DNA of 64,000 bases. It comes from Cyclobacteriaceae bacterium. GTDB taxonomy: Bacteria; Bacteroidota; Bacteroidia; Cytophagales; Cyclobacteriaceae. This document shows positions 1 through 64,000 of the stretch, in pieces. The notes beneath the pieces were generated by a model that made no database searches, had not been told where the DNA came from, and saw nothing but the letters and a program-made list of their open reading frames with translations. The stretch's first letter is position 1. Each line of letters begins with the position of its first letter. The stretch spans positions 1-64,000 of the forward strand of contig JAGQYM010000002.1 in NCBI GenBank assembly GCA_020436085.1. Direction: 5' to 3'. Position numbers and translations under genes: made by a program.

Positions 1-1370
1 TTAGTAGTCTTTTCGAGAAGAGCCGAGGCAGAACTCGCGTCAAACTGACCCTGAAAAGTTTGCAGGTGGTTATGAAGTTGATCGACAACTTTGATCGCTT
101 CGTTGTTCCATTTCTTCTGGGCAATTTTTCCATCAAATGAAGTGGGTGCAACGAAGAATAAAAGACCAAGTTCAATCAGGTCTTGAGGAAAAGTAATCCG
201 ATCTCGCAAAGCAGATACAATAATTGAGGCTTTCTCAGGGGCGCAATCGATGTTCTTTTCCTTCAAACCATCGATTAATATTTGAGTCAAGAAGTTGTCA
301 GGTTTTGCGCGCAAGTATTGCTGATTAAACCACTTTGCTTTTTGAATGTCAAATTTTGCGCCTGCCTTGCCTATCCGCTCAAGTTCAAATTCTTTGATGA
401 GTTCATCCAGTGAGAACAGCTCTTGTGTTGTACCAGGATTCCATCCAAGAAAGGCCAGGAAGTTAAGTAAAGCGTCAGGTAAGTATCCTCTCTCTTTGAA
501 CCCCTCGGCAAGTTCACCAGATGTTGGATCGGTCCAGTTGAGCGGAAAGATGGGAAACCCGAGTTGATCAGCATCTCGCTTACTGAGTTTACCATTGCCG
601 TCCGGTTTCAGAAGCAGTGGGAGATGCGCAAAAGACGGCATGTCATCTCTCCATCCGAGAAACTGGTAGATCAAAACATGAAGTGGAGCCGATGGTAGCC
701 ATTCTTCACCACGAATGACATGCGAGATTTTCATCGTGTAGTCATCCACCACATTTGCAAGATGATAAGTGGGCATTCCATCCGACTTCATTAAAACTTT
801 ATCATCAATTTGAGAGGTTTGAACTTTTACCTCACCTCTAATCAGATCATTGAGTACAACATCACCCGACTCTGGAACTTTTAATCGCACTACATAGGGT
901 TGATTGCTTGTAAGCAGATCTTTTACTTCCTGTTCGGATAGAGTCAGGCTGTTTTTCATTTCCAGTCGAGTAGTACCATCGTACTGAGGGTTGGAGTTTT
1001 TCCCTTTCAGTCGCTCGCGCATCGCCTCAAGTTCGGCCGCGCTGTCGAAAGCGTAATACGCATGACCGGAATCTATCAACTGCTGCGCGTACTTCTGATA
1101 AAAATCTCTTCGTTCCGACTGCCTGTATGGTGCATAAGGGCCGCCTTGATCCGGACCTTCATCAAGTTCAATGCCTACCCATCGGAGTGATTTTTTAATG
1201 TATTCTTCGGCACCAGGCACATACCTGTTTTGATCTGTATCCTCGATTCGGAGGATCATCTTGCCGTTATGTTTTCTGGCTAAAAGATAATTGTATAACG
1301 CAGTTCTGACCCCGCCTATATGGAGGGCACCGGTGGGACTGGGTGCAAATCTCACTCTAACTTCTTTCAT
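1..1370 (-). CDS. gltX: Glutamyl-tRNA synthetase (3' end cut by window edge)
   Basis: This class I synthetase charges tRNA-Glu in the cytoplasm. No ORF limits are closed on the left, but the frame is open from the ATG at 1370 down to base 1, giving about 456 codons of an expected 500 or so, so only the anticodon-binding C-terminus is missing. The N-terminus carries the family opening RFAPSPTGALHIGG (HIGH-type motif at residues 17-20), and KLSKR at about residues 261-265 is the KMSKS-type loop. It is the last gene of a probable minus-strand unit ridA / small membrane protein / gltX; 47 bases separate it from the upstream gene. Nothing odd is seen in the visible part. Confidence 0.95.
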   Translation of the reverse strand, partial: MKEVRVRFAPSPTGALHIGGVRTALYNYLLARKHNGKMILRIEDTDQNRYVPGAEEYIKKSLRWVGIELDEGPDQGGPYAPYRQSERRDFYQKYAQQLIDSGHAYYAFDSAAELEAMRERLKGKNSNPQYDGTTRLEMKNSLTLSEQEVKDLLTSNQPYVVRLKVPESGDVVLNDLIRGEVKVQTSQIDDKVLMKSDGMPTYHLANVVDDYTMKISHVIRGEEWLPSAPLHVLIYQFLGWRDDMPSFAHLPLLLKPDGNGKLSKRDADQLGFPIFPLNWTDPTSGELAEGFKERGYLPDALLNFLAFLGWNPGTTQELFSLDELIKEFELERIGKAGAKFDIQKAKWFNQQYLRAKPDNFLTQILIDGLKEKNIDCAPEKASIIVSALRDRITFPQDLIELGLLFFVAPTSFDGKIAQKKWNNEAIKVVDQLHNHLQTFQGQFDASSASALLEKTT

Positions 1371-1417
1371 CTAAAATATCACTCAAGTTCTGACACAAAG
1401 TTAACAACCTTTGGCAG

Positions 1418-1900
1418 CTAATGGATGAGGATATTGATAAGTAGCTCCCGGGTTCTTTTAAGTTGAAGATTGAAATTTGACCAGGCTATCCACTGGATGA
1501 AAACTATAAGAAGCACACCCAGCGCCCCGTAAAGAAAGGTTTTGTATTGATAGCTGGCTGTGATACAAACGATAAGAACGAACAGGTTCCAAAAAATCAA
1601 AAATATCTTCGTAGTTGGGAACAATGTGTAAGAAAGAAAAACAATGCATCCATTTGACGTTGGCTCAATATTACCAATGACTAACGGAAGGTAGTTGTTA
1701 GGCCGGTTGATCTTTAATGATATTCTGAAACGTCCCTCGCGAACCCATCCGGTAAAAAAATGAGCCGGGTCGTTTTGGTTTTGTAGCAGCAGTTTTGATG
1801 ACGTGACCGCGTCAATTTTTGAAATGATGTATTCGCTGGATTGAGTGGAGATAACGGTTTCCTGAAAATAAGGCAGGATTGTTACTTCACGGCTATACAC
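1418..1900 (-). CDS. Small membrane protein, unknown function
   Basis: A 160-residue protein of no family I recognise. The first half is soluble (about residues 1-85) and the second half has two strongly hydrophobic segments at about 95-117 and 123-142, followed by a basic amphipathic tail (KRTR). The start is GTG at 1900, inside the 3' end of ridA, so the genes overlap by 19 bases and are probably translated together. It lies between ridA and gltX on the same strand. The hydrophobic pair suggests an inner-membrane hairpin, with the long N-terminal part on the cytoplasmic side; that is inference from composition only. Confidence 0.7.
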   Translation of the reverse strand: MYSREVTILPYFQETVISTQSSEYIISKIDAVTSSKLLLQNQNDPAHFFTGWVREGRFRISLKINRPNNYLPLVIGNIEPTSNGCIVFLSYTLFPTTKIFLIFWNLFVLIVCITASYQYKTFLYGALGVLLIVFIQWIAWSNFNLQLKRTRELLINILIH

Positions 1901-2262
1901 GAAATCTCAACATTTACGTCTTTCGGCAATCGGCTCACCTGCACAGTTTCACGAGCCGGAGGTTCGGATTGGAAATATTTCCCGTAAGCATCATTCACCT
2001 TTGGAAAATCATTCATGTCTGACAGAAAAATCGAGCACTTAACTACGTTGGCAAACGTCATTCCGGCAGCTGTGAGAATGGCCTCAAGATTTTTCATCAC
2101 TTGATTGGTTTGCGAGGTGATATCACCATCGTCTATTTTTCCGGTTGAAGAATCGATAGGAATTTGTCCGGAGACAAAAAGAGTATTACCAGCTTTGATG
2201 GCCTGGCTGTAAGGGCCGATAGGTTCGGGTGCTTTAGCAGAATACACAACTTCTTTCGACAT
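1882..2262 (-). CDS. ridA: RidA family reactive enamine/imine deaminase
   Basis: RidA hydrolyses reactive 2-aminoacrylate-type enamines released by PLP enzymes. The 126-residue product matches the family over its whole length: GPYSQAIKAG near the start, FVSGQIPID, the central segment ending in NLEAILTAAG, and ARETVQVSRLPKDVNVEI with the conserved Arg that binds the substrate carboxylate. A TTG 27 bases upstream would add nine residues unlike the family; I chose the ATG at 2262, which gives MSKEVVYS. It is the first gene of the unit leading to gltX. The stop overlaps the next gene. Confidence 0.93.
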   Translation of the reverse strand: MSKEVVYSAKAPEPIGPYSQAIKAGNTLFVSGQIPIDSSTGKIDDGDITSQTNQVMKNLEAILTAAGMTFANVVKCSIFLSDMNDFPKVNDAYGKYFQSEPPARETVQVSRLPKDVNVEISCIAVK

Positions 2263-2276
2263 AGCGGTGCGTTTGT

Positions 2277-2284
2277 TACTTTTG
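2277..2284 (+). promoter_or_regulatory. Candidate -7 element for the 3HCDH-like gene
   Basis: TACTTTTG matches the Bacteroidota -7 consensus TAnnTTTG exactly and the -7 boxes of both tRNA genes in this window. TTTC lies 19 bases upstream, one base off the -33 consensus TTTG. Transcription would begin near 2291, about 34 bases before the ATG at 2325. Confidence 0.45.
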
Positions 2285-2324
2285 ATCAAATATCAAAAAA
2301 ATTGATCCAACCCCATCGCCTCTG

Positions 2325-3014
2325 ATGAATATTCTTGTAATTGGAAATGAAAGCTCATTGGGCGAATGCAAGACCAAATTCGGATCCGCACATTCCTATC
2401 AGGTGGCTAATGGTCATCAAGTGGCTGAGAAATTTTTTGGAAGCAGTGATGTAATTTTTGACTTCATTATTGATAGACACCCGGAGCAAATGGAAGTCTA
2501 TCGCGATCACCCAAAAGTGATTGCATTTCTCAACACACCAAAGACCTCACTGCTCAAGCTTGTGGCTGACTTTCCAGGTCAAATTTCCTGTACGTTGTTT
2601 GGCTTCAATGGTCTACCAACATTTTTGAATCGTGAAATTGTTGAGGCAACAGTATGGAGAGATCAAGACAAGGAAAAATTGCAAACCATTTGCAGACAAT
2701 TGCAAACTAAATATCTCGTAGTTGATGATCGTGTAGGCATGGTTACGCCAAGGGTTATCTTCATGATTATCAACGAAGCTTACTACACCTTTCATGAAGG
2801 CACGGCTTCGCGTGAAGATATCGACCTTGGAATGAAACTGGGTACTAATTACCCGTTCGGCCCCTTCGAATGGAGTGAGAAGGTTGGACTGAATCACGTT
2901 TATGAACTTTTGTCAGCTGTCTATGAAGACACAAAGGATGAACGATATAAGATATGTCCTTTGTTGAAGAAGGAGTATTTTGCAAGTAAGGTTACTCCAC
3001 CGTCACAGACTTAG
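2325..3014 (+). CDS. 3-hydroxyacyl-CoA dehydrogenase-like protein with degenerate NAD-binding half
   Basis: The last third (about residues 135-225) is a clear 3HCDH C-terminal domain: GMVTPRVIFMIINEAYYT, then ASREDIDLGMKLGTNYPFGP and EWSEKVG, as in 3-hydroxybutyryl-CoA dehydrogenases. The N-terminal half begins like a Rossmann fold (MNILVIGNESSLGE), but the glycine pattern GxGxxG is not intact and the segment is only about 130 residues, shorter than the roughly 185 of the true enzyme. It may have lost NAD binding or oxidoreductase activity. The gene stands alone and its last 23 bases overlap the end of glmS on the other strand. Function in fatty-acid metabolism is inferred from the C-terminal domain only. 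Confidence 0.85.
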   Translation: MNILVIGNESSLGECKTKFGSAHSYQVANGHQVAEKFFGSSDVIFDFIIDRHPEQMEVYRDHPKVIAFLNTPKTSLLKLVADFPGQISCTLFGFNGLPTFLNREIVEATVWRDQDKEKLQTICRQLQTKYLVVDDRVGMVTPRVIFMIINEAYYTFHEGTASREDIDLGMKLGTNYPFGPFEWSEKVGLNHVYELLSAVYEDTKDERYKICPLLKKEYFASKVTPPSQT

Positions 3015-4827
3015 CCAAATTCCTGGGCTGATCTACGTTGCATTCACGCAAAACTGCGATGTGATAAGAAAGTAGTTGAAGTGGAATCACTGAGATTAAT
3101 GGCATCAATGAATCTACAGTGGCTGGAATTTCTATCGTGTGTTCGGACATCTTGTTAATTAGCGTATCTCCTTCGGTCACCACCGAAATCACCTTTCCTT
3201 TACGCGCTTTAACCTCCTGAATGTTAGATACGATTTTTTCGTACGAGCTGTCCTTCGTAGCAATAAACACGACAGGCATTTCTTCATCAATCAATGCGAT
3301 TGGTCCGTGCTTCATTTCAGCGGCCGGATATCCCTCAGCATGGATGTATGAAATCTCCTTAAGTTTCAAGGCGCCTTCAAGAGCAACCGGAAAGTTGTAA
3401 CCTCTTCCCAGGTAAAGGAAATTGGAAGAGTCTTTGAAAGTTTCAGCGATGTGAAGGATTTGATCATTCAACTGGAGGACCTTCTCCACTTTTGATGGAA
3501 TGTTCTCCATTTCCACCAATAGTTCGTGAAACTTCTGTTCTTTGATTGTGCCTTTCTTCTGTGCCACGATCAGTGCAATCATATAGAGCACAGTAAGCTG
3601 CGCGGTGAACGCTTTTGTACTTGCGACTCCTATTTCTGGTCCAGCGTGGGTATAAGCTCCGGCATGTGTTGCTCTGGGGATTGAAGAGCCTACCACATTA
3701 CAAACTCCGAATATGATTGCGCCCTTTGATTTTGCCAATTCTATTGCCGCCAGCGTGTCTGCTGTTTCACCTGATTGCGAAATTGCAATTACAACGTCAC
3801 CCTCACGAACTATAGGATTTCTATATCGAAACTCAGATGCATATTCAACTTCAACGGGAATTCGGCACGTTTCCTCGAAAAAATATTCGGCTACCAGTCC
3901 TGCGTGCCACGAGGTACCACAGGCAATGATGATTACACGATCCGCATTGACTAAAGTATTTACATACTCGCGAAGACCACCGAGTACCAACCGACCGGTT
4001 GCAGAGTCAAGACGACCCCTCATGCAGTCCATTATGGACCGTGGTTGCTCGAAAATCTCTTTTAACATGAAGTGATCAAAGCCACCTTTTTCGATAGCCT
4101 CAAGCTCCATGTCCACTATTTGAACGTAAGGAGTAAGCGGCAAATTGGACGTATCCTTGACGGTTAGTTTTCCATCTTTAACTATCGCAATTTCCTGATC
4201 ATTCAAATACACCACTTCATTGGTATACTCGATTATCGGAGTGGCATCAGACGCCATAAAGAATTCATCTTTACCCACCCCAACAACAAGAGGACTACCT
4301 TTTCGTGCCGCGATTAATAGGTTTGGATCCTCTAAAGACATCACCACAATCGCGTAAGCACCTACAACTTTTGTTAATGCAAGTCTTACTGCCTCGTCAA
4401 GGGAGCAACCTTCATTCTCTTTAATGTCTTCAATGAAATGGATGAAGACCTCCGTATCAGTATCACTTTGAAAGGTGTGCCCTTTTCTCAATAAATCTTG
4501 CTTTAGAGCACTGTAGTTTTCAATGATGCCATTATGAATGATGGCAAGTTTTTTTGTAGCAGAATAATGCGGATGTGCGTTGCCATCATTGGGTTCACCG
4601 TGTGTGGCCCAGCGTGTGTGCCCCATACCAATATTACTGCTAAGTTCTTGCCCTTTGAGAGTAGCCTCTAATTCTGAGACCTTGCCCTTCTTCTTGTAGA
4701 CATTGAGACCCCCGTTCATCAGAGCGATCCCTGCACTGTCATATCCCCGATACTCCAGGCGTTTAAGACCTTTTATGATGACTTCCTGCGCTTGACGAGG
4801 GCCCAAATAGGCAACAATTCCGCACAT
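2992..4827 (-). CDS. glmS: Glutamine--fructose-6-phosphate aminotransferase (isomerising)
   Basis: GlmS makes glucosamine-6-phosphate from fructose-6-phosphate and glutamine, the committed step toward UDP-GlcNAc for peptidoglycan and lipopolysaccharide. The 611-residue length is normal. After Met removal the N-terminus is the nucleophile Cys (MCGIVAYLG); GHTRWATHGEP and HNGIIENY are the glutaminase signatures. Two SIS domains follow, with ISQSGETADTL and KAFTAQ, and the C-terminus DQPRNLAKSVTVE is the conserved active-site tail. It starts 3 bases after the DUF4270 gene stop and is third in an operon with the GT5-like protein. I see no glmS-type ribozyme sequence between the genes; there is no room for one. 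Confidence 0.98.
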   Translation of the reverse strand: MCGIVAYLGPRQAQEVIIKGLKRLEYRGYDSAGIALMNGGLNVYKKKGKVSELEATLKGQELSSNIGMGHTRWATHGEPNDGNAHPHYSATKKLAIIHNGIIENYSALKQDLLRKGHTFQSDTDTEVFIHFIEDIKENEGCSLDEAVRLALTKVVGAYAIVVMSLEDPNLLIAARKGSPLVVGVGKDEFFMASDATPIIEYTNEVVYLNDQEIAIVKDGKLTVKDTSNLPLTPYVQIVDMELEAIEKGGFDHFMLKEIFEQPRSIMDCMRGRLDSATGRLVLGGLREYVNTLVNADRVIIIACGTSWHAGLVAEYFFEETCRIPVEVEYASEFRYRNPIVREGDVVIAISQSGETADTLAAIELAKSKGAIIFGVCNVVGSSIPRATHAGAYTHAGPEIGVASTKAFTAQLTVLYMIALIVAQKKGTIKEQKFHELLVEMENIPSKVEKVLQLNDQILHIAETFKDSSNFLYLGRGYNFPVALEGALKLKEISYIHAEGYPAAEMKHGPIALIDEEMPVVFIATKDSSYEKIVSNIQEVKARKGKVISVVTEGDTLINKMSEHTIEIPATVDSLMPLISVIPLQLLSYHIAVLRECNVDQPRNLAKSVTVE

Positions 4828-4830
4828 AAC

Positions 4831-6372
4831 TTACTGCTGGTTATTGTTCAATACGGGAACAGTATAATAAACTTTTAACTTGGCGTTTTCTGGCTTGAAA
4901 ATAGTCCTGTTAACGGAGATGCCCGCGTGAGGTGTTTTCGCATACAAAATGTAGTCAGTGTATCTGAGCTCATCGTCTTGAAGATCACGAAGGGTTTGAA
5001 AATAATCAGTAAGGTCGCCTCTGTACTGCCTATTTTCTGGATCGTAATTAATATCAAACAATGTTCCCACTGTTGCTGAGTTTAGCCTTTGGCCGATGAT
5101 ATACCATCCCTCTTCGTCATAAGTCATGGAGGCTGGATAAACCGGGAAGGCGATGTCACTCTCACGATTGCTGTAAAAATTGATGAAGTGGTTATTCTCA
5201 TCTACGTAGCGAAGTCTTAGTGTAGAAGGGGGTGGGAATGTTTCTGCATCATCCACGTCAATAGAGAATTCAACAGAGTTGAAAATGGCATTTGGAATAG
5301 TATCTGCAAACTCCAAAAACTTATCGAAGTAAACTTTAGTGGCTACTGGATTTCCAGATTGACAATATCTATTTCCGTCCAGTTCAGATTCAGCTCTTGG
5401 TGTAGTCAATGAAGCCAATGCCGTTCCACCACGCTGTGCAGTAATTCTGCTGAAATTAAACACCACGCTGGAACTGGAAATTTCATAGATGGAATACTCT
5501 AGGACCTTACGGGTTTTTTCTCCATTGTTAGGATTAATTTCATCGTAATTAAGGATCAGCCTCGATTTTGTGAATTTGGTTGAGTCTATATCTTGGTTGA
5601 ATCCCACAATTTTACTGTCAGTTGCACTCGGGCGTATTGCAAATCCTTTGAATATCCTTCTAAACCTCCTTTGGTTCTTGTAGTCGTTTGTTTGTTCTCG
5701 CGCAAAATCAAACAACCTCGTAGCGAAATCATCATTCAATTGAATAGCCAGTGTATCTATGGTCTTGTGATCCAATTCTGATGGATTGTTCTTCATATCA
5801 TCCAGTGTCTGATCAAACACTTCAGGATCTACCTGAAATGAGGCAGTTCCAATGGGTGTTGGATCATAGGGGACGGTAGAATTAAAATAGTACGGCTGAT
5901 AGTTTGCTACCCTTTGAACTGTAGCTGGTAATTCATTAGGATCCGTTGGGGGGATACTATCCAGAAGCTCATGAACGGTGAAGGTATTATTACCGATCTC
6001 ATTTCCGCCATAATGATAAAAGTCGAAGCTTAAGATCAGATAGGCTGCTGATACCTCAGCAGTTTCAGGTATGGTAACGGTCGGAACCAGCGGCCCAAAT
6101 TGAGTATAGGCCTCTGCAGAAACCTCTCCGAAAGCATTATCAACGTATCTACCAACCAAAAGCCTATGATCAAGCATTTGATTTGGGTCGGTAAATGTTC
6201 TCACCGAATCATAAGTCATTACCGATGACGGCAATGGGATCTCTATATAGGATGCCTTGAATTTGTTAGCACTGCCCTTAAATCCGAGCGTGCTCAAATC
6301 ATCCTCACGGCAAGAAATAATAAAAATAAAAGCAAGGAATGCAGAGCCTGCAATCCTACCCCACAAGCTCAT
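4831..6372 (-). CDS. DUF4270 family lipoprotein
   Basis: A 513-residue protein, predicted lipoprotein: a hydrophobic stretch ending in FIFIISC gives the lipobox with the acylated Cys at about residue 22, followed by REDD. The body is beta-rich and dominated by D, N, T, S and aromatic residues, as in DUF4270 proteins, which are restricted to Bacteroidota and have no firmly assigned function. I chose the ATG at 6372 (MSLWGRIAG) because the longer form adds 18 residues ahead of the signal peptide. It overlaps the end of the GT5-like gene by 17 bases and is followed 3 bases later by glmS, so the three are probably co-expressed. An outer-membrane or surface role is inferred from the signal only. 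Confidence 0.88.
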   Translation of the reverse strand: MSLWGRIAGSAFLAFIFIISCREDDLSTLGFKGSANKFKASYIEIPLPSSVMTYDSVRTFTDPNQMLDHRLLVGRYVDNAFGEVSAEAYTQFGPLVPTVTIPETAEVSAAYLILSFDFYHYGGNEIGNNTFTVHELLDSIPPTDPNELPATVQRVANYQPYYFNSTVPYDPTPIGTASFQVDPEVFDQTLDDMKNNPSELDHKTIDTLAIQLNDDFATRLFDFAREQTNDYKNQRRFRRIFKGFAIRPSATDSKIVGFNQDIDSTKFTKSRLILNYDEINPNNGEKTRKVLEYSIYEISSSSVVFNFSRITAQRGGTALASLTTPRAESELDGNRYCQSGNPVATKVYFDKFLEFADTIPNAIFNSVEFSIDVDDAETFPPPSTLRLRYVDENNHFINFYSNRESDIAFPVYPASMTYDEEGWYIIGQRLNSATVGTLFDINYDPENRQYRGDLTDYFQTLRDLQDDELRYTDYILYAKTPHAGISVNRTIFKPENAKLKVYYTVPVLNNNQQ

Positions 6373-7159
6373 TATAGAGGTTGTAATACGATTCTGTGTA
6401 GTTATCGTCTTTCTCGATGGTCTCAATCTTCTTCTCTTTAATTTTCTTTACTAACCCTTCCAGTTTCTTGTTATCCCCGCCTACGGAAACGATATCAGAA
6501 AACTGAGCGCCAAGTTTAATAAATCCTTCGTAATCACCCGTCTTGAGGTGTCCCAACATATTATCTTCTATATCCATCATTTTTACTTTACCTAGTAGGT
6601 CGCCTTTGAACTTGTGGGTGAAGCTGTTATTATAGATGGTAAAGACCGTCTTGGTTGCCTTAAATAACGGATCGTTCTTGTAAGTAGTCTTCAAATACAA
6701 TGGAATAAAGCTGGTAATCCAGTCATTACAATGAACGATATCCGGAGCCCATCCCAATTTGCGAACGGTCTCAATCACTCCTTTGCAGAAGAAGATTGCT
6801 CGCTCGTCATTGTCCTCGTAAAATTTGTTCTCCTTGTCATGAAATACCGACTTGCGATGGAAATAATCCTCATTGTCGATAAAATACACCTGGAGTTTTG
6901 CATTAGGAATGGAGGCTACCTTTATAATCAATGGTTTCTCCTCGTCACCAACTGCAATATTGATTCCTGAAAGTCGAACCACTTCGTGAAGTCTGTTCTT
7001 TCTTTCATTGATGAGGCCAAATCTTGGCACCAGTATTCTTATCTCCATTCCCTTCTCTTGCATGGCTTGAGGCAGCTTTCTTACGAAATCCGAAACCTCG
7101 CAGGTCTGTAGAAAAGGGTTGATCTCACTGGCTACGTAAAGAATACGGAGTTTTGACAT
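6356..7159 (-). CDS. Glycogen/starch synthase N-terminal (GT5) domain protein, probably degenerate
   Basis: The 267-residue product aligns with the N-terminal lobe of glycogen synthase: RILYVASEINPF at the start, KLPQAMQEKGMEIRILVPRF, VYFIDNEDYFHR, and GWAPDIVHCNDWITSFIPLYL, where enzymes have the HDW motif. The KTGGLADV loop that binds ADP-glucose is replaced by QTCEVSDF (residues 18-25), and the whole C-terminal GT1 lobe (about 200 residues) is absent. Catalysis as a glucan synthase therefore looks unlikely. The ORF is intact and in an operon with a DUF4270 lipoprotein and glmS, so it is a conserved short form rather than debris. The start is the ATG at 7159, 23 codons inside the longest frame. 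Confidence 0.85.
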   Translation of the reverse strand: MSKLRILYVASEINPFLQTCEVSDFVRKLPQAMQEKGMEIRILVPRFGLINERKNRLHEVVRLSGINIAVGDEEKPLIIKVASIPNAKLQVYFIDNEDYFHRKSVFHDKENKFYEDNDERAIFFCKGVIETVRKLGWAPDIVHCNDWITSFIPLYLKTTYKNDPLFKATKTVFTIYNNSFTHKFKGDLLGKVKMMDIEDNMLGHLKTGDYEGFIKLGAQFSDIVSVGGDNKKLEGLVKKIKEKKIETIEKDDNYTESYYNLYNELVG

Positions 7160-7197
7160 ATTTTTGAATTTTTTAAACGGAATGGAAAATCGAGCCA

Positions 7198-7228
7198 CAA
7201 AAATACGCAAATTCTGCCCCTTATTCAA
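7198..7228 (-). promoter_or_regulatory. Promoter of the GT5-like/DUF4270/glmS operon
   Basis: On the minus strand the -7 box TATTTTTG (7198-7205) fits TAnnTTTG, and TTG (7226-7228) lies exactly 20 bases upstream. Transcription would start near 7191, giving a leader of about 32 bases before the ATG at 7159. Confidence 0.55.
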
Positions 7229-7280
7229 CTTATCTCAAATCAAAGGCCCTACCTTGCCACCCGTTTCAAAATGGCTCTAA

Positions 7281-8123
7281 ATGCAGATTTTTGAGGAAAT
7301 TGAGCCCATTCGGGCCTATTTGGATGACCAGAGAAGAAAAGGAAAAAGTATAGGGCTTGTACCCACCATGGGTGCGCTGCACCAAGGGCATTTGTCCCTT
7401 ATCGGGGCCTCTAAAGGCGAAAATGACCTTACAGTAGGGACGATTTATGTCAACCCCACCCAGTTTAACAATTCCACAGACCTGGCCAAGTATCCGCGCT
7501 CACTTGAAGCCGATATTGCGCAGCTAACCCAGGCAGGGTGTGAGGTATTGTTCAAGCCCTCTAATGAGGTAATGTATGGCAAAACGGATAATTCTTTAAA
7601 ATTCGATTTTGGTCAGTTAGACAAAGTACTGGAGGGTAAATTCAGGCCGGGACACTTTAGCGGTGTGGCACTAGTGGTCTCTAAACTGTTTAATATAATC
7701 CAACCCCATCGGGCGTATTTTGGCCAAAAGGACTATCAGCAATTTCTCGTTATTTCTCGGCTTGTAGAGGAGCTAAAGTTCCCACTTCAATTAAAAAGTA
7801 TCCCAATTTCAAGGGAAACCTCCGGATTGGCTCTTTCGTCACGAAACCAACGACTCTCTGAAGAAGGTAGAGCCAAAGCACTTTTGCTGGTTAAAAGTCT
7901 CCGGTTCACAAGAGACGAACTTTTGAACGGGCAAAATATAAATGATGTAAGAAAAGAGATTCAAGCGCGTTTTGATGGAACTCCTGGCGCGAAACTGGAA
8001 TATCTTGAGTTAGCAGACAGAAATACACTTGAAGCTCTACAGCACGGAGAAAAAGAATCAGCAGTTATTTTAATTGCTGGCTTTGTTGACGATGTGCGCT
8101 TGATTGATAATATGTTGTTGTAG
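7281..8123 (+). CDS. panC: Pantoate--beta-alanine ligase
   Basis: PanC condenses pantoate and beta-alanine with ATP to make pantothenate, the coenzyme A precursor. The 280-residue product has the nucleotidyl-transferase motif [14 protein letters not shown] with His34 and His37, then [10 protein letters not shown], the pantoate/beta-alanine region [27 protein letters not shown], and [17 protein letters not shown] as the KMSKS-like loop. It is followed at once by panD, which supplies beta-alanine, so the pair covers the last part of the pathway. It is transcribed divergently from the GT5-like operon. Confidence 0.97.
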
Positions 8124-8125
8124 TG

Positions 8126-8476
8126 ATGCAGATTGAAGTTCTAAAATCAAAAATCCACAGAGTAAAAATCACCCAGGCTGAACTCCACTACGTTGGAAGT
8201 ATCACAATTGATGAAGATTTGATGGAAAAAGTCAATCTCATCGAAGGTGAGAAGGTGCAGGTAGTAAATGTGAACAATGGAGAAAGGCTAGAAACGTATG
8301 TTATAAAAGGCGAGCGCAACTCAGGAGTAATTTGCCTCAACGGCCCAGCAGCACGCAAAGCTGTTGTTGGAGATGTGGTAATTATTATCTCTTACTGCTT
8401 GCTGCCCTTTGAAGAAGCGAAACTTTTCAAGCCTGCTATTATTTTTCCTGATCCTAATAACAAAGTGCCAAATTGA
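8126..8476 (+). CDS. panD: Aspartate 1-decarboxylase proenzyme
   Basis: PanD decarboxylates aspartate to beta-alanine. The 116-residue precursor carries the self-cleavage site YVGSIT, Gly24-Ser25, where Ser becomes the pyruvoyl group, and conserved [20 protein letters not shown] and NGPAAR. Two starts are adjacent, GTG at 8123 overlapping the panC stop (TAGTG) and ATG at 8126; I chose the ATG because the family begins with M[11 protein letters not shown]. Translation coupling with panC is likely. The stop overlaps the TTG start of the next gene. Confidence 0.96.
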
Positions 8477-9459
8477 ATCGGAAGTTAAAGTCAGTTCTGC
8501 AATATCTGGGGATGGTGGTTTTAGCTGCCGCATTACTATGGCTGTCCCTACGAACAATTCCGGATGTGGAAGGCACGTCCCGCAGTCAGTTTATCTGGCA
8601 GACGTGGTTGCGCGCAAACAAACTGGATTTGATTATAATGGCTGCGGTGGCGATGCTGAGTCACGTTATTCGTGCCTACCGTTGGCGGATGCTACTTATG
8701 CCGACAGGTCATAAAGTTGGGTTGGGAAATAGCTTCCTCTCGTTAATGATTGGTTATCTCGTTAACCTGGCTGTGCCCCGAGGAGGTGAGATATCCAGGT
8801 GTTACAATTTGCTAAAGCTGGAAAAAACACCTGTTGAGATTTCCTTCGGAACGGTAGTGGCAGAGCGGATGATTGACGTTATATGCCTCATAATTCTGGT
8901 TGCGATTTCTTTCTTTGTCGAATGGGAGAAACTCATAGCGTTCATCAACACATTGCCAATCAACTCTGGAAATAAAGACTATACGAAAATCGTCATAGTC
9001 TTATTGATCGGCATTCTAATTGTTGCTGGGGCAATTTACTTTTTTCGCAAGAGTGACCGGTTAAAGAAAATCATTGCAGGATTTAAGGATGGGTTACTTT
9101 CAGTTTTTAAGCTCGATCATCCCTGGCTTTTTATTGGTGCGTCTATTGCCATTTGGATGCTGTACTTCGTCACGAGTTATTTCGTGATCATCGCTTTTCC
9201 TGAGACGGAAGTTCTTGGAATGAGAGCGGTGCTTACGCTTTTTGCGATCGGTGCGATCGCTATGGCTGCTCCATTGCCAGGAGGTGCAGGCTCATATCAC
9301 ACTTTAGTTCCTTTAGGGCTAGTAATGCTCTACAGCATGCCCAAGGGGGATGCGGTGGCGTTCGTGTTTATTTTTCATGCCTGGCAAACTTTTATTATGA
9401 TAGCTGCGGGTGTGATATCTTTGGCTACTAGTTATTGGATAATCAGGTGGAAGAAGTAA
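8473..9459 (+). CDS. UPF0104 / lysylphosphatidylglycerol synthase-type transmembrane protein
   Basis: A 328-residue polytopic membrane protein with about eight hydrophobic segments. The pattern [10 protein letters not shown], then [33 protein letters not shown] and [18 protein letters not shown] are signatures of the UPF0104/AglD-like family that forms the membrane half of MprF flippases. It lacks the soluble aminoacyl-transferase half, so it is not a full lysyl-PG synthase; a lipid-handling role is inference. The TTG start overlaps the panD stop (TTGA), suggesting coupled translation, and its 3' end overlaps rfaE2. Confidence 0.88.
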
Positions 9460-9929
9460 AAAGTAAAATCGCTAACTGGGTTGAAGCCAAAGCTCAAGTG
9501 GATCGGTGGCGAAATGCCGGGGAGAAGATCGTCTTCACCAATGGCTGTTTTGATCTTTTGCACCTTGGGCATGTTGACTACCTGGAGAAAGCACGGGCTT
9601 TTGGAACCAAATTGGTGATAGGTCTAAATACAGACGATTCGGTTAGTCGTTTCAAGGGACCAGATCGACCAATTCAGGATCAGACATCCCGGGCTCGTGT
9701 CCTTGCAGCATTGCAGTTTGTGGATTTAGTAGTTCCTTTTGACCAGGACACCCCTCTTGAGTTAGTTTCTACCCTTATTCCGGATGTTTTGGTGAAGGGC
9801 AGTGACTATTTGGCAGAGAATATCGTTGGCGCGGAAGTTGTGAAAAAGCATGGGGGATTAGTGAAGACTATCGAATTTGTATCTGGTTATTCGACTTCCC
9901 GTATAATAGAAAAGATTAAAAAGACTTAA
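9447..9929 (+). CDS. rfaE2: D-glycero-beta-D-manno-heptose 1-phosphate adenylyltransferase
   Basis: This is the cytidylyltransferase-fold half of HldE as a separate protein. It transfers AMP to heptose-1-phosphate, giving ADP-heptose for lipopolysaccharide core. The nucleotide-binding motif TNGCFDLLHLGH (His39 and His42) comes early, followed by GLNTDDSVSRFKG and the end GYSTSRIIEKI. The kinase half is a separate gene at 62128-63117. GTG at 9447 was chosen; a TTG at 9435 would add four residues. Both overlap the end of the UPF0104 gene. The 160-residue length is typical of stand-alone forms. Confidence 0.94.
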   Translation: MEEVKSKIANWVEAKAQVDRWRNAGEKIVFTNGCFDLLHLGHVDYLEKARAFGTKLVIGLNTDDSVSRFKGPDRPIQDQTSRARVLAALQFVDLVVPFDQDTPLELVSTLIPDVLVKGSDYLAENIVGAEVVKKHGGLVKTIEFVSGYSTSRIIEKIKKT

Positions 9930-9941
9930 CTGTTAAGGCAT

Positions 9942-10637
9942 ATGATGCTGTATTATGTAATTATTGGAGTGACGATGCTCATCAGTTGGATGGCTAGTTC
10001 CAGATTGAAGAACAAGTTTAAAAAGTACTCGCAAATTCAGCTGGCGAAGGATTTGACTGGAGCTGATGTTGCACGTTTGATGTTGGCCGACAATGGAATT
10101 CACGATGTGAAAGTGACTTGTGTGAGTGGCGAACTCACAGACCACTACAATCCAGCAAATAAAACTGTCAATCTTAGCGAGCCGGTTTACCACGGAAGGA
10201 ATGCTGCCGCTACTGCTGTAGCAGCTCACGAATGTGGCCATGCAGTTCAGCATGCCAAAGCGTATAGCATGTTGCAATTCCGCTCAGCCATGGTGCCTAT
10301 TCAAAGTATAAGTGGAACCATTCAGCAAGTGGTGATGATGGCAATGTTCTTTGGTGGAGCGTTCATCTACAACTCTTTGCCAACTGCAATTCTTTTGATT
10401 GTAGGCTGTAATCTGGTATTTACCCTGTTCGCATTTATCACGCTGCCTGTTGAATACGATGCGAGCAATCGTGCGTTGGCCTGGATTGAGGCGAGGGGTA
10501 TTGTAAACTCTTCTGAACACGCAATGGCAAAAGATGCACTTAATGCTGCTGCCAGAACCTATGTGGTTGCGGCCATCGGTGCGCTAGCCAGTTTGCTGTT
10601 CTGGGTCATGATGTTTTTGGGTGGAAGCAGAGACTAA
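9942..10637 (+). CDS. YugP-type membrane zinc metallopeptidase
   Basis: The 231-residue protein belongs to the neutral zinc metallopeptidase family called Zn_peptidase_2 or YugP. It has an N-terminal membrane segment (about 3-20), the zinc site HECGHAVQH at residues 96-104 with Glu97 as the catalytic base, two further hydrophobic segments (about 122-165), and VEYDASNRAL that supplies the third ligand region. A hydrophobic C-terminal segment ends the protein. It starts 12 bases after rfaE2 and is closed by a strong terminator. Substrate is unknown. Confidence 0.92.
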   Translation: MMLYYVIIGVTMLISWMASSRLKNKFKKYSQIQLAKDLTGADVARLMLADNGIHDVKVTCVSGELTDHYNPANKTVNLSEPVYHGRNAAATAVAAHECGHAVQHAKAYSMLQFRSAMVPIQSISGTIQQVVMMAMFFGGAFIYNSLPTAILLIVGCNLVFTLFAFITLPVEYDASNRALAWIEARGIVNSSEHAMAKDALNAAARTYVVAAIGALASLLFWVMMFLGGSRD

Positions 10638-10663
10638 AGAGTCACTTCAAATATTTAAATTGC

Positions 10664-10694
10664 AGGCCTGAGAATTATCTCAGGCCTTTTTTTT
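10664..10694 (+). terminator. Rho-independent terminator after the panC-to-YugP unit
   Basis: A perfect 10-bp stem, AGGCCTGAGA (10664-10673) with TCTCAGGCCT (10678-10687), encloses a 4-base loop and is followed by seven more T residues. Confidence 0.93.
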
Positions 10695-10719
10695 CGTCTC
10701 AACCCTAACGCTATCCTTG

Positions 10720-11859
10720 ATGAATTTTCAGTTGACTGAAGAACAAATAGCAGTAAGAGAAGCTGCCCGCGAATTTGCCAGAACCGAACTTCTGCCAGGA
10801 GTAATTGACCGCGATTCGGAAGCGAAATTCCCGGCAGAGCAAGTGAAAAAAATGGGAGAGCTAGGGTTCATGGGCATGATGGTGGATCCCAAGTACAATG
10901 GAGGTGGAATGGACACGGTGTCCTACACTTTGGCGATGGAGGAGATTTCTAAAGTTGATGCGTCTGCGTCAGTTTGTATGTCGGTAAACAATTCTTTGGT
11001 GTGCTGGGGCCTCGAGCAGTTCGGCAACGAGGAGCAAAAGGAGAAATATTTAAAGAAGCTTGCGACTGGTGAGAAGATCGGAGCCTTTTGCCTGTCAGAG
11101 CCCGAGGCAGGTTCAGATGCCACCAGTCAAAGAACCACGGCTGAAGATAAAGGTCATTATTACTTATTAAACGGTACGAAGAACTGGATCACCAATGGTA
11201 ATAGTGCAGGTGTCTACATTGTCATTGCTCAAACCGATCCTATTAAAAAACATAAAGGCATCAACGCCCTGATTGTTGAAAAGGGTATGGACGGATTTGT
11301 TGTCGGGAAGAAAGAGGATAAGATGGGTATTCGAGGATCTGATACTCACTCTCTGATGTTTTCAGATGTTAAGATTCCAAAGGCTAATCGAATCGGTGAA
11401 GAAGGTTTTGGGTTCACTTTTGCGATGACTACGCTTAATGGTGGACGCATCGGAATTGCATCGCAAGCGTTGGGTATTGCCTCCGGTGCTTACGAATTGG
11501 CACTTAAATATTCAAAAGAGAGAAAGGCGTTCAATAAACTGCTATCAGAACATCAGGCTATACAATTTAAATTGGCGGATATGGCCACAAAAATTGATGC
11601 AGCAAGACTCCTGATTTGGCAAGCCGCGTCATTGAAAGACAAAAAGCAAAACTTTGTAAAAGCTGCTGCTATGGCCAAGCTGTTTGCTTCTCAAATTGCA
11701 CAGGAGGTGACTACTGAGGCTGTGCAAATTCACGGTGGTTACGGATACGTAAAGGAATTCCACGTAGAACGCTTGATGCGTGATGCTAAAATCACTCAGA
11801 TTTATGAAGGCACTTCAGAAATTCAGCGAATGGTGATTTCCAGAGAATTGCTCCGATAG
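10720..11859 (+). CDS. Acyl-CoA dehydrogenase (short/medium-chain type)
   Basis: An FAD enzyme that makes 2,3-enoyl-CoA from acyl-CoA in fatty-acid or branched-chain amino-acid breakdown. Landmarks in order are CLSEPEAGSDA, the FAD-binding WITNG, MGIRGSDTHSL, GGRIGIASQALG, the acyl-dehydrogenase signature VQIHGGYGYVKEFHVERLMR and YEGTSEIQR with the catalytic-base Glu at residue 363, the position used by short-chain and butyryl-CoA dehydrogenases. The 379-residue length is normal. I chose the ATG at 10720 over an adjacent TTG. Substrate length cannot be read by eye. It lies between a terminator and a convergent gene whose stop abuts at 11860. Confidence 0.95.
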   Translation: MNFQLTEEQIAVREAAREFARTELLPGVIDRDSEAKFPAEQVKKMGELGFMGMMVDPKYNGGGMDTVSYTLAMEEISKVDASASVCMSVNNSLVCWGLEQFGNEEQKEKYLKKLATGEKIGAFCLSEPEAGSDATSQRTTAEDKGHYYLLNGTKNWITNGNSAGVYIVIAQTDPIKKHKGINALIVEKGMDGFVVGKKEDKMGIRGSDTHSLMFSDVKIPKANRIGEEGFGFTFAMTTLNGGRIGIASQALGIASGAYELALKYSKERKAFNKLLSEHQAIQFKLADMATKIDAARLLIWQAASLKDKKQNFVKAAAMAKLFASQIAQEVTTEAVQIHGGYGYVKEFHVERLMRDAKITQIYEGTSEIQRMVISRELLR

Positions 11860-12624
11860 CTACTTGCTTGCCTCTACCGACTGATTCCAGTCGTAGACTT
11901 TATCGGAGATTTCAATCAACAGGTTTGGATTTTTTTCCAGTGCATTGCCTATTACGATCATATCGGCTCCAGCCTCTAATGCTGTTATTGCCTTTCTGGC
12001 AGAATCAATTCCACCGCCAACTACAAGGGGCGTTTTGATTGACTTGCGAACTGTAGAGATCATTCTGGCATTAATTTCCTTTTCCGCTCCACTGCCAGCA
12101 TCCAGGTACATCATCTTAAGACCCAACATTTCTCCAGCCATTGCAGTGCATGCCGCCAGTGAATATTTGTCATCGGGGATCGGGGTCGTGTTGCTGATAT
12201 AAGCCACCGAAGTAGTGCGACCTGAATTGATCAGCACATAGCCGGTTGGGATCACTTCCAGATTTGTGTTTTTTAGTATTGGAGCGGCCACTACATGTTG
12301 GCCAATCAGCAAGTCAGGGTTTCTTCCCGAAATCAGTGACAAAAATAAAATTGCATCAGCACCTGGATCAATTTGCATTGAGCTTCCGGGGAAAATCACC
12401 ACGGGAATAGTAACAGCCTCCTTGATAGTTGAAACAACATCTGAAAGATTTGTGGAGGTGATCAGACTGCCGCCAACTAAAAAATAATCAACACAATTCT
12501 CGTTAGCGAGGTTGATAAGTGGCGTAAGCTTACTGGTATCTTCAATCTTGTCCGGATCGATGAGAACGGCAACCGACTTTTTACCTGCATTGCTTTTTAC
12601 AGCAAGAGAATCAAGAATTGTCAT
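11860..12624 (-). CDS. Geranylgeranylglyceryl phosphate synthase-like protein
   Basis: A TIM-barrel prenyltransferase of the GGGPS/PcrB family, which joins a polyprenyl diphosphate to glycerol-1-phosphate. It shows VAVLIDPDK (about residue 20), DYFLVGGSLIT, VVIFPGSS, ILFLSLISGRNPDLLIGQHV, TGYVLINSG, YLDAGSGA and VVGGGIDS, which build the phosphate sites. The 254-residue length and the KYSLAACTAMAGEMLG segment fit the Bacteroidota group of this family, some of which make the archaeal-type C20 product. The ATG at 12624 was chosen; the gene overlaps the upstream small gene by 14 bases. The prenyl chain length and the fate of the product cannot be told here. Confidence 0.93.
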   Translation of the reverse strand: MTILDSLAVKSNAGKKSVAVLIDPDKIEDTSKLTPLINLANENCVDYFLVGGSLITSTNLSDVVSTIKEAVTIPVVIFPGSSMQIDPGADAILFLSLISGRNPDLLIGQHVVAAPILKNTNLEVIPTGYVLINSGRTTSVAYISNTTPIPDDKYSLAACTAMAGEMLGLKMMYLDAGSGAEKEINARMISTVRKSIKTPLVVGGGIDSARKAITALEAGADMIVIGNALEKNPNLLIEISDKVYDWNQSVEASK

Positions 12625-12994
12625 CCGTAGATTGTCTTTTTTGGAGATAATCACTCAGTCGATCTTTGGCAAGCTCGAGCAAAGTCATTGTTGCCTGGGT
12701 GACTATAATTTCGCCAACATGTGATAAAAAAGAGGGAGATGAATCATGATGTTCTGACTCCTGATCTTCCTGGTCGTCCTGTTTTTTCTTTTTCTTGCGG
12801 GCTTTTGATCCGGCTACCTGTGAGACAACAAGATATGTGAGTGCCAGCGCCCCTCCAATAAATAATGCGTTGGTCAACGCCTTTTCTGCACTTTTTGAAA
12901 TTGACTTTACTTCGCTTTCTATTTCTTGCCGATGACGCTCAGAAGTTTGCAGAAGCCTTCTCTTCTCAGGGTTCGATGTTTCCATAAGTTCCAT
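12611..12994 (-). CDS. Small single-span membrane protein
   Basis: A 127-residue protein with an N-terminal basic/acidic helix likely to form a coiled coil (about 10-40), a membrane segment at about 44-63 (ALFIGGALALTYLVV), a lysine run, an acidic linker and a final amphipathic helix. I recognise no family with confidence. It lies between the holin-like protein (3 bases upstream) and the GGGP synthase gene (14-base overlap), so all three are probably one transcript. A role in envelope stress or membrane organisation is only a guess from its neighbours. Confidence 0.75.
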   Translation of the reverse strand: MELMETSNPEKRRLLQTSERHRQEIESEVKSISKSAEKALTNALFIGGALALTYLVVSQVAGSKARKKKKKQDDQEDQESEHHDSSPSFLSHVGEIIVTQATMTLLELAKDRLSDYLQKRQSTDDNS

Positions 12995-12997
12995 AGC

Positions 12998-13363
12998 TTA
13001 ATCTTCGTTCTGGTTGATCAGGTCTGAGAAGTAGCGCTCAAAACGTTTATCAAAACTTTTTCTGAACAATAAAAACAAAATAAACATTACGAAATAGATT
13101 CCGGCTATGATAAAAAAGCCTTGGAAGTCACTGCCTAGCACATTATTTAAGTAGTGGGCAAAACCTATGCTAATAAAGATCAAAAACAGGAAGGCAAACA
13201 CAATGATCGCCAGATGCACCAATCCCTTTGAAAGAACTTTGGCGATATCCTCTTTGATCTCGAGTTTGAGAAGTTTTACACGGGTTTCAACATAGCCAGA
13301 TAGATTGTCAACCAGGCTATCTAGCTTTAAAAAACGCAGAATGGTGTCCTTAACGCTGTCCAT
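12998..13363 (-). CDS. Phage-holin-like membrane protein (Holin-X/PF07332 type)
   Basis: A 121-residue protein: an N-terminal amphipathic helix with LVDNLSGYVETRVKLLKLEIKED characteristics, two membrane segments (about 49-70 and 82-102), then a charged tail. This arrangement is that of the so-called putative Actinobacterial holin-X family, common in non-phage loci of Bacteroidota; no phage genes are nearby, so a lysis role is unlikely. It is the first gene of the unit leading to GGGP synthase. Confidence 0.8.
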   Translation of the reverse strand: MDSVKDTILRFLKLDSLVDNLSGYVETRVKLLKLEIKEDIAKVLSKGLVHLAIIVFAFLFLIFISIGFAHYLNNVLGSDFQGFFIIAGIYFVMFILFLLFRKSFDKRFERYFSDLINQNED

Positions 13364-13417
13364 AACTAGCTAGCAATATACTAATTTAGATATGCAAAGG
13401 TGGAGGGTGAAATAGAA

Positions 13418-15037
13418 CTATTTGTCCATCAGGTTGGTCAATTGTTCTGTTTCGAAAAGAGTTCCCTCTTTATCCAGTCTCTCCCGTTTTAGCACCAGAC
13501 TTTTTTCCTTACAAACGAACACCCGTACAGTGGTCGAATCTCGTTGTTCATATCGAACAGGTGATTTGGAAAATATAAAAACCGAGTCGTAGCGTTGCCC
13601 TCCTATTTCGAGTGAGCCTAGAATATTTTCAATACAAAGTTGATAAGGCTGGCCACTCAGTTCATTAGATCTACAATAACCAATCTTATTAAATTCGAAG
13701 AGTTCATTCTCAATCAGCATTACATTTTTCCTTTTCAAAACGGATTGAATTTTGATAGGTTCCGATCTGCGTGTAGTGTCACCGTAGACGATCCATGTAA
13801 ATTCTGTCATTCGTCTCGCCTCCTGAATGATTACAGAATACCAATCTCGTTTGCCAGTTACAAGGTTTCTATTCTCGTAAACCGCCTCCTGGTATTTTGC
13901 CTGATCACGATGAAAATAGATCAGAGAAAATGGAAGGAAAAAGAATACGACAAGGATGTAAAGAAATCCTACTAACCTATACTCACGCGTTAGCCGACCG
14001 AATCGGGTGGCCAACAATAGTGGAATTGTATTGAAGAATGGAATAATAAGGAAGATAAGTACTCCTATTACATTGAACATCAGGTGCGCAATTGCGATAC
14101 TTATCGCACTATTGGAATTAAATGCAGATGCAATAAAGGCAGTAACAGTGGTGCCAATATTTGCACCAAGAATAAACGGAGCCGCTTCTCTAAGTTTCAC
14201 AACCTTATGTGCCACCAGAGGAACGACTAAAGATGTGGTCATCGTGCTCGAACGAATTGCGGCAGTGGTCACTAACCCCCAACCAAAAGATTTAAACGGG
14301 CTCTTGAAGAAGAATTTTTGAAATGTATTTTCACTACCGAAGCCAAGTAGATTGCTTATGATTCTTCTGAAAAATAGAATGGACCCAAAAAGTAACGCAA
14401 AGGAAATAATGGCAAGCAGCAGACCGCTGTCGATGTTGGTAATCAGAAATTTTGTAAGTGGCGTGAAGCCCTCACCAAATACAGATTGTTGTGGGGAAAC
14501 GATATTAATGGGCTCGTTAAAAAAAGACACGGCAATTTGGTGCGACAATCCTGACAGCAGCCCATAGAAATATTCAAACGGAAAAAGGATAAGAACAGTA
14601 AGAATATTAAAGAAGTCGTGGTAGGTGCCGGCTGCCACCGCACGAATGAATTCTTTCTTCTTTGCAATAAACCCAAGAGAGACAATCGTACTCGTGATGG
14701 TCGTCCCAACGTTGGCTCCCATTATTATAGGAATGGCACCTTCCAGTGTAAGTGACCCTGAGGCAACAAGTGCAACCACCATTGACGTGGTAGCCGAGCT
14801 GCTCTGGATAATCGCTGTAATAAGTAAGCCGATAAACAGCGCGGTAAAGGGATTAGAAGTGGCCAAGAGAATAGTTTCTGCCGCGACTTTACCAAGTTGT
14901 TGGAATGAGGTGATCATCAAGTCCAATGCAAAAAGGAACGCAATCAGAGCTGCGAGTATCAGCAGGGTATTTTTTAATATAGGTCTCCACTTTTGACCTC
15001 CCTGCTCAACTATTTCATTTGCGCTATTGGCTTCCAT
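13418..15037 (-). CDS. Na+/phosphate cotransporter family protein
   Basis: A 539-residue NptA-type (PF02690) transporter. Two inverted repeats are visible: the first with LIGLLITAIIQSSSATTSMVV and IPIIMGANVGTTIT, the second with GLVTTAAIRSSTMTTS and APFILGANIGTTVTAF. The QSSS and GANxGTT motifs are the family's ion and phosphate sites. After the membrane part (about residues 20-370) comes a soluble C-terminal part of about 170 residues that is not the usual PhoU-like helical domain but looks beta-rich; I do not recognise it. The gene follows the M20 hydrolase by 13 bases. Confidence 0.92.
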   Translation of the reverse strand: MEANSANEIVEQGGQKWRPILKNTLLILAALIAFLFALDLMITSFQQLGKVAAETILLATSNPFTALFIGLLITAIIQSSSATTSMVVALVASGSLTLEGAIPIIMGANVGTTITSTIVSLGFIAKKKEFIRAVAAGTYHDFFNILTVLILFPFEYFYGLLSGLSHQIAVSFFNEPINIVSPQQSVFGEGFTPLTKFLITNIDSGLLLAIISFALLFGSILFFRRIISNLLGFGSENTFQKFFFKSPFKSFGWGLVTTAAIRSSTMTTSLVVPLVAHKVVKLREAAPFILGANIGTTVTAFIASAFNSNSAISIAIAHLMFNVIGVLIFLIIPFFNTIPLLLATRFGRLTREYRLVGFLYILVVFFFLPFSLIYFHRDQAKYQEAVYENRNLVTGKRDWYSVIIQEARRMTEFTWIVYGDTTRRSEPIKIQSVLKRKNVMLIENELFEFNKIGYCRSNELSGQPYQLCIENILGSLEIGGQRYDSVFIFSKSPVRYEQRDSTTVRVFVCKEKSLVLKRERLDKEGTLFETEQLTNLMDK

Positions 15038-15050
15038 GGCTTGATACAGG

Positions 15051-16241
15051 TTAGGATTCTAATTCACACAATGCCATCCATGCCATAAGCCCCGGGGCAA
15101 TTCGGAGTGCTTCTTCATCAATGTTGAAGGTTGGTGTGTGGACATAAGAGGTGATGCCTTTTGATTCATTGCGCGTGCCCAGACGATAGAAGGAAGCTGG
15201 AATAACCTGTGAGTAGTACGAGAAGTCTTCCGCACCTAGCGTAATGTCGAGATCAACAATGTTTTCTTTTCCGACATACCGTTCTGCAGCCGATCGAATG
15301 CGCCTGGTAAGTTCTGGATCATTTTGCAAGAACGGATAACCGCGCGAAATATTTACTTCACATTTACCACCCATTCCTTCGGCTATGCTCTCTGCCATTT
15401 TTGTAATTTTCTGTAATGCCGATGCACGCCACTCCTCGTTCATCGCTCGGAAAGTGCCCGCTATTTTTACTTCGTTTGGAATAATGTTGGTGGCACCTTC
15501 TCCAATGATATTTCCAAACGTTAGAACTGTTGGCTGTTTAGGGCTTGCATTTCTGCTGATGATTTGCTGAAGAGCAATGATGATATGAGATGCAATTACA
15601 ATTGGATCGACTGCAAGGTCGGGTGCGGCACCATGACCACCTTTTCCAATTACCGTGAGGTAGATTTCATCGCAGCTCGCCATGTACATTCCTTCCCTGA
15701 ATCCGATCTTCCCAACGGGGATCAATGGCATCACATGCTGACCAACAATTGATTTCGGTTCGGGATTTTTTAGAACGCCATCTCTAATCATCAACGATGC
15801 GCCACCCGGATTTTTTTCTTCGCCAGGCTGGAAAATAAACTTGACAGTTCCTTCAAACTGGTCTTTTAACTCTTTCAGTATTCGCGAAGTGGTAAGAAGT
15901 GAAGCGGTATGCACGTCATGACCGCATGCATGCATCACGCCACTAACCGTTGATTTATAAGAAACTTCATTTTTCTCTTGAATAGGCAGCGCGTCCATAT
16001 CGGCACGAAGTGCGATCACCCTTTTCGATGGGTTTTTTCCCTCTACGGTTGCCACCACTCCTGTGTCAGCAACACCTTCTTTCGGTTGAAGTCCAAATGT
16101 CTTGAGCTGTTGAGCCACATACTTTGCAGTGTTATGCTCCTTGTATGAGAGCTCGGGATGTGCATGCAGGTAACGTCTGTTTTCAACAGTGGCGTCAAAG
16201 TACTTGTCTGAGAGTTGCTTTATCGATTCAACCTGAGCCAT
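15051..16241 (-). CDS. M20 family amidohydrolase
   Basis: A 396-residue zinc hydrolase of the M20D group (N-acyl-amino-acid, hippurate or IAA-amino-acid hydrolases). Motifs: RRYLHAHPELSYKEHNTA, ALRADMDALPIQEKN, MHACGHDVHTA (metal ligands), QPGEEKNPGGA with the catalytic Glu pair, GKGGHGAAPDLAVDP in the dimerisation domain, and LGAEDFSYY near the end. The ATG at 16241 gives MAQVESIKQ; a TTG six codons earlier seems unneeded. The natural substrate is not predictable. It lies between the SPOR lipoprotein and the Na/Pi cotransporter on the same strand. Confidence 0.94.
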   Translation of the reverse strand: MAQVESIKQLSDKYFDATVENRRYLHAHPELSYKEHNTAKYVAQQLKTFGLQPKEGVADTGVVATVEGKNPSKRVIALRADMDALPIQEKNEVSYKSTVSGVMHACGHDVHTASLLTTSRILKELKDQFEGTVKFIFQPGEEKNPGGASLMIRDGVLKNPEPKSIVGQHVMPLIPVGKIGFREGMYMASCDEIYLTVIGKGGHGAAPDLAVDPIVIASHIIIALQQIISRNASPKQPTVLTFGNIIGEGATNIIPNEVKIAGTFRAMNEEWRASALQKITKMAESIAEGMGGKCEVNISRGYPFLQNDPELTRRIRSAAERYVGKENIVDLDITLGAEDFSYYSQVIPASFYRLGTRNESKGITSYVHTPTFNIDEEALRIAPGLMAWMALCELES

Positions 16242-16289
16242 GCCCGAAGGTACGGGCAATTTGTCAAATATTAAATCTGAGGTACGTGC

Positions 16290-16832
16290 CTAGTTGAGTG
16301 GAATTTTTTCCGGCACAAGGATGGCGTTGGCAAAAAGTTTTCGGAGGCGAAGCAAATCTTTTTGCGCTTCCAGCTTGGAAAAGTATTGACCAACAGTGAC
16401 GCGAAATTTGGGCTGAGTATATTGAACATTGGCGTCCAAATCACCCATTTCCATTACCATCTTGGATTTTGCGCTAATAGCTTCCTCTCGGTTTTGTCCG
16501 GAATAAATCTGGATGGTATAGCCGTCAGTGAACTTTCGGTTTCTATTGATTTTATCCAGACTATCAAGTACAAGGTCAACTTTAGAGTTCACTGTGCGCG
16601 ATGCCAATACAGTTTGATTGGGTTTGTCCTTTACTATCTCCTTACCAGTTGTTGTATCGCGAGCCTCGTCCTCAAATTTTGGGCGATAAGCAGTGAGGTC
16701 TTCACTGTATGCTTCGCCTGATGAACCTCCGGTACTTTGCTGTGCTGCACATGATGCCTGGACCAATACCAAACCCAACATGAGATTAAAAGCCCACTTA
16801 CGCATTTGTTGAAATATTTTGTTGAGAGTCAT
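16290..16832 (-). CDS. SPOR domain lipoprotein
   Basis: A 180-residue exported protein. The signal sequence ends in VLVQASC, a lipobox with Cys at residue 28 counted from the ATG at 16832. A low-complexity linker follows, then a C-terminal SPOR domain (about 100-178) with YTIQIYSGQNREEAISAK, then FRVTVGQYFSKLEAQKDL. SPOR domains bind denuded peptidoglycan at division sites. The ATG at 16832 overlaps (TAATG) the stop of the extended secA reading frame; an alternative ATG at 16805 would give a shorter n-region. Both are plausible. Confidence 0.88.
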   Translation of the reverse strand: MTLNKIFQQMRKWAFNLMLGLVLVQASCAAQQSTGGSSGEAYSEDLTAYRPKFEDEARDTTTGKEIVKDKPNQTVLASRTVNSKVDLVLDSLDKINRNRKFTDGYTIQIYSGQNREEAISAKSKMVMEMGDLDANVQYTQPKFRVTVGQYFSKLEAQKDLLRLRKLFANAILVPEKIPLN

Positions 16833-16960
16833 TATTGCTCAATAACAATACACTTACCGTTTTTCACGTCTTCTTCTACTTTCTTAAATTTTACATCCTT
16901 CAGCACGCGACCATCTGTGTACTGCACAGATACCTTATCGTTGCGCCCGGCAATTTTTTT
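16832..16960 (-). pseudogene. secA: In-frame secA C-terminal tail beyond a TAA stop
   Basis: Directly after the secA stop (TAA at 16961-16963) the same frame stays open for 42 codons and ends at TAA 16832-16834. The translation begins KKIAGRND, continues VSVQYTDGRVLKDVKFKKVE and ends GKCIVIEQ. This reads like the C-terminal tail (GRND-K-V then a small beta-rich end) that I recall for SecA of Bacteroidota in place of the zinc-binding tail. No frame change is needed: one substitution in the TAA would restore a 1117-residue SecA. The region is otherwise a 128-base gap in a densely packed area. Confidence 0.72.
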
Positions 16961-19900
16961 TTATTTTACTGGAAGCACTTTTTCCTCTACTTCTCGTTGT
17001 GGACCTTGTGGTTGCTGTTGACCGCCTTGTAAGAGGGATCTGGATTCGTCTTTTTGTTCCTTCAAACGTTCGCGCCTGTGCGATCTAGCCTCTTGAACTT
17101 GCTCTGGCTCTCGCACTGGTATCTCAGCCTTCATCAAGAACGAAACCGTTTCTTCGTTTACCTTGGAAATAAACCTTTTGAATGCTTCGAATCCTTCAAA
17201 CTTATAAATCAAAAGTGGATCCTTTTGTTCATAAACAGCATTTTGCACGGACTGTTTGAGGTCGTCCATGTCACGCAAGTGTTCTTTCCACTGCTGGTCA
17301 ATGATCGCAAGTGTGATCATCTTTTCCATCGACTTGGTCAGTTCAGCATTGTTCGTTTCAACGCATCTTTTTAAGTCAGCGGCCACACCAATTTGCTTTG
17401 ATCCATCAGTGAATGGTACCAATATATTTTCAATCGTTGCGCCACGAGTTTTGAAAATCTCGCTAATCACCGGCATCGCTTTCTCCGCCACCCCTTTGTT
17501 CTTGTGGTCATAGTGTTTCAGCGCCTCATCGTATAACTTTTCGGCTAGTTGACCTGCATCTGTCTTTTCAAATTCCTCTTCGTTGATGGCGAAGTCAAAT
17601 CCCAACATGCTGAGAACTGTAAGCTTAAAGTCTTCAACTTTATCACCTGCCTTAGCATTGTTAACGATGTCTTCGCAGGTATCGTATAGCATGGTGAGGA
17701 TATCCAGCTGTAGACGCTCGCCAAAGAGTGCGTTTTTCCTTCGCTTGTAGATCACCTCTCTTTGGGAGTTCATCACGTTGTCATATTCAAGCAGTCGCTT
17801 TCTGATGCCGAAGTTGTTCTCTTCTACTTTCTTCTGCGCTCGTTCGATGGAATTGGTAACCATTGAGTGAGAAATTACCTCGCCTTCTTTAAGGCCAAGA
17901 CGGTCCATGATTCTTGCGATACGCTCAGGCATGAACAAACGCATCAGGTTATCTTCCAGCGAAACGAAAAATTGTGATGACCCTGGATCTCCTTGTCGTC
18001 CAGACCTACCACGAAGCTGGCGATCCACGCGTCTTGATTCGTGACGTTCCGTACCAATGATGGCCAGACCACCCGCAGCGCGCGACTCTGGCGTTAGTTT
18101 GATGTCGGTACCGCGACCTGCCATGTTTGTCGCGATCGTAACTGTGCCTGGCTTTCCGGCTTCGGCAACAATCTCTGCTTCTCTTTGATGCTGCTTCGCG
18201 TTCAACACCTGGTGTTTTATTTTTTTCAACTGAAGCATTCTGCTCAGTAGCTCAGAGATTTCAACTGACGTGGTACCTACAAGTACAGGCCTTCCTTCTC
18301 CGGTAAGTTTTACAATTTGGTCAACAACAGCATTAAATTTTTCGCGCACAGTTTTATATACCAGATCGTCCATGTCCTCGCGTACGATGGACTTGTTAGT
18401 TGGAATTACGACCACATCCAACTTATAGATATCCCAAAACTCACCGGCTTCAGTCTCGGCTGTACCCGTCATACCGGCCAGCTTGTGGTACATCCTGAAG
18501 TAATTCTGCAACGTGATTGTGGCGTAAGTCTGCGTTGCGTCTTCCACCTTCACGTTTTCTTTAGCTTCAATTGCCTGGTGTAACCCATCAGAATACCTGC
18601 GGCCATCAAGAACACGCCCGGTTTGCTCATCCACGATTTTTACCTTTCCATCCACGATGATGTATTCAGTATCGCGTTCGAATAACGTGTAAGCCTTTAG
18701 CAACTGGTTTACACTGTGAATGCGCTGGGCTTTGGTTGTATAATCTCTGATAAGCTCTTCTTTCAGCTTAGCTCGCTCTTCACCCGTAGCCTGTGTGTTA
18801 TTCTCAATCTTGTTTAGTTCAATTCCGATCTCAGGAAGAATGAAAAATCTTGGATCCTCTCCTTCACCTGTGATCAGATCAATGCCATTGTCGGTAAGGT
18901 CAATGCTATTGTCCTTTTCGTCAATTACAAAGTACAGAGGTTTATCTGCCTCTGGCATCATTTTCTTGTTGTCCTGCAGATAGAAATTTTCTGTTTTCAA
19001 CATGATGTTCTTAATGCCAGTCTCGCTTAAAAACTTGATCAGGGGCTTATGCTTGGGCATTCCTCGATGAGCGCGAAACAGCGCCAATCCGCCATCTTTC
19101 TCGTTGCCTTCGCCTATCTGCTTTTTGGCTTCATTGAGGTATTGGGTAACCAATTTCTTTTGAGCCTCCACAATCTTGTGTACCCGTGGCTTCAGGTCAT
19201 AAAACTCGTGTTCATCACCTTTCGGTACAGGCCCGGAAATAATCAGGGGGGTACGCGCTTCATCTACCAGCACGCTATCCACTTCATCCACCATCGCATA
19301 GTGATGACCTCTGCGCTGCACAAGCTCCTCCGGATCGCGGGCCATGTTGTCGCGCAAGTAGTCAAAACCAAACTCATTGTTGGTTCCGTAGGTAATATCT
19401 GCTTCGTATGCTTTGCGTCTCTGAGGTGAGTTCGGCTCGTGCTTGTCAATGCAGTCAACTGTCAGCCCGTGGAATTGGAATAACGGTGCCATCCACTCAC
19501 TGTCACGCTGTGCCAGATAGTTATTTACAGTCACCACATGCACACCACGTCTCGCCAGCGCGTTGAGGAAGGCGGGAAAGGTAGCCACGAGTGTTTTACC
19601 TTCACCTGTCGCCATTTCGGCAATCTTTCCTTCGTGGAGTACGATACCTCCGATCACCTGCACATCATAGTGCACCATGTCCCATTTGATCACGTTGCCT
19701 GCGGCAATCCAATGATTTTGCCAGATCGCCTTATCTCCGCTAATTGCTACATTCTGATGAGTAGCAGCCATCACCCGGTCATAGTCCTGGGCGGTTACTT
19801 CGAGTTGTTCGTTTTCTTTGAACCTCCGGGCTGTGTCTCTGACTATGGCGAAAGCCCTTGGAAGAACTTCCATCAGCACTACCTCAAGCTCGGTATTTCG

Positions 19901-20185
19901 ATCTTTTTCGAGCTTATCGATCTGATTGAAAATGGATTCCTTTTCGTTCAGGTCTAGCTCGGGATGGTCATTGATGCGTTGATGAAGGCCAGCCAACTGG
20001 TCATCAATGTTTTTAAGTTTTTGATTGATATGATCCTGAATTTCCCAGGTCTTTTTCCTCAGTTCATCGTTCGAAAGTCCCTTCAGTTTCTCGCCCTCAG
20101 CATTGGTTTGCTCTACCAAAGGCATCATCACTTTGATGTCCTTTTCTGACTTAGACCCAAAGATTTTGGCAATAAATTTTAACAT
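16961..20185 (-). CDS. secA: Preprotein translocase ATPase SecA
   Basis: SecA drives proteins through SecYEG using ATP. The 1074-residue product has MATGEGKTL (Walker A, about residue 195), the [20 protein letters not shown] segment (DEAD-type Walker B), an insertion in NBD1 typical of this phylum, the [12 protein letters not shown] and GTTSVEISE region, [11 protein letters not shown] and [14 protein letters not shown], then the helical scaffold and wing ending with [16 protein letters not shown]. The ORF stops in a basic Q-rich linker (VEEKVLPVK), just short of the tail described in the neighbouring entry. Lack of that tail should not abolish the motor, because C-tails of other SecAs are dispensable for translocation in vitro. 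Confidence 0.97.
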
Positions 20186-20254
20186 ACGGAGAAAAATAAG
20201 TGCTCACCCCTTCGCATCCACGCCAAAATAGGCGCAAAACCACAAAAAGGACTG

Positions 20255-20262
20255 CAAAGTTA
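20255..20262 (-). promoter_or_regulatory. Candidate -7 element upstream of secA
   Basis: TAACTTTG fits TAnnTTTG. Transcription would start near 20248, 63 bases before the secA ATG. No clear -33 TTTG is seen at 19-20 bases, so confidence is low. Confidence 0.3.
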
Positions 20263-20280
20263 AGGATTTCAGGGGTGCAA

Positions 20281-21081
20281 TTATAGCTCCAAATCGCCCT
20301 CAAAGACCATTTTGGCAGGTCCTACGAGGAAAACCTCCCTAAATGCTGGCGCCAAGTCTTTTGAGTCTGACAGAGTAGCATCACTATCGCGAGTAAATTC
20401 AACTGAAAGTGAGCCCCCTTTGACATTCACGCTCACCGGAGATTTGTATCCTTTGAGGGAAGCTGCAAGCGCGGCCGCGGTCACACCAGTGCCACATGAA
20501 AGCGTTTCGTCTTCTACGCCTCGCTCATAAGTGCGAACAGCAATAGAATTGTTCGCGCCCAACTCTACGAAGTTTGCATTGGTTCCGTCAGGCTGAAACT
20601 GCTTACCGTATCGTATTTGTCTTCCTTCAGCAATGATGTCAACTTCATTTACATTTTTCACAAAGCGGATGAGATGAGGAGATCCGGTGTTGATAAAAAA
20701 GTCTTCATCAATTTTTTTAACTTTCTCCACATCATTCATTTTCAATTTGATGTTTCCATTGGCTAGAATTTCAGCGCTGTGCTCACCGTCAAATGCCGCA
20801 AACGCTGTGTTGCGATTGATGATGCCGAGATGTGATGCGAAGTTTACTGCCGCGCGGCATCCATTGCCACAAAGGCTTTGCGATCCATCACTATTATAAT
20901 AGATCATCTCGAAATCGGGGACACCTTGTTCAATTAGAATCAGGCCGTCTGCACCTACACCAAACTTGCGGTCGCAGATTCTTTTAATCTCTTCAGCGCT
21001 AAATTTTTTTTGTGATTGACGATTGTCAATCAACACAAAATCGTTTCCGGTCGCCTGATATTTGTGAAAGTGAATCGGCAT
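20281..21081 (-). CDS. dapF: Diaminopimelate epimerase
   Basis: DapF converts LL- to meso-diaminopimelate for lysine and peptidoglycan. The 266-residue enzyme has both catalytic cysteines: Cys71 in SLCGNGCRAAVNF and the second in ETLSCGTGVTAAALAA near residue 195. HKYQATGNDFVLIDN opens the protein and FGVGADGLILIE follows. The upstream small DUF4834 gene ends 11 bases before its start, so they form a two-gene unit. The sequence looks complete and functional. Confidence 0.96.
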   Translation of the reverse strand: MPIHFHKYQATGNDFVLIDNRQSQKKFSAEEIKRICDRKFGVGADGLILIEQGVPDFEMIYYNSDGSQSLCGNGCRAAVNFASHLGIINRNTAFAAFDGEHSAEILANGNIKLKMNDVEKVKKIDEDFFINTGSPHLIRFVKNVNEVDIIAEGRQIRYGKQFQPDGTNANFVELGANNSIAVRTYERGVEDETLSCGTGVTAAALAASLKGYKSPVSVNVKGGSLSVEFTRDSDATLSDSKDLAPAFREVFLVGPAKMVFEGDLEL

Positions 21082-21092
21082 GTACGGAAGAT

Positions 21093-21299
21093 TTATTTTA
21101 CTTCTTCGTAGTCGATGTATTCGCCACCTTTTACGTGCGACTTTTGCTTGTCAGGCTTTTCATCCACGTTCACATTCCCGTCTCGAGGGCGATATGTTTG
21201 CCTGTTTTGCGAAGATGACATCCCCATCCTGAAAAAAAATCGTCCGACTTTAGAAAGCACGTAGACGGTGATGGCAATTATGAGTAATAACTTAAGCAT
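21093..21299 (-). CDS. Small DUF4834-type membrane protein
   Basis: A 68-residue protein with one N-terminal membrane segment (residues 2-17) and a polar tail ending in GGEYIDYEEVK. This acidic closing motif is the hallmark of DUF4834 in Bacteroidota; function unknown. It is preceded by a purine-rich sequence (AAAGGACCAGAAGAG) just upstream of the ATG and leads into dapF. Confidence 0.82.
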   Translation of the reverse strand: MLKLLLIIAITVYVLSKVGRFFFRMGMSSSQNRQTYRPRDGNVNVDEKPDKQKSHVKGGEYIDYEEVK

Positions 21300-21334
21300 G
21301 TTCTCTTCTGGTCCTTTGAGTTAAAACTTGGTTT

Positions 21335-21342
21335 CAAAGGTA
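21335..21342 (-). promoter_or_regulatory. Candidate -7 element of the DUF4834-dapF unit
   Basis: TACCTTTG matches TAnnTTTG exactly. Transcription would start near 21328, about 29 bases upstream of the ATG at 21299. The -33 position reads TTAA, a poor match. Confidence 0.4.
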
Positions 21343-21467
21343 ATGGTTTCGTGGCTTAATACTTAATTTTTACATTTTGTGCTTAAGAGACACAATGTAG
21401 GGTAGTGGTGTAAAATGCAAAGCCACATTCTTCACAAATCAGTTAATTTGGCAGTGAATAGACTAGA

Positions 21468-23138
21468 ATGCCACATTCAACCATAAGTCAAAATCTTGGA
21501 CAAGATGAGAGTCGAACCGCTTTATCAAAATGGGTGTGGTGGGGATGGCCAATACTCATGGTTATCATTGTTACGATTTCATACGGCTCATATTTCCTGA
21601 GGAATTTCACTGACTCCGTTTTACTTTATCTGCCAACTCCGTTTGCGATTATTCTCCTTTATTGGTACGGGCCACGAATGTTGTTGATCATTTATCTCAA
21701 TGAGATCATTACGCTTATACTCTGGGGAGCTTCGGGTGGTTGGCTTCGGATTGGTCTCCTGGCTTCTCACGCTCCATTGATGACGTTTGCGTCATGGTAT
21801 CTTTTTAAGCGTCCCAATAAGGAAGGACTTAATGACTTGTTGAGTTCGACTAACTCGCTTATTCGATTTACAATCCTTGGTGTTTTGGTTCCTGTTGTCA
21901 TCAATTCATTCTTTACTTATAACTACACTTTTGTAGGCGGGGACCTGTATACGGTGGCACTCATCATGCTCGCAGACTTCCTGACAATTTTCACGATAGC
22001 AGCACCGATACTTTATTTTATTGCTCCGCGATATGACTCTTTTGGGATCAGAATTGTTAAACCATTCAAGTCACTGACAATTGAAAGCCGAACACAGAAT
22101 GTTGCCAGTCTCTGGCTGATCGTTATTGCATTCATCGCTATGATATTCTTTGTTGACTTCAATACCTATTGGTATGTCTATGGTGTGGCATCCATTATTG
22201 TTGCAGTTCAACGTGGTTTTGCGAGCGTGATTTTGATCAATGCAATCATTTTCGTACTCAACTATGTTCTCCCACTTCTGGATTTCGCAGATGTATTTTT
22301 GGCTTCTAAGGGATCTACCAAGTCACTGAGTGTGCACCTCGGCATGTTGACGATGTTCGTTTCCTCTTCGATAATTGGCCGTGTAATCTCTGATCTCTGG
22401 AAAACAGAATATAAATTGACACAACAGAAGGAAGAACTTGAAAACACCAATAAGCAACTCAAGAAGACCAATTCAGAACTCGATCGATTTGTGTATAGCC
22501 TTTCGCATGATATCAGTGCTCCGCTGAAATCAATAAAAGGCCTTGTCAACTTGAGTAAGATTGAAAACTCTCCGGATCAGAGTACAATTTACCTCTCTAA
22601 GATTGAGACAAGCATCAGACGGCTCGAATCGTTTATTGCTGAGGTCTTGGATTATTCAAGAACCAATAGAAAGGAACTCGATGCTGAAAAAATTGATCTG
22701 AAAGTGTTTATCGAGGACATTATCAAGGACTTCAAGTATCTTGATAATTTTGAGCAGATAAAATTTGAACTGAAGTTCGATCAACCTCAAGTCGCAACTG
22801 ATCGGTTTCTGTTCAAAGTGATCTTAAGTAACATTATTTCTAACGCTATTAAGTATCAAAGAACTGATACAGGCACGTCTTCCTTCATTAGAATTACTTC
22901 CAAAGAAGAGAGAAGTTGGGTGAAAATACAGGTTCAGGACAATGGCGAGGGGATAGCCACTGAATTCCAGGAACGAATTTTTGAAATGTTTTATCGCGGA
23001 TCGGATACTTCGACAGGCTCTGGCCTGGGACTCTACATCACTAAGGAGGCCGTGGAGAAACTGAATGGTAAAATTGAACTTACCTCAGAAGCAGGCAAGG
23101 GTTCAACATTTACCATTATGATTCCCTTACCGGCTTAG
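21468..23138 (+). CDS. MASE1-like membrane sensor histidine kinase
   Basis: A 556-residue kinase. The first 310 residues contain about eight hydrophobic segments arranged like the MASE1 sensory domain. A coiled-coil linker (about 315-340) leads to the HisKA box with phospho-acceptor His347 in SLSHDISAPLKSIKG, then the HATPase_c domain with NIISNAIKYQ (N box), DNGEGI (G1) and SGLGLYI (G2). No response regulator or receiver domain adjoins it, so it is an orphan kinase. Its last 12 bases overlap the end of carB on the other strand. The signal is unknown. Confidence 0.9.
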   Translation: MPHSTISQNLGQDESRTALSKWVWWGWPILMVIIVTISYGSYFLRNFTDSVLLYLPTPFAIILLYWYGPRMLLIIYLNEIITLILWGASGGWLRIGLLASHAPLMTFASWYLFKRPNKEGLNDLLSSTNSLIRFTILGVLVPVVINSFFTYNYTFVGGDLYTVALIMLADFLTIFTIAAPILYFIAPRYDSFGIRIVKPFKSLTIESRTQNVASLWLIVIAFIAMIFFVDFNTYWYVYGVASIIVAVQRGFASVILINAIIFVLNYVLPLLDFADVFLASKGSTKSLSVHLGMLTMFVSSSIIGRVISDLWKTEYKLTQQKEELENTNKQLKKTNSELDRFVYSLSHDISAPLKSIKGLVNLSKIENSPDQSTIYLSKIETSIRRLESFIAEVLDYSRTNRKELDAEKIDLKVFIEDIIKDFKYLDNFEQIKFELKFDQPQVATDRFLFKVILSNIISNAIKYQRTDTGTSSFIRITSKEERSWVKIQVQDNGEGIATEFQERIFEMFYRGSDTSTGSGLGLYITKEAVEKLNGKIELTSEAGKGSTFTIMIPLPA

Positions 23139-25940
23139 ATAGAGATTTCTCTCAGAGTAAATATTCAGGAAGTAGTCATCCATCAAATCATCTATGAAGT
23201 AAATGGCTTCACCGGTCGATTTCATTTCAGGGCCTAGCTCCTTATTTACATCCGGAAATTTGTTGAAAGAGAAAACCGGAACTTTAATGGCGTATCCTTT
23301 CTTGGTAGGATTGTATTGAAAATCCGTAACCTTTTTTTCGCCCAGCATGATCTTCGTAGCGTAATTGACATACGGCTCATCGTATGCTTTGCAGATGAAA
23401 GGAACTGTACGTGAAGCACGTGGATTAGCTTCGATCACATACACCTTGTCGTCCTTGATGGCATACTGTATGTTAATCAAGCCCACGGTTTTCAATGCTA
23501 CAGCTATTTTGTGCGTGTAGTTTTCTATTTGTTTGATAACGAAGTCACCGAGATTGTAAGGAGGTAACACTGCATAAGAGTCTCCGGAGTGGATCCCGGC
23601 CGGCTCGATGTGTTGCATGATACCGATGATGTACACGTTCTCACCGTCACAAAGTGCATCGGCTTCCGCTTCAATGGCTCCATCCAGGAAGTGATCAAGC
23701 AAGACCTTGTTTTCGGGAAGGTGTTTCCAAATGTCAAGGATGTGCGATTCAAGTTCCTTCTCGTTGATCACGATCTTCATACTCTGACCACCAAGTACGT
23801 ACGATGGTCTTACCAGAAGAGGGAACCCGATTTCTTTTGAAACTTCTAAGGCCTCATCCGCATCAGTAGCAACCCCGAACGGAGGATAAGGGATGTTTAA
23901 TTCTTTCAGGAGTGATGAAAAACTTCCACGATCTTCAGCAAGGTCAAGTGCTTCGAACGAAGTGCCCATGATCTTGATTCCATACTTGCTAAGCTTTTCT
24001 GCAAGCTTTAGTGCAGTCTGTCCACCCAATTGCACAATGACCCCTTCCGGCTTCTCATGCTGAATAATATCGTAAATGTGCTCCCAGAATACTGGCTCGA
24101 AGTACAGTTTGTCTGCAATGTCGAAGTCTGTGGAAACAGTCTCTGGATTGCAATTGATCATGATCGTTTCGTAGCCACATTCTTTTGCAGCAAGCACTCC
24201 GTGCACACATGAATAGTCAAACTCAATGCCCTGGCCGATACGATTAGGTCCCGAGCCCAACACAATCACTTTTTTACGATTGGAGGAAACTGATTCATTT
24301 TCCGTATCAAAGGCTGAATAGTAATAAGGGGTCTTTGCTTCGAATTCTGCGGAACAGGTATCCACTAATTTGTAGACCCTATTGATATTCATCTCCTTCC
24401 GCTTCTTGTGTACTTCGCTTTCGAGACATCCAAGTAGGTGCGCTATCTGACGATCGGCATAACCTTTCTCTTTGGCGGTTCTCATCAAAGGAACTGGGAT
24501 GGTGTCTACATCGTATTTCTCGATTTCCTTTTCGATTTCAATGAGCTCTTCAATTTGTTGAAGGAACCATTTATCTATCTTGGTAAGAGATAGAATTGTC
24601 TTCATCGAGATCCCCAACTTCATCGCGTCATAGATGTGGAACAGTCTGTTCCAGCTCGGGTTCTCAAGACTATACAGGAGTTCTTCTTGCTTAGTCAGTT
24701 CTTTACCATCAGCACCAAGTCCATTTCTTCTAATCTCAAGTGATTGACAGGCTTTCTGAAGAGCTTCCTGGAAGTTTCTCCCAATACCCATCACTTCACC
24801 AACTGACTTCATTTGCAGTCCGAGCTTGCGATCTGCACCAGCAAATTTGTCGAAGTTCCATCTTGGAATTTTTACGATGACATAGTCAAGCGATGGTTCA
24901 AAGTAGGCAGTAGTGCTTCCAGTGATCGCGTTACCAAGTTCATCCAGATTGTAACCGATTGCCAGCTTGGCAGCGATTTTCGCAATAGGATATCCGGTGG
25001 CTTTTGATGCAAGTGCTGAAGAGCGCGATACGCGTGGATTGATTTCAATTCCGATGATGTCATCAGTGTCAGGATTCACTGCGAATTGTACGTTGCACCC
25101 ACCCGCAAACTGACCGATACCATTCATCATCTTGATGGCAAGATCCCTCATGTGCTGATACACTGTGTCGGGAAGCGTCATCGCAGGAGCAACAGTAATG
25201 CTGTCGCCTGTGTGTACACCCATTGGGTCGAAGTTTTCTATCGAGCAGATGATGATTACGTTGCCGGATCCATCGCGCAACAACTCAAGCTCATACTCCT
25301 TCCATCCCATGATGCTTTGTTCTACCAACACTTCGTGAATTGGCGAAGCATGAAGTCCACGATTCAAGGCTGCATCGAAGTCTTCTGCTTTTTTTACAAA
25401 TCCACCGCCTGTGCCTCCAAGTGTAAATGAGGGACGGATAACCAAAGGGAATCCGATTTCTTGTGCAATTTCCTTTCCTTCCAGGAAGGAGGTGGCTGTA
25501 GAGCCTTTGCAAACCCCAACGCCCAGTTCCATCATTTTCAGACGAAACTTCTCACGATCTTCGGTGGTCTCGATTGCGTTGATGTCGACACCAATAATTT
25601 TTACTCCGTAGTGTTCCCAGATTCCTGCGTTCTCACAGTCGATACAAAGGTTAAGCGCGGTCTGTCCTCCCATGGTGGGAAGCACCGCGTCAACGTGGTG
25701 TTTTTCTAAGATTTCGCGGATATATTTCTTTTCGAGCGGTCGAAGGTACACGTGGTCAGCCGTCACCTTGTCGGTCATAATGGTGGCGGGGTTAGAATTG
25801 ATTAGGATGACCTCGATGCCTTCCTCCCGGAGTGACCTTGAGGCCTGGGAGCCGGCATAATCGAATTCACAAGCTTGACCGATGATAATGGGGCCGCTCC
25901 CGATGATGAGGATGGAGCGAATACTTCTATCTCTTGGCAT
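23127..25940 (-). CDS. carB: Carbamoyl-phosphate synthase large subunit
   Basis: CarB makes carbamoyl phosphate for pyrimidine and arginine synthesis from ammonia, bicarbonate and two ATP. The duplicated ATP-grasp halves are both complete: GSGPIIIGQACEFDYAGSQA and later GSGPNRIGQGIEFDYSC mark the two, with GGTGGGF and EINPRVSRSSALASKATG, then EANPRASRTVPFICKA. The protein ends at residue 937, soon after the second ATP-grasp, with no C-terminal MGS-like allosteric domain of about 130 residues. This short form is what I expect for the phylum. carA is not adjacent. A TATTTTTG box lies at 25969-25976 upstream. Confidence 0.96.
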   Translation of the reverse strand: MPRDRSIRSILIIGSGPIIIGQACEFDYAGSQASRSLREEGIEVILINSNPATIMTDKVTADHVYLRPLEKKYIREILEKHHVDAVLPTMGGQTALNLCIDCENAGIWEHYGVKIIGVDINAIETTEDREKFRLKMMELGVGVCKGSTATSFLEGKEIAQEIGFPLVIRPSFTLGGTGGGFVKKAEDFDAALNRGLHASPIHEVLVEQSIMGWKEYELELLRDGSGNVIIICSIENFDPMGVHTGDSITVAPAMTLPDTVYQHMRDLAIKMMNGIGQFAGGCNVQFAVNPDTDDIIGIEINPRVSRSSALASKATGYPIAKIAAKLAIGYNLDELGNAITGSTTAYFEPSLDYVIVKIPRWNFDKFAGADRKLGLQMKSVGEVMGIGRNFQEALQKACQSLEIRRNGLGADGKELTKQEELLYSLENPSWNRLFHIYDAMKLGISMKTILSLTKIDKWFLQQIEELIEIEKEIEKYDVDTIPVPLMRTAKEKGYADRQIAHLLGCLESEVHKKRKEMNINRVYKLVDTCSAEFEAKTPYYYSAFDTENESVSSNRKKVIVLGSGPNRIGQGIEFDYSCVHGVLAAKECGYETIMINCNPETVSTDFDIADKLYFEPVFWEHIYDIIQHEKPEGVIVQLGGQTALKLAEKLSKYGIKIMGTSFEALDLAEDRGSFSSLLKELNIPYPPFGVATDADEALEVSKEIGFPLLVRPSYVLGGQSMKIVINEKELESHILDIWKHLPENKVLLDHFLDGAIEAEADALCDGENVYIIGIMQHIEPAGIHSGDSYAVLPPYNLGDFVIKQIENYTHKIAVALKTVGLINIQYAIKDDKVYVIEANPRASRTVPFICKAYDEPYVNYATKIMLGEKKVTDFQYNPTKKGYAIKVPVFSFNKFPDVNKELGPEMKSTGEAIYFIDDLMDDYFLNIYSERNLYLSR

Positions 25941-25968
25941 TCCGGGGCTAGATTAGATAAATCGGCTG

Positions 25969-25976
25969 CAAAAATA
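25969..25976 (-). promoter_or_regulatory. Candidate -7 element upstream of carB
   Basis: TATTTTTG fits TAnnTTTG and would start transcription near 25962, 22 bases before the carB ATG. No -33 TTTG is visible at the right spacing. Confidence 0.33.
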
Positions 25977-26060
25977 GGGATGATTTGCAGGATTCGAGGT
26001 CTGATAACCAATAAAATCTGAGCAAATTTTACCAGTGCTAAAATACGTTCAAGAAATCCG

Positions 26061-27395
26061 CTAGATCAGGTTCCTGGCCTTCAACTCAAGGTACTTATTG
26101 ATGGTGTTTACGGTAAGATTTTCAGGTTTCGTGAGCAGTGCCTGAATGCCATGTTTTTGAAGTTCCTTAACGATCAATTTCTTCTCTAAATGCAGGCGTT
26201 CGGCAATCGCCTTTTGGTAAATCTCCTTAAGGTCGTCAGTTTTTTTGTTCAAGAGATGATGAAGTTCTGTGTTTTCAAAGAAGATCACGACCAGTAAGTG
26301 TTGTCTTGCCAGGCTGGTGAAATAGGGGAGCTGACGCTGCAGCGCAAAGACTGTTTCAAAATTTGTAAAAAGCAGCAGGAGGCTTCTTTGATTCAACTTG
26401 TGGCGAATCGTGGCATGAAGAGCAGAGAAGTCAGTTTCAACAAATGCCGTTTTTTGTTTGTACAGCGCCTCTTGAATATTTCTCATTTGACCATTCAGGC
26501 GAGCCGCGGGTACAACGGTGTTAACCGTTTCCTGGAATGTGATTAATCCGGCCTTGTCGCTCTTTTTAATGGCGATGTTCGATATGACAAGGCTTGCATT
26601 AATGGCGTAGTCGAGCAAGCTGAGACCATCGAATGGCATCTGCATTGCACGGCCTTTGTCGATCAGCGAATACACCTGCTGCGAACGCTCATCCTGGTAG
26701 TGGTTAACCATCAGTTTCGATCTGCGGCTGGTTGCTTTCCAGTTTACCGTTCTAAAGTCATCTCCGGAAACGTATTCTTTAATGAGCTCAAATTCCTGAT
26801 TGTGTCCAATCCTCCTGATTTTTTTGATTCCGGTTTCCATCAGTCTGTTACTGATCGCTAGTAGCTCATACTTTCTCATTTGCATGTATGACGGATAAAC
26901 TGGAACCATCTTGTTTTGGGAAAATGAGAACTTCCTTGAGAGCAGGCCGAGTGGAGTGCTTACTAGCACGTTAACTGCGCCAAAGGAATATTCACCTCGT
27001 TTTACCGGTCTGATAAAGTAAGGGATTGTCTTTTTTTCTCCCGCTTTTAACTCGACTTCGAATTGAAGATCACGTTTTTGGAATTGATGAGGGATCTCAT
27101 CGAAAATGCGGTGGCGAGTGGTGAAGACATAAAGATTCTCAAGATAAATTCTAATCTCATTCTCGTCTCCGTTCGACAGTTTGTCGGGTGTGAATCTCGC
27201 ACCCAGCATTCCCTTCTTCACGCGATAAAGAAGAACAAGATCAACAACACAGGCGGCTATCAGAGAAAGGAAAAGAATTTTCGGAATCCAGATTAATCCC
27301 TGTACTACAAAGCTGAAAATAAAAAGAACTACCAGGCCGATAACGACCTGGAAGAAACGGTGGTTGATAAATAAACTTTTGATCAGCCGTATCAT
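26061..27395 (-). CDS. DUF58 domain protein (MoxR partner)
   Basis: A 444-residue membrane-anchored protein. Two hydrophobic segments lie at about 15-32 and 37-53; then a domain with the GDDFRTVNWKATSRRSKLMV signature of DUF58, and a C-terminal VWA-like part (SLIDKGRAMQMPFDG where VWA proteins have the metal site). The MIDAS pattern DxSxS is degenerate (DKGRA). DUF58 proteins are regularly encoded next to MoxR ATPases, as here; the start overlaps the MoxR stop by 4 bases. The pair is thought to act in maturation or assembly of envelope proteins, but no substrate is assigned. Confidence 0.9.
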   Translation of the reverse strand: MIRLIKSLFINHRFFQVVIGLVVLFIFSFVVQGLIWIPKILFLSLIAACVVDLVLLYRVKKGMLGARFTPDKLSNGDENEIRIYLENLYVFTTRHRIFDEIPHQFQKRDLQFEVELKAGEKKTIPYFIRPVKRGEYSFGAVNVLVSTPLGLLSRKFSFSQNKMVPVYPSYMQMRKYELLAISNRLMETGIKKIRRIGHNQEFELIKEYVSGDDFRTVNWKATSRRSKLMVNHYQDERSQQVYSLIDKGRAMQMPFDGLSLLDYAINASLVISNIAIKKSDKAGLITFQETVNTVVPAARLNGQMRNIQEALYKQKTAFVETDFSALHATIRHKLNQRSLLLLFTNFETVFALQRQLPYFTSLARQHLLVVIFFENTELHHLLNKKTDDLKEIYQKAIAERLHLEKKLIVKELQKHGIQALLTKPENLTVNTINKYLELKARNLI

Positions 27396-28369
27396 CTCGG
27401 CACTTCAATCTTATTTATGATTTGTTCAACCACCGTATCCGGAGAAATGCCTTCCATTTCCTTTTCTGGACTTAAAGCAATCCTGTGTCTCAACACTGGC
27501 ATTGCCATTCGTTTGATATCCTCGGGGTTGATAAAGTCTCTTCCCTGAATAATCGCAAATGATTTCGATGCGTTAAGAATCGCGATTGAGGCACGCGGAG
27601 ACGCACCAAGAAAAAGCAGAGGATTGTTTCGCGTTTCCTGAACAATCTGCGCGATGTATCTGATAATGTTTTCTTCGACATGCACTTGCTGCGCGAATGT
27701 CTTCATGGCAGCAATGTCTTCCGCTTTTAGCACAGGGTTGATTTCATCCAACGGCTGCACTCCTGATCGCGCGTGTTGTCTTGCAATGATATCAACTTCT
27801 TCTTCAAGTTCCGGGTAGTCGACCACAACTTTGAACAAGAAACGATCAAGTTGAGCTTCAGGTAGCCGATAGGTGCCTTCATGTTCAATTGGGTTTTGTG
27901 TAGCCAACACCATATAAGGGGCTTTCATCTTATGCGTACGACCATCAACTGTCACTTGTCTTTCTTCCATCACTTCAAATAATGCCGCTTGTGTTTTAGC
28001 AGGAGCTCGGTTGATCTCATCGATCAGGACAATATTTGAAAAAATTGGCCCTGGTTTAAATTCAAACTCAGAGTTCTTCACATTGAAGACTGATGTGCCC
28101 ACCACATCTGAAGGCATGAGATCCGGTGTGAACTGCACGCGGGAGAAGTTAACCGAGATGATTTTTGAAAATAATTTTGCGGTCAAGGTCTTTGCCACGC
28201 CAGGAACACCTTCGATGAGCACATGGCCATCTGCCAGAAGCGCTGTGATCAAAAGGTCGATCATGTGATCTTGCCCCACAATCACCTTTCCAATCTCGTC
28301 TCGAATGCTTTTCACTCGTTCGCTCAGATGAGTCAGGTCAACCCGACTTTGAAATTCAGATTCCTCCAT
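27392..28369 (-). CDS. MoxR family AAA+ ATPase
   Basis: A 325-residue AAA+ ATPase with Walker A GVPGVAKTL (about residues 54-62), Walker B IVLIDEINRAPAK, sensor 1 in LATQNPIEHEGTY and the sensor 2 region LGASPRASIAIL. MoxR proteins act as chaperones for metal-binding or VWA partners. It sits between DUF4350 (1 base upstream) and DUF58 (4-base overlap) in a compact operon. All key nucleotide-binding residues are present. Confidence 0.94.
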   Translation of the reverse strand: MEESEFQSRVDLTHLSERVKSIRDEIGKVIVGQDHMIDLLITALLADGHVLIEGVPGVAKTLTAKLFSKIISVNFSRVQFTPDLMPSDVVGTSVFNVKNSEFEFKPGPIFSNIVLIDEINRAPAKTQAALFEVMEERQVTVDGRTHKMKAPYMVLATQNPIEHEGTYRLPEAQLDRFLFKVVVDYPELEEEVDIIARQHARSGVQPLDEINPVLKAEDIAAMKTFAQQVHVEENIIRYIAQIVQETRNNPLLFLGASPRASIAILNASKSFAIIQGRDFINPEDIKRMAMPVLRHRIALSPEKEMEGISPDTVVEQIINKIEVPR

Positions 28370-28370
28370 T

Positions 28371-29549
28371 TTATTGTTTTAAGAATTGATCCAATTGTTT
28401 AGTGATATCGATCAGCTCGGGTGATGAAATTGATTCGCGACTTTGAATATTGGTAATTGTTTTGAACAAAGCCGTGGTGACAACAACATCGTTGCCTGTT
28501 TTTGCTGCAATGTGTTCGTAGTCTCTTTTTGCAATATGATGTGCGTCAATGTAAAATTGACTGCGGAGCTGATCAAAAAAGAATGCAATCTTCTTCTCCG
28601 CAATATTCTTATGATCAGCGTGTTGATAATAAAGATTGCTGATTGTGGAGACGAACTCCAAACTTGTGTTTTGTAAGGGCGGGATGATCGGAATGATTCT
28701 TTGCTTCCGCTTTCCTTCGAAAAACATAAAAAGTAGCAATGCGCCAATGATAAGATAGTATGCCCATGACAAAGACTCCTGGCTAAGGATAAAGCGCAAT
28801 GGTGTTTGTGCTTCCATTCGACCCAGATGGTAAAACTCAGTCCAGATTAGATTTTTTGTATCGAGTAGAGAAGCGGATGCCGAAGCGAATTGGTGATTTT
28901 CTTTGGAAAGGAAATTAATGTTGGTGAACGCGAGTGGAGTACTGTTCAGATACAATGCGCCTTCGCCAATATTAAGCTTGATCGTGACAGCTTCGCCCAT
29001 GTCATTTCTGGCGACAACCGTAGTGAGCAGGGTATCATATGATTGAAAATAGTTGTGAATACTTGACCTTCTAAACAAGAATGTAGTGGTAGTATCCATT
29101 GTAGTATTGGAATAACGCAGCTCCATGGAGTCTCTCTGATCAATAATTCCATTACCATCAAATAAATAATCAACCGTGGATATGTTGAAAGTGTCAGCGA
29201 GTTGGCCGTAGAAATAATGAGCGGATAGAAAGACATTGTTTCCTTTGCTTACATATTTGAGCAACGCGTCAGTGTCCTCAGCTTGGGTGTTTAAGGAAGT
29301 TGAAAAGCTGATAATTCCACCGGGATTCAAAGAGTCAACTTCCAGTATTTCATAAAAGGATTCGTTCGACAATCGTATTGAATCAAAAATATCCGGCATC
29401 ACTTCATGCAGCGCATAAGTACCATATGGATCTTTGTCGAGATGAGATAGCGTGATGGTCCAGTTGTGACTTTTTGGACTCAATAACTGAATCGAGACAT
29501 AGATGCCAATGAAGATGACCAGATATAACACGTATTTCCAGTCTTTCAT
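28371..29549 (-). CDS. DUF4350 domain protein
   Basis: A 392-residue membrane-anchored protein. One N-terminal segment (about 5-22), a large exported-looking domain, then a second hydrophobic segment near residue 270 (YLIIGALLLFMFFEGKRKQR) and a cytoplasmic C-terminal helical region. The DUF4350 domain (YGTYALHEVMPDIF onward, GNNVFLSAHY) is related to class I glutamine amidotransferase-like folds. It overlaps the DUF4129 gene by 4 bases upstream and is followed by MoxR 1 base later, so it belongs to the MoxR/DUF58 complex or pathway. Function unknown. Confidence 0.85.
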   Translation of the reverse strand: MKDWKYVLYLVIFIGIYVSIQLLSPKSHNWTITLSHLDKDPYGTYALHEVMPDIFDSIRLSNESFYEILEVDSLNPGGIISFSTSLNTQAEDTDALLKYVSKGNNVFLSAHYFYGQLADTFNISTVDYLFDGNGIIDQRDSMELRYSNTTMDTTTTFLFRRSSIHNYFQSYDTLLTTVVARNDMGEAVTIKLNIGEGALYLNSTPLAFTNINFLSKENHQFASASASLLDTKNLIWTEFYHLGRMEAQTPLRFILSQESLSWAYYLIIGALLLFMFFEGKRKQRIIPIIPPLQNTSLEFVSTISNLYYQHADHKNIAEKKIAFFFDQLRSQFYIDAHHIAKRDYEHIAAKTGNDVVVTTALFKTITNIQSRESISSPELIDITKQLDQFLKQ

Positions 29550-30292
29550 TTTGAAGCTTTGGATTTAAGCGATTCGAAAAGTGATTGTGTTTTTCGAAAT
29601 GTGGATTCCTCAACTGGAAAATTTCCATACCACGCATAATCAAAGTAATAACTTAGATCATTAAGTCCGGACTTAAGGTCTTTTTCAGATACCTCTTCCA
29701 CGTAGTCGTGATTGGTTTTGCCAGCTTCCCAGTAAATGAACTGTTTGTCTGTGAGCACTTTTAAGGCGTGAAGAAATATCAAGCGAATTCCTTCCCGATA
29801 TTTTTGCCGAGATAAAGCGTCATTAATCAGTTTGTCAAAATCCATTTCATGAATGTTTTCATGAAACACACCTGTCGTTACTGAGCCGCGATCTGCACCA
29901 GCATAAAAAACCCGAAATGCATCCACTTTTAGAATCATCAATACCAACAATACCAGACCAACTAAAGCGGCTGCGTAAACGAGCACACGTCCCCAATCTG
30001 TGCCCGTAGCCCCCTCAAATAGTGCGTTGAGAAATTGGCCAAGCCACGACAGCAGTCGTTGCCAAATTGATTCGGCCATCGTAGGCGGCTGTTTGTAATT
30101 GAAATCTGGATCCTGGCTGAGTGTTGCAATTTTTTCGGACGAGAATTTTTGCAATGCGACAGCGATCGTGTCATTGGGGGCATTGTACTCAACTTCTTTT
30201 TCTGATTGAAATGATAAAGAATCATGAGCCAAGTCCCGTCCGAATAGTTGGCAGGAAATGGAGAGTGCTACAACCAAAAAAAGAAACCGCAT
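29546..30292 (-). CDS. DUF4129 domain membrane protein
   Basis: A 248-residue protein with an N-terminal signal sequence (MRFLFLVVALSIS), a periplasmic part, one membrane segment (about 106-128) and a C-terminal DUF4129 domain: YREGIRLIFLHALKVLTDK, then FDYAWYGNFPVEESTF. DUF4129 is mostly found with transglutaminase or MoxR/DUF58 loci. I used the ATG at 30292 just after the upstream stop; a TTG two codons earlier would overlap it. It is part of the tight six-gene minus-strand operon. Confidence 0.86.
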   Translation of the reverse strand: MRFLFLVVALSISCQLFGRDLAHDSLSFQSEKEVEYNAPNDTIAVALQKFSSEKIATLSQDPDFNYKQPPTMAESIWQRLLSWLGQFLNALFEGATGTDWGRVLVYAAALVGLVLLVLMILKVDAFRVFYAGADRGSVTTGVFHENIHEMDFDKLINDALSRQKYREGIRLIFLHALKVLTDKQFIYWEAGKTNHDYVEEVSEKDLKSGLNDLSYYFDYAWYGNFPVEESTFRKTQSLFESLKSKASK

Positions 30293-30294
30293 AC

Positions 30295-31281
30295 TCAATA
30301 GTGTTCTTCTCTTGACCCCGCTGAAGGATCACTTTCTCCAAGGGACTGGATGTCATCCATCAAACCTTTTGCTTCTTTCAATTCTACAAGGTTAAAGTAT
30401 TGGAGTGCAATCCCAATGTTGGGAATGGAATAAAGAACCATCTGCGCCAGGTAGTATAGCGTGAAGAAGAGAACTGTCATCGCTTTCCAGTTGAATGAGG
30501 GTTCTTGAAAAACATCAGTACTCGTGTTGTGTAAAGTATTTACAATCATTACTGCATACCACGGAATTAAGAAAAGATATGAAAGTGTGGAAACAATAAG
30601 GCTGAGTATCATCACTAGCCCAAACGTGCTCCACCACTTTCCGCGAACCAGAAAAAATGACCGTCTGATAGCAGAGATGAATCCAGTCTTCTCATAGTTT
30701 CGAATGAAAAATGTAAGGGAAGCACCAAAAAAGAAATAGAAGACGCCTACAAATACTCCGATCACTCCGAAACCGACCAGAAATGGAGAGATAGCTCCGA
30801 GTAAAAAAACAGGCAGAATCAGGATAATATAAACGACCATGAATAAGATAACAAAGAAGATCATCGTACCCAGGTACATGAAGAACGTCTGTTTCACCTT
30901 CTCCCAAACTTCATGCACCTCGATCTTGTTCGATTTCCTTTCTCCATAAAGTATAATGTAGTTGTTGATAGAACTGATTGATGCTATCCCGCTGATAAGC
31001 ATGAATAAGCCTCCAAAGGTAATTTGCAGCCAGAAGTTTACAGAACTAAAATAGTTCTCAAATGCTTCCGATTCGCCAGAATAAGCTGATTGAGAAAGAT
31101 TAAAAAAATCGCCAATAAAAGAGCCGAGCAACAAACTGCCCATGAGCACTGGTGGGCCAGCGATAAAAAGAACACTCTTCGTCAGTGGGCGAAAATTTTG
31201 TTTCAGGAACTCAAACGTGACATTGATTTTTTTTGAAAAATCACGAGCCCTGTGAAATTCAATTGGTACGAAGCTTTCCAT
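30295..31281 (-). CDS. Polytopic membrane protein of the MoxR/SpoIIM cluster
   Basis: A 328-residue protein with about six hydrophobic segments (roughly 35-60, 85-110, 135-165, 170-195, 220-245, 265-290). It is glycerophosphoryl-diester-phosphodiesterase-membrane-domain-like in overall pattern but I do not recognise a family securely. It overlaps the SpoIIM gene by 23 bases and is followed 2 bases later by DUF4129. The GKWWSTFGLVMI and FNLVELKEAKGLMDDIQ segments look like the usual Bacteroidota version of this gene position. Probably a membrane partner of the cluster. Confidence 0.8.
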   Translation of the reverse strand: MESFVPIEFHRARDFSKKINVTFEFLKQNFRPLTKSVLFIAGPPVLMGSLLLGSFIGDFFNLSQSAYSGESEAFENYFSSVNFWLQITFGGLFMLISGIASISSINNYIILYGERKSNKIEVHEVWEKVKQTFFMYLGTMIFFVILFMVVYIILILPVFLLGAISPFLVGFGVIGVFVGVFYFFFGASLTFFIRNYEKTGFISAIRRSFFLVRGKWWSTFGLVMILSLIVSTLSYLFLIPWYAVMIVNTLHNTSTDVFQEPSFNWKAMTVLFFTLYYLAQMVLYSIPNIGIALQYFNLVELKEAKGLMDDIQSLGESDPSAGSREEHY

Positions 31282-32227
31282 TTCTCTTTAAACGAATAGG
31301 ATAGATGACAAAATAATAGATTATCAACGCAGCCGAGAGAATTATGATCACAGCCTTAATCACCCATGGCATAAAAGCATATCGGGTGATAAATGATTCA
31401 ATAAATCCAGCGACAATAAAAAACGGCACCAGCCCCATTACTATCTTGAGACCTTTTACTGCACCCATTTTAAACGAGGCGAGTCGTGAGTAGGTACCTG
31501 GAAAAAGCAGACTGTTGCCCATTGTAAATCCGGCAGCAGCAGCGATTACAATAGACGACAATTCGATAGTACCATGGAGCATAATAACCGGAAATGCCTG
31601 ACTCAATTCATTTTCCTGATAAAAGAACATAAGAAATGTGCCAACCATCAGCCCGTTGTAAAACAGATAGAACCCAGTGCCGAATGATGCAAAGATGCCG
31701 TACACAAACACACGAAAGGAAACCATGATGTTATTTAATGTGATTTGATAAAACATCTCCATTTGGGTGCCAGATGCATACACTTTTGTTGGATTTCCAT
31801 TCTTAATGTTTTCCAGTGTCATGTTCACATAGCCGTCTCCGAGTATGAGTCTAACAAACGTATCATCGTAAGCGGTCGAGATTACGCCTATTAAACCTGC
31901 GATCACGAAAATGAAAAAAGAGTAGAGAAGAGGCTTTTGTGCTTCAGCCATAATTGCCGGTAGTTCATATTTCCAGAAAGTGATAAATCGGCTTCTCTCT
32001 TCTTTTTTGTTTTTATAAATCTCAAGATGGATTTTGCTTGCCAACGCATTTAAATATTGCGTGGTACGGCTCTTGGGGTATTGCGTGCGAGAAAAGGAGA
32101 GGTCGTCAGTGACCTGAATAAATAGTTCGGCCAACTTATCAGGCTTGGCATGCCGCTGATCAACGACCACTTTTTCAAACTCCTCCCATCGAGGTTTGTT
32201 TTGTTTTACAAACTGGGCCTCCCGCAT
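31259..32227 (-). CDS. SpoIIM-family (stage II sporulation protein M-like) membrane protein
   Basis: A 322-residue protein with an N-terminal soluble helical part (about 1-100) and five or six membrane segments. MFYQITLNNIMVSFRVFVYGI and MLHGTIELSSIVIAAAAGFTMGNSLL with the HGTxELS motif mark the SpoIIM/DUF95 family. The organism is not expected to sporulate; in non-sporulating Bacteroidota the gene travels with RDD, DUF4129, MoxR and DUF58, as here. It is the first gene of the operon. Confidence 0.9.
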   Translation of the reverse strand: MREAQFVKQNKPRWEEFEKVVVDQRHAKPDKLAELFIQVTDDLSFSRTQYPKSRTTQYLNALASKIHLEIYKNKKEERSRFITFWKYELPAIMAEAQKPLLYSFFIFVIAGLIGVISTAYDDTFVRLILGDGYVNMTLENIKNGNPTKVYASGTQMEMFYQITLNNIMVSFRVFVYGIFASFGTGFYLFYNGLMVGTFLMFFYQENELSQAFPVIMLHGTIELSSIVIAAAAGFTMGNSLLFPGTYSRLASFKMGAVKGLKIVMGLVPFFIVAGFIESFITRYAFMPWVIKAVIIILSAALIIYYFVIYPIRLKRNGKLRTN

Positions 32228-32237
32228 TTATAAAATG

Positions 32238-32291
32238 ATTGAGGCTGGAAGTTAGAGTTTAAGATTTTTAGCTCCAACTTCCAGCCTCAAT
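32238..32291. terminator. Long inverted repeat between dipeptidase and SpoIIM genes
   Basis: A perfect 16-bp stem, 32238-32253 with 32276-32291, encloses a 22-base loop that can add three more pairs after a mismatch. It lies just downstream of the dipeptidase stop and just upstream of the SpoIIM start. On the minus strand it is followed by CATTTTAT, a weak U tract, so it can serve as the dipeptidase terminator or as an mRNA-end stabiliser. Confidence 0.7.
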
Positions 32292-32309
32292 GCTGGCATT
32301 CAAAAAAAT

Positions 32310-33566
32310 TTAGCCCTGTGATTGAAGCTGTTTTGCAACTTCGGCTACTTGATTCCAAACACGGAAAACGTTTTTAGAGCAAATCTTTTCGATTTCTTCC
32401 TCAGAATATCCTCTTTTCAAAAGTTCGTAAATAAGGTTCGGGTAAGATGAAACATCCTTTAACCCAGTAGGGAGGCTGTCACCCACGCCATCGTAGTCAG
32501 TTCCGATACCTACATGATCAATCCCAGCCAGTTGTACAACATGGTCGATATGATCAACAACTTTTTCAAGTGTAGCGTATGATTTTGGATTCTCCTGGTT
32601 GAATTTTTCAATTACGGGTTTTGCGGCTTCATCGGCTTCATTAAGCCCTGCTTCTTGCAAAGTCGCCTTCAGTTTTTCATCGCGAGCTTTATTTGCCTGA
32701 ACCACCGCAGAGTCAAGGAATGACGATCCATAATTAATTTGAATCACACCACCCTTCTCGCCAAGTTTTTTGATCATGTCATCATTCATGTTCCTTTCAA
32801 AGCCTGGTGTGAAGTAGCGACAAGAAGAATGCGATGCGATGCAAGGTGCCTTGCTCAATTCCATCACTTGGTAGAAGGTGTCATCATCCACGTGTGAAAT
32901 GTCGACCATAATGCCAACTCTGTTCATCTCTGCCACTACAGTGCGACCGTAGTCACTCAGGCCGCCCCAGGTACCAGTGGTATCATAAGAAGAGTCGCAA
33001 ATTTGGTTGTCTTTACCGTGAGTAAGTGTTGCATATCGGATGCCGCGATCAAAGAAGTATTGAATGTTGGCAAGGTCCTTTCCGATAGGTGCAGCATTCT
33101 CCATTCCCATCGGTAGTGAAATTTTACCAGCCTGAAAGTTAGCCTCTACATCCTGCGGACTGTTTGCCAGCGCAAATTTGTCCGGCAGGTTTTGAGCAAT
33201 CGCCATCACATTATTGATCAGTGAGTCCGCCAGGGCCTTACCCATATCAGCTTGCTCCTGATACGAGGAGGGAATATAAATAGACATGAATGGAGCATCC
33301 AAGCCGCCTTTCTTTGCGCGGTCATAGTCGAAGTCACCTTCGGTGGTGCTTACTAAAACATTGGCGTTGTCCGTACCTATATTGATGCCTTGCTCCTTAA
33401 GTCGATACGGAACGTCAATGTGGCCATCGGTAATGATGAACTTATGCGCAAGTTCATCGGCCAGTGTTCTCATTTCCTCATCAGTCATCTCTTTCTTACT
33501 TTCTTTTTGAGCACACCCGGCAAACAGAAGTGCAACCAGGCATAGAATAGAGTAAAGTTGTTTCAT
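32310..33566 (-). CDS. M19 family membrane dipeptidase, lipoprotein
   Basis: A 418-residue zinc dipeptidase of the renal dipeptidase family. The signal ends in ALLFAGC, a lipobox with Cys at about residue 18. Catalytic landmarks: DGHIDVPYR (His-x-Asp ligands), GMENAAPIG with the bridging Glu, ATLTHGKDN, VDISHVDDDTF, ASHSSCR and VGIGTDYDG. The ATG at 33566 (MKQLYS) was chosen because the longer frame adds 26 residues ahead of the signal peptide. It lies between the RDD gene (divergent) and SpoIIM, splitting a cluster that is usually contiguous. Likely releases amino acids from peptides in the periplasm. Confidence 0.93.
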   Translation of the reverse strand: MKQLYSILCLVALLFAGCAQKESKKEMTDEEMRTLADELAHKFIITDGHIDVPYRLKEQGINIGTDNANVLVSTTEGDFDYDRAKKGGLDAPFMSIYIPSSYQEQADMGKALADSLINNVMAIAQNLPDKFALANSPQDVEANFQAGKISLPMGMENAAPIGKDLANIQYFFDRGIRYATLTHGKDNQICDSSYDTTGTWGGLSDYGRTVVAEMNRVGIMVDISHVDDDTFYQVMELSKAPCIASHSSCRYFTPGFERNMNDDMIKKLGEKGGVIQINYGSSFLDSAVVQANKARDEKLKATLQEAGLNEADEAAKPVIEKFNQENPKSYATLEKVVDHIDHVVQLAGIDHVGIGTDYDGVGDSLPTGLKDVSSYPNLIYELLKRGYSEEEIEKICSKNVFRVWNQVAEVAKQLQSQG

Positions 33567-33762
33567 ATTTAATAATTGGTTTTCAAAGATCATTGAAATT
33601 GGCCAATCTGGTTTTGCTTTTTTTGGATGTGTAAACAAATTCATCCAGTGGCCGATTAACTTTGCCCCAAGTTAAGATTTTATATCAGCAAATCATTTAA
33701 TTGCTTGTGGTTGGGATTTGTCGGATTCTTGTGAACGATCAGAAACGGTTATCAGTGGTAGC

Positions 33763-34473
33763 ATGCACTCGATTAATGTAAGAACAACACAGAATGTATT
33801 TATCCAATATCCCGTAGCCAGTGTCGGAGACCGGATCGTTGCGTTCTTACTGGATCGACTGATCTTGATTGCTTACACAGTTTTTATTTTTGCGCTCTTT
33901 ATTAATCTGGAGATGCGGGTAACCTGGGTGTGGTACGCCTTCCTCGGTATCCCCTGGATATTCTATCACTTGCTTTTTGAGATTGTTATGAATGGACAGA
34001 GTCCGGGCAAGCGCGTGATGAAAGTGAAAGTGGTAAGGCTCGATGGCACACCACCAACGATTGGCAACTACCTGATGCGATGGATATTTAGCTTTATAGA
34101 CTATTATTTTCTGTCGGGCGTCATCGCCATGATCGTGATTGCGACAGGAGGTAAGGGCCAACGTTTGGGAGATCTGGTGGCGGGCACTTCTGTTGTGAAG
34201 CTGGTGGAGCAACAGGAGATTTCCTCCAACCAAATATTTGTGAAGGCGGAGGAAGATTATGTGCCCACCTTTGCGCAGGTCATTCAGCTTACAGAGAATG
34301 ACATTGAACTAATTCAAAGAGCCCTGGAGGTGAATCGGGATCAAGGAAATTCTCAGCCTGTGCTGGCAGTAACTGAGAAGATAAAGACGTTGTTAGGTAT
34401 CAAAACTGATCTGCCTCCGGTAAAGTTTTTATACACGATCGTAAAAGACTTCAACCACATTACCTCACGGTGA
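33763..34473 (+). CDS. RDD family membrane protein
   Basis: A 236-residue protein. The RDD domain (about residues 10-150) has the arginine in VGDRIVAFLLDRLIL, a second segment, then GQSPGKRVMKVKVVRLDG and the motif ending GQRLGDLVAGTSVV. Three membrane segments are clear. The C-terminal 80 residues are soluble and helical. Some RDD proteins are reported as ion transporters. Chosen start is ATG at 33763; the longer frame from a TTG looks spurious. It is divergent to the MoxR/SpoIIM operon, a common arrangement, except for the dipeptidase between them. Confidence 0.9.
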   Translation: MHSINVRTTQNVFIQYPVASVGDRIVAFLLDRLILIAYTVFIFALFINLEMRVTWVWYAFLGIPWIFYHLLFEIVMNGQSPGKRVMKVKVVRLDGTPPTIGNYLMRWIFSFIDYYFLSGVIAMIVIATGGKGQRLGDLVAGTSVVKLVEQQEISSNQIFVKAEEDYVPTFAQVIQLTENDIELIQRALEVNRDQGNSQPVLAVTEKIKTLLGIKTDLPPVKFLYTIVKDFNHITSR

Positions 34474-34709
34474 CAGAACTACCGATCATTACTGCAGCGC
34501 AGCTAGCGCTTCGCAACGGACAGGACAAACCTCAGGTATGGGTGGCGTACAAAGGTGTAATTTATGATGTGTCAAAATCGAGGCTTTGGAAAACAGGAAC
34601 ACACTACGAACATTGGGCAGGGCAAGATCTCACGCATGAATTGCCAGATGCTCCACACACGGATGAGGTTTTTAGTAAATTTGAAGCCATAGGTAAGTTG
34701 CGCTCCTGA
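34470..34709 (+). CDS. Cytochrome b5-like heme/steroid-binding domain protein
   Basis: A 79-residue one-domain protein: ITAAQLALRNG at the start, VWVAYKGVIYDVSKSRLW, then GTHYEHWAGQDLTHELPDAP and EVFSKFEAIGKL. This is the prokaryotic cytochrome b5-like fold with histidines placed for heme contact; no signal or membrane segment is present, so it is cytoplasmic. GTG start overlaps the RDD stop (GTGA) and its stop overlaps the next ATG (TGATG), so the three genes are translationally coupled. The redox partner is unknown. Confidence 0.85.
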   Translation: MTELPIITAAQLALRNGQDKPQVWVAYKGVIYDVSKSRLWKTGTHYEHWAGQDLTHELPDAPHTDEVFSKFEAIGKLRS

Positions 34710-35554
34710 TGATATTGATAGCTGATAGCGGTGGTTCCAAACTCGATTGGAGAATATTGCATGACGATGGAAGTATAGATCAGGCTAATGGCCCTGGATT
34801 TAATCCGTACTACCAGCCGGCTTCAGATCTTGCTCAGTCGATCACAGAGAACCTGTCAGCGAAAGTCAACGGGAATGTTGAAAAGATATTCTTCTATGGA
34901 GCCGGAGTTTCATCCCCAAACAATGAGCAAATAGTTAGGAATACTTTAGCTGAATTTTTTCCTAAGGCAACAATCGAAATTCAATGGGATTTGTTGGCGG
35001 CAGCACGATCGCTTTGTGGTCACGAAGAAGGCATAGCTTGTATTTTGGGCACAGGTTCCAACTCTTGTCTTTATGATGGTGTCAAGGTTGTCTATAACGT
35101 CCCAACTGTGGGTTGGATTCTGGGGGATGAAGGTGGCGGTGCATATATGGGCAAGCGATTATTAATCGATTATATTCAAAAAGAGATGCCCGAGGAACTT
35201 TGGAAACAGTTTAATGCTCGGTTTCCATTGCAGCGCGAAGAGATACTCGAACGTGTGTATCAAAAAGAGAGGCCTTCTACTTTTCTGGGAAGCTTTACCC
35301 GTTTTGTATTTCAACACCTTAAAGATCCCTACTGTTATCAATTGGTATACTCCGGTTTTAATGACTTTTGTAAAAAGTATGTGATGAAGTATGATACCTT
35401 CAAGAACAAAAAAGTTCATTTCACCGGGTCGGTAGCATTTTACTTTAGTGATGTTTTGAGACAAGTGGGAAATGACCTGGGTATCACTATCAAGAATATT
35501 TCGGAGAGTCCAATCGCGGGATTGACCTTGTATCACCAGAAAGATTTAAAATAG
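34709..35554 (+). CDS. BadF/BadG-type N-acetylhexosamine kinase
   Basis: A 281-residue actin-fold sugar kinase. ADSGGSKLDWRIL near the start is the phosphate 1 motif, ACILGTGSNSCLYDG the phosphate 2/adenosine region, GWILGDEGGGAYMGKRLL the signature of the N-acetylglucosamine/MurNAc kinase group, and FTGSVAFYFSDVL the adenosine loop. It is followed 7 bases later by murQ, so phosphorylation of MurNAc (and perhaps GlcNAc) by this protein would supply MurQ substrate for peptidoglycan recycling, as MurK does in Clostridium. That is inference from family and context. Confidence 0.9.
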   Translation: MILIADSGGSKLDWRILHDDGSIDQANGPGFNPYYQPASDLAQSITENLSAKVNGNVEKIFFYGAGVSSPNNEQIVRNTLAEFFPKATIEIQWDLLAAARSLCGHEEGIACILGTGSNSCLYDGVKVVYNVPTVGWILGDEGGGAYMGKRLLIDYIQKEMPEELWKQFNARFPLQREEILERVYQKERPSTFLGSFTRFVFQHLKDPYCYQLVYSGFNDFCKKYVMKYDTFKNKKVHFTGSVAFYFSDVLRQVGNDLGITIKNISESPIAGLTLYHQKDLK

Positions 35555-35561
35555 TAGAGCT

Positions 35562-36365
35562 GTGTCTGTTACCGAATCATCTTCACATTACAATGATCTC
35601 GAAAAGATGAGTGTGAGCGATTTGCTCAATAACATCAATAACGAAGATCAAATGGTACCATTGGCCGTGAAGAAAGTAATACCTGAAATTGAAAAGCTAG
35701 TTGCCGTCATCGTTTCAAAGATGAAGGCCGGAGGTCGATTGTTTTACATCGGAGCAGGCACAAGCGGGCGACTGGGAATTCTTGATGCCTCAGAAATACC
35801 TCCGACCTATGGAATGCCCCACGGTTTGGTGATCGGATTGATTGCCGGTGGCGATCAGGCCATTCGCAAGGCGGTAGAACATGCAGAAGATGATCAACAG
35901 CAAGCCTGGAAGGATTTGCAAATGCACAACATCTCAAACGTTGATGTATTGGTGGGGATCGCGGCTTCTGGCCGAACACCCTATGTAATAGGTGGGTTGA
36001 CGGATGCCAGAAAGAACGCTGTGGTGACAGGATGTATTACTTGTAATACAGGTTCAGAAGTAGCGGCTAACGCTGACTATCCGATCGAAGCAGTTGTGGG
36101 GCCTGAGTTTGTAACGGGGAGTACGAGGATGAAAGCAGGTACCGCCCAGAAGCTAATCTTAAATATGATCTCAACCGCCACCATGATTCAACTGGGGAGG
36201 ATAAAGGGAAACAAAATGGTTGACATGCAATTGAGCAACAACAAACTTATTCATCGTGGAACAAAAATGATTATGGATGAGTTGGGTGTAAACGCACAGA
36301 TAGCGGATCAACTGCTGAAGAAGTTTGGGAGTGTGAGAAAAGCAATAGAGAACGGAAATGCATGA
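35562..36365 (+). CDS. murQ: N-acetylmuramic acid 6-phosphate etherase
   Basis: MurQ cleaves the lactyl ether of MurNAc-6-phosphate to give GlcNAc-6-phosphate, linking peptidoglycan recycling to amino-sugar metabolism. The 267-residue protein has the SIS-domain motif YIGAGTSGRLGILDASEIPP with the catalytic Glu in ASE, VEHAEDDQQQAW with the second acid residue, GIAASGRTPYVIGGL, and GSTRMKAGTAQKLILNM. Start is GTG at 35562 giving the family opening ending in MSVSDLL. The upstream kinase probably provides its substrate. Ends 8 bases inside the next gene. Confidence 0.96.
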   Translation: MSVTESSSHYNDLEKMSVSDLLNNINNEDQMVPLAVKKVIPEIEKLVAVIVSKMKAGGRLFYIGAGTSGRLGILDASEIPPTYGMPHGLVIGLIAGGDQAIRKAVEHAEDDQQQAWKDLQMHNISNVDVLVGIAASGRTPYVIGGLTDARKNAVVTGCITCNTGSEVAANADYPIEAVVGPEFVTGSTRMKAGTAQKLILNMISTATMIQLGRIKGNKMVDMQLSNNKLIHRGTKMIMDELGVNAQIADQLLKKFGSVRKAIENGNA

Positions 36366-36924
36366 GATTGAACCTCATTACAACTGGCTTCAATATTATG
36401 ATTCGTCAATAGACGAGCGATCTCCATTTCACGGCAAGGAATACAACTACGACTTATACACCGACACTATTTACGGTTACTACATAGATCCCGCCTGGGA
36501 TTCTTTCGGATCAGAAACACTTTATATAAAAATTCTGTATGCGGATTATAATCTGGGATTTACCGTTCTCGAATTTATTGGTGAGTGGAATGATACGTTA
36601 TACAATGATATCATGACACTGAAGAGAAATGTCATCGAACTAATGTTGGCGGAAGGTGTAAATAAATTTATCATCATTGGGGAAAGTATCTTCAACTTTC
36701 ATGGATCTGACGACAGCTATTACGAAGAGTGGTTTGATGAAGTTGAAGATGGATGGATAGCAGCGGTCAATTTCCCTGAGTTTATTCAGCAAGAATTCAA
36801 GAAGTATCACCTGGATTCTTACATCAATATGGGTGGCACTTTGCAGATCCCTCAGTGGAGAACATTAGTTCCAATACGGTTCTTCGAACTTGTTAATGCA
36901 TTAATTCAGAGAAGGCTCAGTTGA
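36358..36924 (+). CDS. Conserved hypothetical protein
   Basis: A 188-residue acidic, aromatic-rich soluble protein (HYNWLQYYDSS, YGYYIDPAWDSFG, EWFDEVEDGW). It has no signal peptide or membrane segment and I recognise no family. Its ATG lies inside the last codons of murQ (8-base overlap), so translation is likely coupled. It converges with the SprT-like gene and overlaps it by 19 bases. Predicted mixed alpha/beta with an internal strand-rich part (KFIIIGESIFNFHG); a role alongside murQ cannot be assigned. Confidence 0.75.
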   Translation: MHEIEPHYNWLQYYDSSIDERSPFHGKEYNYDLYTDTIYGYYIDPAWDSFGSETLYIKILYADYNLGFTVLEFIGEWNDTLYNDIMTLKRNVIELMLAEGVNKFIIIGESIFNFHGSDDSYYEEWFDEVEDGWIAAVNFPEFIQQEFKKYHLDSYINMGGTLQIPQWRTLVPIRFFELVNALIQRRLS

Positions 36925-37529
36925 GCAATTGATACAGGTACATCTGCAGGAACCAGATACTTTGACTTTGAATTCAACTCCCGACACTCGACACGAGTGC
37001 GTCTTAATTTCCCTTTTCTAAACCATCGACCATGATAGCCAAAAACACTACCCTCTGGAATATGAGATAGGAGGACAACATCTTTTTGTTTGTCATCAAA
37101 TTGGCGAAGTAGTTGTGTGAACTGGCTGTCTGAAAATGTAGAAGCTCTGGGGTTTCGCATGTGCTTTCGCAAACCTTGCAAAAGTTTATCCGGAAAAATG
37201 TCATCGGTCATGATTGGCTCCATCATCAACTGAAAGGTTTTCTTCCATTCCGGTCCATGTGACTCCACTTTATTTCCATGAGCAAGATGAACCACCAGAT
37301 GTGCAACCTCGTGAATGTAGGTGATAAGGAAAAGATAGGGATCTAAATCGTGGTTAACAGTAATGACAGGCGTTTTGCCAGGATAGCAAGTAAAGTCACC
37401 AACTTTGGTTATGCGGTTTTTTCTGAGCTTGAATTTAAAAGGATAACGTTGCCACAGATTAAAGCAGTAATACCTGGCACCTTCAGGCACATGACTATCC
37501 AATAGTTTTGCAAATTCTGTCGCAGTCAT
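36906..37529 (-). CDS. SprT-like zinc metalloprotein
   Basis: A 207-residue SprT-domain protein. The metal site is HEVAH at residues 73-77 within ITYIHEVAHLVVHLAHG, and HGPEWKKTF supplies the third ligand region, as in SprT and Spartan-type proteases. A C-terminal basic region with GRWFRKGKLRRTRVEC follows. Bacterial SprT function is poorly known; eukaryotic relatives remove DNA-protein crosslinks. The start codon region is immediately preceded by the T-rich end of a terminator from the small lipoprotein gene. Confidence 0.88.
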   Translation of the reverse strand: MTATEFAKLLDSHVPEGARYYCFNLWQRYPFKFKLRKNRITKVGDFTCYPGKTPVITVNHDLDPYLFLITYIHEVAHLVVHLAHGNKVESHGPEWKKTFQLMMEPIMTDDIFPDKLLQGLRKHMRNPRASTFSDSQFTQLLRQFDDKQKDVVLLSHIPEGSVFGYHGRWFRKGKLRRTRVECRELNSKSKYLVPADVPVSIAQLSLL

Positions 37530-37530
37530 A

Positions 37531-37562
37531 AAAAAAAGAAGGCTTTAGAATTTCTAAAGCCT
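37531..37562 (-). terminator. Terminator after the small lipoprotein gene, touching the SprT start
   Basis: A 10-bp stem, AGGCTTTAGA (on the minus strand, 37562-37553) with TCTAAAGCCT (37549-37540), has a 3-base loop and is followed by a TTCTTTTTTT tract ending at 37531, one base from the SprT ATG at 37529. Confidence 0.9.
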
Positions 37563-37588
37563 CTCCAATCGTTTCGATTGTTGTTTCA

Positions 37589-37771
37589 TTACTGCATGCT
37601 GGTAGTATCGCTTGCTACACTGTCCGCAGCTGGTTCTTCAACTGCTGGAGCTTCTTCAGTCATCTCAGTGCTCTCTGTTGATTCTTCGGTAGATTCAGTC
37701 TTTCCGCCACCGCAGGCAACAAAGCTAAAAGCGAAACCGCACACCATTAATAATGCGATTAATTTTTTCAT
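37589..37771 (-). CDS. Small lipoprotein
   Basis: A 60-residue lipoprotein: MKKLIALLMVCGFAFSFVAC gives the lipobox with Cys at residue 20, followed by GGGKTES and a tail of repeated TEST/EES and acidic-alanine segments with no further hydrophobic part. The composition is disordered and it probably serves as a surface or periplasmic anchor or has a stress-related role; no homologue is known to me. It is followed by its own terminator. Confidence 0.75.
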   Translation of the reverse strand: MKKLIALLMVCGFAFSFVACGGGKTESTEESTESTEMTEEAPAVEEPAADSVASDTTSMQ

Positions 37772-37846
37772 AGTTTACAGGTTTTTAAGATTTCGAGGCA
37801 AATATACTAGGATAGGTATAGATTAGGGGTGGGAGGTAAGAAAAAA

Positions 37847-39154
37847 TCATTTTTTCCGGAAAAACAGCCTTATTGGAACTCCATCGAAGTCAAAATTGGC
37901 TCTCAACTTGTTTTCAAGGAATCTTTGATATGGTGGTTGAATGTATTGAGGCAGGTTGCAAAAGAATGCAAACGTTGGCGTTTTGGCTTTAAGTTGTGTG
38001 ACATATTTGATTTGAATCATTTTGCCTTTTAATGCCGGAGGAGGATAACGGGCTATTTCTGGCAGCAACGCGTCATTAAGTTTGGACGTGGGAATTTTTT
38101 TAGTCTTGTTGTTGTAAGCTTCTACCGCCTTTTCGATTACCTGAAATATTCTTTGCTTGGTGAGCACGGATGCAAAAATAATAGGGATGTATGTTGCCGG
38201 TGCCAACTTTTCCATCATCTCCTTTTTAATCTTATCTGCGGTCTTGGTGTCTTTTTCAATCAAGTCCCACTTGTTCACCATGATCACAATTCCCTTTCCC
38301 TGCTTCTGTGCCAAATGAATGATATTGATGTCTTGTGATTCCAGGCCGCGCTCTGCATCAACCAGTACAACACAAACATCACTTTCTTCAAGCGCCTTCA
38401 GTGACCGCAGCACTGAATAAAACTCGATATCCTCAGTTACTTTATTTTTCTTCCTTATGCCGGCAGTGTCAATCAGGATGAAGTCATTTCCATACATCTT
38501 GTACCTGGAGTGAATAGCATCACGGGTTGTGCCTGCTTCGTCCGTCACGATGCTGCGCTCCTGGCCAAGCAGCACATTCAGAAAGGATGACTTGCCCACA
38601 TTGGGCCGCCCTACAATTGCTATTTTAGGAATACCCTTGTCAGGATCTTCGACACCTTCACTTGCAAATGTTTTGACTACCTCATCCAGCAGTTCACCTG
38701 ATCCGCTTCCGTTCTCAGACGACAGTGGATATACTTCCCCTAAGCCTAGTTCGTAAAATTCTGCAATCAACGAAGTCTTATCCGGTGTATCTACTTTGTT
38801 GGCAGCTACAAAAATGGGCCGCTTGGAGCGTCTCACCAGATTGGCGAATTCTTTGTCGTAGCCAGTAAGTCCAGCCCGCCCGTCTACCATAAAAATAATT
38901 GCAGTGCAATCTTCAATAGCAGCCTCTACCTGTTTCCGGATTTGAGATTCGAATTTATCGTCCGATCCTGTAACATATCCTCCAGTGTCAATGACCGTGA
39001 AAAACTTCCCTGACCACTCCGCATGACCGTAATGTCTGTCACGTGTTACGCCTGGTACATCATCCATAATGGCCTCTCTTTTTTCAACTAATCGATTGAA
39101 GAAAGTCGATTTGCCCACGTTTGGGCGCCCTACAATTGCTACAATGTTTGCCAT
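37847..39154 (-). CDS. der: Ribosome biogenesis GTPase Der
   Basis: Der (EngA) is the two-GTPase-domain protein needed for 50S assembly. G1 motifs appear twice, GRPNVGKSTFFN (residue 8 on) and GRPNVGKSSFLN, with DTGG/DTAG (G3), NKVD and NKWD (G4). A C-terminal KH-like domain (about 350-435) follows. The gene is translationally coupled to era by a TGATG overlap. Length 435 residues is normal. Confidence 0.97.
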   Translation of the reverse strand: MANIVAIVGRPNVGKSTFFNRLVEKREAIMDDVPGVTRDRHYGHAEWSGKFFTVIDTGGYVTGSDDKFESQIRKQVEAAIEDCTAIIFMVDGRAGLTGYDKEFANLVRRSKRPIFVAANKVDTPDKTSLIAEFYELGLGEVYPLSSENGSGSGELLDEVVKTFASEGVEDPDKGIPKIAIVGRPNVGKSSFLNVLLGQERSIVTDEAGTTRDAIHSRYKMYGNDFILIDTAGIRKKNKVTEDIEFYSVLRSLKALEESDVCVVLVDAERGLESQDINIIHLAQKQGKGIVIMVNKWDLIEKDTKTADKIKKEMMEKLAPATYIPIIFASVLTKQRIFQVIEKAVEAYNNKTKKIPTSKLNDALLPEIARYPPPALKGKMIQIKYVTQLKAKTPTFAFFCNLPQYIQPPYQRFLENKLRANFDFDGVPIRLFFRKK

Positions 39155-40035
39155 CAGTCTGTGTAACCAAATTCTTTAAGGCGATTTTTTTGTTTTCGCC
39201 AATTGTCCGCCACCTTCACATGAGTTTCGAGAAACACCTGTTTGTCAAAAAATGCTTCCAAATCCTTCCGTGCTTCTGTGCCAACCTTCTTCAATGATGA
39301 CCCACCTTTTCCGATGATAATGCCCTTCTGCGAATCACGTTCGACATAAATGATGGCACGGATTTTTATGATCTTCTCCTCCTCTTTGAATGATTCAATG
39401 CCAACCTCAGTGCTATAGGGAACCTCTTGTTCGTAGTTGAGAAAAATCTTTTCACGAATGATTTCGGATGCGAAGAAGCGTTCACTTCTGTTTGTCAGAT
39501 CGTCTTTTGGATAATAGGGTGGATGATCAGGCAAAGACTCACGAACCGTTGAAAGTAACTGCTCAACACCCTCTCCCTTGATGGCAGACACAGACACAAT
39601 CTGTTGCACCGCAAGGTTCTTCTTCCAATACTCGATCTTGTCCGTCAACTGAGAGCCTTTAGCAAGGTCAATCTTGTTAATGACCAACACGATTGGTGTT
39701 TTGATCTCGTTGAACCTGGCCATCAGATGTTCGTCATATTTCTCGCCAAGCTCAACCACCAGCAAAATCAAGTCAGCATCCTCAAGGGAGACTCGCACAA
39801 AGTTCATCATGCTTTTTTGCAACTCATACTTGGGGTCCAATAGTCCAGGTGTATCAGAGTACACAATCTGGAAATCTTCTCCTGACAAAATGCCCATAAT
39901 ACGGTGTCTTGTAGTCTGAGCCTTGGCGGTGATAATGGACAAATTTTCACCTACCAACCTGTTCATAAGGGTAGACTTGCCCACGTTGGGTTTGCCAACT
40001 ATGCTTACAAAACCGGCTTTATGAGGGTTAGACAT
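39154..40035 (-). CDS. era: GTPase Era
   Basis: Era binds 16S rRNA and helps 30S maturation. The 293-residue protein has GKPNVGKSTLMNR (G1), DTPGL (G3), NKID (G4), SAIKG (G5), and the C-terminal KH domain with IYVERDSQKGIIIGKGGSSL. I chose the ATG at 40035 (MSNPHKAGF) over a frame 20 codons longer. It precedes der with one base of overlap; a pair of ribosome-assembly GTPases expressed together. Confidence 0.96.
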   Translation of the reverse strand: MSNPHKAGFVSIVGKPNVGKSTLMNRLVGENLSIITAKAQTTRHRIMGILSGEDFQIVYSDTPGLLDPKYELQKSMMNFVRVSLEDADLILLVVELGEKYDEHLMARFNEIKTPIVLVINKIDLAKGSQLTDKIEYWKKNLAVQQIVSVSAIKGEGVEQLLSTVRESLPDHPPYYPKDDLTNRSERFFASEIIREKIFLNYEQEVPYSTEVGIESFKEEEKIIKIRAIIYVERDSQKGIIIGKGGSSLKKVGTEARKDLEAFFDKQVFLETHVKVADNWRKQKNRLKEFGYTD

Positions 40036-40092
40036 GGTTAAAAACAACAAACCCCAGACATAACGCCCAGGGTCAGAAATGGGTATTAGGTG

Positions 40093-40123
40093 CAAATTTC
40101 ATTGAATTGGCCCAATAATTCAA
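40093..40123 (-). promoter_or_regulatory. Candidate promoter for era-der
   Basis: On the minus strand GAAATTTG (40093-40100) is one base off TAnnTTTG, and TTG (40121-40123) lies 20 bases upstream. Confidence 0.35.
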
Positions 40124-40150
40124 GTAGGCAAACAAATCGACCATAAACAC

Positions 40151-40175
40151 TAAATATAAATATACTTTATATTTA
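40151..40175 (+). promoter_or_regulatory. Palindromic operator candidate before the toxin-antitoxin pair
   Basis: A perfect 10-bp inverted repeat, TAAATATAAA (40151-40160) and TTTATATTTA (40166-40175), spaced by five bases (TATAC). It ends three bases before the antitoxin ATG at 40179. Ribbon-helix-helix antitoxins usually bind such sites to repress their own operon. Confidence 0.7.
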
Positions 40176-40178
40176 CGC

Positions 40179-40412
40179 ATGGCTACTTTTACAAGCTCCT
40201 TACCGGAAGATCTTCTCAAGTTACTGGGGGAGAAGGCATCTTCTCTTTCAGTTCCAAAAAATCTATTGATCGAGAGGGCATTGAGGCTTTACCTGGAACA
40301 CCTCGAAAAGATGGAGTACATCAAATCATATAAAAAGGCATCCGATGATCTTGATGTTCTCTCAATAGCAGAGGAAGGAATGGCTGACTACTTTAAGCAA
40401 CTAGAAAGTTGA
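40179..40412 (+). CDS. Ribbon-helix-helix antitoxin
   Basis: A 77-residue protein. The N-terminus ATFTSSLPEDLLKLLGEK followed by PKNLLIERALRLYLEHLEK has the strand-helix-helix pattern of CopG/RHH antitoxins, and the C-terminal part (about 45-77) is an acidic helical tail (EGMADYFKQLES) suited to bind the toxin. It overlaps the toxin gene by 4 bases (TTGA), so the two are coupled. A palindrome lies just in front of it. Confidence 0.88.
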   Translation: MATFTSSLPEDLLKLLGEKASSLSVPKNLLIERALRLYLEHLEKMEYIKSYKKASDDLDVLSIAEEGMADYFKQLES

Positions 40413-40741
40413 AGCAAGGAGAGATTTGGAGTGCAAATCTGGATCCAATAAAGGGAAGTGAACAGTCTGGCTTTAGACCGCTGGTTATTATCAGTGGCAA
40501 TCTTCTAAACCAATTCTTGCCAATTGTAATAGCTGTTCCGCTGACATCCAAGGTAAAAAATTATAAAGGCAATCCCGTTTTAGAGCCTACCGAGAAAAAT
40601 GGATTGAAAAAGAAATCTGAGATGCTGGTTTTTCACATACGATCAGTTTCTAAAGAGAGGTTGGTCGAAAAAATCGGTGATATTGAGAAGGAGGAATTGG
40701 AGCGATCAATAAAGACACTAGGCGATATCCTAAAGTATTGA
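40409..40741 (+). CDS. MazF/PemK-type endoribonuclease toxin
   Basis: A 110-residue PemK/MazF-fold toxin: QGEIWSANLDPIKGSEQSGF with the conserved RPLVIIS segment, VVPLT-type IAVPLTSK, and the helical end ERLVEKIGDIEKEEL. MazF toxins cleave mRNA at short sequences and are neutralised by the antitoxin just upstream. The start is TTG overlapping the antitoxin stop. All core motifs look intact, so the toxin is probably active. The cut site cannot be read from sequence. Confidence 0.92.
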   Translation: MKQGEIWSANLDPIKGSEQSGFRPLVIISGNLLNQFLPIVIAVPLTSKVKNYKGNPVLEPTEKNGLKKKSEMLVFHIRSVSKERLVEKIGDIEKEELERSIKTLGDILKY

Positions 40742-40747
40742 AAGGAA

Positions 40748-40776
40748 AAAAGCGACCATTGGGTCGCTTTTGATTT
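40748..40776 (+). terminator. Terminator after the toxin gene
   Basis: Stem AAAAGCGACC (40748-40757) with GGTCGCTTTT (40762-40771), 4-base loop, followed by GATTTT. It lies between the toxin stop and the convergent initiator tRNA. Confidence 0.85.
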
Positions 40777-40779
40777 TAG

Positions 40780-40852
<73 letters not shown>

Positions 40853-40864
40853 ATTTTAGGAGGA

Positions 40865-40896
40865 CAAAAGTAGAGGCCTTGTTGCTAAAAACCAAA
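40865..40896 (-). promoter_or_regulatory. Promoter of initiator tRNA
   Basis: TTTG (40893-40896), 20 bases, then TACTTTTG (40865-40872) on the minus strand, an exact Bacteroidota promoter. Transcription would begin about 6 bases before the tRNA 5' end. Confidence 0.75.
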
Positions 40897-40949
40897 TAGG
40901 GTCGCAATGATTATAACTGGCCATGGAATTTCGGCCCACGATACAGGTC

Positions 40950-40957
40950 TAATTTTG
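40950..40957 (+). promoter_or_regulatory. Candidate -7 element for the threonine aldolase operon
   Basis: TAATTTTG matches TAnnTTTG; transcription would start near 40964, 22 bases before the ATG at 40986. The -33 match is weak. Confidence 0.42.
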
Positions 40958-40985
40958 TAATTTTCAATTCTCAAAAAATGAAAAT

Positions 40986-42011
40986 ATGACAATCGACCTG
41001 AGGAGTGATACCGTGACCAAACCCACACCAGGCATGCATGATGCCATGATGACAGCTGAAGTTGGAGATGATGTGTTTGGAGAAGATCCATCGGTAAAGA
41101 AACTGGAGCAAAAATGTGCGGATCTTTTGGGCATGGATGCCGGTATCTTCTGCCCATCGGGTACAATGACAAATCAAATCGGCATTAAAGTTCTCACACA
41201 ACCTTACGATGAAGTGATCTGCTACAAGGGCGCACATATTTATAAATATGAAGGAGGAGGACTGGCCGGCAATAGCCTTATCAGTTCGAGATTGATAGAT
41301 GGAGATCGTGGGCGACTATCCGTGAAAGATGTGGAGGAGAACATTAATAATTATAATGATCCGCATCAGGCAAAATCTTCTACTGTGGCTCTGGAGAACA
41401 CTGTTGTACGAGAGGCTGGCAGTTTTTATAAGCTAGACCAAATTAAAGAGGTGAGTGAATTTAGTAGAAGTAAGGGTCTTACCATGCACCTCGATGGCGC
41501 CAGATTTTTCAATGCCATTGTTGAGACGGGTGATGATCCGAAGGAATATGGAAAACTTTTCGACACCATAAGCATTTGTCTTTCCAAAGGACTGGGAACT
41601 CCTGTCGGCTCAGTTTTAGTCTGCAAGAAAGAAAATGAACTTAAAGCGAGGCGAATAAGAAAAGTTTTTGGAGGAGGCATGCGCCAAGCCGGATATCTTG
41701 CAGCAGCTGGAATCTATGCTCTTGATAATCATGTTTCCAGATTGAAAGAGGACCATGCGCGTGCACGCGAACTTGGCAAGATGATCTCGTCACTGAGTTG
41801 GGTGGAATCGGTGATGCCGGTTGACACCAATATTGTTATTTTCTCAATGAAAGCGTCCGTGGCTCCTGAGAATGTACTTCAAAAACTATCAGCCGAAAAT
41901 ATTAAAGCATTGAAGTTTGGACCTCAAGAGATCAGGATGGTTACGCATCTTGATTTTGATGATACAATGTTAGAAAAAGCTGTTGACGTCTTTAAGAAAC
42001 TTTCTTTTTGA
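40986..42011 (+). CDS. Low-specificity L-threonine aldolase
   Basis: A 341-residue PLP enzyme that cleaves threonine or allo-threonine to glycine and acetaldehyde. DLRSDTVTKPTPGM at the N-terminus, GDDVFGEDPSV, FCPSGTMTNQIG, LHLDGARFFNA-type MHLDGARFFNAI and the PLP lysine in CLSKGLGTPVGSVL are all present. It is the first gene of a plus-strand operon with DUF3667, rarA and a VWA-like protein, without obvious functional link. Confidence 0.94.
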   Translation: MTIDLRSDTVTKPTPGMHDAMMTAEVGDDVFGEDPSVKKLEQKCADLLGMDAGIFCPSGTMTNQIGIKVLTQPYDEVICYKGAHIYKYEGGGLAGNSLISSRLIDGDRGRLSVKDVEENINNYNDPHQAKSSTVALENTVVREAGSFYKLDQIKEVSEFSRSKGLTMHLDGARFFNAIVETGDDPKEYGKLFDTISICLSKGLGTPVGSVLVCKKENELKARRIRKVFGGGMRQAGYLAAAGIYALDNHVSRLKEDHARARELGKMISSLSWVESVMPVDTNIVIFSMKASVAPENVLQKLSAENIKALKFGPQEIRMVTHLDFDDTMLEKAVDVFKKLSF

Positions 42012-42015
42012 ATGA

Positions 42016-42999
42016 ATGGAAGAGTTGGGCAACACGGTGCCTATGGCGGAGGGGATGGTAGATGCGGAAAATGCATCCAATAAATCACCATTGTCTGATG
42101 TTTGTCTCAACTGCGGAGCAAGACTCACTGGCCTGTATTGCAGCGAGTGTGGTCAAAAAAATATTCCGCGTAGGCAGGCTTTAGGTGAGCTTGCACAAAA
42201 TTTTTTGGGTTCGTTTTTTAGTTATGAATCCAAGTTTTTCCGAACACTTAAAAAGCTACTCTTTAGGCCAGGTTACCTTGCATTAGAATACAATGCCGGG
42301 AAGCGAGAAAGCTATTATCACCCTGCCAGAATGTATGTGTTCGTGAGCTTCATTTATTTTCTGCTATTTTTTTCCCTGCCAGGTACTGAAAGTCAAGGCG
42401 ACAATATTCAAGATGATGATAGTGAGTTGGTAGATTCAGATGGATCGGATTGGAATTTCAAATTTTCCACTGAAGACTACGATAGTAGAGAGGAGTATGA
42501 CTCGATTCAAGCTACTCTCCCCGCCAATAAAAAAGATGGCTGGATATTGAGAAAGATGCAGTATCGATCATTTGAACTAAGGAGCAAGTATCAAGGCAAT
42601 GGCAAAAATTTTGGAAAAGATTTTGGTAGCACCTTTGCTGAAAATACTCCTAAAATTCTATTCTTTCTTCTTCCGGTATTTGCCTTGATTTTGAAGCTGC
42701 TCTATGTTAGACATGATTATTATTATAGTGAGCATCTTGTCCTGTCTATATACTTCTATAATTTTTCTTTTGTTACAGGAATTATCACTTTGTTATTTTC
42801 ACTTATTCCTTTTCTAGACTGGTTGCCCACAATCGCTTTTATCTTAATCATGGTGTACCTCTTGATTGCAATGAAGAACATGTACCGACAACGTTGGCCT
42901 AAAACGGTCTTAAAGTTTTTTTTACTTTCTATGATCTTTTCGGTTTGCATGGGAGTTGGGTTACTTGCCAACGCAATGCTTACCTTACTCATATTTTGA
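42016..42999 (+). CDS. DUF3667 membrane protein
   Basis: A 327-residue protein. A zinc ribbon of two CxxC pairs (CLNCG at about 32-36 and CSECG at about 46-50) is followed by the conserved FRTLKKLLFRPGYLALEYNAG segment and YYHPARMYVFVSFIYFLLFF as first membrane segment, an acidic linker of about 90 residues, and three more membrane segments. This is DUF3667, frequent in Bacteroidota, with no known function. Stop of the aldolase gene is five bases upstream. Confidence 0.88.
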   Translation: MEELGNTVPMAEGMVDAENASNKSPLSDVCLNCGARLTGLYCSECGQKNIPRRQALGELAQNFLGSFFSYESKFFRTLKKLLFRPGYLALEYNAGKRESYYHPARMYVFVSFIYFLLFFSLPGTESQGDNIQDDDSELVDSDGSDWNFKFSTEDYDSREEYDSIQATLPANKKDGWILRKMQYRSFELRSKYQGNGKNFGKDFGSTFAENTPKILFFLLPVFALILKLLYVRHDYYYSEHLVLSIYFYNFSFVTGIITLLFSLIPFLDWLPTIAFILIMVYLLIAMKNMYRQRWPKTVLKFFLLSMIFSVCMGVGLLANAMLTLLIF

Positions 43000-43002
43000 G
43001 CC

Positions 43003-44271
43003 GTGTTACTAAATAGCCAAATACCTCTTGCTGAACGAATGCGTCCGACCAGGTTGGAGGAATTGGCTGGGCAAGAACATCTCGTTGGAAGCAATGGAAT
43101 TATAAAAAATGCGATCGTCTCCGGCCATGTGCCTTCTATGATATTGTGGGGACCTCCAGGTGTTGGTAAAACCACGATTGCTAATATAATTGCCAACGAA
43201 GTAAAGCGGCCATTTCACACCTTAAGTGCCGTTAGTGCAGGGGTAAAGGATGTGCGAGAGGTAATTGATATCGCAAAGAGATCGGGGAAGAGTATACTTT
43301 TTATTGACGAAATCCACAGGTTTAACAAATCTCAACAAGATGCATTGTTGGGAGCCGTTGAGAAGGGAACGATAACTTTGATCGGTGCGACCACTGAAAA
43401 TCCTTCATTCGAGGTAAATAGTGCGCTTCTTTCACGATGTCAGGTATATACCCTGAAGGCGCTATCCGAAGAGAATTTATTACAACTAGTCAATGATGCG
43501 CTAACTCGCGATTCGCAGCTGAAGAAAAGAAATATTCAAGTAAAGGAACACAAGGCCTTGCTTAATATTTCAGGAGGGGATGCGCGCAAATTGTTGAACC
43601 TGGTTGAGCTATTGGCAGACTCTGTTTCAGGCGATGTAATTATTACCGATGAATTGGTGGTTAATGTCGCACAAAAGAGAATCGCCATCTACGATAAGAG
43701 TGGCGAGCAACATTACGACATTATTTCAGCTTTTATAAAATCCATTCGCGGTAGCGACCCCAATGCAGCAGTCTATTATCTTGCTCGGATGATCGAAGGA
43801 GGCGAGGATGTGAAATTCATAGCCAGACGAATGGTTATCCTCGCTTCAGAAGACATTGGTAATGCGAACCCTACTGCACTGGTATTGGCCACGAATACTT
43901 TTCAGGCTGTGACGATGATTGGCTATCCTGAGTCAAGAATAATCTTGTCTCAATGCGCGATTTATTTGGCCTCGTCACCAAAAAGTAACGCAAGCTACGT
44001 GGCAATAGGTAAGGCACAACAAATCGTTAACGAAACCGGGGACCTTCCCGTGCCGTTACCAATCAGAAATGCGCCAACGAAAATGATGAAGGACATGAGC
44101 TATGGAAAGGGATATCAATACGCGCACGACCATCAGGACAATTTTGCAGACATGGAATTTTTGCCAGATGATCTTAAGGGTACAAAATTCTACGAGCCCG
44201 GACAGAATCCGCGTGAAGCGGAATTGAGAGGTTATTTGAAGAAATTGTGGGGTAAGAAATACGACTACTAA
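43003..44271 (+). CDS. rarA: Replication-associated recombination protein RarA (MgsA)
   Basis: A 422-residue AAA+ ATPase acting at stalled replication forks. Walker A is [15 protein letters not shown], Walker [19 protein letters not shown], sensor 1 [20 protein letters not shown]. The C-terminal region has [21 protein letters not shown] and the MgsA tetramerisation part ([11 protein letters not shown]). GTG start at 43003, four bases after the previous stop. All motifs are intact. Confidence 0.96.
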
Positions 44272-46350
44272 GTGGATCAACAACGTCTTTTATTTGAATA
44301 CTCTCCGGCTTTTGTCTTACTAAGTGTTGGCCTCGGATTGCTTTACGCCTACCTGCTGTATCAAACAAAAAATTCATGGGGAAAGAATACGAATCGAGTC
44401 CTTTTTGCACTCAGAACAGTTCTTGTTTTCTTTCTGGCGTTCCTACTCATTGGACCGATTCTGAAACTGACGATAAACGAATACGAAAAGCCAGCATTGG
44501 TGTTTTTGATTGACAACTCAACTTCCGTTCATGAAGCTGTAGACTCACTGAAATGGGAGGAATCATGGGAAGGCATTCAAAAGAGCATGGACAATCTTCG
44601 ATCCAACGGTTTTGAGGTGGAGGTAAGTACCTTGGACGGACCACGGAATGAAATTCAATTTGATCAATCAACTTCTGATCTTAATGGAGCCGTCAGAGAT
44701 ATAGTGGGAAAGTATGAAGGAAAAAACCTGGCTGGCGTGGTCGTGTACTCCGATGGTATTTACAACTCGGGAAGTTCGCCATTGTACTCACCGACTAGAA
44801 TGCCGGTGTACACAGTTGGGATAGGCGACACTACGGAACGTATAGATGTGGTGTTGAGAAACGTGCTGTACAACAAAATTGCCTATGAGGGCAATCAATT
44901 TCCCCTGAGGGCTGAGGTGATGATTCATGGCTTGCAAAATCAGGACATCAGAGCATCAGTCTATCGCAAAGGGAAGTTGATAGCACGAGATCAGAAAAAT
45001 TCCGGAGGTCGCTCTCTGATAGATTTTGATTTTCAGATTGATGCCAGTGAAAAAGGGTTGCAGAGATTGGACATTGTAATTGATCAGGTAAGTGGGGAGC
45101 GCAACAAAAAAAACAATTCAGCAAGTGCCTTTGTAGAAGTAGTGGAAGGAAAGAAAAAAATTCTTCTCGTGGCATCCGCTCCGCATCCGGACATTAAGAC
45201 ACTTGCCTCGGTCGTTGAAAAGAATGCCAACTATGAATTTATCATTCACATACCTGGTGTTAAGGACGCGCCAGCTGATGCCTTAAAGATTGAAAATATA
45301 GATCTCGCTATCTTTCATCAGGCAATCGACTATTCCGGTAAAACAGTTCCGCTGTTCAAATCAATGATGGAGAGTAGTGTTTCAATGTTGGTTACTCTGG
45401 GAGAACGATCCAATCTTCGACAACTGGCCGCCAATGGTATTCCTTTGACTTATGAGACACCGGGGCAGTGGGATGCAGTCACGCCTATAATCAATGCTAA
45501 CTTTAAGGATTTTGGATTTTCAGAGAACATGAATTCTGTTTTCGCCAGATATCCTCCAGTTAATGTTCCGTTTGGCAAGTTCACTTATCCTACCAATGCA
45601 AATGTTTTATTATTTCAAAGAATCGGTCGAGTTGCCACTGATCGACCATTCCTTTTTACGTTGACACAAAATGATCAAAAGCTTGCAGTTATGACCGGTG
45701 ATGGAGTATGGAGATGGAGGATGGATGAATTTGCGGAAACGCAGAAGACCGAGGCCTTTGACGATGTTTTTTCAAAACTAATTCAGTACCTAAGTACGCG
45801 TGAAGACAGAAGGAAATTCAGAAGTTTTCCAGTTCAAAATGAGTTTACTGCCTCTGAGCCAGTTGAATTTGAAAGCCAGGTTTACAATGAACTGTTCGAA
45901 CAGGTTTACGGTAACAAAATCGACATCAACCTTACAAACGAGTCAGGAGAAAAATTTGAGTACAGTTATGTAACTAGCCCTGGCAACTCGCGGTATCGTA
46001 TCGGAGGTTTGGGGCAAGGTGTTTACCAGTTTAGGTCAAGTACAGAACTTAATGGTGCGAGAGAAACTGTGCGAGGGGAGTTTTTAATAACCGAGCAAAA
46101 CATAGAATCACAAAACCTGACTGCCGATTTCAATTTGCTTAGAAAGTGGGCAGCAAATACTGGTGGTAGGTTTTATAAAGCTGAAGACCTGAATCAATTG
46201 GAACAGGACTTTTCTCGGTTGAAAGCAAGTAGCAGAATTCATTCCGAAGAATCCTTCAATCCGCTGATCAACCTCAAACTGGTCTTCTTCCTGCTGCTGA
46301 CATTAATAAGCCTCGAGTGGTTTATCAGGAAGTATATGGGCAGCTATTGA
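44272..46350 (+). CDS. VWA-like membrane protein
   Basis: A 692-residue protein. Two N-terminal membrane segments (about 12-30 and 45-62), then a VWA-type part with the metal site in VFLIDNSTSV (DxSxS) and VVYSDGIYNSG, an Ig/beta-rich middle, and a second catalytic-looking but unassigned region around GERSNLRQLAANG, ending in a membrane segment near 660-680. It is similar to the large BatA/CglB-like VWA proteins that Bacteroidota encode downstream of AAA+ genes, here rarA, with which it is coupled (TAAGTG). Its partner ATPase may be elsewhere; the link to rarA may be coincidental. Confidence 0.82.
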   Translation: MDQQRLLFEYSPAFVLLSVGLGLLYAYLLYQTKNSWGKNTNRVLFALRTVLVFFLAFLLIGPILKLTINEYEKPALVFLIDNSTSVHEAVDSLKWEESWEGIQKSMDNLRSNGFEVEVSTLDGPRNEIQFDQSTSDLNGAVRDIVGKYEGKNLAGVVVYSDGIYNSGSSPLYSPTRMPVYTVGIGDTTERIDVVLRNVLYNKIAYEGNQFPLRAEVMIHGLQNQDIRASVYRKGKLIARDQKNSGGRSLIDFDFQIDASEKGLQRLDIVIDQVSGERNKKNNSASAFVEVVEGKKKILLVASAPHPDIKTLASVVEKNANYEFIIHIPGVKDAPADALKIENIDLAIFHQAIDYSGKTVPLFKSMMESSVSMLVTLGERSNLRQLAANGIPLTYETPGQWDAVTPIINANFKDFGFSENMNSVFARYPPVNVPFGKFTYPTNANVLLFQRIGRVATDRPFLFTLTQNDQKLAVMTGDGVWRWRMDEFAETQKTEAFDDVFSKLIQYLSTREDRRKFRSFPVQNEFTASEPVEFESQVYNELFEQVYGNKIDINLTNESGEKFEYSYVTSPGNSRYRIGGLGQGVYQFRSSTELNGARETVRGEFLITEQNIESQNLTADFNLLRKWAANTGGRFYKAEDLNQLEQDFSRLKASSRIHSEESFNPLINLKLVFFLLLTLISLEWFIRKYMGSY

Positions 46351-46358
46351 TGGTATCA

Positions 46359-46383
46359 AAAAGGCCCGGTCGTTGGGCCTTTT
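46359..46383. terminator. Bidirectional terminator between the VWA and TPR genes
   Basis: Stem AAAAGGCCC (46359-46367) with GGGCCTTTT (46375-46383) and a 7-base loop; T-rich on both sides, so it can serve both convergent genes. Confidence 0.88.
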
Positions 46384-46397
46384 ACTTTCTGAGTTAG

Positions 46398-48155
46398 CTA
46401 TCTACAGAAGCTTCCTGTAATGTAGACCAGGTCATTCGGAGTACCGTCATCTATTTTTATCGCAAGGTTTGTACGCGATGCCTCGTCAATTCGTGAGTAC
46501 CGAAGTTGGGAGTCTGCATACTTCCACGCTTGTGCGAATTCTTTTCTAATTGCTTCAGCTTCTTCCTCTTTTCCTTGCTTCAGGAGAGCATGCCTCAAGC
46601 CATTTAGTGCGAATCCATTTTTTACCCAATAGGTAAGATCTTCTCTGTAGACCGCCTCAGCCTGTGCGAACTTTCCCATTTCCATATAAAGATCTCCCAG
46701 TAGATGCCGGATCGAAAAGAACCAGTCAGGAGGTTCGTTGTAGTTGAGTTGATCTTCTAGACTGACAGCTTGCTTAAAGTGTTCTTCGGCACTTTCAAAC
46801 TTTCCGTTTAGGCGAAGTATCTCAGCCTCGAGTACGTGAGCTGCGATATTACACAGATCGGACGCGGAGTTTATTTCCCAAACGATTAGACTTTTAACAT
46901 CGTCACTCTCGCTTAACTTTTTGAGTTCCGCTAGTTCTTCGCTGGCTCTTTCCAATTTACCTGTGTTAGCCAATGCCATTCCCTGCGCATAATGCCATAT
47001 AGCTTTTGGATAGTCGAGGTCATCATCCGGTGCAGGCAGCGCGAGAATTTTTTCCCACTGGGCAAATTTTACTAAAACATTGTAGGGGATGGTGATGTAA
47101 TGTTGTGTAGTGCCAAATCCATCTTGTCGAAGATAATTTCTGTCGATAATGTCTGCAGTTTTAAATGCGGCTTCGATCGATCTTCCACCTCGACCTTCAA
47201 GAGCGGCAGTTGCCGACAAGAAATGCCAATTGTGAGGATAATAAAGCTGTGGATAAACACCTTGCGCCTGACATTGTGCGATGTAAGTGCTGTCAACTTT
47301 CACTGCCTCTTCGTTTGCAATCGACCCTTCATGATAGTCGCCAGTATTAATGTAAATATGTGACGGCATATGGACGAGATGTCCTGCGCCAGGCACAAGC
47401 GTTTTTAGTCTTTCTGCACTTACCAAAGCTTTCTCTACATCAGGTGCTGCTTCGGTGGCGTGTAGGTAAAGATGGTTGGCTAATGGATTTTCCGGGTTAA
47501 GCTGAAGTGCATTTTCCAAAACATTGACGATGTCAGGCGTCCAGGGCTTTGGTTCACCACCTTTTCTCGTATACAAATCCCAAGCATGAATGTTCATTAA
47601 TGACTCACCGTAAAGTGTTACGATGAAATCGTTGTCGCTGAACTGATCATATACATTCTTCATGGCAGTGGCGTATCCCTCTTCGTCTACCGAACTTCCA
47701 TCTTCACCATATTTTACCCTCAATGTACTTATCAAAGCCTTTTCCCAAGGCGAAGCACTTGATGAAAATTCGACTGCGTTATTTACCGCATCAAGTATCT
47801 CCTTGTTTTCGCCAGTGCTGCTGTTTGTATTATAGTTTGGCCCCAGCACATACGCGAGGCCCCACCAGGCCATTGCACAAGTACTGTCCTGTCTGATGGC
47901 TTCGTGGAAAGACCGTGCTGCTTCGGCATGATTAAATCCGTTCGCCATGATGATACCTTGTGTAACAAATCTGGAAGCAACATCGGATTCGGTGGTGATG
48001 CCCAGTCGGTACTTACCCAGATTGTCAAATAGTGGGGCTTCATATGTTGGTGTTGGATTCTGACATGACTTCATTACGATCAGACTGACCGCAATAGCCA
48101 CGAAAATTCCAACCAGTGTGATTTGCTTTTTAAAATACGCTTTCATTTCTCTCAT
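46398..48155 (-). CDS. TPR-rich protein with N-terminal membrane anchor
   Basis: A 585-residue protein with an N-terminal hydrophobic segment (about 14-28) that may be an uncleaved anchor or a lipoprotein signal ending in VMKSC. The body is a helical repeat region with TPR-like units: FNHAEAARSFHEAIRQDSTC, ALQLNPENPLANHLY, GKFESAEEHFKQAVSLE and GKFAQAEAVYRED. HMPSHIYINTGDYHEGS is a conserved family motif. Function unknown. Start is ATG at 48155; an ATG at 48146 is nearly as good. It lies downstream of clpC after a terminator. Confidence 0.85.
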   Translation of the reverse strand: MREMKAYFKKQITLVGIFVAIAVSLIVMKSCQNPTPTYEAPLFDNLGKYRLGITTESDVASRFVTQGIIMANGFNHAEAARSFHEAIRQDSTCAMAWWGLAYVLGPNYNTNSSTGENKEILDAVNNAVEFSSSASPWEKALISTLRVKYGEDGSSVDEEGYATAMKNVYDQFSDNDFIVTLYGESLMNIHAWDLYTRKGGEPKPWTPDIVNVLENALQLNPENPLANHLYLHATEAAPDVEKALVSAERLKTLVPGAGHLVHMPSHIYINTGDYHEGSIANEEAVKVDSTYIAQCQAQGVYPQLYYPHNWHFLSATAALEGRGGRSIEAAFKTADIIDRNYLRQDGFGTTQHYITIPYNVLVKFAQWEKILALPAPDDDLDYPKAIWHYAQGMALANTGKLERASEELAELKKLSESDDVKSLIVWEINSASDLCNIAAHVLEAEILRLNGKFESAEEHFKQAVSLEDQLNYNEPPDWFFSIRHLLGDLYMEMGKFAQAEAVYREDLTYWVKNGFALNGLRHALLKQGKEEEAEAIRKEFAQAWKYADSQLRYSRIDEASRTNLAIKIDDGTPNDLVYITGSFCR

Positions 48156-48296
48156 TTTTTCCGGGCACAAAGAAACAGACAAGACTTGGTTGAATGCTAA
48201 TCTCTGGTCCACCAAAGAAGTGAACAAATGGTGAACAACCCTGCTATCTCTGCTTAAACATCGATTTTATTAAGCAAACTCATTTGGTCAGAACAA

Positions 48297-48325
48297 AAAA
48301 AGGGCGGTCATTGACCGCCCTTTTT
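48297..48325 (-). terminator. Terminator after clpC
   Basis: Stem GGGCGGTC (48302-48309) with GACCGCCC (48313-48320), flanked by A on the left and T on the right, extending the pairing, and T-rich in the minus direction. Confidence 0.92.
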
Positions 48326-48344
48326 CTCATTGTTTTCCTAATGT

Positions 48345-50882
48345 TTACTCGTTTTTCTTCGAGGCTGCTCTCGGCTTTTTCACTTTGATGGTCAGGCTTT
48401 CACTTTTGCCATCATGATCGGCAACCAACGTAGCACCTTCTTCGATCTCACCTTTTAGAATCTCTTCTGCAATAGGATCCTCGAGATATTTTTGGATTGC
48501 TCTATTAAGTGGTCTTGCTCCAAATTGTTGGTCGTAGCCTTTTTCGGAGAGGAAGTCTTTCGCTTTGTCAGTCAATTCAACATTGTAGCCAAGCGAGGTA
48601 ATTCTAACAAACAGTTTGCTAAGCGTAATGTCGATGATCTTGTGAATTTGCTCGCGGTGCAGCGAATTGAACACGATAACGTCATCCAATCGGTTGAGGA
48701 ATTCAGGACTGAATACTCTCTTAAGAGCATTCTGGATAGTGCTCTTCATGTTTTCCTCTTCGCTGGATTGTTTTGCCTTTGTAGCAAATCCAATTCCTGA
48801 TCCGAAATCTTTCAGATCGCGAACACCGATATTAGATGTCATGATGATGATGGTGTTTCTAAAGTCAACCCTTCTTCCTAATCCATCAGTCAAGATTCCA
48901 TCATCCAACACTTGCAACAGGATATTGAACACATCCGGGTGTGCTTTCTCGATTTCATCAAGCAGTACAACACTGTATGGTTTCCTTCTTACCTTTTCAG
49001 TAAGCTGTCCGCCTTCCTCGTAGCCAACGTAGCCTGGAGGTGCACCTACAAGACGTGATACAGAGAATTTTTCCATGTATTCACTCATGTCGATACGAAC
49101 CAACGCGTCATCCTTATCGAATAGATATGTAGCGAGAACTTTTGCAAGTTCTGTCTTTCCAACACCTGTAGGTCCGAGGAAAATGAATGAACCGATTGGT
49201 TTTTTTGGATCTTTCAATCCTACACGGGTCCGCTGAATAGCCTTTGTAAGTTTTTGAATTGCCTCTTCCTGGCCAATCACTTTTCCACTCAGTTCTTCCG
49301 ACATTCCAAGAAGCTTGTTGCTTTCTTTTTGCGCGATACGTTTGGTTGGAATACCAGTCATCATCGCAATTACATCGGCAACATTGTCTTCATTTACTGT
49401 ATACTTCTCAGTTCTTGTCTTCTCTTCCCACTTGGCCTTGGCAATCTCCATCTGCTCAATCAACTTCTTCTCTTTGTCACGAAGTTGTGCGGCTTCCTCG
49501 TATTTCTGGCTTTTTACTACGCGGTTCTTTTCTTTCTTCACGTCTTCAATCGCGTTCTCAAGTTTCACGATTTCTTCCGGCACGTGAATGTTATTCATGT
49601 GAACACGGGCTCCAGCCTCATCCAGAACGTCAATCGCCTTATCTGGTAAGAACCGGTCGCTGATGTAGCGATCAGAAAGTTTTACACAAGACTCGATAGC
49701 TTCGCGTGTATAGTTTACGTGATGATGGTCCTCGTATTTCTCCTTGATATTTTCCAGGATCTCAATGGTCTCCTCAACTGTTGTGGAATCGACCATTACC
49801 ATCTGGAACCTTCTGGCGAGAGCCCCATCTTTTTCTATGTACTGGCGGTATTCATCCAGCGTGGTTGCTCCGATACATTGAATTTCTCCGCGAGCCAAGG
49901 CAGGCTTAAACATATTTGAAGCATCCAGTGAGCCTGAAGCTCCACCAGCTCCCACGATGGTATGAAGCTCATCGATAAACAGAATAACATCTGCCGATTT
50001 CTCGAGCTCATTCATCACTGCCTTCATGCGTTCTTCAAACTGACCGCGGTATTTTGTTCCAGCAACCAGAGATGCGAGGTCAAGCGTTACCACACGCTTG
50101 CCAAACAACACTCGCGAAACTTTCTTTTGAATGATTCTCAAAGCAAGTCCCTCTGCGATTGCTGTTTTACCGACACCGGGTTCCCCGATCAGAATTGGAT
50201 TGTTCTTTTTTCTACGGCTAAGAATCTGAGCTACGCGTTCAATTTCCTTCTCGCGACCCACTATCGGATCTAGTTTATTATCCTCAGCAAGTTTTGTCAG
50301 ATCCCGGCCAAAGTTATCGAGCACAGGTGTGCGAGATTTCTCAGCGCCTTTTTTCTCTTTGCCTGACCCAGCTCCAGCGCTGGCGCCAAACATTTTTGAA
50401 GAGTCTTCATCCGGATCATCCGTATCCGATGAGGCTAGTGGTTGATCATTTTGATATTCAAGCATTTCTTTCACAACATCATAGGCCACATCAAACTTGT
50501 TAAGTATTTGTGTAGCGAGATTGTCGGGGTCGCGAAGGATTGAAAGCAATAGGTGTTCTGTTCCAATCAATTGCGCCTTGAATATTTTTGCCTCGAGATA
50601 AGTGATCTTCAACACTTTTTCTGATGCCCTGGTCAACGGAATGTTTGCGAGGTTTTTAACGTCATGAGTTGCAGTGCTTTTTGAAACCTTTTCAATTTCG
50701 CCCCTCAGTTCATCCAACGGTACTCCCAACTTCTTCAACACGCCCACAGCTACTCCTTCACCCTCGCGAATCATTCCCAACAACAAGTGCTCGGTACCAA
50801 TATAGTCGTGTCCTAATCTTAATGCTTCCTCCCGGCTAAGTGAGATTACTTCTTTTACCCGGTTAGAAAATTTGGCTTCCAT
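48345..50882 (-). CDS. clpC: ClpC-type AAA+ protease ATPase subunit
   Basis: An 845-residue Hsp100 unfoldase that feeds substrates to ClpP. A repeated Clp_N domain opens it (about 1-145; [15 protein letters not shown] and [14 protein letters not shown]), then AAA1 with [15 protein letters not shown], a UVR-containing coiled-coil middle (about 415-480), AAA2 with [15 protein letters not shown], and the Clp D2-small domain ending in basic residues. The start has AAAGGAG nine bases upstream, a clear ribosome site. ClpS is encoded separately at 59905-60192. Confidence 0.95.
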
Positions 50883-50891
50883 ATTAAGCGT

Positions 50892-50898
50892 CTCCTTT
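50892..50898 (-). promoter_or_regulatory. Ribosome-binding site of clpC
   Basis: AAAGGAG nine bases upstream of the ATG at 50882. It is one of the few strong Shine-Dalgarno sequences visible here, which is noteworthy in a phylum that mostly lacks them. Confidence 0.7.
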
Positions 50899-51012
50899 AG
50901 TGTAAATGTAAAGTATTAGGGCTGATTATTCAAAGCAAGATTTCACCTCACATTGCCTTGATAATCAAGCCATTTTCTACTGATGTATACGTTAGAAAAC
51001 AACGATCGATTT

Positions 51013-51648
51013 TTAATTGTTCAAATACCCCCTGGTGGAGGACTGGAGTATTTGACGTGCGTTGGGTCCTTCGCAAAACAACAAGTCGATAAAGCTGAGG
51101 TTAGTCACAAACTTATTGCCAAAAACCTGGACATAAGGTGCCGGTGAAAGGAAACTTCGTGCTGTGTATGGAATTTTGGGATTAATCGCGGATCGAAGGT
51201 CTGTTATTATTTTTTCGGGAACTTTTTCATATGCCGAAGTTTCAGCCACTGTAACGTTTAGTCGTGCCGATTGCAGACAGAATGACAGCAATTCGCGGTT
51301 GAGATCAAAAAGAAAATCGTGACGCTTGAAAATTATTTTTTCCAACGCTGGACCGTAGTGATCAAAGAAGGGGGCTTTTCCGTACGCGGATCTGATAGCG
51401 CGCCAATGGAGATTTTGCCACTTGGTGCTGTGATCGATTCTTACGTTGCTGATTGTCGCTTTGTTGTGCTTCGCGGTAACGGGTACGACCAGCTTAAGCA
51501 CACCGTTGGCTGTATTGATATTGCATCTGTTTCGAAAACTTTGTTTGACATAGTGCTCATGCCGTTCGATATACACTTCGTCCGAAGACAGCAAAACTGA
51601 AAAATATTCCAGTGAGGGAAGATAGTGCAGATCAATCAGCGTAATCAT
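51013..51648 (-). CDS. WbqC family protein
   Basis: A 211-residue soluble protein of the WbqC family (PF08889), found in O-antigen and glycan loci but of uncertain activity. It has the opening IDLHYLPSLEYF, HYVKQSFRNRCNI, then DHSTKWQNLHWRAIRSAYGKA and FNRELLSF-type LNRELLSFCLQSARL, all typical. It starts 3 bases downstream of the Sua5/YciO gene stop and is probably co-transcribed. No glycan genes are nearby. Confidence 0.87.
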   Translation of the reverse strand: MITLIDLHYLPSLEYFSVLLSSDEVYIERHEHYVKQSFRNRCNINTANGVLKLVVPVTAKHNKATISNVRIDHSTKWQNLHWRAIRSAYGKAPFFDHYGPALEKIIFKRHDFLFDLNRELLSFCLQSARLNVTVAETSAYEKVPEKIITDLRSAINPKIPYTARSFLSPAPYVQVFGNKFVTNLSFIDLLFCEGPNARQILQSSTRGYLNN

Positions 51649-51651
51649 AAG

Positions 51652-52281
51652 TCAGGCATACAATGAAAAATCTCCAAGTCCCTGTCTAATTAGTTCTGGC
51701 GGTGATGTCGTAAAGTCAACAACGGTGGATGGAATGTTGCCCCCAACACCACCATCGATCACGAGGTCCACTTCATTTTTAAAGTCATTATATATTTCCT
51801 CAGGGTCAGTGGTGTAGGCTTTAATGGTATCGTCATCTTTTATAGACGAAGTAATAAGGGGATTGCCAAGGGCTGCCACCAGATCGCGAGGTATGTTATG
51901 ATTGGGAATCCGAATGCCCACAGTTTTTTTATTTACATCTAGAATTTTTGGAACTCTACTACTTGATTCGAAAAGATAAGTGAACGGACCAGGTAGTGAT
52001 TTTTTTAGGATCTTGAATACAGGTGTATCAATTCGTTTGACAAACTCAGAGATGTGGCTCAAATCATTACAAATAAAAGATAAGTCGAGCTTTTGCGGTT
52101 TCACGCCCATGATGCGGCACAACCTCTCGATTGCTTTCTTGTTCATCAAGTCACAACCAATACCATAGATAGTATCTGTGGGGTAGATTATTATACCACC
52201 ACCCTGAAGTAGCTTCACTACTTGTGCGATTTTTCTTGGCTCAGGATTGTCAGGGTGAATGGGAAGTAAAACTGCTGCCAT
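51652..52281 (-). CDS. Sua5/YciO/YrdC family protein (probable threonylcarbamoyl-AMP synthase)
   Basis: A 209-residue YrdC-fold protein. [18 protein letters not shown] is the signature, followed by [13 protein letters not shown] and [12 protein letters not shown] and [12 protein letters not shown]. Members make threonylcarbamoyl-adenylate for t6A in tRNAs, though YciO-like ones may not. This one is close to the YciO branch by length and the KTVGIRIP motif. ATG at 52281. WbqC follows. Confidence 0.85.
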
Positions 52282-52364
52282 GAACAGAGTTGAGAATTCA
52301 TTTTCAAGGTAGTACTTAATTTAAATTCCAAAAATTTCCCGAGCAGCCTGACCGACTGATTTCG

Positions 52365-52372
52365 TACTTTTG
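52365..52372 (+). promoter_or_regulatory. Candidate -7 element of mltG operon
   Basis: TACTTTTG is an exact -7 match. It overlaps a TTG (52370) that would be the first codon of the longest mltG frame, arguing for the GTG at 52400 as the real start. No clear -33 box. Confidence 0.42.
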
Positions 52373-52399
52373 CGTTTACAATTTAAAGAGCAAGTTAGG

Positions 52400-53479
52400 G
52401 TGGCAAAGTCAAAAAGAAATTCAAACCTGGAAGTTCCTAAAAAGAAGCTAGTAATCTTCCTGGTAGGATCAACGTTGTTGATCACTTTCGTTTTCTATGG
52501 TTATCAAATTGTTTTTACACCCAATATATTGGTAGATAGTGAGGACAGACTCTTCATCATTAAATCAGGAGCAACCTTCAGAACTGTTCAAGAAGACTTA
52601 GGAAGAGGTCGTTTTGTAAATGACATGGTGTCCTTCAGTTTTTTGGCGAGGCTTTATGACTACGATAAGTCGATCAAGCCGGGCAGGTATCATCTGAGAA
52701 GAAACATGACCAATCTCGAAGCAATAAAAATGCTGCGAGCAGGTATTCAGGAGCCAGTGAATGTCACGTTTACTCACGTTCGATTGGTTAGCGAGTTGCC
52801 GCCACTGATTACCAAGAACCTTAGTATATCCACAGATCAGTTTAGCCAAGCCCTCAATGAATTTATTGCTACGAACAAAGAAGGCTTCAATGAGGAGAAT
52901 ATTTTGTGCATGTTCATTCCGAACACATACGAAGTTTATTTCAATGTTTCTCCTGAAGATCTCGTGGAAAGAATGCACAGGGAATTTAAAAGTTTTTGGA
53001 ATGACGAGCGAAAGGCAGAAGCAGATTCACTGGGGATGACACCAATAGAGATTTCAATCCTTGCGTCAATTGTGCAGGCCGAAACCGTCAAAGAGGATGA
53101 AGCAGCGAGAATTGCTGGGCTTTATTTAAACAGATTAAAGAAAGACATTCCACTTCAGGCCGACCCTACACTTGTATTTGCTGTGGGGGACTTTACGCTG
53201 AAGCGAGTACTTAATGAGCACAAAGAAGTAGACTCTCCGTACAACACTTATCGTCATGCAGGACTTACACCAGGTCCGATCAATATGCCTCGCATAGCCA
53301 TTATCGATGCCGTGTTGAATGCAGAGTCCAACAATTATCTTTACATGTGTGCCAAAGAAGACTTCTCAGGATATCACAATTTTACGGCAAGCCTTAGTCA
53401 ACACCTGATCAACGCCAGAAACTATCAAAGAGCCTTGACCATTGAACAACGAAAGGGCAGAGCACTAAGAAACAACTGA
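52400..53479 (+). CDS. mltG: Endolytic transglycosylase MltG
   Basis: MltG cuts nascent peptidoglycan strands in the periplasm. The 359-residue protein has one N-terminal membrane segment (about 20-38), a LysM-like domain (about 50-120), and the YceG domain with the catalytic Glu in SIVQAETVKEDE, then YNTYRHAGLTPGPINMPR, the family signature. The start was set at GTG 52400 because an upstream TTG falls inside a promoter-like box. The stop overlaps the thioesterase ATG (TGATG). Confidence 0.93.
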   Translation: MAKSKRNSNLEVPKKKLVIFLVGSTLLITFVFYGYQIVFTPNILVDSEDRLFIIKSGATFRTVQEDLGRGRFVNDMVSFSFLARLYDYDKSIKPGRYHLRRNMTNLEAIKMLRAGIQEPVNVTFTHVRLVSELPPLITKNLSISTDQFSQALNEFIATNKEGFNEENILCMFIPNTYEVYFNVSPEDLVERMHREFKSFWNDERKAEADSLGMTPIEISILASIVQAETVKEDEAARIAGLYLNRLKKDIPLQADPTLVFAVGDFTLKRVLNEHKEVDSPYNTYRHAGLTPGPINMPRIAIIDAVLNAESNNYLYMCAKEDFSGYHNFTASLSQHLINARNYQRALTIEQRKGRALRNN

Positions 53480-53886
53480 TGTATATTTCAGAAACTTCTG
53501 TCAGAGTAAGATACAGCGAGACTGATCAGATGGGTTATGTTTACTATGGTAACTACGCGGCTTATTTTGAGGTGGCCCGTGTCGAGAGCTTGAGACAACT
53601 AGGAATGACCTACCGTGAACTGGAAGAGATGGGTATCATGATGCCGGTATTGGAAAACAAATCGAAATATATCGCGCCCGCACTCTACGATGATGAACTC
53701 AGGATAGTAACCACGATTCGCGAGAAGCCGGGTGTGAGAATCCGGTTTGAGTATGAGATATCAAATGCAAAAGGCCAATTGATACATCAGGGTGAGACCT
53801 TGTTGGTTTTTGTAAACAAAAAAACGGGTAGGCCATGCCGCCCGCCAGAAGCTTTTGATCGCGTATTGGAGCCCTACTTCAAATGA
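53479..53886 (+). CDS. YbgC/FadM-type acyl-CoA thioesterase
   Basis: A 135-residue hot-dog-fold enzyme. The active-site motif SETDQMGYVYYGNYAAYFE has the Asp-containing (D16) pattern of the 4HBT group and EVARVESLRQLGMTYREL follows. Hydrolyses an acyl-CoA, perhaps long-chain or hydroxybenzoyl. It is coupled to mltG and to YihY by 1- and 4-base overlaps, forming an envelope-linked operon. Confidence 0.9.
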   Translation: MYISETSVRVRYSETDQMGYVYYGNYAAYFEVARVESLRQLGMTYRELEEMGIMMPVLENKSKYIAPALYDDELRIVTTIREKPGVRIRFEYEISNAKGQLIHQGETLLVFVNKKTGRPCRPPEAFDRVLEPYFK

Positions 53887-54881
53887 ATTTCAAGATTAGA
53901 AAAATAATTCTTCGGTTTCCTTCGCTGATGCTGGTGCGCAGTTGGATGAAGAGCGTGAAATTCAAGAGACATCATAACATATCCCTCTATCGTTTTATAA
54001 AGGTTTTTATAGCCAATATTCAAAAGGATGACCTGGTCAATCGGGCAAACGGTGTTGCGTACAACTTTATTCTCGCCATCTTTCCGGCCATTATATTTTT
54101 GTTTACGCTCACTCCTTACGTTGCACAATATTTTCCCCAAGTGAATCGCAATAGTATAATGGAGTTTATGGGCGAGATGATGCCACCGAGTATGTATGAA
54201 GTGGTTTCGTCAACTATCCTTGACATCATTAACAATCAGAGAGGTGGACTATTGACATTTGGATTCATATTCGCGTTGTATTTGTCGACCAACGGAATGA
54301 TGGCGTTGATGAGGGCATTCAATGCCTGCTACCAAACTGTGGAGAGACGAAGCGCGATCAGAATGCGGATCACAGCGACTGGGTTAACCTTCATGTTGGC
54401 TATTGTGCTTATCATGGCTGTGGCCTTGCTTATCATTGGACAACTGGTGATTGATTATGTGGCTGAAAACCTTACCGAGTTTAGCAACCTTAATTTTGAT
54501 CAGTACACTATTTATATGTTTCTGGGACTTCGCTTCCTTGTGATATTCATAGTGTTCTTCGTTGCAATATCATTCATATATTATTTCGGTCCTGCTGTTC
54601 ACTACAATTGGAGTTTTTTTTCGATCGGATCGTTCTTGGCAACGCTCGGCTCGCTGGGTATCTCCTACGGCTTCTCTTACTACATTACCAATTTCGGTAC
54701 ATACAATAAGGTCTACGGATCAATCGGTGTGCTAATTGCTTTGATGATATGGGTTCAGCTTATCACTATTGTGCTCCTTTTCGGTTATGAAATTAATGCC
54801 AGCTTGCATCATGGTATAAAGCTCGAGGCGATTGAGCTGCATAAGCGGCAGATGCGAATGTCGCAGGTTAGCCGTGAGTAA
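53883..54881 (+). CDS. YihY/virulence factor BrkB family membrane protein
   Basis: A 332-residue protein with six membrane segments (about 60-85, 115-135, 160-185, 205-230, 240-265, 275-295). RANGVAYNFILAIFPAIIFLF and FALYLSTNGMMALMRAFN are family signatures, and the end is a basic amphipathic helix. The ATG overlaps the thioesterase stop (ATGA). Once taken for RNase BN, the family is now thought to be a membrane transporter or structural protein of unknown function. Confidence 0.92.
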   Translation: MNFKIRKIILRFPSLMLVRSWMKSVKFKRHHNISLYRFIKVFIANIQKDDLVNRANGVAYNFILAIFPAIIFLFTLTPYVAQYFPQVNRNSIMEFMGEMMPPSMYEVVSSTILDIINNQRGGLLTFGFIFALYLSTNGMMALMRAFNACYQTVERRSAIRMRITATGLTFMLAIVLIMAVALLIIGQLVIDYVAENLTEFSNLNFDQYTIYMFLGLRFLVIFIVFFVAISFIYYFGPAVHYNWSFFSIGSFLATLGSLGISYGFSYYITNFGTYNKVYGSIGVLIALMIWVQLITIVLLFGYEINASLHHGIKLEAIELHKRQMRMSQVSRE

Positions 54882-54890
54882 TTGAATTAG

Positions 54891-55538
54891 TTACTCTATT
54901 ACCGTCAACTGAATAAGCCCAGACAGGAGATAGTCGGTTTCGTATATCTCGCCTCTGAATGATATTGGTGCCGCCCCCACTTCGTAGATCAATTCCTGAG
55001 TTCCGACAAAGTCGGGTTCCGGCAGAATGAAAAACGTGATAAGGCCGCTACCTATACCCACGCCTATGCCATTGATAGGTGAGATATCAGTTGCTGACAG
55101 GTATATATTTTTCCGATCATCATAAGTACAAAAGTCTACGAATCCAGGAAAAGTGGTGAGTTCAGCATTTTTCTTCACCGTAAACTTGTACGAGCGAGCG
55201 AAAGGATTGCAATCACTGGATAAGTCTTTTGAAAAGAACACTACCTCCGCATATTCACGACCATCCACTGATACAATTACATTATCATGTTCAAAGTTGT
55301 TGCCTGGTTCGTAAATGATGAAGGTGTTGTTCACAACCAATCGGGCAGTTCCTAATAACGGTTGAGATATCTGCACACTTTTCGAACCAATCTCCGGGTC
55401 AAAGGTTTTGAGGTTAAAAACCATTGCATCATCTGGGCTTCCAAAGATTACTTTAATGGGCAACTCGTCTTCCTTTTTGCAAGACTCAAATAGTGCTGAA
55501 GTAAGGAATAAAAGAATGATACAACGAACGAAACTCAT
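54891..55538 (-). CDS. Hypothetical lipoprotein
   Basis: A 215-residue lipoprotein: MSFVRCIILLFLTSALFESC ends in the lipobox Cys at residue 20. The rest is beta-rich with an internal Cys pair (about 109 and 137) and a Gly-rich stretch (IGVGIGSGLITFFILP). I recognise no family. It converges with YihY and stands before tRNA-Ser on the minus strand. Its role is unknown; a surface-exposed Ig-like fold is a guess. Confidence 0.75.
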   Translation of the reverse strand: MSFVRCIILLFLTSALFESCKKEDELPIKVIFGSPDDAMVFNLKTFDPEIGSKSVQISQPLLGTARLVVNNTFIIYEPGNNFEHDNVIVSVDGREYAEVVFFSKDLSSDCNPFARSYKFTVKKNAELTTFPGFVDFCTYDDRKNIYLSATDISPINGIGVGIGSGLITFFILPEPDFVGTQELIYEVGAAPISFRGEIYETDYLLSGLIQLTVIE

Positions 55539-55645
55539 GCCTCTAAGGTATTACCGCGAATGTGAAAAGATACCTCCCAGTATGGGTGATATTGTGTTTT
55601 GGATGATGGAGTTGGTGTGCTAAACAAAATTCTCGCTCAGAAACA

Positions 55646-55673
55646 AAAAGCCCTGACGATTGTCAGGGCCTTT
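55646..55673 (-). terminator. Terminator after tRNA-Ser
   Basis: Stem GCCCTGAC (minus strand, 55669-55662) with GTCAGGGC (55657-55650), 4-base loop, then TTTTTGTTT. Confidence 0.88.
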
Positions 55674-55678
55674 ACTTG

Positions 55679-55763
55679 CAGAGGAGGAGGGATTCGAACC
55701 CCCGGAACCTTGCGGTTCAACGGTTTTCAAGACCGCCGCATTCGACCGCTCTGCCACTCCTCT
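55679..55763 (-). tRNA. tRNA-Ser (TGA)
   Basis: An 85-base gene with a long variable arm (GAACCGCAAGGTTC), as in tRNA-Ser. Anticodon TGA is in the loop CTTGAAA. A complete acceptor stem (AGAGGAG with CTCCTCT) and discriminator G are present; the CCA is not encoded. Confidence 0.96.
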
Positions 55764-55846
55764 GTTTCCCGTCTCACGCCCGAGCTGTGGCTCATTCGTT
55801 GGTTTCAAATCTTCTTTTTTAGGGTCGATTTGACTATTCGGGTCGG

Positions 55847-55877
55847 CAAAAGTAATTGATAATTCGATTTTGCCAAA
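55847..55877 (-). promoter_or_regulatory. Promoter of tRNA-Ser
   Basis: TTTG (55874-55877), 19 bases, TACTTTTG (55847-55854) on the minus strand, matching the Bacteroidota consensus. The leader before the tRNA would be about 77 bases. Confidence 0.68.
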
Positions 55878-55886
55878 GTGCCTGCG

Positions 55887-57410
55887 TTACTCCTCGCTGA
55901 AGTCGGGAAAAGTTTTTCGGAGTTGTTTGTCAGTGTAGTCCTGATAGCTGGGCTTGCTAGCGTCTAGTTCCAGAATCACTAGCTTCTGATTATTAATTAT
56001 CGGCAACAGCTTGTCTCGATCGATGTCGAACTCCTGGCCCCTGCGTGTTGACCTAAGTGCATATTTCCTGGCAAAATTGTCTCCGGCAGATTGTAGTTGA
56101 TTTCGTATCTCCACATTCACCTTCATCTTTTCCAGAATATCAGATTTCGATTTGCCAAGTAGCTCTGTCGCCTCAAGGGTTCCTAACGTGAGCACGGTAG
56201 TGCCTCCGATAGCTGATACAACTTTTGATTGATCAGTTGGAAGCACCACTGGCGAAAGTCCTGTCGTAGCACCTAAAGAAGCGTTTACGAGCGCACGATG
56301 TTTTTTTCCTTTTTTGGCTTTCCGGTATGCTTTGGTTAATGTCTCATAGTTTTCATCCAAAAGATCGATAAGTCCTTTCGCCTGAATTAGAGTATTTCGA
56401 TAACGTGTGGCAAGCATATTGTCTCGCTCTTCAATATTTTCTGCATCAAATACTCGTGCAAGTATCTTCTTTTGCACACGGTTGTTGGCATGATCAATCG
56501 CAAAGAAAGTTAGTGTGACCGCTCTCGAAGCGTTAATCCCTTCAACGAAATCATAACCGGGGCGCCAGATAAATTCGGACTGAACGTTTGTATTTTCTTT
56601 CAGGCTGCTGGCAGGCACGCCCGTATCAGAACTTACAAATCCGACCTGTGCGATGTTGTCGTCACCATTCGGATCAGAGACATAAATTTTGAGATTAAGT
56701 AGTTCACTTTCCTTTACATCAAAAATGCTGTCCCCTGGCACGATCAAAATTTCCGGAGGCAGATCCATTTGCGTTTGAGCTACTTTAAACCTTCCTCTGG
56801 TTGCGGCTTTGTCGGGTTGATCTTCAACTAAAAATTCGACCACTAAAGGATTATTTCTGAGTGAATAAAATTGTGTCTTCGATGGTGTCCAGGTGAAGAC
56901 CCCGAGGGAACTAAGAGATGCGCCCTGTGGCATTTTTTCAGGCAAGGCTTTGAAGGTGATTGGGTCTCCGTCTGGGTCATGAACATATTCTCCCGGAATC
57001 TGGAAGGTGTTGCTAGTCGCCATTTTCACATAAACGATGGGTAACTCTTCTACAACCGGAGGCCGGTTCTTATGAAGGACTGTGAATGTTATGTTCGTTC
57101 TGATTTTGCTTTTTCCCTTCCACTGCGCCTCAAAAATCACATTGAATTCTTTTTGCCCGTCAAGCCTACTCACCAGGTCGTAAGAAGGTTGCCAATAGAA
57201 ATTGCCCAGCGTGTCAAATTGGATCCCCAACGCTTCAATGCCTTCCATTCTAAAAAAATCAGGAACGGAATCACGTGCCTTTAGCTGAAAACTCAGCTCG
57301 TCACCTTCAGCAATGATATTCCATCCATATTGAAATGGAAACACCAATTCCTGGCTGAAGGCCGAAGAACTGAAACAAAGAATCGCAATGCCTAATAATA
57401 CTCTCCTCAT
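55887..57410 (-). CDS. Exported protein with cadherin/Ig-like repeats
   Basis: A 507-residue protein with a cleavable signal peptide (MRRVLLGIAILCFSSSAFSQ). Two or three Ig-like domains follow: RPPVVEELP to DPDGDPITFKALPEKMPQG and SLGVFTWTPSKTQ, the He_PIG or cadherin-like pattern with calcium-type DPDGD and DPNGDD. The C-terminal 170 residues are helical and unrelated to these, including a Lys-rich segment and a small hydrophobic stretch (about 385-415). Likely a periplasmic or outer-membrane adhesin-type protein, but its partner is unknown. Confidence 0.85.
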   Translation of the reverse strand: MRRVLLGIAILCFSSSAFSQELVFPFQYGWNIIAEGDELSFQLKARDSVPDFFRMEGIEALGIQFDTLGNFYWQPSYDLVSRLDGQKEFNVIFEAQWKGKSKIRTNITFTVLHKNRPPVVEELPIVYVKMATSNTFQIPGEYVHDPDGDPITFKALPEKMPQGASLSSLGVFTWTPSKTQFYSLRNNPLVVEFLVEDQPDKAATRGRFKVAQTQMDLPPEILIVPGDSIFDVKESELLNLKIYVSDPNGDDNIAQVGFVSSDTGVPASSLKENTNVQSEFIWRPGYDFVEGINASRAVTLTFFAIDHANNRVQKKILARVFDAENIEERDNMLATRYRNTLIQAKGLIDLLDENYETLTKAYRKAKKGKKHRALVNASLGATTGLSPVVLPTDQSKVVSAIGGTTVLTLGTLEATELLGKSKSDILEKMKVNVEIRNQLQSAGDNFARKYALRSTRRGQEFDIDRDKLLPIINNQKLVILELDASKPSYQDYTDKQLRKTFPDFSEE

Positions 57411-57498
57411 GCTAAAAATCGGTGCAAATTTAAGACCTCATTCACTCGAAAACTTCCATTTCATTTAATTTCAAGGATTCTATTTGATTACTGGTGGC

Positions 57499-57846
57499 AT
57501 GGCAAAACAACCGAAGGCTAAAACATACAGTTTTTTTGACGATGTGTATGATGTAGTTCGTCTTATTCCCAAAGGGCGTGCAACAAGTTATGGTGCCATT
57601 GCTTCCTATCTGGGAACAAAGATGAGTGCGCGAATGGTGGGATGGGCCATGAATGCCGTACACAGCGATCAATCTGTACCCGCTCATCGGGTGGTAAACA
57701 GAAACGGGCTGCTAACGGGAAGGCACCATTTCAAAACCCCAAAAACAATGCAGCGACTACTGGAGAAAGAAGGCATCAAAGTCAAAAATGATAAGATCGT
57801 GGATTTCAAGACAGTATTCTGGGATCCGGCTATTGAATTGAATTAG
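57499..57846 (+). CDS. Alkyltransferase-like protein (MGMT fold, Cys replaced by Ala)
   Basis: A 115-residue protein with the DNA-binding domain of O6-alkylguanine alkyltransferases. GRATSYGAIASYLG (helix-turn-helix) and ARMVGWAMNAV come first, then VPAHRVVNRNGLLTG, where active enzymes have PCHRV. The catalytic Cys is Ala62, so it cannot repair by alkyl transfer. This is the class of alkyltransferase-like (ATL) proteins that bind alkylated guanine and recruit nucleotide excision repair. The first ATG (57499) was chosen over a TTG. It stands alone, with no uvr genes near. Confidence 0.9.
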   Translation: MAKQPKAKTYSFFDDVYDVVRLIPKGRATSYGAIASYLGTKMSARMVGWAMNAVHSDQSVPAHRVVNRNGLLTGRHHFKTPKTMQRLLEKEGIKVKNDKIVDFKTVFWDPAIELN

Positions 57847-57971
57847 ATCTGGGAACTCCAATTCCCATATTGGGATAATATCTCATCGCTAACCTTCAAA
57901 TTTTGCTTGAATCGGAACATTTGCCTGCTGGCATGGCTATGGCATATAATCATGTCAAACAGAATAGAATT

Positions 57972-58310
57972 ATGAAAACGCTTAGCAAAATACTTACGGT
58001 TAGTTTAGTTCTCATCTCAGCCACTTTGATGGCAGCTCCCGCCCACTCGGATTCAGTGTCGGTGGTGGAGACAAACAAGAAGACCCTCTTCGTGTTCAAG
58101 ATCAACGATGATATGAAGGGTGGTGAAGTGACGGTGATTCACTCAAGTGGTGAAGTAGTAACATCAATGGAGATGAACAAAAAGAAAATTGTTATCGATT
58201 TCTGTGATGTGAAATTCGGAACCTACACTATTAAAGTGATGAAAAACGGTAAAGAAGTCGAGTCATTCACTTACAACAAAGAGTTGATCATCAGTCAGGT
58301 GATACGATAG
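57972..58310 (+). CDS. Small secreted protein
   Basis: A 112-residue protein with a clear signal peptide (MKTLSKILTVSLVLISATLMAAPAHS) and a beta-rich body with GTYTIKVMKNGKEVESFTYN. This resembles a short carbohydrate-binding or Ig-like fold; the C-terminal strand pattern recalls secretion-sorting (type IX) tails in general form but lacks a firm match. Start ATG at 57972. It is followed by a terminator. Confidence 0.75.
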   Translation: MKTLSKILTVSLVLISATLMAAPAHSDSVSVVETNKKTLFVFKINDDMKGGEVTVIHSSGEVVTSMEMNKKKIVIDFCDVKFGTYTIKVMKNGKEVESFTYNKELIISQVIR

Positions 58311-58343
58311 AAAATTGGGTTGTCTTGAGGGGTTTTAATCTGG

Positions 58344-58376
58344 AAGGGCCGCTGTTTAAGTGGCCTTTTCTTTTTT
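58344..58376 (+). terminator. Terminator after the small secreted protein
   Basis: Stem GGCCGCT (58347-58353) with AGTGGCC (58359-58365), including one G-T pair, 5-base loop, followed by TTTTCTTTTTT. The symporter stop codon (58356) lies inside the hairpin on the other strand. Confidence 0.82.
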
Positions 58377-59807
58377 GCTGATCAGGAACAGACCGAGGCA
58401 AGTCATCAACCCATTTAATATCAGATTCTCTAAGCCTATCTGATATCCATTAAAAAGTGATGCTGAGTTGCTAACGAGCAGGTAACACAATGCTGGGGCC
58501 AATACACAAACGAGTGGAACCCATTTACCATTCACCTTTCTTTTTGTAAAAACACCAAAACTAAACAGACCAAGCAATGGGCCGTACGTATAAGTCGCCA
58601 CCATGAGAACTGCCTCAATTAATGATCGCTCATTAACTTCTTTGAATACAAGGATGATGACCAGAAACAGAACTGAGAATCCAATATGAGTTAAATTTTT
58701 TTGTTTCTGTTTTACATCCTCTGTTTTGCTTTTGAAATTAAGAAAGTCGATGCAGAATGAGGTAGTGAGTGCAGCCAACGCAGAGTCAGAACTAGCATAA
58801 GTGGAGGCTGTGATTCCCAGAAGAAAGAGTACCGCGGCAACTGTTCCGAATTCATCAAATGCAAGTCTTGGAAAAAGTTCATCGCGAACTTCGGGCAGGG
58901 GAATATTGAATTGTGCACTATAGATGTAGAGTAATGCTCCTAGCATCAGAAATAAGAGATTGACCACAACAAGCGTGGAACTAAGCCAGAACATATTTTT
59001 TTGAGCGTCAGCTAGTGTTCTGCAAGTGAGATTCTTTTGCATCAGATCCTGATCCATTCCCGTCATGGTAAGTGCAATGAATGCCCCACCAAAAAATTGC
59101 TTGGGAAAAAAGTTGGTGCTGTTGGGATCATCAAAATGGAATATTCTCGAATAATCACTGTCAAAGACAACATTGAAGAGATCAAAGAAGCCGAGATCAA
59201 GTCTTTGCGCAATAATTATAACCGAAATCACCACAGCCAATATCAAAAAAGTGGTTTGGAAAGTGTCTGTCCAAACGATAGTCTTAATGCCTCCACGAAA
59301 AGTGTAAATCCAAATAAAGAATATGGTGATTGCTACGGTGGCGAAAAATGGAATGCTCCAGGCATCAAAAAGGAATAATTGCAAGACTGAGGCCGCCAGA
59401 AATAGCCGAAGAGAGGACCCCATCGATCGGGACAAAATGAAAAAAAATGACCCGGTTTTGTATGATATCTTATCAAAGCGATCTTCCAAATACGAGTAGA
59501 TCGAAATGAGATTGAGACGATAATACAGTGGCATGAGAATGCCAATTATGGCCCAGTATCCGAGGATATACCCGAGTACTACTTGAAAATATGAGAAGGC
59601 CGTGTTGCCTACTGCGGCTGGCACGGAAATGAAAGTGACTCCAGAGAGTGAGGCGCCAATCATACCATAGGCAACTAGATACCATGGTGATTGCCTGTTG
59701 GCAGTAAAGAACGTGTCTGACGTGGCTCCCTTTGATGTAATGAGAGAGATTGCGATCAGAACAGCGAAATAGAGAAGTAGGATGGAAACAACCAGTAGTG
59801 GACTCAT
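58356..59807 (-). CDS. Sodium:solute symporter family protein
   Basis: A 483-residue SSS-family permease with about 13 membrane segments. GASLSGVTFISVPAAVG, the gate region and FRGGIKTIVWTDTFQT (family signature) and MTGMDQDLMQKNLTCRT are present, and GITASTYASSDSALAALT in the C-terminal half includes the Na2-site Ser/Thr pair. Solute unknown; possible sugars, amino acids or sialic acid. It stands between the small secreted protein (convergent) and clpS (divergent). Confidence 0.92.
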   Translation of the reverse strand: MSPLLVVSILLLYFAVLIAISLITSKGATSDTFFTANRQSPWYLVAYGMIGASLSGVTFISVPAAVGNTAFSYFQVVLGYILGYWAIIGILMPLYYRLNLISIYSYLEDRFDKISYKTGSFFFILSRSMGSSLRLFLAASVLQLFLFDAWSIPFFATVAITIFFIWIYTFRGGIKTIVWTDTFQTTFLILAVVISVIIIAQRLDLGFFDLFNVVFDSDYSRIFHFDDPNSTNFFPKQFFGGAFIALTMTGMDQDLMQKNLTCRTLADAQKNMFWLSSTLVVVNLLFLMLGALLYIYSAQFNIPLPEVRDELFPRLAFDEFGTVAAVLFLLGITASTYASSDSALAALTTSFCIDFLNFKSKTEDVKQKQKNLTHIGFSVLFLVIILVFKEVNERSLIEAVLMVATYTYGPLLGLFSFGVFTKRKVNGKWVPLVCVLAPALCYLLVSNSASLFNGYQIGLENLILNGLMTCLGLFLISKKEKAT

Positions 59808-59841
59808 ATCAAAGCAAACGTTAAAACTTGTTATTTTTTTT

Positions 59842-59849
59842 TACTTTTG
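59842..59849 (+). promoter_or_regulatory. Candidate -7 element upstream of clpS
   Basis: TACTTTTG matches the consensus, giving a start near 59856, 49 bases before the ATG. The -33 region is AT-rich with no TTTG. Confidence 0.38.
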
Positions 59850-59904
59850 AAACAGCAAGCCACATTGCTATTGACTGACAGAAAGAAAGAGGAGATTGAA
59901 ACGA

Positions 59905-60192
59905 ATGGTAATCGAGATGTCATATAAGGAACAAGAAGAAGTCGATGTTCTGGAATCGGTAGAGACGACAGATATGAAAGGCCTTGTTGTCTTCAATGAC
60001 GACTTTAACACCTTTGAGCACGTGATTCAAACCTTGATCAACGTGTGTAATCATTCGCCACAACAAGCAGAACAGTGTACCTGGATCATTCATTATCGTG
60101 GCAAGTGTACTGTGAAGACGGGTTCTTTCGAAGAGCTTCAACCCCAGCGGCAAGCGATCTGCGAGAGAGGAATTGACGCCAAAATACTTTAA
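59905..60192 (+). CDS. clpS: ATP-dependent Clp protease adaptor ClpS
   Basis: ClpS binds N-degron substrates and hands them to the Clp unfoldase. The 95-residue protein has the family core [19 protein letters not shown], with the Asp-Asp pocket (FNDD), then [20 protein letters not shown] and GIDAKIL. GGAG at 59891-59894 lies 10 bases before the ATG at 59905. The only Clp ATPase in this window is ClpC. It is followed 17 bases later by recR, but no functional link is known. Confidence 0.94.
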
Positions 60193-60209
60193 CGGGGAAG
60201 CCGCACTAC

Positions 60210-60818
60210 ATGGATTATCCTTCCAAGCTCATTGAAGAAGCTGTTAATGAAGTGTCCAAACTACCGGGCATTGGGAAAAAAACTGCCTTGCGACTTGTGC
60301 TCCATCTGGTAAAAGAAAGCGAATCCCGAACTTTTGCCCTTACCGAATCGCTCAATAAACTCCGCTCGAATATTTTATTCTGCAAACATTGCCACAATAT
60401 TTCTGACGATATAGAGTGCAGCATCTGTCGCAGCCACAGGAGAGATAAAAGCATCGTGTGTGTGGTGGAAGATACGAGTGATGTGATGGCTATCGAAAAT
60501 ACATCACAGTATTCCGGATTATATCATGTACTAGGAGGGGTTATTTCTCCGATGAACGGGATAGGCCCATCAGAATTGAAAATTGAAAGTCTGCTACAAC
60601 GTGTGTCCAATAACAACGGAGAGATTAAAGAAATTATTCTTGCCCTCAGCCCAACTATGGAAGGAGACACCACTTCTTTCTATATCAGCAAAAGACTAAA
60701 GGACTATCCTTTGAAGCTAAGTACGATAGCAAGAGGCATACCGATTGGCGGTGATCTTGAGTATGCTGATGAAATTACTTTGGGGCGTAGTATCCTCGGT
60801 CGAACGCTCTTTGGTTAG
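60210..60818 (+). CDS. recR: Recombination protein RecR
   Basis: RecR acts with RecF and RecO to load RecA at gaps. The 202-residue protein has [16 protein letters not shown] (helix-hairpin-helix), a zinc finger [16 protein letters not shown] (about residues 56-71), and a TOPRIM domain with [12 protein letters not shown] and [11 protein letters not shown], ending in GRTLFG. All four Cys ligands are intact. It lies between clpS and an aminotransferase on the same strand. Confidence 0.96.
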
Positions 60819-60922
60819 TTGATCATCTGGCATCATGCTGATGGGGTTAATAAATCTTCCTGACAGCGGTTTCTGTTCTTAATTTATATGGTTTTCTTTG
60901 CGAAGAAATTATCAAAAAGTCC

Positions 60923-62122
60923 ATGAAAGAATCGCTCTCCAACAGAATAGAAGCAATTGAAGAATCGGCTACCTTGGCTATGGCCGCCAAGGCCAGGGAG
61001 TACAAGGCAAAAGGAATTGATGTCATCAGTCTAAGTCTTGGAGAACCCGATTTTAAAACTCCACAACATGTGTGTGAGGCTGCCAAGAAAGCGATTGATG
61101 AAGGTAAATATTTTGCATACCCTCCCGTGGCCGGATATCCTGATCTGAGAGAGGCACTAGCTGAAAAGTATAATAAAGAGAACAACGTTCCCTATAAGGC
61201 AGCAAACATCGTTGTGTCGAATGGCGCGAAACAGTCTATTGCCAACGTGATGATTGCGCTTTTGAATCCGGGAGATGAAGTGATTATTTTTTCACCATAT
61301 TGGGTTAGCTACGATGCGCTGGTGAGATTGGCGGAAGGCACACCGGTATTTGTAAAAGGCACTCTCGAAAATGATTTCAAAGTGACTGCCGAACAAGTGG
61401 AGAAGGCGATTACGCCAAAGACGCGAGCCATCATCTTTTCATCTCCCTGCAATCCTACCGGATCAGTATTTTCAAGATCGGAGCTGGAGGCAATCTCAAA
61501 AGTGGTGTTGAAGCATGAAAACATCATTGTGATTGCTGATGAGATTTATGAACATATCAATTTCGCAGGGGGTAATGTAAGCATCGCTTCTCTGCCAGGA
61601 ATGTTTGACCGGACGATCACCGTTAATGGTTTTGCAAAAGGATTTGCGATGACTGGCTGGAGAGTAGGATACATTGGTGCACCAAAATGGATTGCAGATG
61701 GTGCGATCAAAGTGCAAGGTCAAATCACATCAGCTAATTGTTCGATTTCACAACGCGGTGCCTTGGCCGCAGTTCAGGGCGACTTGACTCCGACTCATAA
61801 GATGGTTGAAGAGTACAACAACCGAAGAGAAATTGTCTACAAACTTCTAAAAGAGATACCTGGTGTAAAGGCCAATTATCCGCAAGGAGCTTTTTACTTT
61901 TTCCCTGACGTCAGCTACTACTATGGAAAGTCTGACGGTGAGAAGACGATAAAAAATGGTGAGGACTTTTGTATGTATGTGCTGGATAAAGCGCATGTGT
62001 CGCTGGTTGCGGGCGGAGCTTTTGGAGAAGAGAATTGTGTAAGGCTATCATACGCAGCTTCGGAAAAAGAGCTGGTGGAGGCGTTAAAGAGGATTAAAGA
62101 AACGCTGTCACACCTTAAGTGA
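60923..62122 (+). CDS. Class I/II pyridoxal aminotransferase (aspartate aminotransferase type)
   Basis: A 399-residue PLP enzyme. SLSLGEPDFKTPQHV, VVSNGAKQSIAN, SPCNPTGSVFS, ADEIYEHINF and the lysine in NGFAKGFAMTGWRVGYIG are the family marks. The Arg pair that binds the substrate carboxylate is present near the C-terminus (NCVRLSYAASE). It probably transaminates aspartate/glutamate; prephenate aminotransferase activity is possible. Its stop overlaps the rfaE1 frame. Confidence 0.92.
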   Translation: MKESLSNRIEAIEESATLAMAAKAREYKAKGIDVISLSLGEPDFKTPQHVCEAAKKAIDEGKYFAYPPVAGYPDLREALAEKYNKENNVPYKAANIVVSNGAKQSIANVMIALLNPGDEVIIFSPYWVSYDALVRLAEGTPVFVKGTLENDFKVTAEQVEKAITPKTRAIIFSSPCNPTGSVFSRSELEAISKVVLKHENIIVIADEIYEHINFAGGNVSIASLPGMFDRTITVNGFAKGFAMTGWRVGYIGAPKWIADGAIKVQGQITSANCSISQRGALAAVQGDLTPTHKMVEEYNNRREIVYKLLKEIPGVKANYPQGAFYFFPDVSYYYGKSDGEKTIKNGEDFCMYVLDKAHVSLVAGGAFGEENCVRLSYAASEKELVEALKRIKETLSHLK

Positions 62123-62127
62123 ACCGA

Positions 62128-63117
62128 ATGAAATTTCAATCACTAGAGGAAATCTTTGAAGCGTTCAATGACCTGACCGTTCTGGTGATTGGTGATGTAA
62201 TGCTTGACAGCTACATCTGGGGTACGGTTGATCGTATTTCTCCGGAGGCTCCAGTTCCCATTATTCGTGTAAGAAAAAGAGATTTTCGGCTTGGTGGTGC
62301 GGCCAATGTCGCCTTGAATGTTCAAGCCCTTGGCGCAAAGCCAATATTATGTGCACTTGTCGGAGAAGACGACTCGGGGTCCAAACTTCTAAATTGTCTT
62401 GAGCAACAGGGAATGGAGAGGGATGGCATAGTTGTGAGTAAAAACAGACCCACCACAGTTAAAACCCGTGTGATTGCCAGCCATCAACATGTGGTGAGGG
62501 TAGATGAAGAGTCGGATGCGGAACTTCATGCTGACGAGGAAAAGCAGTTGCTCGGTCAAATTCAAGAGATATTGCCGCGGTGCAACGCTATTATCTTCGA
62601 AGACTATGACAAAGGTGTAATCAGCCCCTCGCTAATCAAAAAGACAGTTGCCCTCGCTAAGTCTTCCAACATACCTGTGGTTGTAGATCCGAAGAAACGA
62701 AATTTCCTGGCGTATCATGGAGTGACATTGTTCAAGCCCAATTTGAAGGAATTGAGGGAAGGTTTGAAGATTGAAGTGGACGCAGCTGACCAGAAGCAAA
62801 TCGAAAAAGCAGTTACTCAATTGAAGGAGAAGTTGTCCGCGGATGTAATGGTTACACTTTCTGAACACGGTGTTTACATTGATCATCAAAATCAAAAAGT
62901 GAAACTTGATGCTCATAAACGTGAGATTGCCGATGTATCTGGAGCGGGAGATACGGTAGTGGGAATAGCTGGCTTATGCGTTGCGTTGGGCCTTGAGCCT
63001 CAGCTTGTGGCCGCATTGTCAAACCTCGGTGGAGGATTAGTGTGTGAGCACACAGGGGTAGTTCCTATTGATAAAGCCGAGCTTCTGAGAGAGGCGCAAA
63101 GTAAAAGACTTATCTAG
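62128..63117 (+). CDS. rfaE1: D-glycero-beta-D-manno-heptose-7-phosphate kinase
   Basis: A 329-residue PfkB/ribokinase-type kinase, the N-terminal half of HldE as a separate protein. VLVIGDVMLDSYIWGTVDRI, then RLGGAANVALNVQALG, and ATP/anion-hole motif ADVSGAGDTVVGIAG with the catalytic Asp are intact. It phosphorylates heptose-7-phosphate at C1; RfaE2 at 9447-9929 then adds AMP. An ATG at 62128 was taken as start; a GTG at 62119 overlapping the aminotransferase stop (GTGA) is an alternative. Confidence 0.93.
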   Translation: MKFQSLEEIFEAFNDLTVLVIGDVMLDSYIWGTVDRISPEAPVPIIRVRKRDFRLGGAANVALNVQALGAKPILCALVGEDDSGSKLLNCLEQQGMERDGIVVSKNRPTTVKTRVIASHQHVVRVDEESDAELHADEEKQLLGQIQEILPRCNAIIFEDYDKGVISPSLIKKTVALAKSSNIPVVVDPKKRNFLAYHGVTLFKPNLKELREGLKIEVDAADQKQIEKAVTQLKEKLSADVMVTLSEHGVYIDHQNQKVKLDAHKREIADVSGAGDTVVGIAGLCVALGLEPQLVAALSNLGGGLVCEHTGVVPIDKAELLREAQSKRLI

Positions 63118-64000
63118 GATTAGAATATTCAAATTGTTTTTCCAGCGGCACTTCGCGCTCCAGGTCGCTGATGATCTTTCTGTCCAGTGGAGTTTCCTTG
63201 ATCACATTGTAGTTTTCCCAAAAAGTCCTGTTGTAAGGTAAGTCTTGATATTGTAAGCCGTAGTTCTTCATCTTTTCGGTTGTGCCGATATACTCTTCAG
63301 TTTCGGGATAGACTTTATTGATAAGCAGTTGCTGGTGAAGTTGCGTTTCAAAACGCAGTTCATCAGTTTTGCGATCATACCAGTTTATTTTTGAATCAAG
63401 CGTGATGTAATTCAAATACAGTTTACCATGGTAAGGTTTGAAGTCAATTGTTCGCCTCAGGTTGACGAATTTGCTTACCAATCCCCTTCGTTTTCTTATT
63501 ACTTCCTGCTCATCATTTTCGTATTCAAGATGGATAATTCCATAGTTCTGTTTATCAACATAAATGACCAGGCTGTAGTCATATCGTTGCGAAATCACAA
63601 ACACCTGTCTCCCATTGAAGTAAGAATCCTTTTCGCGAACCATTCCCTTAAAGAAAATTTCTTCTTCCGGAAATTGTCGGTAGCGAATGTTGTTGTGAAG
63701 CAGAATATCTTCCAAAAGATTTCCTTCGTCAAAGTAGGCTGTGAATTTGTTTTCATAACCTAAGCTTCTCCGCACTTCCTGCAGAGACACCCGTTCTCGA
63801 AGTTTGAACTTATTGCGAGGTGAGGCATAGTCTTCATCAAATATTTTTACGGCTGCTTCAAGCAGCGACACATAGGTGCCACCCACTTCTTTTACATCCC
63901 GATAAAAGCCATCTAACATAAATGGTTTCATGGGATAATTTTGCTCAATTCGTGAAAGCGCTATGGATAGAATTTCACCACCACGAAGTGAATCTGAAAC
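63110..64000 (-). CDS. Carboxypeptidase-like regulatory domain protein (N-terminus cut by window edge)
   Basis: The frame is open to the right edge, so the N-terminus lies outside; upstream of Met63931 the frame continues (VSDSLRGGEILSIALSRIEQ). The visible 290 or so residues resemble the C-terminal part of Bacteroidota carboxypeptidase-regulatory-like proteins: KPFMLDGFYRDVKEVGGTY, LREVRRSLG-type LQEVRRSLGYENKF and LYLNYITLDSKINWYDRKT. It is probably an exported surface protein of unknown function. It converges with rfaE1 and overlaps it by 8 bases. Confidence 0.8.
   Translation of the reverse strand, partial: VSDSLRGGEILSIALSRIEQNYPMKPFMLDGFYRDVKEVGGTYVSLLEAAVKIFDEDYASPRNKFKLRERVSLQEVRRSLGYENKFTAYFDEGNLLEDILLHNNIRYRQFPEEEIFFKGMVREKDSYFNGRQVFVISQRYDYSLVIYVDKQNYGIIHLEYENDEQEVIRKRRGLVSKFVNLRRTIDFKPYHGKLYLNYITLDSKINWYDRKTDELRFETQLHQQLLINKVYPETEEYIGTTEKMKNYGLQYQDLPYNRTFWENYNVIKETPLDRKIISDLEREVPLEKQFEYSNPR

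Follow-up and report, generated by a model that had tools for sequence, protein, structure and literature searches.

A stop codon found in one draft genome parts SecA from its conserved C-terminal tail

In the 64,000-nucleotide stretch of DNA that we analysed (the window), the secA gene carries an in-frame TAA 42 codons ahead of what is, judged from profile matches and alignment, the true end of SecA. The reading that we prefer, with a confidence just short of even, is a very young nonsense allele of the only full-length secA in this genome (G000); this allele and an artefact are nearly equal as explanations, and we lean only slightly to the real allele. The features of the locus are as follows.

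20185..16961, minus strand: secA open frame, 1,074 codons plus TAA (NF009536, 1804.7 bits; cut-off 1493)
16963-16961, minus strand: first in-frame TAA of secA, at a column that is serine in 55/55 readable same-genus relatives
16960-16835, minus strand: 42-codon tail in the secA frame, assigned to the conserved SecA C-terminal mini-domain
16834-16832, minus strand: second in-frame TAA, which closes the long frame and overlaps the SPOR ATG
16954..16962, minus strand (T9 on the plus strand): A9 run, taking in both As of the first TAA
16832..16290, minus strand: SPOR-domain gene, 180 aa, downstream of secA

The minus-strand open reading frames and their translation confirmed that, as an earlier note on this DNA had described, the secA TAA is followed in the same frame by 42 open codons and then by a second TAA, the last base of which is the first base of the SPOR ATG (16832; TAATG). 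The tail (16960-16835, secA frame) translates as KKIAGRNDKVSVQYTDGRVLKDVKFKKVEEDVKNGKCIVIEQ. The A9 run placed by that note beside the stop does exist (16954-16962), although it contains the last two bases of the stop rather than adjoining it. G000, the genome of the window, is a draft of 4.42 Mb in 191 contigs, 98.93% complete; the window makes up the first 64,000 bases of its contig C114. The closest labelled relatives of G000 among the best 80 matches include several metagenome bins and are assigned to Cyclobacteriaceae, Flammeovirgaceae and Chryseolinea. No second full-length secA was found in G000, where the other match covers 49 residues at 39% identity; with a single full-length copy, a second secA covering the loss is ruled out.

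The SecA body clears the curated cut-off of NF009536 (1804.7 bits against 1493), and a profile search with the 42-residue tail alone matched positions 1079-1118 of the 1118 in this model (E 3.5e-5). When the search was allowed to read through the stop, SecA scored 1840.1 bits and reached position 1118. The window's protein thus resembles NF009536 (PRK12901)-type SecA in that body and tail both match, the tail as the last 40 positions of the model, and differs from it in that a stop parts the two: there is no uninterrupted frame through the C-terminal mini-domain, since the TAA precedes it. The closest relatives (G344, G328 and G327), whose SecA bodies are 86-88% identical to that of the window, have 38, 39 and 38 of the 42 tail residues, respectively, in common with it. 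Chance homology of the tail is ruled out by the NF009536 match, the alignment of relatives and a survey of the order. The idea that KKIAGRND marks the conserved end of SecA holds for the tail as such, which is conserved, but not for its first lysine, where the relatives read SEK-xAGRND.

We then compared the stop site across relatives. The site was read in 58 of the 62 genus genomes, the window included (G003, G010, G018 and G020 were left out), and 56 of these 58 loci, again with the window, were readable, 2 being cut by contig ends. Serine occupies the stop column in all 55 readable same-genus relatives, and the next column is glutamate in 53 of them and aspartate in 2. The claim that the 42 codons belong to SecA would have fallen had the relatives ended before the stop and lacked the tail; it survived, as all 55 have the tail and none has the stop. 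NF009536 was matched in 62/62 genus genomes, with an internal stop reported for the window and G003 only. The TAG of G003 was rejected as a stop in SecA, since the contig breaks off ahead of the tail with its final 100 codons open. In a survey of the family, 290/295 genomes matched and, among the matches listed, only G000 had a stop; in a survey of the order with the tail alone, 137/148 genomes matched and the tail stood by itself, as a 42-codon frame, only in G000. Among the matches listed in the order survey, all tail matches outside G000 lay in frames of at least 235 codons, and the shorter frames with a tail match in G415, G385 and G436 are proteins other than the main SecA. TAA flags raised in G375, G427 and G440 were dismissed because the match had overrun the natural end of the gene. 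Separately, we observed secA split into two matches in three drafts of the genus, at L150 (G329), L151 (G332) and L153 (G338), two of them near residue 275.

Two adjacent codons, rather than a single one, differ from the conserved sequence. Of the 42 columns scored from the stop onwards, just two, the stop itself and its next codon, carry a window residue that is absent from 46 relatives, whereas in the SecA body a residue that no relative has occurs at 3 of 651 near-invariant columns. Because the two unique changes adjoin against only 3/651 in the body, the alignment suggests that the side-by-side pair is one clustered event. The window SecA ranks 18th of 47 in its count of unique residues at near-invariant columns and is therefore not a noisy sequence. 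Two of the three body cases are themselves adjacent, in a stretch without a long homopolymer, so adjacent unique pairs also arise in such surroundings. No repeats of at least 12 bases that could have been the template of the change were found near the site, and a search of IMG/VR with the 25-base site pattern gave 0 matches.

A clustered event could also have arisen outside the organism. The stop would then come from faulty base calling, consensus building or assembly in a metagenome-like draft, with the two odd codons as one clustered error that lengthened the A-run and with secA intact in the organism itself, a reading to which we give a probability somewhat below even. It is favoured by the two adjacent departures at near-invariant columns set against the 3/651 of the body, and by the A9 run that the stop and the next codon build together, one of three 9-base homopolymers in the 153-kb contig. 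A draft in 191 contigs in which no 16S gene was found also fits a metagenome bin, although the same 16S search missed 5/14 control genomes. To set against this, we mapped genes of relatives onto the contig: 101 of 289 relative ORFs (at least 100 codons) passed the filters of 60% coverage and 45% identity, and 16 of the 101 were flagged, all for stops. Three of these are secA; 6, in four genes, have stops that fall ahead of the start codon or among the final codons; and 7 are relative ORFs opposite a contig open frame, 6 of which also face a longer frame in the relative itself. The mapped genes thus hold no further internal stop besides that of secA, and none of the 101 relative ORFs shows a frame change on the contig, which speaks against the artefact. 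At window positions 31253-32239, the ORF of the relatives runs two codons past the point, 31259, where that of the window stops; the next ORF (30295-31281) already overlaps there, and this probably reflects no more than a routine change in where a gene ends.

Mismatches near A/T runs of at least 6 bases were significantly raised in 1/3 comparisons around the runs of the window and in 2/3 around those of the relatives. Systematic error at homopolymer edges was rejected on this basis, as the excess near window runs is not specific to the window once the relatives' own runs serve as the control. Published error profiles would also argue against a substitution artefact here: the substitution errors known from Illumina sequencing cluster in contexts that end in GG and not in A/T runs, for which insertions and deletions are reported instead (PMC4787001).

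To date the stop, we analysed selection on the tail. Of 59 same-genus loci, 47 full-length genes were kept (the 12 dropped comprise 3 with N, 2 short at contig ends and 7 with partial or split matches), and a codon model was fitted to 15 of the 47, with the 42-codon tail given a synonymous rate fixed to that of the body. Comparison of the tail with that of G328 showed 23 synonymous and 3 non-synonymous codon differences. Omega was 0.0235 for the SecA body, and for the tail 0.0204 on the window branch versus 0.0155 on the other branches (LRT 0.19); an omega of 1 (neutral) for the tail on the window branch was rejected (2dlnL 144.0). When a final part of the window branch, which is about 1.05 synonymous substitutions per codon long, was made neutral, the log-likelihood dropped by about 2 units at 4%, so that at most about 4% of the branch is neutral; omitting the codon beside the stop lowered this limit to 3% and moved the best value from near 1% to 0. 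Old decay of the tail is ruled out by this fit. Such constraint on the window branch leaves three possibilities: a very young stop, a stop that is absent from the organism (an assembly error), or a tail that is still translated. The undecayed downstream codons and the absence of the stop from relatives are what a young nonsense allele predicts, and full constraint on the tail is equally what an error would leave. In-frame stops in bacterial genes are described as persisting mostly on the scale of population polymorphism (PMC7918605). Stops with constrained downstream sequence in that study are like the one found here, a single internal stop, apparently young, with low dN/dS behind it; they differ in that orthologous stops in at least two species were used there to remove sequencing errors, whereas here the stop comes from one genome, the only one of its species in the analysis.

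Continued translation of the tail could come about in two ways. In functional readthrough, the UAA would be decoded at some rate, short and long SecA would both be made, and the tail would remain under selection. The intact frame and the strong constraint on the window branch are compatible with this, and constraint behind in-frame stops has been read as its sign (PMC7918605). The genus and order surveys, however, found the stop in no relative, and thus in no independent genome surveyed is it kept ahead of a constrained tail; and in E. coli reporters, UAA leaks less than the other stops (PMC11126739). None of the 33 tRNA matches in G000, all 33 of which could be typed, has a UUA anticodon (150 of 223 first-look candidates were scored), and the 100 bases of RNA after the stop show no marked structure, folding about like shuffles (z -1.10; equalled or exceeded in stability by 30/200 shuffles). 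Because the A9 run starts inside the stop, slippage along the run should not be able to bypass that stop. We consider readthrough unlikely. A regulated form, in which controlled UAA readthrough would yield mostly SecA that lacks the mini-domain and a smaller amount that has it, the stop codon setting the tailed share, is less likely again. Readthrough is not needed to explain the locus and has no support beyond the constraint on the tail; among the three causes that the earlier note offered, recent nonsense mutation and sequencing or assembly error both fit, and readthrough is the one without positive evidence. The second way would be a split gene, with the tail re-initiated after the stop, translated separately and acting in trans. 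The tail forms a module of its own, found at the end of other proteins of the order too, but its frame has no ATG or TTG, only ATT and GTG codons, and the order survey found the tail alone in no other genome, making this reading very improbable.

With a very young allele retained as the preferred reading, we turn to the gene downstream. In the window, the first ATG comes two bases after the first base of the long frame's stop; in G344, G328 and G327 it starts five bases after that base, and in the more distant G021 the figure is 61. Short spacing between secA and the SPOR gene is, by these start positions, kept in the closest clade. Within the window SPOR ORF, another in-frame ATG lies 27 bases downstream and could be the real start. 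It is plausible that a putative translational coupling between secA and the SPOR gene is lost through the stop, as the earlier note had proposed.

We also looked at the tail module itself. By a simple pattern, 38 of 88 SecA loci have a tail of the window's kind, 27 have one of the metal-binding kind and 23 have neither, although some of the 23 are plainly divergent forms of the window's kind and three are cut by contig ends. The module, of about 40 residues (GRNDKVTVQYxDG...), also ends other proteins of the order, one of them a DUF1186 protein; besides window 16835-16960, it occurs at L214 495-1601 and 1641-3434, L212 380-1978 and L213 375-1943. It seems to replace the Cys-rich metal-binding tail behind a shared GRND motif. 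A divergent version (KVTIKN...GE.K..KYKQA...G.WVL) ends SecA at L076, L083, L084, L086, L088, L092, L095 and L105, which are mostly flavobacterial. Pfam gave no convincing match (the best, weak match had E 0.011 and was found in 5/41 members), and the module had no match in solved structures. Literature searches on the SecA tail with the metal-binding domain in Bacteroidetes, and on the SEC-C motif with SecA and DUF1186, returned nothing related; a search for SecA and Bacteroidetes gave, by title among the matches listed, nothing on this tail.

The cost of losing the tail can be gauged from E. coli, where SecA lacking the metal-binding domain or the tail complements a secA deletion, although strains carrying either form are inviable at room temperature; when just the metal-binding domain is missing, cells grow poorly even at the permissive temperature (PMC6620043). 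The window's lesion is like these truncations in keeping the motor and losing the distal tail, and like the delta-MBD form in particular in that the linker is retained and the last mini-domain lost. It differs in that the lost module is not of the Cys-rich metal-binding type, that the E. coli forms were made on purpose and that no SecB was found in G000, by a search that detected SecB in 4/14 control genomes including E. coli. By this analogy, the truncated SecA should remain functional, though at a cost.

If the allele is real, these observations suggest the following course. As the comparison with relatives indicates, a small, localised mutation within A-rich sequence would have turned the serine codon into TAA and altered the adjoining near-invariant codon. 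Translation would end after residue 1074, leaving SecA with its whole motor and linker and without the last mini-domain, and the tail would still be intact for want of time to decay, as the selection fit supports. The truncated protein would, like tail-less E. coli SecA, still support growth, probably at some cost, and for that reason the allele is likely a short-lived variant in the population. The lesion is an ordinary one; it is a reminder that a conserved domain can drop out of an annotated essential protein unnoticed. Should the allele prove real, it would offer a natural experiment on the role of the SecA tail in this group.
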